A stretch of 34,989 bases of DNA. Origin: Candidatus Moranbacteria bacterium GW2011_GWC2_40_12. Its GTDB lineage: Bacteria; Patescibacteriota; Minisyncoccia; Moranbacterales; UBA11712. Below, piece after piece: positions 1 through 34,989 of the stretch. The position numbers and the translations under genes were made by a program. The stretch covers positions 1-34,989 of the forward strand of contig LBYD01000006.1 in assembly GCA_000995965.1 (NCBI GenBank). Direction: 5' to 3'. The first letter of the stretch is position 1, and the number at the start of each line of letters is the position of its first letter. The notes beneath the pieces are model-generated. The model did not search any database and was not told the origin of the DNA. It worked only from the letters and a program-made list of their open reading frames with translations.

Positions 1-1705
1 ACACCGGCTACAATCTCGGCATCGGCACCACCGCTCCCGGAAACAAACTTTCCATCTCCGGCGGAGTGGGAATCGGCACCACTGCTCCCGGCTCGCTTTT
101 CCTCTCCACCGCCGCTCCGGATGGGGGAATGATCATCGAAGGGAATGTGGGGATTGGCACGACGAGCCCGGTGGCGGCGCTTGCTATAGGTTCTGGTCAA
201 ATAGCTATGCCGAATGGCACAGCCTCTGCACCCTCATACTCGTTTGGCGCGGAGTTGGGAAGCGGGATGTACCGCGTAGGGACCAATACGCTTGGCTTTG
301 CTACTACCGGAACGCAGAGAGTCACCATAGATGCAAATGGAACACTCAACACTTCTGATATAGTGGCTGTCAGAAACTCTGCCGAGGACATTAAAATTAT
401 CACTTTACAAAACAATTCAGGAGATGTGGCTGCGGGCTTAAATATTGATTTTCGCTTGCGACAAAATTTTGGCTCTTACGTTATACTGGACTCTGCTTAT
501 GTGGATGTGGGGCATGAACAGGATTGGATATCGGCCGGTACAACGAACAGCTATTTGAGATTTGGCACAATTTTAGCAGGAGTGTTGGGAGAAAAAATGC
601 GAATCACGAGTGGCGGCAACGTCGGCATCGGCACCACCGCTCCCGGCTACAAGCTTGAAGTCTACACCGGTTCGGCTTCCGGATGGGTCGTCACCGCGGA
701 CGGGACCTGGCGAACCGATGGGATCGGCTCTCGACCAGGTAATGGCGCTCAATCCGGTGACGTTCAACATGAAAGGGGAATCAAACTCCGATCCGGCGCA
801 TATGGGATTCATCGCTCAAGATGTTGAGAAAATCGTCCCTGAATTGGTTACCGCCGGACCCAACGGCTACAAGGGGCTAAGCTACGCCCTTTTCACCCCC
901 CTTCTCACCAAAGCGGTGCAGGAGCAGCAAACCGAAATTTCAAATGTCCAAATCCAAATGTCAAATCAAATCCAAAATCTAAATGACCAAAAATTACAAA
1001 TTACAAAACAAGCCGGCGATGTCACTGAACTCCAAACCGCCGTCAACGACAAACTGAATATCATCAGCCAAAGTTTGGCTCTGGGCGAAGCCAATAGCCA
1101 AACTTTAGGTGAGAGAACTGAGGAGCTCGAAACAAAAATCACCGCCGCCCAAACCCGCCTCGCCGAAGCCGAAAACAACCTTGCCGCCTTCGAGGCTTCA
1201 ACCACCGACCTTTTGGCCTCCATGATGGAAACCGAAAATATGATCACGGAAAGAATACTGAGCCACGAAGAGCGGATCAAAGCCCTTTGTCACTCTTGAT
1301 GAAACAGGCAGCGCGGAAATCGCCGGAATCTTCAAAGCCAAAGAAGTGGAAACCGGGAAAGTGGCGGCGGACGGGGTTGTGGCCGGAAGCTACGCCGTGA
1401 GAAACGAGGAAGACGCGCCGACAACCGGGGACGGGACAATCATTTCCGTGAAAACGGACGCGGATTCTGACGGCTGGGACGATGAAACCAAAGTGGACGG
1501 CAAAAGCGCCCGTGTGCAAACAAAAGCCGTCTCCGAATCAGCCAAAATCTTCGTGACCTTTGAAGGCGATCCGGGCGGCCGCTGGTGGGTCGAAAAAATC
1601 ACCGACGCCGAAATCGGCAAATTGACTGACACTTTCTCGGTGAACGTCTCCGAAGCGGTGAAGAAAGACGTGAAATTTTCGTGGTGGATCGTGGAAAGTA
1701 AGTAA
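1..1705 (+). pseudogene. 3' part of GIGTT-repeat fibre/adhesin with peptidase_S74 (endosialidase chaperone-like) domain; two apparent frameshifts
   Basis: Repeated NVGIGTTAPG/GIGTTSPV motifs in frame of ORF 66-827; S74-like ALDQVMALNPVTFNMK...HMGFIAQDVEKIVPELV...LSYALFTPLLTKAVQEQQ continues in frame of ORF 610-1299; C-terminal FVTLDETGSAEIAGIFKAKEVETGKVAADG...FSWWIVESK continues in a third frame (from ~1286 through ORF 1346-1705). 5' end is outside the window. Confidence 0.8.
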
Positions 1706-1722
1706 ATTTTCAATGTTAAACT

Positions 1723-1745
1723 TTTCCAAGACTAAGTCTTGGAAA
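1723..1745. repeat. Family A palindrome TTTCCAAGACTAAGTCTTGGAAA (5' flank of RAYT1)
   Basis: Perfect palindrome around a central A, 8 bp upstream of the RAYT1 ATG. Confidence 0.95.
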
Positions 1746-1752
1746 TAAAAAA

Positions 1753-2421
1753 ATGAGAAAAACACAATTTGCGGAGGGACAATTTTATCACATATATAAC
1801 CGCGGGACAGATAAACGGAAAATTTTTCTTGACGATGCTGATTTTCAGCGATTTCTGCTCTCAATGGAACTGATGAATGACGAGCAAAACGACCTCATGT
1901 CCCAATGGAAAGACTTCAAAACAGCCAACCCGAACGCCGACCTAAACTCTTTTCCAAGACTAAGTCTTGGAAAAAGAAAACCATTGGTTAAATTGGTGTG
2001 TTTTTCCTTGTTGCCAAATCATTATCATTTTATCTTGGAGCAAGCAGCTGAAAAGGGCATCGAAAGGTTTATGCACAGAATTGGCGTGGGTTATTCAATG
2101 TATTTCAATAAAAAATATGATCGAAGCGGAGCGCTCTTTCAAGGAACATTCAAGGCGGCTGAAATCAAGCCGAACAAGCTGCTCTATCTTTCCGCCTACG
2201 TGAACTGCAACGCGGAAATTCACGGAATCGCGCGCTCGGACGCGTACCGCTGGTCGAGCTTTCCGGAATACATCGGGAAAAGAAAAAAGGGTTTGTGCGA
2301 TGAAGGAAAAAAAGCCATCCTCGGCAATTTCCGGGGCGCGGAAGATTATAAAAAGTTTGCCAAAGAAAATGCCAGGCATATGCGCGAAAAAAAACTTGAC
2401 GAAAAAATGATGTTGGAGTGA
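1753..2421 (+). CDS. REP-associated tyrosine transposase (Y1/IS200-like, RAYT family), copy 1
   Basis: 222 aa; MRKTQFAEGQFYHIYNRGTDKRKIF N-terminus, LLPNHYHFIL HUH motif, RSGALFQGTFKA motif. Confidence 0.92.
   Translation: MRKTQFAEGQFYHIYNRGTDKRKIFLDDADFQRFLLSMELMNDEQNDLMSQWKDFKTANPNADLNSFPRLSLGKRKPLVKLVCFSLLPNHYHFILEQAAEKGIERFMHRIGVGYSMYFNKKYDRSGALFQGTFKAAEIKPNKLLYLSAYVNCNAEIHGIARSDAYRWSSFPEYIGKRKKGLCDEGKKAILGNFRGAEDYKKFAKENARHMREKKLDEKMMLE
1950..1974. repeat. Family A palindrome in frame inside RAYT1 (encodes PRLSLG)
   Basis: TTTTCCAAGACTAAGTCTTGGAAAA within codons for SFPRLSLGKRK. Confidence 0.95.
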
Positions 2422-2424
2422 TGA

Positions 2425-2447
2425 TTCCCAAGACTAAGTCTTGGGAA
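2425..2447. repeat. Family A palindrome TTCCCAAGACTAAGTCTTGGGAA (3' flank of RAYT1)
   Basis: Perfect palindrome 3 bp after the RAYT1 stop. Confidence 0.95.
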
Positions 2448-2466
2448 AGAAACTTTAGGAAAAATT

Positions 2467-5400
2467 ATGAAAACTAAACTCAAAGAAATTAAAATTATAG
2501 TTAAATACCTCTTCCGCCATCCGGTACGTTTTTTCTGCGCGCTTGGGGAAACGACGATACCGAGACTAAGTCTTGGGGCGCCCCCAAGACTTAGTCTCGG
2601 TATTGGTATTGGAAAAATTCTTCGCTGGTGCTGGGCGACTCTTCCGCGCCGCGTCGTTTCGACTCTTGTCATTGTCGCGCTCGTCATCGCGCCGGTCTAC
2701 ACAATCTTCTTCGCAGAGAAAGCCCAAGCCGCCTGGTGGAACGACTCCTGGATGTATCGCCAAAAAATCCAGCTCACGAACTCCACCGGCGCCGACCTCA
2801 CGGATTTTCAGGTTTCGACAGTTGTGGACACCGCCGCTCTCATCACCGCCGGGAAAATGATCACCTCCACTTGCGCTGATATGCGCTTCACCGATTCCAA
2901 AGGCCAGCCGCTCGACTACTGGATCGAAGAAAACAACCCGGGCTGCAACAGCGCCACGACCAAAGTTTGGCTGAAAGCCCCCAAAGTCTATTCCGGTACC
3001 AACGCCACCTCTATATATATGTATTACGGAAACCCGAGTGCCATCGCTACCCAATCCGGCGACAAGACTTTCGAGTTTTTTGATGATTTCAACGATGGGA
3101 CAATCAGCGACAAGAAATGGACACAGCACATTCAGGGAGTGGGCGGAACTATCGTGGAGAGTGGAGGGGAGGCGGTACTAGCGCCGACAAATGCGACAAT
3201 TTCCTCGGCGAATTTAAAATCAACGCAAACCTTCACCAATAATGTCGTTATTGAAGTGAGGAGAAAGCAGGCAACTGACAACTATTATATGGACCTTTCA
3301 CTGGGTGTCGGATCCATTGAAGATTTTGATGGTGGTGCGCAAACACAATGGTGGCATACTACATTAGCAAGTGGATATGTGTATGCTTACCAGCAGGCTA
3401 CAAACAGTGGAAATGGACTTTATCGAATGCCGAGTTCGGGTGGTAAAGTTGCCATTAGTACAAACACATTAGCGCTTAATACGTCAACTTATAAGGTTCA
3501 CCGATTTGAGTATAACTCGTCGGGAGGCTTGCGATGGTTAATAGATGGAACTCAATATTTTACTGGAACGGATAGCAATTTTCTCTCTGACAATAAGAAA
3601 ATTTTGGTTAGCCAGGGCGAAATTACCGGTGGCAACGGCGACGCTCAATCCGTCGACTATATCTATGTCCGCAAATACGCCTCCGCCGACCCGACCACTT
3701 CCGCGAGCGCCGAAGAAGTGGGCCCCGGGCCCATTGCCTATTGGAAATTCGACGAAGGGCAGGGGGGAACGGCGTATGATTCAACCGTGAACCACAACAA
3801 CGGAAATCTCGGGGTGGGGTCATCCGCTCCGACTTGGCAACCCGAAAGCAATTGCGTGAGCGGGAAGTGTTTGAGTTTCGATGGAAACGGCGATTTCATT
3901 TCTGTTTCTGACTCAGGCACCAGCGTCCTTGATCAAACTTCGCAAGTTTCGGTTAGCTTCTGGTTCAAGGGAAATGGTGCTTCATGGCCGGATTCTTGGC
4001 AGGGTCTCATTGCGAAAAGAAATAGCCCCGATTATGGAAACTACGGCGTAAATATCAGAGGCGGCGCGACCAATGTCCTGCAGTATTATTTTTATGATGG
4101 GTCTTGGCAAGCTGTTGATATTCCAGCCTCCAATATTTCAACAAATACTTGGCATCATTTTACCGGAACTTTCTCTGATACAGGAGATATTGAAGGCAAA
4201 ATATATATTGATGGAAAACTAATCAAGACAGAGAGTTTTGCAGCGAAAAATCTTATTGCGAATAATGATTCTTTATTTATAGGCGAGTCTTATACAAACT
4301 CGGAATTTTTCAACGGCTCCATCGACGAACCAAAAATATATCCCTACGCCCGCACGGCCTCGCAAATCGCGCAGGACTACAATGCGGGCAAAGCTGGCAA
4401 CGCGAGCCCCGAAGGCGCGAACGTCACTGTCGGTGAATCGCCCAAATGGATGACCGACGGGCTCGTGGGACACTGGAAAATGGATGAATCTTCGGGAACA
4501 GTTGTGGCGGACGCGTCCGGAAACGGAAACACTGGCACGCTCACGAATGCGCAGGAAACGGGAACTGCCGAAGCCGCGAGTACGACGACCGCGGTCTATG
4601 ACGCGGACAATGCCGCGCTTTCAACGACGAACGACGCCTACAACAATATGATCCTGCGCATTTCCCCGGTTTGCGGATCCATTCCGGACGGAACCGAACG
4701 CACCATCACCGACTATGACGGCGCGGGGAAATTCTTCACCGTCGCCGCTCTCCCCGCCGAAGCCGACTCTTGCGCCTTCGAAGTTCGCCACCAGACGGGA
4801 GGGAAGTTTGGGAATGGACTGAAGCTGGGAGGAGACAATGATTATGTTAATGTTGGACAAATTTCGCAGATAACTTCGCCTGCAATGACAATTAGTTTGT
4901 GGGCGAAGGGCACATATGGAGGCGACTGGTGGGGGGGAAATGATACAATATTTTCCATTACTCAAACTTGGACTCGAACAATGATTTATTCTACTGGTGG
5001 CTCACCGAGAGTGCGTCTTGGCATGTCAAATAACAATAGCTATGGATCGTCAAATTTTTCAAACTATAAAGACAATGTCTGGTATAATTATGTAATAGTT
5101 GTTCCTGCAGGAACCGATCAACCAGCGTATTGGTACATAAATGGAAATTTGCAAGAAAAAATGCAGCCGGACAGCGGGGCGGGATGGTTCTATGATTCGA
5201 CGCAGCAGTTTCAGATCAGTAATGGCAATTCGTTTAATGGAAATCTAGATGACGTCCGCATCTACAACCGCGCGCTTTCGCCCGACGAAGTGAAACAGCT
5301 TTCCGAATACGGCCCGGGTCCGGTGGGGTGGTGGAAGATGGATGAGGCTTCTGGTGGAACTGCCTATGATACGAGCGGGAATGGAAACAACGGAACCTGG

Positions 5401-6243
5401 AATGGAACCGGAGGAACGCATTGGGCAAATGGCAAATATGGAAATGCCGCGAATCTGAACGGAGCCGATGATTTTTTGAATGTGTCGGATTCTCAAATAC
5501 TTCGTGTTACAAATAATGTTTCACTTTCAGCCTGGGTCAAAACAACGACTTCTGGCACCTGTGCAAGCGGTTCGGTCGGGGCGAAATGGTATGATACAAG
5601 ATGTCTCAAGGGCATTGTTTCGAGGCAGGCAAGTCCCCAAGAAAATCTCCAGACAATTGGCATAAGCGGAAATGGCCAAGCTGCATTTGAAATAAGCACT
5701 GGCTATTACTGCGGAGATTCTTGCATGTATACTTTGAGATCCGCATCCGCTATTAATGATAATAAATTTCATCACATAGAAGGAACGCTTACTGGAAACA
5801 GCATGAAGCTTTTTGTTGACGGTGTTGTCGTTGGTGAGGCAACGATAGGCTTTGGTATTCCGACGTGCAATTATCCAACACGCATCGGAGCAGGCGGATT
5901 TTATACTGTTTATTATGGTTTTGTGGCTGGTTTAATTGACGATGCAAAAATCTACAATTACGCCCGCACTTCGAAACAAGTTGTCGAAGACATGAACGCC
6001 GGGCATCCGATTGGCGGGAGTCCGGTCGGATCTCCGATGATATATTACAAGTTTGACGTGGGAGTCGGGGGGACAGCTCCGAATTCCGGAAACGGCGGGT
6101 CGGCGCAAAACGGCACGATGACTCCGCAAGGCGGCGGACAGACGCAAACATATCAAATGTGGGACAACGGCGGGAAATGGAGCCGCGCGGCCGACCTCGA
6201 CGGGACGGACGATTATGTGAGCATCCCGGATTTTTCGTATTGA
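2467..6243 (+). CDS. Large secreted DUF2341/LamG (concanavalin A-like) repeat protein, truncated by an insertion in its fourth LamG unit
   Basis: Signal/TM segment ending AEKAQAA, DUF2341-like WWNDSWMYRQKIQLTNSTGADLTDFQV...YMYYGNPSA, then LamG-type repeats (YWKFDEGQGGTAYDST, GHWKMDESSGTVVADASGNGNTG, GWWKMDEASGGTAYDTSGNGNNG, YYKFDVGVGGTAPNSG). ORF stops right after DGTDDYVSIPD. Confidence 0.85.
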   Translation: MKTKLKEIKIIVKYLFRHPVRFFCALGETTIPRLSLGAPPRLSLGIGIGKILRWCWATLPRRVVSTLVIVALVIAPVYTIFFAEKAQAAWWNDSWMYRQKIQLTNSTGADLTDFQVSTVVDTAALITAGKMITSTCADMRFTDSKGQPLDYWIEENNPGCNSATTKVWLKAPKVYSGTNATSIYMYYGNPSAIATQSGDKTFEFFDDFNDGTISDKKWTQHIQGVGGTIVESGGEAVLAPTNATISSANLKSTQTFTNNVVIEVRRKQATDNYYMDLSLGVGSIEDFDGGAQTQWWHTTLASGYVYAYQQATNSGNGLYRMPSSGGKVAISTNTLALNTSTYKVHRFEYNSSGGLRWLIDGTQYFTGTDSNFLSDNKKILVSQGEITGGNGDAQSVDYIYVRKYASADPTTSASAEEVGPGPIAYWKFDEGQGGTAYDSTVNHNNGNLGVGSSAPTWQPESNCVSGKCLSFDGNGDFISVSDSGTSVLDQTSQVSVSFWFKGNGASWPDSWQGLIAKRNSPDYGNYGVNIRGGATNVLQYYFYDGSWQAVDIPASNISTNTWHHFTGTFSDTGDIEGKIYIDGKLIKTESFAAKNLIANNDSLFIGESYTNSEFFNGSIDEPKIYPYARTASQIAQDYNAGKAGNASPEGANVTVGESPKWMTDGLVGHWKMDESSGTVVADASGNGNTGTLTNAQETGTAEAASTTTAVYDADNAALSTTNDAYNNMILRISPVCGSIPDGTERTITDYDGAGKFFTVAALPAEADSCAFEVRHQTGGKFGNGLKLGGDNDYVNVGQISQITSPAMTISLWAKGTYGGDWWGGNDTIFSITQTWTRTMIYSTGGSPRVRLGMSNNNSYGSSNFSNYKDNVWYNYVIVVPAGTDQPAYWYINGNLQEKMQPDSGAGWFYDSTQQFQISNGNSFNGNLDDVRIYNRALSPDEVKQLSEYGPGPVGWWKMDEASGGTAYDTSGNGNNGTWNGTGGTHWANGKYGNAANLNGADDFLNVSDSQILRVTNNVSLSAWVKTTTSGTCASGSVGAKWYDTRCLKGIVSRQASPQENLQTIGISGNGQAAFEISTGYYCGDSCMYTLRSASAINDNKFHHIEGTLTGNSMKLFVDGVVVGEATIGFGIPTCNYPTRIGAGGFYTVYYGFVAGLIDDAKIYNYARTSKQVVEDMNAGHPIGGSPVGSPMIYYKFDVGVGGTAPNSGNGGSAQNGTMTPQGGGQTQTYQMWDNGGKWSRAADLDGTDDYVSIPDFSY
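2557..2603. repeat. Head-to-head pair of family A palindromes, in frame in the LamG gene signal region (IPRLSLGAPPRLSLGI)
   Basis: ATACCGAGACTAAGTCTTGGGG-cgc-CCCCAAGACTTAGTCTCGGTAT: 22-bp perfect arms with a 3-nt centre; each arm contains a palindrome. Confidence 0.93.
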
Positions 6244-6956
6244 GTTTGGGAATTTTGGAAATTTCGGGAGTTTGGGGGTTGGGGAATTTGGTTTTTGAAA
6301 AAATCATGAAAGATCAATATCAACAATTGAATCAAGATCAACCATCGAGGCCCGGTTACGAATACCTGATTGTTTTTATGCTGGGAAAAATCATTCAGGA
6401 TTTGACTGTCCAGTTTTGCAATCGCTGGATCGAAAAACGCAGCCGCACGCACGACCAAATGGTCCAGGCGGCGCGGAGCAATTCGCAAAACATCGCCGAA
6501 GGTTCCACGGGCGAATCTCTCAAAAGCTACATCAAATTGGTGGGAGTGGCGCATGGGTCAAACGAAGAACTGGCGAAAGATTTTCAGGATTTTTTGCGCC
6601 AGCGCAATTTGCCGATCTGGCCGAAGGACCATCCGAAAGTCGCCGAATTTCGGAAGTTTCGGGCATTTTGGGTCGGTCCAACTTCCCTAAATACCCCAAA
6701 TCTCCCCAACGATCCGACCGAAGCCGCGAATTTTTTGTTGACTCTTTGCAGTCTGGAAAGTTTTTTGCTTTCGCGGCATGTCGCGTCGCTCAAGAAAAAA
6801 CACGAAGAAGAAGGCGGCTTCACGGAAAATCTCTATCGAAAAAGGGTTGCGTTTCGGAAAAAAATTGGGGGTTGGGGAAATTCGGGAGGTTGGGGAGTTT
6901 GGGGGATTGTTTTTTTGGGATTTTTGGGAATCATTTTTGGTGCTTTTCCCGTCCGC
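6232..6956 (+). mobile_element. Candidate inserted element carrying a four-helix-bundle protein gene with G/T-rich terminal repeats
   Basis: LamG coding sequence ends at gat (6231, ...YVSIPD) and resumes in another frame at ggc (6957, GTNQSIFTVSVWVKP). GGGAGTTTGGGGGTTGGGGAATTT-type repeats lie at both ends (6247-6295 and 6864-6935). Exact boundaries are approximate. Confidence 0.65.
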
Positions 6957-8744
6957 GGCACGAACCAGTCCATCTTCACCGTCTCCGTCTGGGTGAAGCC
7001 GTCGGGTTCGGCCGTTTCAAAAGCGATTTTGGGAAAAGCCGAGGAATTGCGAGTGGCGACGAACGCTTCGAGCCAGCCGGTGTGCCAGATCAAATCCGGA
7101 GCGGCTTGGCAAACGGCGGCGACGTCTTCGGTGGCGATTTCGGTCGACAGCTGGTCGCATGTTTCCTGCACTTATGACCTCGCTTATGTCCGAATATATG
7201 TCAACGGCGTCGAAAAAGGATCGCAGGCTTTGGCGGTGGCGGCGGACGACACGGCGGCGGTCTGGAAAATCGGCCGGGACGACAGCGCGAGCACGCCCTA
7301 CGGATATTTCGCGGGACAAATCGACGAATACAAATTCTACAACTCCGCTTTGACGGCTGACCAGATCGCGCTCGATATGAATCAGGGCAAAGAAATGCAG
7401 CTCGGCGGACAAATTTCCGCGACAGGCGCGACCGGCCAAGCGGCGGAGTACTGCGTTCCGGGAGACACGACCAGTTGCGCGGGGCCGGTGATGGATTGGA
7501 GCCTGGACGAAAAAACAGGCCAATACGCCTATGACCGGAACGGGGGAAATAACAACGTGACACTCGGCTCCGGATCAGGCGCTGACGACTATGATCCCGT
7601 CTGGCAGGGTTCCTCGCAATGCAAAACAGGCAGCTGCCTGCGCTTTGACGGAAGCAATGACTATTCGTCTTTCAGCACGACCGGCATGAGCGTGAGCGCC
7701 GGAACTGTTTCGCTTTGGGTGAATTATTCAAGGGAAAGCGGATGGCAGCAGTTTTTTTGCCATCGCTATTCCGAGAGCCGTATCTATGTCGGCGTTCGGG
7801 GCACTACAAATCTGCTCTGGACCAGGCTTGGCACGAGCGCTGACGAATTCAGCGTGGAGTTGACGGAAAATGTTTGGCATCAGGTTTTTTTGACCTGGAA
7901 CGGCGGAAGCTTCGCCACATATCTTGACGGGACACAGGTTGATTCGGGTTCCTACTCGGGACTGGCTTTCTTGGGCAGTTGCGCCGGATTGGGAGATTAC
8001 AACATCGATTGCGCGTCATTTAACACATTGGATCAAAATTTGAACGGCAATCTGGATAATGTCAAAGTATACAACTACGCCCGCACGCCCGCCCAAATCG
8101 CCTGGGACTATAACCGCGGGAAGCCCGTCGGGCATTGGAAACTGGACGAAGGCGAAGGCGACAAGGCCTACGATTCCTCCGGCAACGGGAACATTGGAAC
8201 CCTCACCACCATGGACCCGCCGAACGATTGGGTGGATGGAAAATTTGGGAAGGCGTTGGATTTTGACGGGGAGAGTGATTATGTTATTCTCTCCGATCCA
8301 ACAGGGTTGACGGATAAAGTGACTGTTTCGGCTTGGATAAAAATGGGCGTGGCCGACCCAGGAGCTTCTCACGCAGTCAGTTATCATCCCGGCTTTTATA
8401 TTTCCGGAAATGATACGACTGATAACATGAGATTTTGCATCAATCAAACGAATTGCGCTAATTTCGACTCTTTCTCCAGTTTGGGAACGGGATCATGGCA
8501 TCATTATGTCGGGGTTTATGACGGGAGCCAAGTCAGGACATACTTAGACGGTCAATATAAGAATTTTGTAAACACAAGCGGAAATATTGATACAACTGGA
8601 GACTTTCGGTTTGGGAAATATTGGAATGGAAGTTATTATTGGACCGGCCAGATCGACGACGTCCGCGTCTACAACTACGCCCTCACTGCCGAGCAAATTA
8701 AGCAAGTTATGAATGAAGGCAGCGCGATAAGATTTGGCGACTAA
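6306..8744 (+). CDS. Four-helix-bundle (S23/4HB-suffix-like) protein, reading frame continuing through a hydrophobic repeat-encoded linker into the remaining LamG repeats
   Basis: ATG 6306 MKDQYQQLNQDQPSRPGYEYLIVFMLGKIIQDLTVQFCNRWI...DQMVQAARSNSQNIAEGS...SLKSYIKLVGVAHGSNEELAKDF; no stop before LamG segments (GTNQSIFTVSVWVKP, MDWSLDEKTGQYAYDRNG, GHWKLDEGEGDKAYDSSGNGNIG) up to 8744. Whether the fusion is translated as one protein is unknown. Confidence 0.6.
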   Translation: MKDQYQQLNQDQPSRPGYEYLIVFMLGKIIQDLTVQFCNRWIEKRSRTHDQMVQAARSNSQNIAEGSTGESLKSYIKLVGVAHGSNEELAKDFQDFLRQRNLPIWPKDHPKVAEFRKFRAFWVGPTSLNTPNLPNDPTEAANFLLTLCSLESFLLSRHVASLKKKHEEEGGFTENLYRKRVAFRKKIGGWGNSGGWGVWGIVFLGFLGIIFGAFPVRGTNQSIFTVSVWVKPSGSAVSKAILGKAEELRVATNASSQPVCQIKSGAAWQTAATSSVAISVDSWSHVSCTYDLAYVRIYVNGVEKGSQALAVAADDTAAVWKIGRDDSASTPYGYFAGQIDEYKFYNSALTADQIALDMNQGKEMQLGGQISATGATGQAAEYCVPGDTTSCAGPVMDWSLDEKTGQYAYDRNGGNNNVTLGSGSGADDYDPVWQGSSQCKTGSCLRFDGSNDYSSFSTTGMSVSAGTVSLWVNYSRESGWQQFFCHRYSESRIYVGVRGTTNLLWTRLGTSADEFSVELTENVWHQVFLTWNGGSFATYLDGTQVDSGSYSGLAFLGSCAGLGDYNIDCASFNTLDQNLNGNLDNVKVYNYARTPAQIAWDYNRGKPVGHWKLDEGEGDKAYDSSGNGNIGTLTTMDPPNDWVDGKFGKALDFDGESDYVILSDPTGLTDKVTVSAWIKMGVADPGASHAVSYHPGFYISGNDTTDNMRFCINQTNCANFDSFSSLGTGSWHHYVGVYDGSQVRTYLDGQYKNFVNTSGNIDTTGDFRFGKYWNGSYYWTGQIDDVRVYNYALTAEQIKQVMNEGSAIRFGD

Positions 8745-8746
8745 CT

Positions 8747-8769
8747 TGACGAGAGCTCAACTCTCGTCA
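8747..8769. repeat. Family B palindrome (5' flank of RAYT2), TGACGAGAG-ctcaa-CTCTCGTCA
   Basis: 9-bp inverted arms, 5-nt centre, 3 bp after the LamG stop. Confidence 0.93.
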
Positions 8770-8781
8770 TAGAATAGAAGC

Positions 8782-9456
8782 ATGAGAAAAACGCAATTTT
8801 CTTCCAATAATTTTTATCATATCTACAATCGCGGCGTGGACAAACGCAATGTTTTTTCAGACGAAGCTGATTTCTTCCGTTTTTACGTCTCGATGTGGCT
8901 ATTGAATGATTCGCGCGACGGAATTATGGATGTGTGGAAGAATTATAAAAGAGACAATACCCACCCCGCCTTCGGCGATTTCTTGCGACGAGAGTTGAGC
9001 TCTCGTCAACCAATTGTTAATATTATTAGTTATTGCCTAAATCCAAATCACTATCATTTTATCCTTGAGCAGGTCGTGGATGGCGGAATTGAAAAATTTA
9101 TGCATAAAATTGGAACCAGTTATACAAATTATTTCAATAAAAAAAACAAACGAAGCGGATCTTTGTTTCAAGGACGCTTCAAGTCAGCTCAAATAAAACC
9201 AAACGCTCTCCTTTATATCTCCTCTTATGTGAATTGCAACAGCGAAATTCACGGAGTCGCGAAAGCCGAAAATTATCGCTGGTGCAGCTTCCCGGATTAT
9301 ATTGGAAAAAGAAAGGATAAATTATGCTTCAAAAGAGTGATACTTTCTGATTTCAAGAGCGGGAAAGACTATTTCGAGTTTGCAAAAGAAAATATGAAAG
9401 CGCAGAAACAAAAAAAGGAAGATGAAAAACTTCTTTTGGAATCCGACGAGAGTTGA
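8782..9456 (+). CDS. REP-associated tyrosine transposase, copy 2
   Basis: 224 aa; MRKTQFSSNNFYHIYNRGVDKRNVF, CLNPNHYHFIL HUH motif, KRSGSLFQGRFKSAQIK. Its TGA stop lies inside the 3' family B palindrome. Confidence 0.92.
   Translation: MRKTQFSSNNFYHIYNRGVDKRNVFSDEADFFRFYVSMWLLNDSRDGIMDVWKNYKRDNTHPAFGDFLRRELSSRQPIVNIISYCLNPNHYHFILEQVVDGGIEKFMHKIGTSYTNYFNKKNKRSGSLFQGRFKSAQIKPNALLYISSYVNCNSEIHGVAKAENYRWCSFPDYIGKRKDKLCFKRVILSDFKSGKDYFEFAKENMKAQKQKKEDEKLLLESDES
8987..9007. repeat. Family B palindrome in frame inside RAYT2 (RRELSSRQ)
   Basis: GACGAGAGTTGAGCTCTCGTC. Confidence 0.95.
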
Positions 9457-9479
9457 GCTCTCGTCAAAGCTCTCGTCAA
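9445..9479. repeat. Family B palindrome plus a duplicated 3' half
   Basis: GACGAGAGTTGAGCTCTCGTC followed by AAAGCTCTCGTCAAAG. Confidence 0.92.
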
Positions 9480-9488
9480 AGCAAATAC

Positions 9489-9704
9489 ATGGGAAAACCA
9501 GACAAACAATTTTCCGCTTTGGGCCTTGCCTGGAATCTCGGCTATACCATCGCCGTGCCGATCGTCTTTTTCGCGCTTCTTGGACGTTTTTTGGACAAAA
9601 AAATGGGCACTTCGCCCTGGATCTTGCTTTTTGGCATTCTGCTTTCTATTGGTGTGACAAGCTGGCTTGTCTACAAAAAAACGCTGGACATAATCGGAAA
9701 ATGA
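9489..9704 (+). CDS. AtpI/AtpZ-like small membrane protein of ATP synthase operon
   Basis: MGKPDKQFSALGLAWNLGYTIAVPIVFFALLGRFLDKKMGTSPWILLFGILLSIG, two TM segments, first in atp cluster; ATG 9489 preferred over TTG 9453. Confidence 0.75.
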   Translation: MGKPDKQFSALGLAWNLGYTIAVPIVFFALLGRFLDKKMGTSPWILLFGILLSIGVTSWLVYKKTLDIIGK

Positions 9705-9731
9705 ATGTACAATTCAAAGAGAACGGCCGAT

Positions 9732-9755
9732 GCCGAAAGTTCTCGGCGTTTTTTA
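9732..9755 (+). terminator. Terminator-like hairpin between atpI-like gene and atpB
   Basis: GCCGA-AAGTTC-TCGGC followed by GTTTTTTATT. Confidence 0.45.
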
Positions 9756-9770
9756 TTGAAGCGGTTTCCC

Positions 9771-9797
9771 AAGAATCTTAAGCAGCTTAAGAAACTC
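9771..9797. repeat. Family G repeat AAGAATCTTAAGCAGCTTAAGAAACTC upstream of atpB
   Basis: TCTTAAG-CAG-CTTAAGA dyad; near-identical to 11950-11976. Confidence 0.75.
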
Positions 9798-10550
9798 ATG
9801 AACATCTCCATCTCCCCCGAAGCCATCTTCCATATAGGGTCGTTTCCCGTGACGAACACCATCGTCGTGACGCTTTTCATCAGCTTGATCATAATCATCG
9901 TGTCCGCTATATTGAAATCGAGAGTTCGTTTGGTTCCCAAGGGCTTCCAGAATATCGTTGAGTACGTCCTAGAGGCCCTTTTGAATTTGGCAGACAGTGT
10001 GACACAGGACCGAAGGCAGAGCAAAAAATTCTTTCCGATCGTCGCGACTATTTTCATCTTTGTCATCCTCACCAACTGGGTGGAAGTGGTGCCGGGACTC
10101 GGGACGATCGGTATTTTTGAAGTGCATCATGGCGAGCAGGTCCTTATCCCTTTCATCCGGAGCGGAGCGGCTGACCTCAATTTGACGCTGGCTCTTGCGC
10201 TCGTTTCCGTAATCAGCGCGCAATTTCTGGGAATCGCGGCTATCGGGGTGGGAAAATACGCGAAAAAATTCTTCGTGAGTCCTTTTGATAGGCCGTATTT
10301 TGTCGGGACGTTCGTGGGAATTCTGGAGCTTGTTTCAGAGGTGGCTAAGCTCATTTCATTTTCCTTCCGGCTTTTCGGCAATATTTTCGCCGGCGAAGTT
10401 CTGCTCACCGTGATGCTGTTTCTGGTTCCGTATTTCGTGCCTTTGCCGTTTCTCATGCTTGAACTCTTCGTCGGATTCGTCCAGGCTTTGGTGTTCGCGA
10501 TGCTGACTCTGGTGTTTTTCAAAATGGCGGTGACGGAAGCGGCGCACTAG
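9798..10550 (+). CDS. atpB: F1Fo ATP synthase subunit a
   Basis: VEVVPGLGTIG..., FSFRLFGNIFAGEVLL (conserved Arg helix), LFVGFVQALVFAMLTLVFF. Confidence 0.93.
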   Translation: MNISISPEAIFHIGSFPVTNTIVVTLFISLIIIIVSAILKSRVRLVPKGFQNIVEYVLEALLNLADSVTQDRRQSKKFFPIVATIFIFVILTNWVEVVPGLGTIGIFEVHHGEQVLIPFIRSGAADLNLTLALALVSVISAQFLGIAAIGVGKYAKKFFVSPFDRPYFVGTFVGILELVSEVAKLISFSFRLFGNIFAGEVLLTVMLFLVPYFVPLPFLMLELFVGFVQALVFAMLTLVFFKMAVTEAAH

Positions 10551-10573
10551 AATTCACCTAATTGTTTAATTAG

Positions 10574-10921
<348 letters not shown>

Positions 10922-10949
10922 GTTTTTTAGGAGAATTTGCCAAAGTTCT

Positions 10950-10992
10950 CCTAACATTCAATGTTGGGAGCGTCCCAACATTGAATGTTAGG
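10950..10992. repeat. Family E paired palindrome between atpE and atpF
   Basis: CCTAACATTCAATGTTGGGA-gcg-TCCCAACATTGAATGTTAGG, 20-bp perfect inverted arms. Confidence 0.95.
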
Positions 10993-11005
10993 ATAAATCA
11001 AATTT

Positions 11006-11497
11006 ATGCAAGAATTATTGTCAAAACTAGGAATAGATTGGAAATTATTGATCGCCCAGATCGTCAACTTTTTGGTTTTGCTTTTTGTGCTGTGGAAATT
11101 CGCTTACGGACCGGTTCTCGCTATGCTTGAAAAACGCCAGAAAAAGATCGAAAAGGGGCTCAAAGACGCGGATGAAGCGCACAAAAAACTTGAGGAAAGC
11201 GAAGAAAAGCAAAAAAATATTCTTCGAAAAGCCCGGGAGGAAGCGAAAGATATCGTTGAAAAAGCCCGCAAGCAAGCGGAAAAATCGAAATCGGAAATCG
11301 CAGCAGAAGCCAAAACGCAAGCGGAGAAAATTCTTGCCGGGGCAAAATCTGAAATCGAACAGGAAAAAGCGAAAACAATTGCCGAGATAAAATCAGAAAT
11401 TGGCGGACTAGTCGTGGCGGCGACGGAGAAGGTGATCGAGGAGAAGATGAGTTCTGAAAAAGATAAGAAATTAATAGAAGAAAGTTTGAAATCGTGA
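11006..11497 (+). CDS. atpF: F1Fo ATP synthase subunit b
   Basis: N-terminal TM (LIAQIVNFLVLLFVLWKFAYGPVLAMLEKRQKKIEKGL) and long charged helix. Confidence 0.93.
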   Translation: MQELLSKLGIDWKLLIAQIVNFLVLLFVLWKFAYGPVLAMLEKRQKKIEKGLKDADEAHKKLEESEEKQKNILRKAREEAKDIVEKARKQAEKSKSEIAAEAKTQAEKILAGAKSEIEQEKAKTIAEIKSEIGGLVVAATEKVIEEKMSSEKDKKLIEESLKS

Positions 11498-11499
11498 AT

Positions 11500-11542
11500 T
11501 CAACATTCAATGTTGGGAGCGTCCCAACATTCAATGTTGGGA
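11500..11542. repeat. Family E paired palindrome between atpF and atpH
   Basis: TCAACATTCAATGTTGGGA-gcg-TCCCAACATTCAATGTTGGGA. Confidence 0.93.
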
Positions 11543-11552
11543 CAGTTGAGCA

Positions 11553-11951
11553 ATGCGCATTACCTTCAAACAATACGCCCAGACTTTGTACGAGATAACC
11601 GACGGAAAATCCAAGCCGGAAACCGAAAAATCCGTTGCTGATTTCGCGCGATATATATACAGGAAAAGGAAACTGAAGATTGCGGGAAAAGTCATTGAGC
11701 AATTTGCTGCGATATATAACGAAAAAAAGGGAATTGTCGAAGCAGATGCCGTGACGGCCGAAAAACTTTCCGCGGGAGCCGAAAAAAAAGTGAAAGAATA
11801 TATCGAGAAAAAATACGGAGCCAAAGAAGTGGTTTTGAAAAATACGGTTGATGAAAAGATAAAAGGAGGAATTGTTTTGAAAGTTGGGGATGAGGTGGTG
11901 GATGGGAGCTTGGAGGGAAGATTGGAAGAGTTGAGAAAAATATTGACATAA
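11553..11951 (+). CDS. atpH: F1Fo ATP synthase subunit delta (short)
   Basis: Position between atpF and atpA; C-terminal [39 protein letters not shown] typical of OSCP/delta. Confidence 0.88.
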
Positions 11952-11976
11952 GAAACTTAAGTCGCTTAAGAAACTT
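11950..11976. repeat. Family G repeat AAGAAACTTAAGTCGCTTAAGAAACTT upstream of atpA
   Basis: CTTAAG-TCG-CTTAAG; matches 9771-9797 at 23 of 27 positions by eye. Confidence 0.75.
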
Positions 11977-11979
11977 ACG

Positions 11980-13557
11980 ATGCAAAAAGATTTTATCATC
12001 GAGACTCTCAAAAAACAAATTGACGGCTTCAAGGCCGAAACGAAGTCCGAAAAAGTCGGGCGCGTCATTGAAGTGGGGGACGGAATCGCCCGGGTTTCGG
12101 GCCTTTCGGACGCGATGGCGAGCGAAATGCTGGAATTCCTGCCCGCCGAGGCCTCAGTGAAGGCGGGTGCCTCCTCGGTTTTCGGAGTCGCTCTCAACCT
12201 TGAAGAAGATCAGGTCGGAGCGATGATTTTGGGGGAATATGAAAAAATCAAAGAAGGGGACACGGTGAAATCGACCGGAAAAATTCTGTCGGTGCCGGTC
12301 GGGGAAATGATGATTGGACGGGTGATAAGCCCGCTGGGAGAGGCGATTGACGGCAAAGGCATTATACTCGCGAATGAGGAGCGAATGACAGCGAATAAGA
12401 GCGAATTGAAATTCTACCCCATTGAAAAAATCGCTCCGGGCGTCATCGAACGCGAATCAGTGAAACAGCCGCTCCAGACCGGAATCAAAGCGATTGATTC
12501 GGTGATCCCGATCGGGCGGGGACAAAGAGAACTCATCATCGGCGACCGGCAGACGGGGAAAACGGCCGTCGCGGTTGACGCGATCATCAATCAAAAAGAC
12601 GAAGACGTGATCTGCATATATGTCGCGATCGGCCAGAAAGAATCCAAAGTCGCCCGCATCGTGGCGGAGCTGGAAAAAAATGACGCAATGAATCACACGA
12701 TTGTGGTTGTGGCGGGGGCCTCGGATCCGGCCGCCCTTTCTTTCATCGCACCCTATGCCGGATGTGCCATCGGAGAATTTTTCATGGATCAGGGGAAAGA
12801 CGTGCTGGTGATATATGACGATCTTTCCAAGCACGCTTGGGCCTATCGCCAGGTATCCCTTCTTCTCAAGCGCCCGCCGGGACGCGAAGCTTATCCGGGA
12901 GACATATTTTATCTTCATTCGCGTCTTTTGGAACGGAGCGCGAAACTATCCAAGGATTTTGGCGGCGGATCACTGACCGCGCTTCCAATCATTGAAACGC
13001 AGGCCGGGGATGTGAGCGCCTACATCCCGACCAATGTCATTTCCATCACGGACGGACAAATTTATTTGGAGTCGGATCTTTTTTACAAAGGGATTCGGCC
13101 GGCCCTGAATGTCGGGCTTTCAGTATCGCGCGTGGGATCGGCGGCGCAAATCAAGGCAATGAAAAAAGTGGCCGGAAAACTGCGGCTGGATCTTGCCCAA
13201 TTCCGCGAGCTCGAAGCTTTTGCCCAGTTTGGATCGGACCTTGATGAAGCGACCAGAAAACAAATCGAACGCGGCCAGCGGACGGTTGAAATTTTGAAGC
13301 AGGACCAGTATGTGCCGATGCCGGTTGAGAACCAAGTGGCAATTCTTTTTGCGCTAACGAACGGATATTTGGACGATGTTTCCGTCGAAAAAGTTCAAAA
13401 ATGGGAAGAAGATTTTCATAAATATATGAAGGATATGAAGAGCGATGTGCTGGCGATGATAAAAGAAAAAAAAGAATTGACAGAGGAAGTGGAGAGCGCG
13501 CTCAAAAAAGCGATTGAAGAATACAAAGAAGTTTATGGAAATAATGGAGTTTCCTAA
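11980..13557 (+). CDS. atpA: F1Fo ATP synthase subunit alpha
   Basis: 525 aa; [20 protein letters not shown]-loop, [39 protein letters not shown]. Confidence 0.97.
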
Positions 13558-13597
13558 AGTTAAACTTTAGGAGCTCCTAAAGTTTAACTTTAGGAAA
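13550..13597. repeat. 48-bp perfect palindrome (paired family D) between atpA and atpG
   Basis: TTTCCTAAAGTTAAACTTTAGGAGCTCCTAAAGTTTAACTTTAGGAAA is identical to its reverse complement. Confidence 0.97.
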
Positions 13598-13599
13598 AA

Positions 13600-14562
13600 A
13601 TGGCATCAGGAACAAGAGAAATACGCCGCCGGATCAAGTCGGTGAACAATACGAAAAAGATCACCCGCGCCATGGAAATGGTTGCGGCTTCGAAGATGCG
13701 CCGGGCCGTTGCGGCAACGCTCGCCATCCGTCCCTACGCCCACAGCGCTTGGGCGGTGCTTACAAATCTCGCGCAGGCTTTTGAAAAATATCAGACGGGG
13801 CTTCTTGCCGTGCGGGAGGTGAAAAGGATTTGCGTCATCGTAGTTTCATCCAATCGCGGCCTTTGCGGAGGCTTCAACTTCCAGATCATGAGAAAGGTGG
13901 TTGAACAGGTGAAAAATCCGGCTCTTCTCAAGATAAACCGTATCGGCGCAAAAAGAATCGAATCAAAAATTCCCGACGAACAGCTTGAAATGGATTTCAT
14001 CACGGTTGGAAAAAGAGGGGCGAATGTCCTTCGCAAAATGAAAAAAAATATCGTAGCGACGTTTGATGATCTCACCTATCTCCCTAAAATCGAAGACGTG
14101 CGGGCGCTCGTGAAATTGGTTACGGATGATTATACGGCTGAAAAATATGACAAAGTGGTCATTGCCTACACAGACTATGTTTCCGCAGTGGTGCAGCAGC
14201 CCAAACTCAGGCAGATCCTTCCCATTTCAAAAACGGATATTGAAAAGCAGCTGGCAGAAATGGATACTCACGCTGACAAAATCGGTCTTGAAAAAGCTGA
14301 AGTATTCTATAAAGTCGAACCCACTCCGGGAATCGTGATCACCGAAATTCTTCCGCGGCTCGTCGAAATGCAGGTTTTCCACGCCATTCTGGAATCGAAT
14401 GCTTCGAAAGAATCAGCCCGGATGGTGGCGATGAGGAACGCGACTGACGCGGCAACGGATATGGCGGACAATCTGACGCTCATATTCAACCAGATCCGCC
14501 AAGCCGGCATCACGCAGGAAATCGCGGAAATTTCCGCGGGACGGGCCGCTTTGGAGCAATGA
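13600..14562 (+). CDS. atpG: F1Fo ATP synthase subunit gamma
   Basis: REIRRRIKSVNNTKKITRAMEMVAASKMRRA ... SSNRGLCGGFN ... MRNATDAATDMADNLTLIFNQIRQAGITQEIAEISAGRAAL. Confidence 0.96.
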   Translation: MASGTREIRRRIKSVNNTKKITRAMEMVAASKMRRAVAATLAIRPYAHSAWAVLTNLAQAFEKYQTGLLAVREVKRICVIVVSSNRGLCGGFNFQIMRKVVEQVKNPALLKINRIGAKRIESKIPDEQLEMDFITVGKRGANVLRKMKKNIVATFDDLTYLPKIEDVRALVKLVTDDYTAEKYDKVVIAYTDYVSAVVQQPKLRQILPISKTDIEKQLAEMDTHADKIGLEKAEVFYKVEPTPGIVITEILPRLVEMQVFHAILESNASKESARMVAMRNATDAATDMADNLTLIFNQIRQAGITQEIAEISAGRAALEQ

Positions 14563-14582
14563 TACTTCATTAAAATACATAC

Positions 14583-16392
<1,810 letters not shown>

Positions 16393-16395
<3 letters not shown>

Positions 16396-16504
16396 GAAAT
16401 AAGATATAAAAAAGAAGAAATAAATATAAAAAATAAAAAAACTATCGTTATTTCTGATTTCTGCTTTTTATTTCTTCTATCTCATTTCTTATATCTAATA
16501 TCTT
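16393..16504. repeat. Imperfect A/T-rich inverted repeat between atpD and atpC
   Basis: gagaaataagatataaaaaagaagaaataaat... versus ...tttttatttcttctatctcatttcttatatctaatatctta. Confidence 0.6.
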
Positions 16505-16948
16505 ATGGCTGCTGAAAATAAGATAAAATTTAAGATCGTCACGCCCGAGCGCACCGTCTATGAAGCCGAGATAGACCAAGTCACCCTTCCCACCCAGGAC
16601 GGCGAGATTACCGTGCTGGCGCATCATATCCCCCTCATTTCAGTTCTTCAGGCAGGGGAATTGGTTGCGAAAAAAGATGGCGAGGAAATCGCGATGGCCG
16701 TTTCAGGCGGGATGGTTGAAGTCCGGAAAAACGAGCTGACGATTTTGGCGGACACAGCCGAACGGGCGGAAGAAATAGACGTGAAACGGGCCGAAGAGGC
16801 TCGCGCTCGGGCAGAGAAGTTGAAAGAAGAGAAAATCCGTGCCGATGAAACCGGCTATGCCACAGCCGCGGCAATTCTCGAAAAGAACCTCGCGCGGATA
16901 AAAGTGGCGAGAAAACATTTGTCGAGAAGGGGAATAAAGATAGAATAA
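16505..16948 (+). CDS. atpC: F1Fo ATP synthase subunit epsilon
   Basis: KFKIVTPERTVYEAEIDQVTLPTQDGEITVLAHHIPLISVLQAGEL. Confidence 0.93.
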   Translation: MAAENKIKFKIVTPERTVYEAEIDQVTLPTQDGEITVLAHHIPLISVLQAGELVAKKDGEEIAMAVSGGMVEVRKNELTILADTAERAEEIDVKRAEEARARAEKLKEEKIRADETGYATAAAILEKNLARIKVARKHLSRRGIKIE

Positions 16949-17038
16949 ATTGTAATCCGTAATTGGTTATTCGGATAATAAAATCCAAATTACAGCGAGC
17001 GCAGCGGGCGAAGCTGCCAATTACCAATTGCATTAAAC

Positions 17039-17485
17039 ATGAAAATTCACTTTAAATTCAAAAATCTGCACAGTTGCGAGGCCGTCGTCCTCGCCTGCAT
17101 CGACTTTCGCTTTTGGAAAGAGACGATGAAATTTGTCGAGGAAGAATTGGGGATCAAGTCATACGATTTTCCCAAACTTCCGGGCGCGGCCAAATCCATC
17201 AATGACTGCCTTTCGGAAGTGGACATTGCCATGAAATGCATCGGTGTGCCGTGCGACCTGCATCACGTCAAAAAGATCGTGATCGTGAATCACGCCGACT
17301 GCGGAGCCTATGGCGGCAGCGTCCAATTCAAGGGCGACGACGAAGCAGAACAAAAATTTCACGAAGGCGAGCTCCGAAAAGCGAAAGAAAAAATCATCGC
17401 CCAGTATCCCGGAAAAGAAGTCATCCTTGCCTATGCAAAATTGGTGGACGGGGGAGAGTTTGTGGAATTTTTGAGGGTTGACTAG
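17039..17485 (+). CDS. Beta-carbonic-anhydrase-like zinc protein
   Basis: VVLACIDFRFW (CxDxR) and IVNHADCGAYGG (HxxC) metal-ligand motifs. Confidence 0.75.
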   Translation: MKIHFKFKNLHSCEAVVLACIDFRFWKETMKFVEEELGIKSYDFPKLPGAAKSINDCLSEVDIAMKCIGVPCDLHHVKKIVIVNHADCGAYGGSVQFKGDDEAEQKFHEGELRKAKEKIIAQYPGKEVILAYAKLVDGGEFVEFLRVD

Positions 17486-17504
17486 AAACGAAAATTTTGC
17501 TATA

Positions 17505-17536
17505 AAAAAAGCGGTTCCCTAGAGCCGTTTTTGTTT
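17505..17536 (+). terminator. Rho-independent terminator after the carbonic-anhydrase-like gene
   Basis: AAAAGCGGTTC-CCTA-GAGCCGTTTTTGTTTT hairpin with U-tract. Confidence 0.75.
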
Positions 17537-17581
17537 TGGTTCAAACGGGAATAGATAAAAATAGCACATTCTTTAGAAAAT

Positions 17582-18124
17582 ATGCTTGAAAAAAAAGGAG
17601 GATTTGCTTTGGCTGAACTATTCATGGATGCGGCAAATGAGGATCTGCTTCGCAGACTGGAAAAGGAAAAAATAATCGAGTCCTTTACGATAAAGTGGCT
17701 CCTCGAACAGATCGCCGGCGGCTATTTGCCGATTATCTGCTCCGACGGCTCGATCGATGCCCGCCAGTTCTATCGCCGTGCCGACCCCGCTGCGTGTTTT
17801 ATTCAGCTTTTTGGCGGGCCGGTAATATTCAGTTCCTCTTACCGGGATTATAATGAAGAGGGAGTGCGGTTTCTTTTTCAAAACATGGAAAAAAGCCGCA
17901 AGTTTGCCGGGATTGATACGACTGCTCCGCACTACCACTGGCCCTGCAAAGACCTCATAGCCTTGAGTTATGTCATGGAGGACATCTTTTCGTTCCTTGG
18001 AAAAAGCTCGAGCGAGGCTTTGCACAGCGCCGGGTGGAAAACTCTTAATTTTTTCCATGCCAAACTTTTTCGTAACGGCGGGAAGCTTCAGAAAACTTAC
18101 CTTTACCATCCAAGCAGGTGGTAG
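17582..18124 (+). CDS. Hypothetical protein
   Basis: 180-aa ORF between two terminator-like hairpins; no family recognised. Confidence 0.6.
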   Translation: MLEKKGGFALAELFMDAANEDLLRRLEKEKIIESFTIKWLLEQIAGGYLPIICSDGSIDARQFYRRADPAACFIQLFGGPVIFSSSYRDYNEEGVRFLFQNMEKSRKFAGIDTTAPHYHWPCKDLIALSYVMEDIFSFLGKSSSEALHSAGWKTLNFFHAKLFRNGGKLQKTYLYHPSRW

Positions 18125-18137
18125 GCGAGAACCATTT

Positions 18138-18178
18138 GGGGTCAAGGTCTGCGGACCTTGTCCCCTTTTATTTTTCTT
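18138..18178 (+). terminator. Rho-independent terminator
   Basis: GGGGTCAAGGTC-TGCG-GACCTTGTCCCC followed by TTTTATTTTTCTT. Confidence 0.75.
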
Positions 18179-18229
18179 GAAAAAAAAATTCAAATAAGCT
18201 AAAGTAAAATTGTAGTTTTTGCGCCAAAT

Positions 18230-20743
18230 ATGGAGAAATATAATCCTCAAGAAATCGAGAAAAAATGGCAAAAATACTGGGCGGACTATCCCGAACTTTT
18301 CGAAGCGGATGAGAAGCCGGAAAAGGCCAAATTCTATTGCCTCGATATGTTTCCCTATCCGTCCGGAGACGGGCTTCATGTCGGGCACGTGGAAGGTTAT
18401 ACCGCTTCGGACATTTATTCGCGTTATCAGCGGATGAATGGGAAGAATATTTTGCACCCGATAGGCTGGGATGCTTTCGGTCTGCCGGCGGAAAATTTTG
18501 CCATCAAGTCCGGAGTTCAACCGGCTGAGTCAACCCAAAAAAATATCAAAACTTTTACGGAGCAGATCAAGAGCCTCGGGCTTTCCTATGACTGGTCGCG
18601 CGAGATCGACACATCAAGTCCGGAATACTACAAGTGGACCCAGTGGTTCTTTTTATTTTTGCATGAAAACGGCCTGGCGTACCGGAAATATGCCAAAGTG
18701 AACTGGTGCGAATCGTGCAAAACAGTTCTCGCGAATGAGCAAGTTGAAGACGGAGTTTGCGAACGCTGCAAAAATGAAGTGATCCAGAAAGATATGGAGC
18801 AGTGGTTTTTCAAGATTACGGATTTTGCGGAAGATTTGATAAAGGATCTCGACAAATTGGACTGGCCGGAATCGACTAAGACGGCGCAGAAAAACTGGAT
18901 CGGCAAAAGCGAGGGAGCGGTGATCAAGTTCAAAGTTCAAAGTGAAAAGTTGAAAGTTGTGGGAGATTACTTTTTGGAAACTTTTACCACGAGATTGGAT
19001 ACTATTTATGGCTGCACCTATTGCGTTGTGGCGCCGGAACACAAAGTCTTGGAAGAAACAAGAAATGAGATAGAAAATATTGAGGAAATTGATAAATATA
19101 TAAATCAGGCCAAAAAGAAAACCGATCTTCAGCGGACGGATCTTCAGAAGGAAAAAACGGGAGTGGAAATAAAAGGCATGAAAGCCGTCAATCCCTTCAC
19201 GAAAGAAGAAGTCCCGATTTTCGTGGCTGATTACGTGCTTTCTACCTATGGAACCGGCGCGGTGATGGCTGTCCCGGCGCATGACGAACGGGACTTTGAG
19301 TTCGCGAAAAAGTACAATTTGCCGATAAAAAATGTGATTCTTCCAAAAAAATTATTAGAGATACCAAGAAACATGGAAGATATAGCAGCCGGCGCCAAAA
19401 CAGAACTGCGAGTCGAATCCGAATGCTTTACGTGTGATGGAGAATTGATTAATTCCGGTAAATATTCCAATCTCGCATCCGAAAAAGCCCGCGAGGAGAT
19501 GGCGAAGTGGCTTGAGAAAAATAATTTGGGCGGGAAAAAGATAACCTACAAATTGCGGGACTGGCTGATTTCGCGGCAAAGATATTGGGGCGCGCCAATA
19601 CCCGTCATTTATTGCAAAAATTGTTCTACCCTAGAGCTGAGCTCTAGGGTCGTTCCTATTCCGGAAAATGATTTGCCGGTTTTGCTTCCGGAAGTGAAAG
19701 ATTATCGCCCGAAAGGAACGTCGCCGCTGGAGACGAATCCCTCATTTGTGAACGTGAAATGCCCGAAGTGCGGCGGGAGTGCGAAACGCGAAACAGACAC
19801 AATGGACACGTTCGTTTGTTCAAGCTGGTATTTTTTCCGGTTCGCGGATCCGGGGAACAAAAAAGAATTCGCCGCGAAAGAGAAAATCAAAAAATGGCTG
19901 CCAGTTGATCTTTATATCGGCGGCAAAGAGCACACGGTTCTTCATTTGCTGTATTCCCGATTTTTCACGAAGGCTTTGCATAAATTCGGCTATATCGATT
20001 TTGACGAGCCGTTCACGAAGTTGCGCCATCAGGGAATCGTCCTTGCTGAAGACGGACGGAAAATGTCGAAGTCTCTGGGGAACGTCATCAATCCCGATGA
20101 AATAGTGGAAAAATACGGCGCGGATGTTTTGCGGCTGTATGAAATGTTCATGGGCCCGCTGGAGGACTCAAAAGCGTGGAATACGAAAAGCATAATCGGG
20201 CTAAAAAGATTTTTGGAAAGAGTATGGCGCTTAAAATCCCAAATCCCCGCTGACGCCAAAGCTTTGGCGGGCAAGCAAAATCCGAAACTTAATTCTTTTT
20301 TACACAAAACTATCAAAAAAGTCACCGAAGATATTGAAAATTTGCGCTTCAATACCGCGATTTCCGCAATGATGATGCTGGTTAATGAAATGGAAAAAGA
20401 AAATAATATTCCAATTACCAATTACCAATTACTAATTACTATTCTCGCTCCCTTTGCTCCCCACATTGCCGAAGAAATCTGGTCGAGTCTCGGCCACAAA
20501 AACTCTGTTTTCCTCGAAAAATGGCCGGAGCATGATATAGAGTTGATAAAAGATGAGGAAATCACAATCATTGTCCAAATCAACGGAAAAATGCGGGACC
20601 AGCTGAAGCTGGCGGCGGGCGCGGGCGAGGAGGATGTGAAAAAAATGGCGCTCGAAAGCGGGAAAGTGAAGAAATATGTTGAAGGGAAAAATATCCGGAA
20701 AATTATATTCGTGAAAGACAGACTGATTAATTTCGTAATCTGA
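18230..20743 (+). CDS. leuS: Leucyl-tRNA synthetase, with an in-frame palindrome-encoded peptide
   Basis: MFPYPSGDGLHVGHVEGYTASDI (HIGH), GWDAFGLPAENFAI, GRKMSKSLGNVINPDEIV (KMSKS). Confidence 0.97.
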   Translation: MEKYNPQEIEKKWQKYWADYPELFEADEKPEKAKFYCLDMFPYPSGDGLHVGHVEGYTASDIYSRYQRMNGKNILHPIGWDAFGLPAENFAIKSGVQPAESTQKNIKTFTEQIKSLGLSYDWSREIDTSSPEYYKWTQWFFLFLHENGLAYRKYAKVNWCESCKTVLANEQVEDGVCERCKNEVIQKDMEQWFFKITDFAEDLIKDLDKLDWPESTKTAQKNWIGKSEGAVIKFKVQSEKLKVVGDYFLETFTTRLDTIYGCTYCVVAPEHKVLEETRNEIENIEEIDKYINQAKKKTDLQRTDLQKEKTGVEIKGMKAVNPFTKEEVPIFVADYVLSTYGTGAVMAVPAHDERDFEFAKKYNLPIKNVILPKKLLEIPRNMEDIAAGAKTELRVESECFTCDGELINSGKYSNLASEKAREEMAKWLEKNNLGGKKITYKLRDWLISRQRYWGAPIPVIYCKNCSTLELSSRVVPIPENDLPVLLPEVKDYRPKGTSPLETNPSFVNVKCPKCGGSAKRETDTMDTFVCSSWYFFRFADPGNKKEFAAKEKIKKWLPVDLYIGGKEHTVLHLLYSRFFTKALHKFGYIDFDEPFTKLRHQGIVLAEDGRKMSKSLGNVINPDEIVEKYGADVLRLYEMFMGPLEDSKAWNTKSIIGLKRFLERVWRLKSQIPADAKALAGKQNPKLNSFLHKTIKKVTEDIENLRFNTAISAMMMLVNEMEKENNIPITNYQLLITILAPFAPHIAEEIWSSLGHKNSVFLEKWPEHDIELIKDEEITIIVQINGKMRDQLKLAAGAGEEDVKKMALESGKVKKYVEGKNIRKIIFVKDRLINFVI
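19628..19650. repeat. Family C palindrome in frame inside leuS (TLELSSRV)
   Basis: ACCCTAGAGCTGAGCTCTAGGGT, perfect 23-bp palindrome around a central G. Confidence 0.97.
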
Positions 20744-20834
20744 TTTACGAATTACGAATCCGCTTCGCTCTACGAATATACAAATTACGAATTTTATGCA
20801 TTCGTATATTCGTACAGATTCGTAATTCGTATAG
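20744..20834. repeat. Inverted-repeat element, ACGAATTACGAATC family, copy 1
   Basis: tttACGAATTACGAATCcgcttcgctcTACGAATATACaaa ... ttcGTATATTCGTAcaGATTCGTAATTCGTata. Confidence 0.85.
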
Positions 20835-20839
20835 AAATC

Positions 20840-21520
20840 ATGCAAGCTGTTATCATGGCCGCCGGTGAAGGAACGAGAATGCGGCCGCTAACCAATAAGA
20901 CTCCAAAACCGATGCTGCGCGTGAAAGGCAAGCCTATTTTGGAGTGGACGATCAGTTTTCTCCCGGAAAAAGTTGATGAGGTGATCATCATCGTCAATTA
21001 TCTCGCAGACCAGATCCGAAATTATTTCGGAGAAGAATGGAAAGGAAGAAAAATAAAATACGTTTTTCAAAAAGAACTCAATGGCACGGGCGGAGCAATT
21101 CACGCCTGCAAGGACATTCTTCGAAACAAGTTCCTGGTCATCAACGGGGACGATCTGTTTTTCAAAAAAGATCTTGAAAAACTTTGCCGGGAAGAACTGG
21201 CGGCGATGGCTTTCGAGGTCGAAGACCCTTCTAAATTCGGCGTGTTTAAGATGGATAAAGACGGCAACTTGCTGGATATCATTGAGAAGCCTCAAGAAAA
21301 AGATAACAAGCTGGCGAATATCGGGGCGTATGTGCTCAACAGAAATTTTTTCGATTATGCTTTGGTCCGGATCACAGAAAAAGAGTTCGGCCTTCCGCAA
21401 ACGATGGCCAAGATGACTGACAAGTATAAAGTGAAGGTTTTTCCGACGGCGCATTGGTTTCCCATCGGCAATCCTGATGACCTCGCGAGAGCCCAGACGG
21501 AAATTGAAAAATTCGTGTAG
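20840..21520 (+). CDS. NDP-sugar nucleotidyltransferase
   Basis: MQAVIMAAGEGTRMRPLTNKTPKPMLRVKGKPILEW, VINGDDLF, IEKPQEKDNKLANIGAYV. Confidence 0.88.
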   Translation: MQAVIMAAGEGTRMRPLTNKTPKPMLRVKGKPILEWTISFLPEKVDEVIIIVNYLADQIRNYFGEEWKGRKIKYVFQKELNGTGGAIHACKDILRNKFLVINGDDLFFKKDLEKLCREELAAMAFEVEDPSKFGVFKMDKDGNLLDIIEKPQEKDNKLANIGAYVLNRNFFDYALVRITEKEFGLPQTMAKMTDKYKVKVFPTAHWFPIGNPDDLARAQTEIEKFV

Positions 21521-21522
21521 TC

Positions 21523-21560
21523 TTTACGAATTACTAATCGATTACGAATATACGAATAAA
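21523..21560. repeat. Partial (half) copy of the ACGAATTACGAATC element
   Basis: TTTACGAATTACTAATCGATTACGAATATACGAATAAA. Confidence 0.7.
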
Positions 21561-21573
21561 CAGTTTTTCATTT

Positions 21574-21593
21574 CCCAAGATTCGATCTTAGGA
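21574..21593. repeat. Palindromic unit CCCAAGATTCGATCTTAGGA (family F)
   Basis: AAGAT/ATCTT dyad with CC/GG ends; U-G pairing possible on the - strand transcript only. Confidence 0.55.
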
Positions 21594-21623
21594 TGAAAGG
21601 ATTAATTTTTTAAAGTAAGATAT

Positions 21624-22595
21624 TTGGTTGTGCTTGAACATCTGAAACAAAAAAAACACCAAATATTTCCCGGAGCGGCTCTTGCGGTTTTTCTTCTTTT
21701 TTTCGGGATTCCGGCAAGCGGGGACCTTTATGATTTCTATGTAGACGCAAGCAGCAGCGCGGCGAAGGAAAATGGGAGCGAGGCATATCCTTTCAAAACT
21801 ATCGGAGCGGCAATCCGGCACATCGAAAGCGAAAGTTTTGACAATAAAAATATTTTCGTGAAAAAAGGGACATATGCGGAACAAGTCGAGCTCACCAGCG
21901 ACTCAAATCTCATCGGAGAAAACCGGAGCGAAACCATAATCGACGCGACAGGACGGGCTTACGGAATATATTTCCGCTCGACCAACAGCCAATTGAGCAA
22001 TCTGACGGTGAAAAAAGCGGTTACCAACATAAGAGTAAACAAAAGATCGCGGGCTGTCATTGCCAATTGCACGATCAAAGAATCAATGTCAGACGGAATT
22101 ATAGTTGACCGGTCCGGCAACTCAAAAAAATACAAATTTACGTTCAAATACGGAAGCGTTGAAGACAGCGGAAAAAGGGGAATGTATATTTTCAAAAGAC
22201 AAGTTGAAATCAGAAACAGCCTGATCAGGGGAAGCGGAGAGGAAGGAGTGGATCTTCACGCAAGTTTGCGCGGAATCATCAGGGACAACGAAATCAAAAG
22301 CAACGGCGAATCGGGAATTGAAATGATCCTCGCGGGAACGAAGATAACGATAAAGGGAAACAGTCTTTCCAGCAACGGGGCGCAAGGAATCGCGATTCAG
22401 GTTTATAACTCCAAACGCGGAACCGTGAAACTCACCTCAAACAGCATCCGGAATAACGGCGCGTATGGCGTCCGCTACGCGCGATATGATCGCGGAAAAC
22501 TGAAAATGAAATTCAAAGATTTCATCGCGAAATGCGTGAAACGCAGAAAAAATTCAATCGGCGCGAACTCGGGAGGGGATTATGGCTATCAGTGA
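21624..22595 (+). CDS. Secreted right-handed parallel beta-helix (pectate-lyase-fold-like) protein
   Basis: Signal peptide, YPFKTIGAAIRHIES...IFVKKGTYAEQVEL, repeated I-x-x-N-x-I turns (IRDNEIKSNGESGIEM, IKGNSLSSNGAQGIAI, LTSNSIRNNGAYGVRY). Confidence 0.8.
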   Translation: MVVLEHLKQKKHQIFPGAALAVFLLFFGIPASGDLYDFYVDASSSAAKENGSEAYPFKTIGAAIRHIESESFDNKNIFVKKGTYAEQVELTSDSNLIGENRSETIIDATGRAYGIYFRSTNSQLSNLTVKKAVTNIRVNKRSRAVIANCTIKESMSDGIIVDRSGNSKKYKFTFKYGSVEDSGKRGMYIFKRQVEIRNSLIRGSGEEGVDLHASLRGIIRDNEIKSNGESGIEMILAGTKITIKGNSLSSNGAQGIAIQVYNSKRGTVKLTSNSIRNNGAYGVRYARYDRGKLKMKFKDFIAKCVKRRKNSIGANSGGDYGYQ

Positions 22596-22598
22596 TTT

Positions 22599-22731
22599 CT
22601 TTACGAATTACGAATCCGTTTCGCTCTGCGAATATACGAATAAATTTGTTTGTAAGAGTGATGCTGAATTATATAATAAAACTTGCTCAATTCGCCAATT
22701 CGTATATTCGTACAGATTCGTAATTCGTAAA
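22599..22731. repeat. Inverted-repeat element, ACGAATTACGAATC family, copy 2 (larger loop)
   Basis: TTTACGAATTACGAATCcgtttcgctctgCGAATATACGAA ... TTCGTATATTCGtacaGATTCGTAATTCGTAAA. Confidence 0.85.
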
Positions 22732-22735
22732 ATAT

Positions 22736-24091
22736 ATGAAACTATTCGGAACAGACGGCATTCGAGGAGTTGCCGGCGGAGAAAAAATGAATCCGGAAGT
22801 TGTTGCGGCGTTCGGAAGATCGATTGTTTCTTTTTGCCGGAAAAGAAATCTTCCGGAAAAAATAATTGTCGGAAGAGACACGCGTGAGTCAGGTTTGATG
22901 TTTGAAGAGGCGCTTGTCGCGGGAATATCTTCAGCCGGTGGCGAAGCGGCTGTCGCGGGAATTTTGCCGACCCCGGCTCTGGCCTTCCTCATCAAAGAGC
23001 AAAGGGCGGGGGCGGGGATCGTGATTTCAGCCTCGCACAATCCCTTTCAGGACAACGGCCTAAAGCCTTTCAAAAATGACGGCACAAAGCTTTCGGAAGA
23101 GGAAGAAAAAGAACTTGAAGGATATATATTGAAAAAAATATCATCAGGCACAAATGACAACATTTCAGGAAAGAGTTCTGTAGTGCAGGAAGCCAAAGAA
23201 AAGTATATAAAGTTTTTTTTGGATAAAACCAGTTATTTTTTTACCCTAGAGCTCAGCTCTAGGGTAAAAAAGCGACTAGTTCTTGACTGCGCGAACGGCG
23301 CCACTTTTGAAGTTGCTCCGGCGATATTTGAAAAAATTGCCAAAGAGACAGGGTTGATCAACGCAAATCCTGACGGAACAAATATCAACAAAAATTGCGG
23401 TTCCCAGCATCCGGAAAGTTTGAAAAGAGAAGTTCTCGCGAAAAAAGCGGATTTGGGCCTTGCTTTTGACGGTGACGGGGACCGGGTCATTGCGGTCGAT
23501 GAAAAAGGAAACGCGCTGACAGGCGACCAGATGATGTATGTCATTGCAAAATTTTTGAAGGAAAAAGGGAAACTCAAAAATAATTTGGTTGTGACGACTG
23601 TCATGAGCAATCTCGGATTCGTTGGCGCGCTAAGCAAATTGGGGATCGGACATATCGCCACGGGGGTGGGGGACCGGCAGGTATTTTTTGAAATGAAAAA
23701 TAAAGGCGCGATTTTGGGGGGCGAAGAATCCGGCCATATCATTTTTTTTGATTTTTGTCCGACTGGTGACGGGATCATCGGGGGTTTGATGCTACTCGCG
23801 GCCATGAGCCATTTCAAAAAACCGCTTTCGGAGCTGGCGGAAGAGGTCGCTCTTTTCCCCAAGTTATTGGTCAATGTGGAAGTAAAAAGCAAGCCGGATA
23901 TTGGCTCAATTTCGGAAATTCAGGATATAATAAAGAAAGTGGAAAAAAAGCTTGGAAAAGAAGGACGCGTTCTTGTCCGCTATTCCGGAACGGAAAATTT
24001 GTGCAGGGTGATGGTGGAGGGGAGGGATGAGGGCGAGATTCGCGCTTTTGCCGATGCTATAGCAAAAAAAATTAAAAAACATTTGGGCTAA
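22736..24091 (+). CDS. glmM: Phosphoglucosamine mutase, with an in-frame palindrome-encoded peptide
   Basis: MKLFGTDGIRGVAG, VISASHNPFQDNGLKPF catalytic Ser loop, DGDGDRVIAVDEKG, VRYSGTENLCRVMVEG. Confidence 0.94.
   Translation: MKLFGTDGIRGVAGGEKMNPEVVAAFGRSIVSFCRKRNLPEKIIVGRDTRESGLMFEEALVAGISSAGGEAAVAGILPTPALAFLIKEQRAGAGIVISASHNPFQDNGLKPFKNDGTKLSEEEEKELEGYILKKISSGTNDNISGKSSVVQEAKEKYIKFFLDKTSYFFTLELSSRVKKRLVLDCANGATFEVAPAIFEKIAKETGLINANPDGTNINKNCGSQHPESLKREVLAKKADLGLAFDGDGDRVIAVDEKGNALTGDQMMYVIAKFLKEKGKLKNNLVVTTVMSNLGFVGALSKLGIGHIATGVGDRQVFFEMKNKGAILGGEESGHIIFFDFCPTGDGIIGGLMLLAAMSHFKKPLSELAEEVALFPKLLVNVEVKSKPDIGSISEIQDIIKKVEKKLGKEGRVLVRYSGTENLCRVMVEGRDEGEIRAFADAIAKKIKKHLG
23237..23271. repeat. 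Family C palindrome in frame inside glmM (TLELSSRV), inverted orientation
   Basis: TTTTTTACCCTAGAGCTCAGCTCTAGGGTAAAAAA, 35-bp perfect palindrome. Confidence 0.97.
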
Positions 24092-24101
24092 AAATTAAGC
24101 A

Positions 24102-24205
24102 GAATTGTGAATTTAGAATTGGGAATTGAGAATGGAATAAAGAATATTGGATTCAGAATTCCATATTCCATTCAAAATTCAAAATTCGCAATTCAAAATT
24201 CTAAT
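24102..24205. repeat. Imperfect inverted repeat (aattgggaattgagaatggaata... / ...tattccattcaaaattcaaaattcgcaattc) upstream of glmS
   Basis: Complementary gaatggaata/tattccattc arms and iterated attcaaaattc units. Confidence 0.65.
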
Positions 24206-24208
24206 TTT

Positions 24209-26038
24209 ATGTGCGGTATTGTGGGATATATTGGAAAAAGAGAGGCATTACCCATCCTCATGGACGGGCTGAAGCGCCTAGAGTATCGCGGTTATGACTC
24301 GGCTGGCATTTCCGTTTTTTCAGGCGGCAAGGTTGTCACCGAGAGAGCAGTCGGAAAAGTGGCGGAACTGGAAAACAAAATAAACGGCAAAAAAATATCG
24401 GGATGCATCGGAATCGCCCACACCCGATGGGCGACTCACGGAAAACCAACGGAAAAAAACGCCCATCCGCACTGCGATTGCCAGAAAAATATTTTTCTTG
24501 TCCACAATGGGATCATAGAAAACTACAAAGAGCTCAAAGAGGACCTCGAAAAAGCGGGGCACAAGTTTTCTTCCGAGACTGATACGGAAATCGTGGCTCA
24601 TCTCATCGAAGAATATGAAAAGCAGGTGCCGCTTAAAGAAGCCGTCTGGAGGACGCTGGCCCATATTAGTGGAACTTATGGCCTGGCAATTGTTGATCAA
24701 AAAAATCCGGGAAAAATAATCATTGCCCGAAACGGCAGTCCGCTGGTTCTGGGAGTCATGGAAGACGGATACATCATTGCCTCTGATATCGCTCCGATTG
24801 TCTGCTATACCGACCGGGTTATATATCTCGATGACGGGGAGATGGCCGAATTGACCGACGAGAGCCACAAAATCACGAATTTCAAACGCAAGAAGGTCGA
24901 AAAAGAAATTTCGAAAATAGACTGGTCAGTTGAAGAAGCAGAAAAAAAAGGCTATCCCCATTTCATGCTCAAAGAAATCACGGAGCAGCCGGAAGCAGTG
25001 GAAAATTCCATCCGCGGGAGACTGGTGGCTCCGGAAGGCATCGCGAAGCTTGGCGGGCTGCGCGATGTGGCCGAAAAGACGCGCCATCTCAAGAGAATTG
25101 TGGTCGTTTCCTGCGGAACCTCATATTACGCGGGACTGGTCGGAAAATATATGCTCGAGGAATACGCGGGAATCCGGACGGATGTGGAGCATGCTTCGGA
25201 ATTTCGCTATCGGAAGCCGCTGCTTGATGAAAATACGGCGGTTGTCGCGATTTCCCAATCGGGCGAGACGGCTGACACCCTGGCGGCGATTCGGGAAGCG
25301 AAAAATAAAGGGGCTCTGACGCTCGGAATCGTGAACGTGGTGGGATCTACTATCGCCCGGGAGACCGACGCCGGCGTATACAACCACGCTGGGCCCGAAA
25401 TCGGCGTCGCTTCAACCAAAGCCTTCACCTCCCAACTTTCGATTTTGGCGCTTCTCACTCTTTTTCTGGGCCGGCAGAGGGAAATGTCCCTAGTAACGGG
25501 AAAAAGAATCGCCGAAGAATTGGCTGAAATTCCTCATCTCATGAGGAGGATTTTGAAAAAGGCAAATGATATAAAAATGATTGCCGAAAAGTATTCCGAA
25601 TATTCAAATTTTCTGTATCTTGGGAGGAAATACAATTATCCGATTGCCATGGAAGGAGCGCTGAAAATCAAAGAAATTTCCTATGTCCATGCCGAAGGGT
25701 ATCCTTTTGGTGAGATGAAGCACGGGCCGATCGCGCTTATCGACAAGAATTTTCCAACCATGGCGATCGCAACAAGTGACAGCGTCTATGAAAAGACCCT
25801 TTCCGGAATCCAAGAAGTGAAAGCCCGCAGCGGGAAGGTGATTGCCATTGCCACAAAAGGGGACAGAGAAATCCAAAAAATGGTCGACGATGTGATTTAT
25901 ATTCCCAAGACGCTTGAAATGCTCACTCCGCTTCTCTCCGTCATTCCATTGCAGCTTTTCGCCTACTACTGCGCGGTGAGCAAAGGATTGGATGTTGACA
26001 AGCCGCGCAATCTTGCCAAAAGCGTAACCGTGGAATAA
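24209..26038 (+). CDS. glmS: Glutamine-fructose-6-phosphate aminotransferase
   Basis: MCGIVGYIGKREALPILMDGLKRLEYRGYDSAGI; HTRWATHGKPTEKNAHPH; SQSGETADTLAAIREAK; C-terminal KPRNLAKSVTVE. ATG 24209 preferred over GTG 24107. Confidence 0.97.
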   Translation: MCGIVGYIGKREALPILMDGLKRLEYRGYDSAGISVFSGGKVVTERAVGKVAELENKINGKKISGCIGIAHTRWATHGKPTEKNAHPHCDCQKNIFLVHNGIIENYKELKEDLEKAGHKFSSETDTEIVAHLIEEYEKQVPLKEAVWRTLAHISGTYGLAIVDQKNPGKIIIARNGSPLVLGVMEDGYIIASDIAPIVCYTDRVIYLDDGEMAELTDESHKITNFKRKKVEKEISKIDWSVEEAEKKGYPHFMLKEITEQPEAVENSIRGRLVAPEGIAKLGGLRDVAEKTRHLKRIVVVSCGTSYYAGLVGKYMLEEYAGIRTDVEHASEFRYRKPLLDENTAVVAISQSGETADTLAAIREAKNKGALTLGIVNVVGSTIARETDAGVYNHAGPEIGVASTKAFTSQLSILALLTLFLGRQREMSLVTGKRIAEELAEIPHLMRRILKKANDIKMIAEKYSEYSNFLYLGRKYNYPIAMEGALKIKEISYVHAEGYPFGEMKHGPIALIDKNFPTMAIATSDSVYEKTLSGIQEVKARSGKVIAIATKGDREIQKMVDDVIYIPKTLEMLTPLLSVIPLQLFAYYCAVSKGLDVDKPRNLAKSVTVE

Positions 26039-26045
26039 GACAGTC

Positions 26046-26096
26046 TACCCTAGAGCTGAGCTCTAGGGTAGGTTTTAGCTCTAGGGTAGGTTTTAG
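26046..26096. repeat. Family C palindrome plus tandem duplicated half (5' flank of RAYT3)
   Basis: TACCCTAGAGCTGAGCTCTAGGGTA then GGTTTT-AGCTCTAGGGTA-GGTTTT. Confidence 0.93.
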
Positions 26097-26107
26097 GGAA
26101 AATAAAA

Positions 26108-26767
26108 ATGAGGAAAATACAATTTGCAAACGGGGAATATTACCATTTATATAATAGAGGAGTAGATAAGAGGAGAATCTTTCAAGACAGTCGTGATTTT
26201 GAAAGATTTCTGTTGTCAATGGATTTGCTTAGTGACCAAAATGACGGGCTGATGATTGCCTGGAGAGATTATAAGGAAAATAATCCCGAAGCTGAACTTC
26301 CGGACTTTCCCTTACTCAAGAAAAAAAGAAAAAAATTAGTTGAATTTGTATGTTATTGCCTGAATCCGAATCATTATCATCTCGTCGTCAAACAATTAGA
26401 TGAAAGAGGAATAGAAAGATTCATGCATAAACTAGGGACAAGTCACACTAATTATTTCAACACGAAGAATAAACGAACCGGTGCTCTATTTCAAGGAAGA
26501 TTCAAAGCAATCCGCATAAAATCCAACTCCAAGCTATTGTATCTTTCGGCTTATGTGAATATGAATCATTTCATACACGGATTTAGGCAAAAGGAATGGA
26601 AATACTCAAGCCTTTTAGAATATCTCGGAAAGCGAAAGAGTGGTCTGTGCAACAAAAAGATCATCATGGGACAATTTGAAGATATTGCCGATTATAAAAA
26701 ATTTCTTGACGAAAACGCTATATATATGAAAGAAAAAAAAGAAGATGAAAAATACTTACTCGAATAA
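26108..26767 (+). CDS. REP-associated tyrosine transposase, copy 3
   Basis: 219 aa; MRKIQFANGEYYHLYNRGVDKRRIF, CLNPNHYHLVV HUH motif, KRTGALFQGRFKAIRIK. Confidence 0.92.
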   Translation: MRKIQFANGEYYHLYNRGVDKRRIFQDSRDFERFLLSMDLLSDQNDGLMIAWRDYKENNPEAELPDFPLLKKKRKKLVEFVCYCLNPNHYHLVVKQLDERGIERFMHKLGTSHTNYFNTKNKRTGALFQGRFKAIRIKSNSKLLYLSAYVNMNHFIHGFRQKEWKYSSLLEYLGKRKSGLCNKKIIMGQFEDIADYKKFLDENAIYMKEKKEDEKYLLE

Positions 26768-28217
26768 TCTTACCCTAGAGCTGAGCTCTAGGGTAAAGAA
26801 AGGAAAACTTCATACACTTTCCGAGTTTCGGCGCGAGGTTGGAATTCCCCTTATACTTGCCAAAAAAATGGTTATTTGGGGTGAAGTAAAAGCCACAAAA
26901 TTGGTTGATGGAACGATCCAAGTCACTGAAGAAGAAGTCGTCAAGATAAAAAATCTTCTCGCGAACCGCTGGACACGGGCCCGGTATTTTCTGCGCGCGC
27001 TTGGTCCGGGGCTGATCACCGGAGCGTCGGATGATGATCCGTCCGGGATCGGAACATATTCATCAGTCGGGGCGATGTTCGGATACGCGATTCTCTGGAC
27101 GGCGGCCTGGCTGCTGCCGATGATGCTGGCGGTGCAGGAAGCCTCTGCGCGGATTGGAATCGTGACAAACAGGGGTCTCGCGGGAGTTTTGCAAAAACAT
27201 TACCGAAAAAAAATTGTGGCGGGAATTGTTTTGCTGCTCATCATCGCCAACGTAGCCAACATCGGAGCCAATCTCGGGGCGATGGCGGCTTCGCTCAAGA
27301 TGCTGACGGGCGTGAACCTTTATCTCGCGGCGATTATCTTCGCGCTCGCCATCATTTCAATGGAAATATTTTTTCAATATCATATTTATGCGCGGGTTCT
27401 GAAATGGCTCACGATTTCGGTTTTGGCCTATATCTTTGCCGGCTTTATGGCGCATCCCGACTGGCGTGAAGTTTTTCGATACGCGTTCATTCCAAATATC
27501 GAGTTGAATCGAAATTATATGTTCGCCCTAATTGCCATTTTCGGGACAACCATCACGCCCTATCTTTTTTTCTGGCAGGCTTCCGAGGAAGTTGAGGAAA
27601 ATAAGCTGATAAAATCAAAGCCGGCTGGAAAGTCGTTTCTGCATCTGCGGATCAGGCATATGAGGACGGACGTCGGGACGGGAATGATTTTGGCGAACGC
27701 CGTTTTCTTCTTCATCATAATCGCGACGGCGCAGGTTTTTTTCAAAAATGGCATCACGGAAATCGGTTCGGCAGAACAGGCGGCCCTGGCCCTAAGGCCT
27801 CTTTCCGGTGAAGCGGCTTATCTTCTTTTCGCTCTCGGGATCATTGGGACGGGACTGCTTGCCGTTCCGATTCTGGCCGGGTCGGGCGCATATGCGCTTT
27901 GCGAAGTAATGAAGTGGCACGAGGGCCTTGAACTCCGTTTTTCGCGAGCGCGCGGCTTTTATCTGATCATAATATTTTCAATTCTGGTGGGGCTGGGACT
28001 CAATTTCATCGGAGTGAATCCGATCAAGGCCCTCTATTACTCCGCATACTTAAACGGCATTATCGCCCTTCCGCTTCTCGCGACAATCATGGTTGTTGGA
28101 AACGACAAGCGCATCATGGGCGTTGAAACGCATCCGGGCTGGGTCAAGATATTTGGCTGGGCGAGTGTCGCATTTATGGTTGCGGCAATTTTCATCTCCA
28201 TAATCCTCATATTTTGA
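26745..28217 (+). CDS. NRAMP-like divalent metal transporter with N-terminal HTH-like extension; N-terminus encoded partly by family C palindrome
   Basis: GPGLITGASDDDPSGIGTYSSVGAMFGYAILWT, ALIAIFGTTITPYLFFWQASEEVEE, ~11 hydrophobic segments; N-terminal LSEFRREVGIPLILAKKMVIWGEVKATKLVDGTIQVTEEEVVKI. Confidence 0.82.
   Translation: MKNTYSNNLTLELSSRVKKGKLHTLSEFRREVGIPLILAKKMVIWGEVKATKLVDGTIQVTEEEVVKIKNLLANRWTRARYFLRALGPGLITGASDDDPSGIGTYSSVGAMFGYAILWTAAWLLPMMLAVQEASARIGIVTNRGLAGVLQKHYRKKIVAGIVLLLIIANVANIGANLGAMAASLKMLTGVNLYLAAIIFALAIISMEIFFQYHIYARVLKWLTISVLAYIFAGFMAHPDWREVFRYAFIPNIELNRNYMFALIAIFGTTITPYLFFWQASEEVEENKLIKSKPAGKSFLHLRIRHMRTDVGTGMILANAVFFFIIIATAQVFFKNGITEIGSAEQAALALRPLSGEAAYLLFALGIIGTGLLAVPILAGSGAYALCEVMKWHEGLELRFSRARGFYLIIIFSILVGLGLNFIGVNPIKALYYSAYLNGIIALPLLATIMVVGNDKRIMGVETHPGWVKIFGWASVAFMVAAIFISIILIF
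26770..26796. repeat. Family C palindrome, 3' flank of RAYT3, in frame in the NRAMP-like ORF (TLELSSRV)
   Basis: TTACCCTAGAGCTGAGCTCTAGGGTAA. Confidence 0.96.
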
Positions 28218-29029
28218 TGACTATTTTTCATTCTCTGATTCTCGGAATAATTCAAGGAGCGGCAGAATTTTTGCCGGTTTCAAGTTCAGCGCATTTGATT
28301 TTGGCGCCGTGGCTCTTCCATTTTCCCGATCCGGGACTTTCATTTGATGTGGCGCTTCATTTCGGGACGCTCATCGCCGTCGTTTTGTATTTTTGGAAAG
28401 ATTGGGTGGAGATTTTCAAAGTTACCGTTGTTCCTAAAGTTAAACTTTCGGAACAATTCCTAAAGTTTAACTTTAGGAAAGAGATGCTGTGGCTTTTGAT
28501 TCTCTCCACTATTCCCGGGATTCTCGCCGGATATTTTCTGGAAAGCTTTGCCGAGACAACTTTTCGCTCGCCGATTCTGGTCGCGTTCACTTTGAGCGCG
28601 GTGGGCCTGATTTTATACCTCGTCGACAAATATCACCGGCATCGGAAAAAGCTGAACCAAATAACTTGGACGGACAGCCTGCTCATCGGCCTCTCGCAGG
28701 CACTCGCGATTGTTCCGGGCGTGTCCCGGTCCGGCGCGACAATCACAACCGGTTTGGCATTGGGACTGAACCGGGAATCAGCGGCGCGGTTTTCATTTCT
28801 TCTCTCGACTCCCATCATTTTCGGCGCGGCGGCGTTCAACTTTCCAGGCCTGCTCGAATCCGGCTTTGACGCGAATATAATTTTGGGAATGCTTTCCGCG
28901 GCCGCGAGCGGATACCTCGCCATAAAATATCTTTTGAAATTTGTCGAGCGAAAAGGCTACGCCATTTTTTTCTGGTACCGGCTGGCATTGGCCGCGGCGA
29001 TTCTATCCGCCATATATTTTCAGGGATAA
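28217..29029 (+). CDS. uppP: Undecaprenyl-diphosphatase, with an in-frame pair of family D palindromes
   Basis: LILGIIQGAAEFLPVSSSAHLIL, LALVPGVSRSGATITTGL-type motif (ALAIVPGVSRSGATITTGLALGLNRESAARFSFLLSTP); start overlaps preceding stop (TGATG). Confidence 0.94.
   Translation: MTIFHSLILGIIQGAAEFLPVSSSAHLILAPWLFHFPDPGLSFDVALHFGTLIAVVLYFWKDWVEIFKVTVVPKVKLSEQFLKFNFRKEMLWLLILSTIPGILAGYFLESFAETTFRSPILVAFTLSAVGLILYLVDKYHRHRKKLNQITWTDSLLIGLSQALAIVPGVSRSGATITTGLALGLNRESAARFSFLLSTPIIFGAAAFNFPGLLESGFDANIILGMLSAAASGYLAIKYLLKFVERKGYAIFFWYRLALAAAILSAIYFQG
28431..28480. repeat. Paired family D palindromes inside uppP, first unit one substitution from perfect
   Basis: TTCCTAAAGTTAAACTTTcGGAA-caa-TTCCTAAAGTTTAACTTTAGGAAA. 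Confidence 0.93.
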
Positions 29030-29091
29030 GAAAATATTTGAAAATTATTTTCGGCTGATTGAAAAAAGAGGCGGAAAAAAATTTTTGAAGC

Positions 29092-29120
29092 TTGACAAAA
29101 TAAATGGCACAAAATATTTT
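29092..29120 (+). promoter_or_regulatory. Candidate sigma70-like promoter downstream of uppP
   Basis: TTGACA (29092-29097), 17-nt spacer, TATTTT (29115-29120). Confidence 0.35.
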
Positions 29121-29126
29121 TCGCGA

Positions 29127-29275
29127 AAATTTCAGGAAAAAAATATTGTCCGGCGTCATTATTGAAAAAATTGCGCTCCAAAGCTAAATAAGACACTGTT
29201 TCAGCCAAATATCGGAATAAGGATTATACATAAGTATTAGATACAATCTCGGCTTTTAAAGCCGATTTTTATTTT
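29127..29275 (+). ncRNA. Candidate short orphan transcript in the uppP - HTH gene gap
   Basis: Bounded by a promoter-like sequence and an intrinsic terminator, with no convincing ORF between. Confidence 0.25.
29249..29275 (+). terminator. Rho-independent terminator
   Basis: TCGGCTT-TTA-AAGCCGA followed by TTTTTATTTTA. Confidence 0.8.
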
Positions 29276-29478
29276 ATAAAAGATAATTTTCGTAAATTAT
29301 GCATTGAAGAACGATATTCGTGAAAATAAACCCTCCATATCGCTCAAATTCATATTCCAAATAACCTCACAAAAAAAGTCGGGCAAAACAGAGAAGAAGC
29401 GCTTGAAGAGCTTTGGAAAAAATAAGAAAATTAAATAAGATTTATGCCTTGGAATTATGCAGCGGGCGCGGATAAAGC

Positions 29479-29501
29479 GATACAGTATCCGATACCGTAT
29501 C
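29479..29501. promoter_or_regulatory. Tandem 11-bp palindromes GATACaGTATC c GATACcGTATC, candidate operator
   Basis: Two dyads with 12-bp periodicity, ending 23 bp before ATG 29525 of the HTH-TM gene. Confidence 0.4.
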
Positions 29502-29524
29502 GATTCATCATAAGCAAAGCAAAT

Positions 29525-29968
29525 ATGGCCGAAATTCAAAAAAATTTGTTGTCTCTCAATGAAGCCAGCCGTTTGACTCCATACAGCTCTGATTATTTGG
29601 GACTTTTGATCCGAAAAGGAAGGCTCGCCGGCTGGAAGGAAAAAGGCAGGTGGTGGACTACCAGGGAAGCGGTGGAAAGCTATATGCGCAAAGTCGCCGA
29701 GGCGAGCTACGCCCATCAGGAAAACCTGAATGTCGATGTGCCGGCGGAAAAAATAAAAATGGCTTCCGTCAATCTCAGATGGACTCTTATTTTGGCGGGA
29801 GTGATTTTCACCGGATCGGTTTTGTTCGGAGCATACGCCTACGTGAAGTCAAAACAAGACAGCGCCTGCCTCCGCTACAAAGTCCGAAAAGACGAGAACA
29901 ACAATATTTTTGTCGAAGTGGCAAAAGACGAAACGGTAGGACGAGTGATCATGGTGCAGGGAGAATGA
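29525..29968 (+). CDS. HTH-domain (excisionase/MerR-like) protein with one TM segment
   Basis: LLSLNEASRLTPYSSDYLGLLIRKGRLAGWKEKGRWWTTREAVESYMRK, then TLILAGVIFTGSVLFGAYAYV. Confidence 0.65.
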   Translation: MAEIQKNLLSLNEASRLTPYSSDYLGLLIRKGRLAGWKEKGRWWTTREAVESYMRKVAEASYAHQENLNVDVPAEKIKMASVNLRWTLILAGVIFTGSVLFGAYAYVKSKQDSACLRYKVRKDENNNIFVEVAKDETVGRVIMVQGE

Positions 29969-29999
29969 ATCACGCAATACGCGGCGCATAACAAAAAAA

Positions 30000-30716
30000 A
30001 TGCATAGAAGAAAAAAACAAAACAATTCAAATAATAGAATATCGCTCGGCAGGATTTTTCTCGCCGCGGCGATTCATTGTATTTTTCTTCAGGGAAATTG
30101 CCAGGCGGCAATGACGAGCTCGAATTATAAGATTGACGCGGACGTGATCGGCGGAGCGGGCAACACGAGCACTTCCGCCAATTATCGTTTGGGCGACACC
30201 CTGGGAGAGCCGGTCATCGGCGAGGGCGCGAGCGCCAGTTATAAGACCGGTGCCGGATTCTGGTATATGGTTGCTTTGGAAACGGAACCGTTGAGCCTCG
30301 ATTGCGAAGCGGAAGATGTGTATATGACCGACTATACTTTGGGGAGCGCTGACAATTTCAACACCTATCTTTTTTCTGCTGACCAGGAGTGCGTCGCGAC
30401 TGACAACACGGCTGCCAGCTGGAGCGTTTCGATGCAGTCCACCGACATGACGAGCGCAAGCAACACTATTCCCGATGAGAACGTCAATTTGAGCACCAAC
30501 GGCGTGATCGGAACCAGTCCCACCATCACCTCGCCCGCCCTGAATGTCACCGAAACGGCTGACGGAGATCATCCGCTGAGCAGTCCGCAAGACATAGTGA
30601 GCGGCAGCGCTTCCGCTTCCGGCGACTACAACGTCCGGCCCAGCATAAAATTGGTTGAGCTCAATTCGCTCCACAATGAAAGCACCTCCGGCACCCTAAC
30701 CATCACTATCCAATGA
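30000..30716 (+). CDS. Small secreted surface protein (possibly WxL-like; uncertain)
   Basis: Signal peptide ending CQAAM; SSNYKIDADVIGGAGNTSTSANYRLGDTLGEPVIGEGASASYKTGAGFWY; C-terminal SGTLTITIQ. Confidence 0.6.
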   Translation: MHRRKKQNNSNNRISLGRIFLAAAIHCIFLQGNCQAAMTSSNYKIDADVIGGAGNTSTSANYRLGDTLGEPVIGEGASASYKTGAGFWYMVALETEPLSLDCEAEDVYMTDYTLGSADNFNTYLFSADQECVATDNTAASWSVSMQSTDMTSASNTIPDENVNLSTNGVIGTSPTITSPALNVTETADGDHPLSSPQDIVSGSASASGDYNVRPSIKLVELNSLHNESTSGTLTITIQ

Positions 30717-32392
30717 AAAATATTTTCTCAAAAATCGTTTTCTTTCTTCTCATCTCATTTTCTGTTTTCGGCATGGCGCCGGAAACAAGGGCGGCCAGTG
30801 CCGGGAAGCTGGGCATCCTGCCGGCTTTTCCCGATCCGGAGCGAGAGCTGACGAAGAGCTGGTTTTTATACGGGGTCGGCCGGGGCGAAGGGAAAAAAGA
30901 CGCGGTGAAAATCATCAACAGCGGAGACGCGACGAAAATCGTCAAAGTCTATGCGGTGGACGCGGTGAATACCCGAGAAGGATCTTTCGCGCTGCTCGAC
31001 GAATCGTCGCCAAGGAACGGGATCGGGAAATGGGTCAAATTGGCCTCCGAGACGCTCGAAGTTCCGGCGAAATCAGCGAAACTTGACCCTTTCGAAATCA
31101 ACGTTCCTGAAAACGCCGAAGCCGGGGACCATCTCGGCGGAATTGTGGTTGAGGAGGTTGATCCCAAGAACAATTTGTCCGGAACGGGCGTCAATATCGT
31201 GAGCCGGGTGGGAGTTAGGATATATGAGACAGTTCCGGGAGAGATCAAAAAAGATTTCACAATTGACAATTTCAGCCGGAGACAAGGACCCAAAGAAGGC
31301 AGAAATTGGCTGAGGGATATTTTGGGATTCGGAAAGAGGTCTGTTTTTGAAGCCGATATCACCAACACGGGAAACGTGAGGCTCTCTCCGGAAGCAAAAA
31401 TCGAGGTGAAAAATATTTTTGGCCGGAAGATCGCGGATCTCAAAGACGAAAAACACGGAGTTGTTTTTCCGAAAAGTTCGGAAACGGAGATCATGTTTTG
31501 GGAAAAAATGCCGCTCGCGGGCCGCTGTCAAGCAATTCTCACAATTTCGGCATTGGCTCCGGACGGATCGCGCCTCGACCCAAAGACAAAAGAAATTTCA
31601 TTCTGGATTTTTCCCTGGCAATTCATTCTGGTGATTTTGGCTTTCGCGCTTGTTTCGGCCGCTCTCTTTTTCCTCCGGAAGTATCTGCAAAAGATTCTCT
31701 GGAGAAATCTTCCGATTCGCACGGTTTCCGGAAGTGAGAGCCTCCGGGAAATCGGGAAAGAATTTGCGGTTAGCTGGCAGAAGATAGCGGCGATAAACAA
31801 TCTGAAAAAACCCTACAGCCTGAAAAAAGGAGATAAATTGCGCATTCCCATTTTTCCGAAAGGCAGCAGCAGAATTCACATGTCTCCGGAGGGCTGGCAG
31901 AAGCTCAAAAAAGCAATTCTCGCGAGGAGAATGATTGTCGCGGCACTGGTTTTGGCTGTTTGCGCCGGCGCGGTCATTTTCTGGCAGGCCTCAAAAAAAA
32001 TTGGCGCCGGACCGCCCCGCCAAAAAAATCGAGTTTCAGAAAATAGCGAAGCGGCGAAAGGAGAATCAGACCAGCTCACAAAAACCGGAGCCCCCAAAAG
32101 ATCGGCGGTATCAGTCAGCGTTCTGGCTCCCTCGGGCTCCGATCCGGTTTCGAGCCAAAGGCTGGTGAGAAAATTGGAGCTCGTGGGATACAAGCTGGAA
32201 CCGGTTTTAGCCCGAAGGAGCGAATACACGCTGACGACGATTGAATACGGAGCGGGCGGAAAGGAAATGGCGGAAATGCTCAAAGCCGATCTCGGCGTGT
32301 CCGATCCGGTCAATCTGGTCGAAAAAGAGAATCTTGAAAAAGACGCCGTCATTTGGAATTTTCTCCCCAAAAACGCGTTTCTTGAAATATAA
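30713..32392 (+). CDS. Membrane protein: DUF916-like ectodomain, TM, LysM-like, TM, LytR_C-like C-terminus
   Basis: ATGA overlap with upstream gene; Ig-like beta-rich ectodomain (NSGDATKIVKVYAVDA...DHLGGIVVEEVD...), TM FILVILAFALVSAALFFL, LysM-like SLREIGKEFAVSWQKIAAINNLKKPYSLKKGDKLRIP, second TM MIVAALVLAVCAGAVIFW, LytR_C-like VSVLAPSGSDPVSSQRLVRKLELVGYKL. Confidence 0.65.
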   Translation: MKNIFSKIVFFLLISFSVFGMAPETRAASAGKLGILPAFPDPERELTKSWFLYGVGRGEGKKDAVKIINSGDATKIVKVYAVDAVNTREGSFALLDESSPRNGIGKWVKLASETLEVPAKSAKLDPFEINVPENAEAGDHLGGIVVEEVDPKNNLSGTGVNIVSRVGVRIYETVPGEIKKDFTIDNFSRRQGPKEGRNWLRDILGFGKRSVFEADITNTGNVRLSPEAKIEVKNIFGRKIADLKDEKHGVVFPKSSETEIMFWEKMPLAGRCQAILTISALAPDGSRLDPKTKEISFWIFPWQFILVILAFALVSAALFFLRKYLQKILWRNLPIRTVSGSESLREIGKEFAVSWQKIAAINNLKKPYSLKKGDKLRIPIFPKGSSRIHMSPEGWQKLKKAILARRMIVAALVLAVCAGAVIFWQASKKIGAGPPRQKNRVSENSEAAKGESDQLTKTGAPKRSAVSVSVLAPSGSDPVSSQRLVRKLELVGYKLEPVLARRSEYTLTTIEYGAGGKEMAEMLKADLGVSDPVNLVEKENLEKDAVIWNFLPKNAFLEI

Positions 32393-32406
32393 CGTTCACA
32401 ATCGAG

Positions 32407-34989
32407 ATGCTGATAAATAAAAACAAAAAAATATCCTTGATCCTTCCGGCAATTCTCGCAATCGTGATTTTTGTTTTTTCTGCGACCTTGTCGCGCGCTT
32501 CGGTTTTGAAGCAGTTCAACTACCAGGGCCGGCTGACGGATACCTTGGACGTGGCGGTGACGGACGGCCTTTATGATTTTGAATTCAAAATATATACCGT
32601 GGCGGGAGGCGGTTCGGCGGACTGGACGGAGACCTGGAGCGCCGCGACTTTGTGGACGGAAACGGGAGCGACGACCATCAGCGACGGAAACGGCGGCAAC
32701 GGATGCGCGACCGGAACAAAAAAAATAGCCTATGCTGCTGACACGAACGAAAATTCCCTGAAAGCCGGACAGCAGATTTGGAACACGACCCTTGCCAGCC
32801 CCGAAAGCACCGTCATCGAATCGGTGGACACCGGAGGAAACGTGATTTGCGCCTATCCGCCGGCCCAGACCTGGAACGACAATGACGACCTCACCAACCG
32901 CATTTATGTGAAGAGCGGAATTTTCAACGTCCAGCTGGGATCCGTCACCGACCTTTCGGTTGATTTCACCGGGGGAGCGTATTATCTCGGCGTCAAAATC
33001 GGAGCGGACAGCGAAATGATTCCCCGGAAAAAAATCGGTTCCACGCCGGAGGCGATAAATTCAAACAATCTTTCCGGCGACGGGATAGTCGATCTTGACA
33101 ACACTTCAACCGCACAGGACGCGGCGAACATCAATTATAACCCGGCGAGCGGAACGCATGACGCGCTCGACGTCACTTACGGGTCCGGCGGGGGAACCGG
33201 AACCGCTCTCAAAGTGACGCAGTCCGGGACGGGAGACATCCTGAATTTATTCGATGGCGCGGACGAAGTCTTCACGGTGTTGAACGGCGGCAACGTTGGC
33301 ATCAATACGACCGCTCCCGGCAACAAGCTCACCGTCTCCGGCGGAGTGGGGATTGGAACCACTGCTCCGGGTTCAGTCTTCCTCTCCACCGCCGCTCCGG
33401 ACGGAGGAATGATCATTGAGGGAAATGTGGGAATCGGCACGACGAATCCGGGGGTAAAACTGGATGTGGAAGGTAGTGCATTTTTTGGCGATACTGATGA
33501 AATTCAGCTACTTGACGAAGGAGGATATGGCAAATTAAGTCTAACGAGCGGTGTTATAGCAAGTACAAGTTCACTTACAGTGTCTTCGGAAAACGGAGAT
33601 TCAACATATTTATCAAAGTATGGAAATATTTTAATATCAGCTCAGGGAAGAAACACGGCTAATAAAGGAAATATTTATTTCGCCGCCTCGCCGTCTGCCT
33701 ATGACAACAGTAATATTGTAGTGACCTTTGAATCTTCCGGCAACGTCGGCATCGGCAACTCCGCGCCCGCCGGAATTTTCCATGTCGGCATCGGAAACAC
33801 CACCCCGCTGTTTGTTTCAACAGTCGGCAATGTGGGAATCGGCACGACGAATCCGGGGGCGGCTTTGGAAGTTGCATCTGGTTCTTTGATTGTTAAAAAC
33901 GGCCAGGCTACCGGTTTAACTTTGAGTCACTATCAAATAACTGGCGGTGGTTCGGGAGTATCCTTGGTAAAAGGTAGTGCTTCGGTAGGAATTAACGCAA
34001 CTGATAATATTACTCTTCATTCGCACGCTTCCAAGTTGATGACGTTTGAAGTTAATCAATACAACGGAGCAATTACAGATCAGGCTTTTACCTTTAAAAC
34101 ATCCCAAGATACGACAAGCTGGAACACCATGTTGGATAGAATGACGATGCTTGCGAACGGCAACGTCGGCATCGGGACGACCGCGCCCGCCGGAATTTTC
34201 CATGTCGGCATCGGAAACACCACGCCGCTGTTTGTTTCCTCGACGGGAAATGTGGGAATCGGGACGACGAATCCAACAGAACATCTCGTCATCGGTTCGA
34301 CCAGTTCATCTGCCAATGAAATACTGAAAATAACTGGAAAAGCGGACGTGGCTATCCAACTTATCGCCGATACGGACAATGACACGGAAACCCACAATCC
34401 ATATATAGAGTTCAGTCAGGACGGAGATCTCGTCAACGCTGTTTTCGGCCTTACCGGAAGCGCAGGTTATGATCCCAAAGGAAACTCATATTCTCACGCA
34501 ATTGCCAACGCCCTGCTCATTGGCGGAGTCACGCTTGACCCTGCCATACAGTTCGGAACACATGGAGACGTTCGTATGACCATAGACAGCGATGGCAACG
34601 TCGGTATCGGAACGACCAGTCCGATTGACAACTTTCATGTCCGCGAGGGCTATTCGAGCGAGGGGCTGGTCACGCCCGAAACCCAAAGCGTCGCACTTTT
34701 TCAAAGGAACTCCACCAGCGGATACAATTCATATATAACCATTGCCTCCGGATCACAGGCATACGCGGGAATCCATTTTGGAGATTATGCCGATGTTGAT
34801 GCCGGTCGGATAATCTATGACAATTCGGGCAATAGTTTGAACTTCTTTACCAATGCCACGCAACAAGTCACAATCAATTCTTCCGGCTACGTCGGAATCG
34901 GCACCACCAATCCCGCCCGGCTTCTCAATGTCGCCGGAGCGATGAGACTCGATTCAGTTTCCACCCCGGGCTCGCCGGCTCTGGGCGAT
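32407..34989 (+). CDS. GIGTT-repeat fibre/adhesin, 5' part (runs off the window)
   Basis: ATG 32407 MLINKNKKISLILPAILAIVIFVFSATLSRASVLKQFNYQGRLTD; repeated NVGIGTTxPG units; frame stays open to the window end where checked, so absent from the stop-delimited ORF list. Confidence 0.85.
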   Translation, partial: MLINKNKKISLILPAILAIVIFVFSATLSRASVLKQFNYQGRLTDTLDVAVTDGLYDFEFKIYTVAGGGSADWTETWSAATLWTETGATTISDGNGGNGCATGTKKIAYAADTNENSLKAGQQIWNTTLASPESTVIESVDTGGNVICAYPPAQTWNDNDDLTNRIYVKSGIFNVQLGSVTDLSVDFTGGAYYLGVKIGADSEMIPRKKIGSTPEAINSNNLSGDGIVDLDNTSTAQDAANINYNPASGTHDALDVTYGSGGGTGTALKVTQSGTGDILNLFDGADEVFTVLNGGNVGINTTAPGNKLTVSGGVGIGTTAPGSVFLSTAAPDGGMIIEGNVGIGTTNPGVKLDVEGSAFFGDTDEIQLLDEGGYGKLSLTSGVIASTSSLTVSSENGDSTYLSKYGNILISAQGRNTANKGNIYFAASPSAYDNSNIVVTFESSGNVGIGNSAPAGIFHVGIGNTTPLFVSTVGNVGIGTTNPGAALEVASGSLIVKNGQATGLTLSHYQITGGGSGVSLVKGSASVGINATDNITLHSHASKLMTFEVNQYNGAITDQAFTFKTSQDTTSWNTMLDRMTMLANGNVGIGTTAPAGIFHVGIGNTTPLFVSSTGNVGIGTTNPTEHLVIGSTSSSANEILKITGKADVAIQLIADTDNDTETHNPYIEFSQDGDLVNAVFGLTGSAGYDPKGNSYSHAIANALLIGGVTLDPAIQFGTHGDVRMTIDSDGNVGIGTTSPIDNFHVREGYSSEGLVTPETQSVALFQRNSTSGYNSYITIASGSQAYAGIHFGDYADVDAGRIIYDNSGNSLNFFTNATQQVTINSSGYVGIGTTNPARLLNVAGAMRLDSVSTPGSPALGD
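33739..33855 (+). repeat. Internal direct repeat of the fibre gene, first copy (second at 34159-34275)
   Basis: GGCAACGTCGGCATCGG...CCGCGCCCGCCGGAATTTTCCATGTCGGCATCGGAAACACCAC.CCGCTGTTTGTTTC repeated exactly 420 bp apart. Confidence 0.88.

Follow-up and report, generated by a model that had tools for sequence, protein, structure and literature searches.

REPtrons of Proteobacteria comprise an HUH Y1 transposase gene flanked by palindromes with which the protein coevolves; a single genome contains several, each using a palindrome of its own, and the group 3 enzymes use perfect palindromes (PMC2817692; PMC8266576). In known RAYTs, these palindromes serve as hairpin substrates of the enzyme (PMC2817692, PMC8266576). 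The locus described here raises the question of why such a palindrome should lie not only beside a RAYT gene but also in frame within it, at a corresponding place in different genes. The window, i.e., the whole 34,989-nt stretch of DNA that was analyzed, is contig 6 of a 1.14-Mb genome whose best outside relatives are Candidatus Moraniibacteriota (Patescibacteria). A sequence-only reading had placed two different palindromes at one homologous site in two RAYT genes of the window, and had proposed either that each change of specificity entails replacement of the site or that the palindrome serves in self-recognition or autoregulation.

RAYT Modules of the Window and the Genome

The first two modules, together with a nearby double palindrome, comprise the following features:

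1723-1745: palindrome A, upstream copy, with its 3' edge 7 nt 5' of the RAYT1 ATG
1753-2421, + strand: RAYT1, 222 aa, a Y1_Tnp (PF01797) HUH transposase with NHYH at 2017-2028
1950-1974: palindrome A, inner copy, in frame (SFPRLSLGK), at site 1, residues ~66-74
2425-2447: palindrome A, downstream copy, 3 nt past the RAYT1 stop codon
2557-2603: double inverted palindrome A, REPIN-like, with its halves separated by GGGGCGCCCC, in frame in the next ORF (IPRLSLGAPPRLSLG)
8747-8769: palindrome B, upstream copy, in the opposite orientation to the inner and downstream B copies
8782-9456, + strand: RAYT2, 224 aa, Y1_Tnp (Pfam 1.6e-7), with NHYH at 9046-9057
8987-9007: palindrome B, inner copy, in frame (LRRELSSRQ), at site 1
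9445-9465: palindrome B, downstream copy, containing the RAYT2 stop codon

Both inner copies were found where they had first been read, and each is accompanied by cognate copies upstream and downstream of its gene. The core of palindrome A is CCAAGACTAAGTCTTGG and palindrome B is GACGAGAGTTGAGCTCTCGTC; with up to three mismatches allowed, 0.04 and 0.00 chance matches, respectively, are expected in the whole window. The palindromic character of B stood up to inspection but its perfection did not, as one non-Watson-Crick pair (T.G) is present, identically, in all three copies. Likewise, the distance to the HUH motif, originally described as fixed, is constant only to within two codons of the same loop, the centre of the palindrome lying 55 nt (RAYT1) or 49 nt (RAYT2) ahead of the N codon of NHYH. 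All three copies of B in the 1.14-Mb genome belong to the RAYT2 module; the inner copy therefore did not stray in from a population scattered over the genome.

The third RAYT of the window was correctly read as having ordinary sequence at this position, although its own palindrome, C (ACCCTAGAGCTGAGCTCTAGGGT), is present in both flanks. Palindromes C and E also occur within other genes of the window:

19628-19650: palindrome C in the leucyl-tRNA synthetase (LeuRS) gene, in frame (TLELSSRV); sporadic, a comparison case
23237-23271: palindrome C in glmM, in frame; missing in three orthologues, a comparison case
26045-26071: palindrome C, upstream of RAYT3
26108-26767, + strand: RAYT3, 219 aa, Y1_Tnp above the Pfam cut-off, with DFPLLKKKRKK at site 1 and no inner palindrome
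26770-26796: palindrome C, downstream of RAYT3
28457-28479: palindrome E in a uppP-like gene, in frame; the family of the contig-1 RAYT L003

A survey of the genome, based on sequence stretches and pattern counts, yielded seven intact RAYTs and one remnant. The seven RAYTs are associated with seven different palindrome families, one per RAYT, and six of the seven carry an inner cognate copy: five at site 1, before the HUH motif (RAYT1, A; RAYT2, B; L002, F; L003, E; L117, H), and one at site 2, past the catalytic tyrosine (L004, G), with RAYT3 (C) having flanking copies only. The four RAYTs with an L number, all on contig 1, repeat the design seen in RAYT1 and RAYT2. Genome-wide copies, counted with at most one to two mismatches, number 9-11 for A, 3 for B, approximately 12 for C, approximately 20 for E, 4 for F, approximately 18 for G, and 12 for H. 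The inner copy is dispensable for spread, as C reached its copy number without one. Within this genome, copy number shows no trend with the presence of an inner copy (compare C, without one, to G and B, both with one), and the idea that the inner copy acts as a brake on spreading was rejected on these grounds.

The RAYT remnant of this genome (L119) begins at its own inner palindrome, as does a second remnant, L191; these two cases hint at, without proving, palindromes as breakpoints. In the pseudogenes L196 and L198, both the inner and the flanking palindromes have been lost.

Protein Identity, Fold, and Location of the Two Sites

All three RAYTs of the window match Y1_Tnp (PF01797) above the Pfam cut-off (8.5e-6 for RAYT1 in a profile search). 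With REP_Tyr_transpos (NF047646) they score 21-28 bits, short of the cut-off of 80, and by this NCBIfam model they are divergent RAYT-like proteins rather than equivalogs. The residues N89-H90-x-H92, Y149, and N153 are invariant in 110 homologues. Sequence searches of the PDB, with a single protein or a profile, returned no true relative; a fold search with the RAYT1 model (mean pLDDT 93.9) gave 4er8, TnpA_REP with a REP hairpin, as the top PDB match (E 6.9e-6; TM 0.65 on target length). In this model, site 1 corresponds to residues 66-74, between a helix (48-58) and the strand leading to HUH (79-86), with a short helical turn predicted at 68-71; site 2 corresponds to approximately residues 157-166, after the helix 153-156. 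Both sites are loop regions in the model, and inserted sequence would hence be tolerated there by the protein.

Survey of Homologues

A total of 185 distinct homologous genes were gathered, 174 of which were usable; the genomes are mostly metagenome assemblies and the homologues are related, so the counts given here are of non-independent events. Flanking palindromes, which change with the protein, are present in 135 of the 174. When only near matches are counted as cognate (no more than 3 mismatches in a core of 17), 78 of these 135 genes carry a cognate core at site 1 (61 of them perfect), 20 at site 2, and 84 at either site, and just one has a cognate core in the remainder of the gene. Foreign flank cores compared to site 1 gave only 6 matches in approximately 400 trials.

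Inner palindromes called without regard to the flanks tell the same story. With a score of at least 8, there were 132 of them, versus 11-19 in synonymous-codon shuffles, and they are concentrated at 100-44 nt on the 5' side of HUH and at 210-240 nt on its 3' side. At site 1, 77 of the 86 palindromes identified in this blind manner have a 9-mer in common with their own flanks, and only 2-5% share one with the flanks of homologues of less than 70% identity. These 86 palindromes represent 36 families, or 28 under looser linkage. Random placement of the inner palindromes and their mismatch with the flanks were thus both tested for, and neither was found. A double inverted, REPIN-like unit occupies site 1 in 26 of 149 RAYTs, mostly matching the flanks as well. 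No palindrome was recognizable at site 1 in approximately 50 of the 149 homologues, though occupancy is underestimated because decayed and certain double copies (e.g., L036 and L185) escape the caller. The inner copy recurs throughout the order and in other classes of Patescibacteria.

Constraint on DNA and Concerted Change

The site-1 cognate copies use all three codon phases (29, 25, and 24 copies, respectively), and the encoded peptides are unrelated between families. Homologues of 55-65% protein identity with the palindrome in the same register have a DNA identity of 0.67 in the palindrome, versus 0.66-0.68 in its surroundings, and base pairing in the palindrome is nevertheless maintained at 94-100% despite the divergence in sequence. 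Across 59 palindromes, pairing was 97.6%, with 184 double changes versus 53 in shuffled data, although this set was selected for being palindromic. A fairer test disregarded the palindromes and took 29 genes with identical NRG-NHYH spacing: mean Watson-Crick pairing at address -55 was 0.72, relative to a mean of 0.27 (sd 0.08) over all addresses and 0.54 at the second-best address. Judged from these sequence comparisons, the constraint is on DNA rather than peptide, because the 28-36 palindrome families at this one site use all three phases and show compensatory changes.

It might be argued that the encoded residues themselves matter, for example as a specificity loop touching DNA, and in the RAYT1 model the loop does adjoin the HUH strand. 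However, the peptide varies by family and is read in three phases, and even where the register is the same, amino-acid identity in the palindrome falls below that around HUH while pairing persists. A role for the peptide is accordingly regarded as highly improbable, and a constraint on frame or peptide is contradicted by the distribution of phases.

A quick, rough tree of 149 RAYTs was built with both loops excluded; it does not distinguish gain from loss. On this tree, the minimum number of changes is 26 for the occupancy of site 1, 18 for phase or single/double form in those genes where the site is occupied, and 44 for the palindrome family; therefore, the address is conserved and its content rewritten. 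For example, L120 and L121 (77% identity) have inner copies that differ at four core bases, and their flanks differ likewise, and between L023 and L002 (79%), the inner copy and one flank have changed in concert. The enzyme and the sequence that it targets seem to evolve in step. The first proposal of the sequence-only reading, replacement of the site whenever specificity changes, is consequently well supported, with inner and flanking copies changing jointly at many levels of divergence.

Density of Copies and the Proposal of Neutral Insertion

The density of cognate copies is 11.7 per kb for site 1, 3.9 for site 2, 5.0 for the 200 nt upstream, and 7.4 for the downstream end. At distances of 100-1500 nt it falls to 0.03-0.15 per kb, approximately 100-fold below that of site 1. 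Loop tolerance alone is insufficient to explain the two sites, because cognate copies are so much denser there than nearby.

These densities bear on the proposal that palindromes hop at random, mostly locally, and survive only in permissive loops. The predicted loop character of both sites would agree with such neutral insertion, as would the use of every codon phase, the repeated changes in occupancy on the tree, and the presence of in-frame palindromes in LeuRS and GlmM. In the orthologues compared, LeuRS palindromes were found in four of eight genomes, in differing families and places, with one position in the editing domain used twice, by different palindromes in two lineages; the GlmM palindrome was found in this genome only. 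Intragenic REPs and Rickettsia palindromic elements are short, in-frame palindromes that occur sporadically, and at variable locations, in unrelated protein genes (GTAG/CGTC repeat survey 2013, PMC3733652). The copies in LeuRS and GlmM follow this pattern, in frame and sporadic between orthologues, but the RAYT inner copies behave differently. Moreover, local hopping predicts many nearby copies, and the scarcity of cognate copies at 100-1500 nt rules it out as the sole cause. The other palindrome families of the genome should hit the loop equally, whereas inner copies are almost always cognate; palindrome B has no copies outside its own module; and the insertions in LeuRS and GlmM are unconserved in relatives. 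Neutral insertion is thus considered improbable as the explanation.

Transcription and Possible Autoregulation

The 76 loci examined possess 75 upstream, 80 inner, and 73 downstream cognate copies. The median gap is 15 nt between the upstream palindrome and the start codon and 3.5 nt between the stop codon and the downstream palindrome; because the flanking palindromes are so close to the gene, all three copies are probably transcribed. The flanks are inverted at 26 of 45 oriented loci and direct at the other 19, with cores that are nearly symmetrical. GTAG occurred within 20 nt of just 6 of 59 inner, 3 of 62 upstream, and 8 of 63 downstream copies, and a search for a conserved non-palindromic tag adjoining the palindromes found none.

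Three copies within one transcript would offer a hairpin-binding protein three points of action. Binding of a RAYT to the palindromes of the gene or mRNA that encodes it (leader, inner, or 3' copy) might lower its expression, with selection keeping the inner copy cognate. Such autoregulation would be in keeping with the recurrence of the inner copy across the order and in other Patescibacteria classes. A precedent is the related element ISPpu9, which is regulated through structure in its mRNA leader (PMC8450116). More generally, mRNA structure limits the expression of some IS200/IS605 elements. Nevertheless, the inner copies have no excess of G-U on the coding strand (11 G.T versus 16 A.C mismatches) and hence no RNA-specific sign, the inner copy is missing from some RAYTs, and the copy number of the palindromes in this genome does not track it. 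Autoregulation therefore seems rather unlikely, if still plausible, and a constraint on an mRNA hairpin with G-U wobbles was set aside as unsupported.

Proposed Role of the Inner Palindrome

The inner palindrome is probably a third cis site of its own RAYT, kept matched by enzyme activity or by selection, as the sequence patterns and the analogy to known RAYTs suggest. The module would then consist, in order, of palindrome, start codon, N-terminal half, inner palindrome, catalytic half, stop codon, and palindrome, with the inner palindrome placed in the loop before the HUH strand or in the second loop past the catalytic tyrosine. By analogy, the palindromes would act as single-stranded hairpins that are bound and cut by the RAYT. 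The inner copy would occupy a spot where the protein tolerates any peptide, and would be kept identical to the outer ones as the same enzyme sees all three. The copies could be maintained by the RAYT, through cleavage and the transfer of strands (or through conversion) from one to another, or by selection for binding, and as the specificity of the enzyme drifts, the three sites would be rewritten together. Binding of the inner copy by the RAYT, and the way in which the copies stay alike, are what we infer from the sequences. Any advantage conferred by the inner copy might lie in autoregulation, in self-limitation, or in holding enzyme and substrate together as a linked pair.

Relation to Known Systems

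RAYT-REP coevolution, intragenic REPs, and multiple REPtrons per genome are already known. Like REPtrons, the modules described here consist of a flanked HUH Y1 gene with coevolving palindromes, several per genome, and their fold matches 4er8. Unlike REPtrons, these Patescibacteria RAYTs add a third cognate copy in the coding sequence at a conserved address. Inverted flanks are present at only 26 of the 45 informative loci, and the GTAG head, or a similar 5' tag, by which classical REPs are recognized is mostly missing. Neither are the palindromes high in copy number and mainly extragenic, as classical REPs are, since each family has 3 to approximately 20 copies, several within genes, versus more than 100 in REPtrons. 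The rayT gene of E. coli K-12 lacks an inner REP, and no 10-mer is common to the gene and its flanking REPs. To the extent searched, PMC2817692 and PMC8266576 likewise describe no inner copy, and no cognate, in-frame palindrome at a conserved address in a RAYT gene was found in the open-licence papers that were searched.

The in-frame copies in LeuRS, GlmM, and the uppP-like gene resemble intragenic REPs and Rickettsia elements; the RAYT inner copy differs from these in being cognate, in keeping its position, and in changing along with the flanks. REPINs and BIMEs are doubled inverted palindromes, dispersed as elements that are duplicated by RAYTs (PMC3116915; PMC8049555). The double units at site 1, and that at 2557-2603 of the window, are similar, but, unlike REPINs as described, those at site 1 are embedded in the transposase gene. 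Finally, IS200/IS605 elements (IS608, ISDra2; ISPpu9) also combine an HUH enzyme with hairpins at the element ends, and sequence identity to their solved structures is approximately 10%. The hairpins of IS200/IS605 elements are located terminally or within the leader, and are not known to lie in frame within tnpA.

Implications

The arrangement extends across a large, uncultured group of bacteria, where the inner palindrome almost always falls in one particular protein loop, and it bears on two questions, namely what function RAYTs serve in the host and how the specificities of enzyme and palindrome shift jointly. Dozens of enzyme-palindrome pairs are available on one homologous scaffold, with a palindrome copy at a constant position in the gene marking each pair, and the specificity code could be readable from the covariation of palindrome and protein. 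A mobile substrate in frame within the gene for its own enzyme would also make autoregulation, self-limitation, and concerted evolution testable. It is tempting, if somewhat speculative, to view these as self-addressed RAYTs, in which the gene carries the recognition hairpin of its own enzyme, and in which action on the cis copy may control expression or integrity, or may template the rewriting of all cognate palindromes upon a shift in specificity. If this were true, specificity would be inherited along with the open reading frame.

Palindromes within and near other genes

Palindrome C, the family of RAYT3 in the window, also occurs in or beside genes other than RAYTs:

19628-19650, palindrome C, in frame inside the leucyl-tRNA synthetase (LeuRS) gene
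23237-23271, palindrome C, in frame inside the GlmM gene
26770-26796, palindrome C, close to the start of an Nramp-like ORF (26745-28217)

In relatives of LeuRS and GlmM, palindrome C is absent, or different palindromes lie at different positions. The LeuRS genes of two related genomes (L200 and L201) carry differing palindromes, one single and one double, at one shared position immediately ahead of LEVFTTRLDTI in the editing domain. Palindrome E, which belongs to a RAYT on contig 1 of the same genome (L003), is likewise present in the window:

13550-13597, palindrome E, two copies in inverted orientation where atpA ends
28433-28479, palindrome E, pair within a uppP-like gene

RAYT remnants

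Contig 1 also holds a RAYT remnant with stops:

L119:850-1085 (G000:C1:304349-304584), RAYT remnant that starts exactly at a perfect inner palindrome E

Palindromes of several families lie on either side of it. The truncation point of L191, another RAYT locus, falls exactly at its inner double palindrome.

Possible orphan palindromes and the LamG-like ORF

A further palindrome family, CCAACATTCAATGTTGG, was found in the ATP synthase operon:

10949-10993 and 11502-11543, inverted pairs, intergenic

No RAYT flanked by palindromes of this family was seen in the source genome, and these are possibly orphan copies; similar palindromes are carried by L012, L016 and L031, RAYT loci of related genomes.

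6159-8744, long LamG-like ORF
6242-6290 and 6840-6935, G-rich repeats

These repeats bracket an initial stretch of the ORF (~6308-6890), which we take to resemble a separate four-helix-bundle protein, and which may have been inserted into the LamG reading frame or fused to it.

Follow-up and report, generated by a model that had tools for sequence, protein, structure and literature searches.

A four-helix-bundle gene with its own short-period repeats splits a LamG gene in a Moranbacteria genome: evidence for a class of putatively mobile elements

Introduction

The S23/IVP four-helix-bundle (4HB) genes are common in bacteria, where they occur in rRNA intervening sequences, in cas operons, and across CPR genomes, and to our knowledge no function has been established for them in over 25 years. 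The closest described systems are the rRNA intervening sequences (IVS) that carry an S23 open reading frame (ORF), which have terminal inverted repeats, are excised by RNase III, and have been hypothesized to be mobile (PMC4990558). Mobility of S23/IVP elements has, however, only been suspected so far (PMC4990558). IVP ORFs also lie within insertions of CPR 16S and 23S rRNA genes (PMC11270868), and IVP genes have been found inside cas operons (PMC3936711). One 4HB protein, Xcc0516, is a pentamer (PMC4990558), and the PF05635 family resembles Avd (PMC10053308). Among proteins that read short nucleic acid motifs, TRAP reads spaced triplets and RAYT proteins read REP palindromes. Our search of the open-access literature, limited to open-licence PMC papers, returned no description of the repeats reported here or of a class built of gene plus repeats.

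We analyzed the first 34,989 nucleotides (hereafter the window) of contig C6 (LBYD01000006.1) of Candidatus Moranbacteria bacterium GW2011_GWC2_40_12, a genome of 1.14 Mb. The analysis followed up a reading made from the sequence alone.

Results

A 4HB element lies inside a LamG unit

A long gene for a LamG surface protein spans positions 2467-8744 of the window and is interrupted at ~6232-6956, with the ends of the insert placed only to within about 10-15 nt. Its parts are as follows.

2467..6231, + strand: first part of the LamG surface-protein gene (DUF2341 plus LamG units, with half a LamG unit at the end); from Pfam PF13385/PF10102 and the junction alignment
6232..6956, + strand: inserted 4HB element, ~725 bp; from alignment of the junction to G029, G005, and the genome's own LamG units
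6957..8744, + strand: second part of the LamG gene, which makes up the C-terminal portion of the 4HB ORF; from PF13385 and the junction alignment

The upstream ORF (2467-6243) holds the LamG frame as far as ...DLDGTDDYVSIPD (...DGTDDYVSIPD), ends in mid-unit, and is closed by a TGA at 6241-6243; downstream, LamG restarts at GTNQSIFTVSVWVKP, from position 6957 onward. Once rejoined, the two halves align with an uninterrupted LamG unit of the related genome G029 (tblastn E value of 5e-44) with a gap of 2 residues at the junction, with the related genome G005 (2e-38), and with the window's own last LamG unit (1e-21). A 4HB element has thus been inserted inside a LamG unit and has split the gene, and the claim of the sequence-only reading that a LamG unit is split by a ~725-bp insert at 6232-6956 held. 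We looked for uninterrupted LamG genes and found such units in relatives, including a G005 gene that is syntenic with the window's: it lies upstream of the atp operon, and at both loci the preceding gene ends ...KKDVKFSW..VESK and an AtpI-like gene follows LamG. The G005 array is seemingly shorter, which keeps it from being a strict empty site. Both same-genus genomes are without a LamG match, and a nucleotide-level empty site is therefore missing for the window copy; empty sites were instead sought at other 4HB positions (see below). We also looked for target duplications, and, without such an empty site and with the ends uncertain, none was established for this copy.

The earlier claim requires one amendment here, in that the 4HB frame, having lost its stop codon, continues into the second half of LamG (ORF 6159-8744, ~595 LamG residues). 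A domesticated 4HB-LamG fusion, in which a function of the fused protein keeps the frame open across the repeat, would draw support from this stopless frame, from the hydrophobic, membrane-like character of the repeat-coded stretch, and from genome G030, where a 4HB frame also runs into the start of a secreted protein. We regard this explanation as very unlikely: the upstream LamG half is severed after 1258 residues, the partner in G030 is a different gene that is joined at its N-terminus, and most other elements of the suffix type (TIGR04258; see below) end in a stop codon of their own. The insertion reading would have been refuted had 4HB and LamG always been fused in this way, and this is not met because most 4HB genes stand alone and most LamG units are without a 4HB.

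The insert encodes a four-helix-bundle protein

6306..6866, + strand: coding segment of the 4HB-suffix protein, from the first ATG to ...RKK, after which the frame continues without a stop into LamG; from TIGR02436, TIGR04258, PF05635, and an AlphaFold model
6714..6863, + strand: TIGR04258 "suffix", comprising the predicted fourth helix and the C-terminal helix; from the TIGR04258 profile and the AlphaFold model

The insert protein passes the cut-offs of TIGR04258 (51 bits against 40) and TIGR02436 (32.7 bits against 24), so its earlier description as S23/4HB-suffix-like held, and at 33-34 bits it is borderline to the 33.8-bit cut-off of PF05635. The AlphaFold model (pLDDT 89.6) predicts three helices, a loop, and a long fourth helix and meets the four-helix-bundle fold; its best PDB matches are 2gsc (Xcc0516; TMt up to 0.84) and 2rld (BT_0352), with Foldseek probabilities of up to 1.0, yet E values never better than 0.013. 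A domain search of the protein found the 4HB domain alone, with no transposase and no nuclease, and PF01797 (the Y1/HUH tyrosine transposase family) gave no match.

Three repeat clusters share one 9-nt period

6241..6292, + strand: upstream repeat cluster, G-rich, in ~9-nt units; from repeat family D1 and the score and autocorrelation tests
6636..6711, + strand: internal repeat cluster, with a G-rich stretch followed by a C-rich one, in the loop that joins helices 3 and 4; from the repeat family, the AlphaFold model, and autocorrelation
6864..6925, + strand: downstream repeat cluster, oriented as the upstream one, with the in-frame hydrophobic stretch GWGNSGGWGVWGIVFLGFLGIIFG; from the repeat family, the score and autocorrelation tests, and translation

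A 28-nt block occurs seven times over these clusters (6241-6285, 6636-6672, and 6868-6904) at a spacing of 9 nt within each cluster, save for one step of 8, and the 9-nt autocorrelation is significant in each of the three (p<0.003). Matched directly, the left and right clusters score 23; the highest value from 507 control windows was 13, and 0 of 1000 shuffles reached 23. They are direct repeats, so terminal inverted repeats are not met in the window copy. The internal cluster pairs with the right cluster, which in translation bridges the 4HB frame and LamG. Folded as RNA, the complete window element does no better than shuffles (z of -1.2).

An exact-pattern search of the genome with the G/T repeat gave no match. 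With 3 mismatches allowed, the two ends of the window insert are the genome's best matches; the others (one with 2 mismatches and six with 3) come close to the count of 3 from a reversed-pattern control. The sequence-only reading had placed G/T-rich repeats on both borders, which held with the amendment that a third cluster lies in the gene and that left and right are direct, not inverted. Its suggestion that the same flanking repeats might recur near other 4HB genes held in part: repeats of this kind do bracket other 4HB genes, though their sequence differs by protein clade, and within this genome the exact G/T repeat is that of this insert's ends. A repeat period of 10 nt was considered and rejected: the suffix family has a period of 9 nt, and stand-alone clades have 7, 8, or 9 nt.

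Suffix-type elements carry cognate repeats in and around the gene

TIGR04258 genes are present in 14 of 58 relatives and in 15 of 293 genomes sampled from the class, as well as in many phyla, from which we kept 80 loci out of at least 591. Excluding loci taken from related genomes left a set of 77 suffix-type elements, in which a score of at least 14 was counted as a match. In 52% of cases, the in-gene repeat matches the flanks of its own element, versus 10% for the flanks of other elements and 1.4% for control windows on the same contig. The period is strictly 9 nt in the coding linker and the non-coding flanks alike (lags of 9, 18, and 27; none in controls), while the repeat sequence varies by element, the CTTAAG, GTCGGAC, TTTGGGG, and GGTCCTATA types being examples, the last of them present in records named as several phyla. 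The flanks are for the most part direct repeats, and in other phyla the co-orientation of these elements with their neighbors is weaker (39 ++ versus 6 --) than that of the stand-alone type described below.

Three loci of this type merit individual description. At L137 (3840-4760), from the cultured Thiocystis violacea DSM 208, near-identical direct repeats of ~60 nt, composed of 9-nt units, flank the 4HB gene. Chlorobium ferrooxidans and Victivallis vadensis also have copies of the suffix type. At L075 and L081, 4HB-suffix genes lie immediately 5' of a gene identified by eye as cas4-looking, the N-terminal codons of which, also by eye, are apparently built of the 4HB repeat.

Most stand-alone 4HB genes sit between inverted arms in operon spacers

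PF05635 genes number 0-16 per genome in 98 relatives. Inverted arms, called at a score of at least 12, flank 81% of 90 stand-alone 4HB genes of related genomes, versus 17% with direct repeats and 2.3% in controls, and the arms pair in predicted RNA folds over a median of 24 bp (7 bp when shuffled). Across genomes, flank similarity climbs with protein identity, such that 63-100% share flanks above 70% identity and 1-3% below 50%; co-residence in one genome is not sufficient for two 4HB elements to share them. Most clades have a period of 7 nt; the MKIQKFEES clade has 8 and the GFYRLEVW clade 9, the double lag being present too, and the FEDIVAWQKS clade mixes periods of 7, 8, and 9. The sequence of the repeats thus tracks protein clade, and their period (7, 8, or 9 nt) is for the most part clade-fixed.

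The arms start near the upstream stop codon and finish near the next start codon. Wherever both neighbors lie on one strand, the 4HB gene lies on it too (77 of 77 cases, with 0 on the opposite strand), against a baseline in which adjacent genes lie on the same strand ~79% of the time. 4HB elements thus occupy operon spacers, in the transcribed direction. Viral contigs yielded just 1 relative, so 4HB is not chiefly a phage gene, and a link to defence systems was ruled against, with no PADLOC match.

In relatives, the same sites are empty, hold another 4HB gene, or carry hairpins

We compared three intergenic sites that are occupied by 4HB genes in the window's genome. In relatives they are empty (G003, G004, G007, and G008), taken by another 4HB gene whose repeats differ (G005), or taken by hairpins without a 4HB gene (G001, G002, and G006). 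Four of these 4HB-less hairpins were folded and gave z values of -2.7 to -4.3, whereas empty sites gave about 0; three have a 7-nt periodicity, and in the fourth 8 nt ranks above 7 nt. Among 4HB protein pairs at least 66% identical, 107 of 159 have no detectable flank homology on either side, and similar elements (66-85% protein identity) are found at unrelated sites.

Mobility, which the sequence-only reading had put forward as an inference, remains one and is now supported: we infer it because copy number is patchy (0-16 per genome), sister sites are empty, and unrelated sites hold similar elements, without having observed any transposition event.

A rival account holds that the repeats are operators or RNA-binding sites through which a non-mobile accessory gene regulates itself, and that the differences between relatives reflect gene loss. 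In its favor, the repeats adjoin the start and stop codons and follow the protein clade, and many 4HB genes are syntenic among close relatives. We consider it unlikely, for it predicts neither repeats after and inside the gene, nor 4HB-less hairpins at the same sites, nor different 4HB genes at one site, nor a copy that splits a LamG unit.

A hairpin family of ~107 nt (GAATTAGAAACGAATTAGAGCGAAT...) has many copies in G000 and G001, for example at G000:C2 ~186600, downstream of L002. In G001 it fills S2, a site that holds a 4HB gene in G000.

RAYT-like genes, reverse transcriptases, and the question of a helper

The window encodes three RAYT-like Y1 proteins. The palindrome CCAAGACTAAGTCTTGG lies upstream of, inside, and downstream of the first gene (1753-2421; region 1726-2600) and recurs in the N-terminus of the LamG gene. 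The second (8782-9456; region 8748-9477) has a different palindrome, GACGAGAGTTGAGCTCTCGTC, in the same three places, its in-gene copy falling at an apparently homologous position of the protein. A third palindrome, CCCTAGAGCTGAGCTCTAGGG, surrounds the RAYT gene at 26108-26767 (26048-26800), with further copies at 19629-19655 and 23240-23265; it stands in frame within leucyl-tRNA synthetase and phosphoglucomutase-like genes, where it adds LELSSR, and these in-frame copies resemble Rickettsia palindromic elements. A double palindrome, CCTAAAGTTTAACTTTAGG/GAGCTC, lies at 13540-13600, between two atp genes.

RAYT-like genes with cognate palindromes before, in, and after the gene make a RAYT-REP-like logic attractive for 4HB. 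By analogy, such a logic may apply only within limits, the 4HB protein being without a catalytic domain. One rival account is that 4HB is a passive passenger, cargo or regulator, in repeat-bracketed units moved by a DNA transposase encoded elsewhere, such as a RAYT-like Y1 protein. For this speak the similar layout of the window's RAYT-like genes (palindromes after the gene where seen), the weak correlation of 4HB copy number with Y1 transposase (Y1_Tnp) count (rho of 0.42), and the syntenic LamG locus of G005, where RAYT-like genes hold the flanking positions taken by 4HB elements. Against it, 12 of 98 genomes have 4HB genes without Y1_Tnp or RVT_1 (including G349 with 8 copies, G055 with 6, and G356 with 6), and the 4HB repeats are unlike RAYT palindromes, with a period that tracks the 4HB protein clade. 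We judge the passenger account unlikely.

Another account makes the element a product of reverse transcription, akin to a diversity-generating retroelement (DGR) or a group II intron, with 4HB as an Avd-like partner. The likeness of PF05635 to Avd (PMC10053308), the two RVT_1 genes of the genome, and the transcriptional co-orientation, which suits an RNA intermediate, would agree with it. The window, however, encodes no reverse transcriptase (RT), RVT_1 being confined to contigs C2 and C4; 13 of 98 genomes have at least 4 4HB genes and no RVT_1 match (four of these are below 90% completeness); and no Rfam intron was found in the insert (no match at E<=1 in 6100-7100). It is, in our view, very unlikely. 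Copy number is also only weakly correlated with RTs (rho of 0.35). A helper is therefore not excluded, given the weak correlations with both enzymes, but an RT or Y1 helper as a strict requirement is rejected because some 4HB genomes lack both.

Discussion

The data establish a class of elements in which a 4HB (S23/IVP) gene is combined with short-period repeats of its own, protein and repeats being linked. The explanation that we favor, as somewhat more likely than not, adds a repeat-reading ring protein and host-dependent spread. In this explanation, one copy of a 4HB-plus-repeat element entered a LamG unit and cut its host gene. The 4HB protein would be a non-catalytic, ring-forming nucleic-acid binder, as inferred from pentameric solved relatives and the Avd homologue, with no binding data, and the subunits of the ring may read the repeats in fixed register, by analogy to TRAP and RAYT. 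The element would rely on host transcription, having no recognisable promoter (for which no dedicated search was made) or nuclease of its own. Folding back or processing of the element RNA, in the way that RNase III processes 23S rRNA intervening sequences, may make insertions tolerable. Spread, which we infer to need co-transcription, would probably proceed via host or borrowed machinery that acts on repeat-marked RNA or single-stranded DNA, and the 4HB-less hairpins at the same sites would be non-autonomous derivatives.

Several considerations weigh against this explanation. No transposition, binding, or RNA processing has been observed, and the window copy has direct end repeats, an RNA fold that does not stand out from shuffles, and no established target duplication. 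The linkage of repeat and clade is to be expected of any element inherited as a unit; specific recognition of the repeat is inferred because the period is clade-fixed. Co-orientation might also reflect selection rather than mechanism.

A bolder reading, which we offer tentatively and would not yet back over its negation, is that these are a new kind of mobile element: a gene for a non-catalytic ring protein with cognate repeats, which spreads through operons in the transcribed direction, leaves 4HB-less hairpins behind, varies its repeat sequence within a period set by the clade (7, 8, or 9 nt), and includes rRNA intervening sequences as a special case. That the clade fixes the period and not the sequence of the repeat leads to a testable prediction, namely, that the protein binds its own repeat in register. 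If true, the explanation would account for the recurrence of 4HB genes inside unrelated operons and would make sense of one class of small intergenic hairpins that these genomes carry.

Comparison with known systems

Among protein families, the window protein passes the cut-offs of both TIGR04258 and TIGR02436 and shares their fold; these families have been described as proteins only, and a link to cis repeats with a clade-fixed period is absent from the literature searched. Group I or II intron RNA structure is not met, there being no Rfam match at E<=1 in 6100-7100. The DGR accessory protein Avd is a homologue with a pentameric 4HB fold and is published as the nucleic-acid partner of an RT, whereas no RT adjoins the 4HB element. 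Like IS elements and MITEs, the class has inverted arms (in stand-alone 4HB relatives), ORF-less derivatives, and empty sites; unlike them, it has no transposase, its end sequences are free to vary, and no target duplication has been shown. Like RAYT-REP systems, it places a gene between cognate short repeats, with solo repeats elsewhere and, in the window's genome, a repeat in the gene too, but the 4HB protein lacks the HUH/tyrosine catalytic domain, and its repeats are periodic arrays, whereas REPs are single palindromes.

The 23S rRNA IVS of Coxiella and Leptospira, with their CPR counterparts in 16S and 23S genes, share with the class a small insert, a 4HB ORF, end repeats, patchy occurrence, and a long-suspected mobility. 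They differ from it in that the hosts of the 4HB class are protein genes or operon spacers (the window host is a LamG protein gene, not an rRNA gene, with no Rfam match in the window) and its repeats are short-period, clade-specific arrays. The window copy departs further, for its repeats are direct and lie within the ORF as well, and there is no evidence of RNase III processing for it. The stand-alone 4HB relatives, unlike the window copy, share inverted arms with the IVS, and the 23S rRNA intervening sequences known so far look like one particular case of the element class described here.
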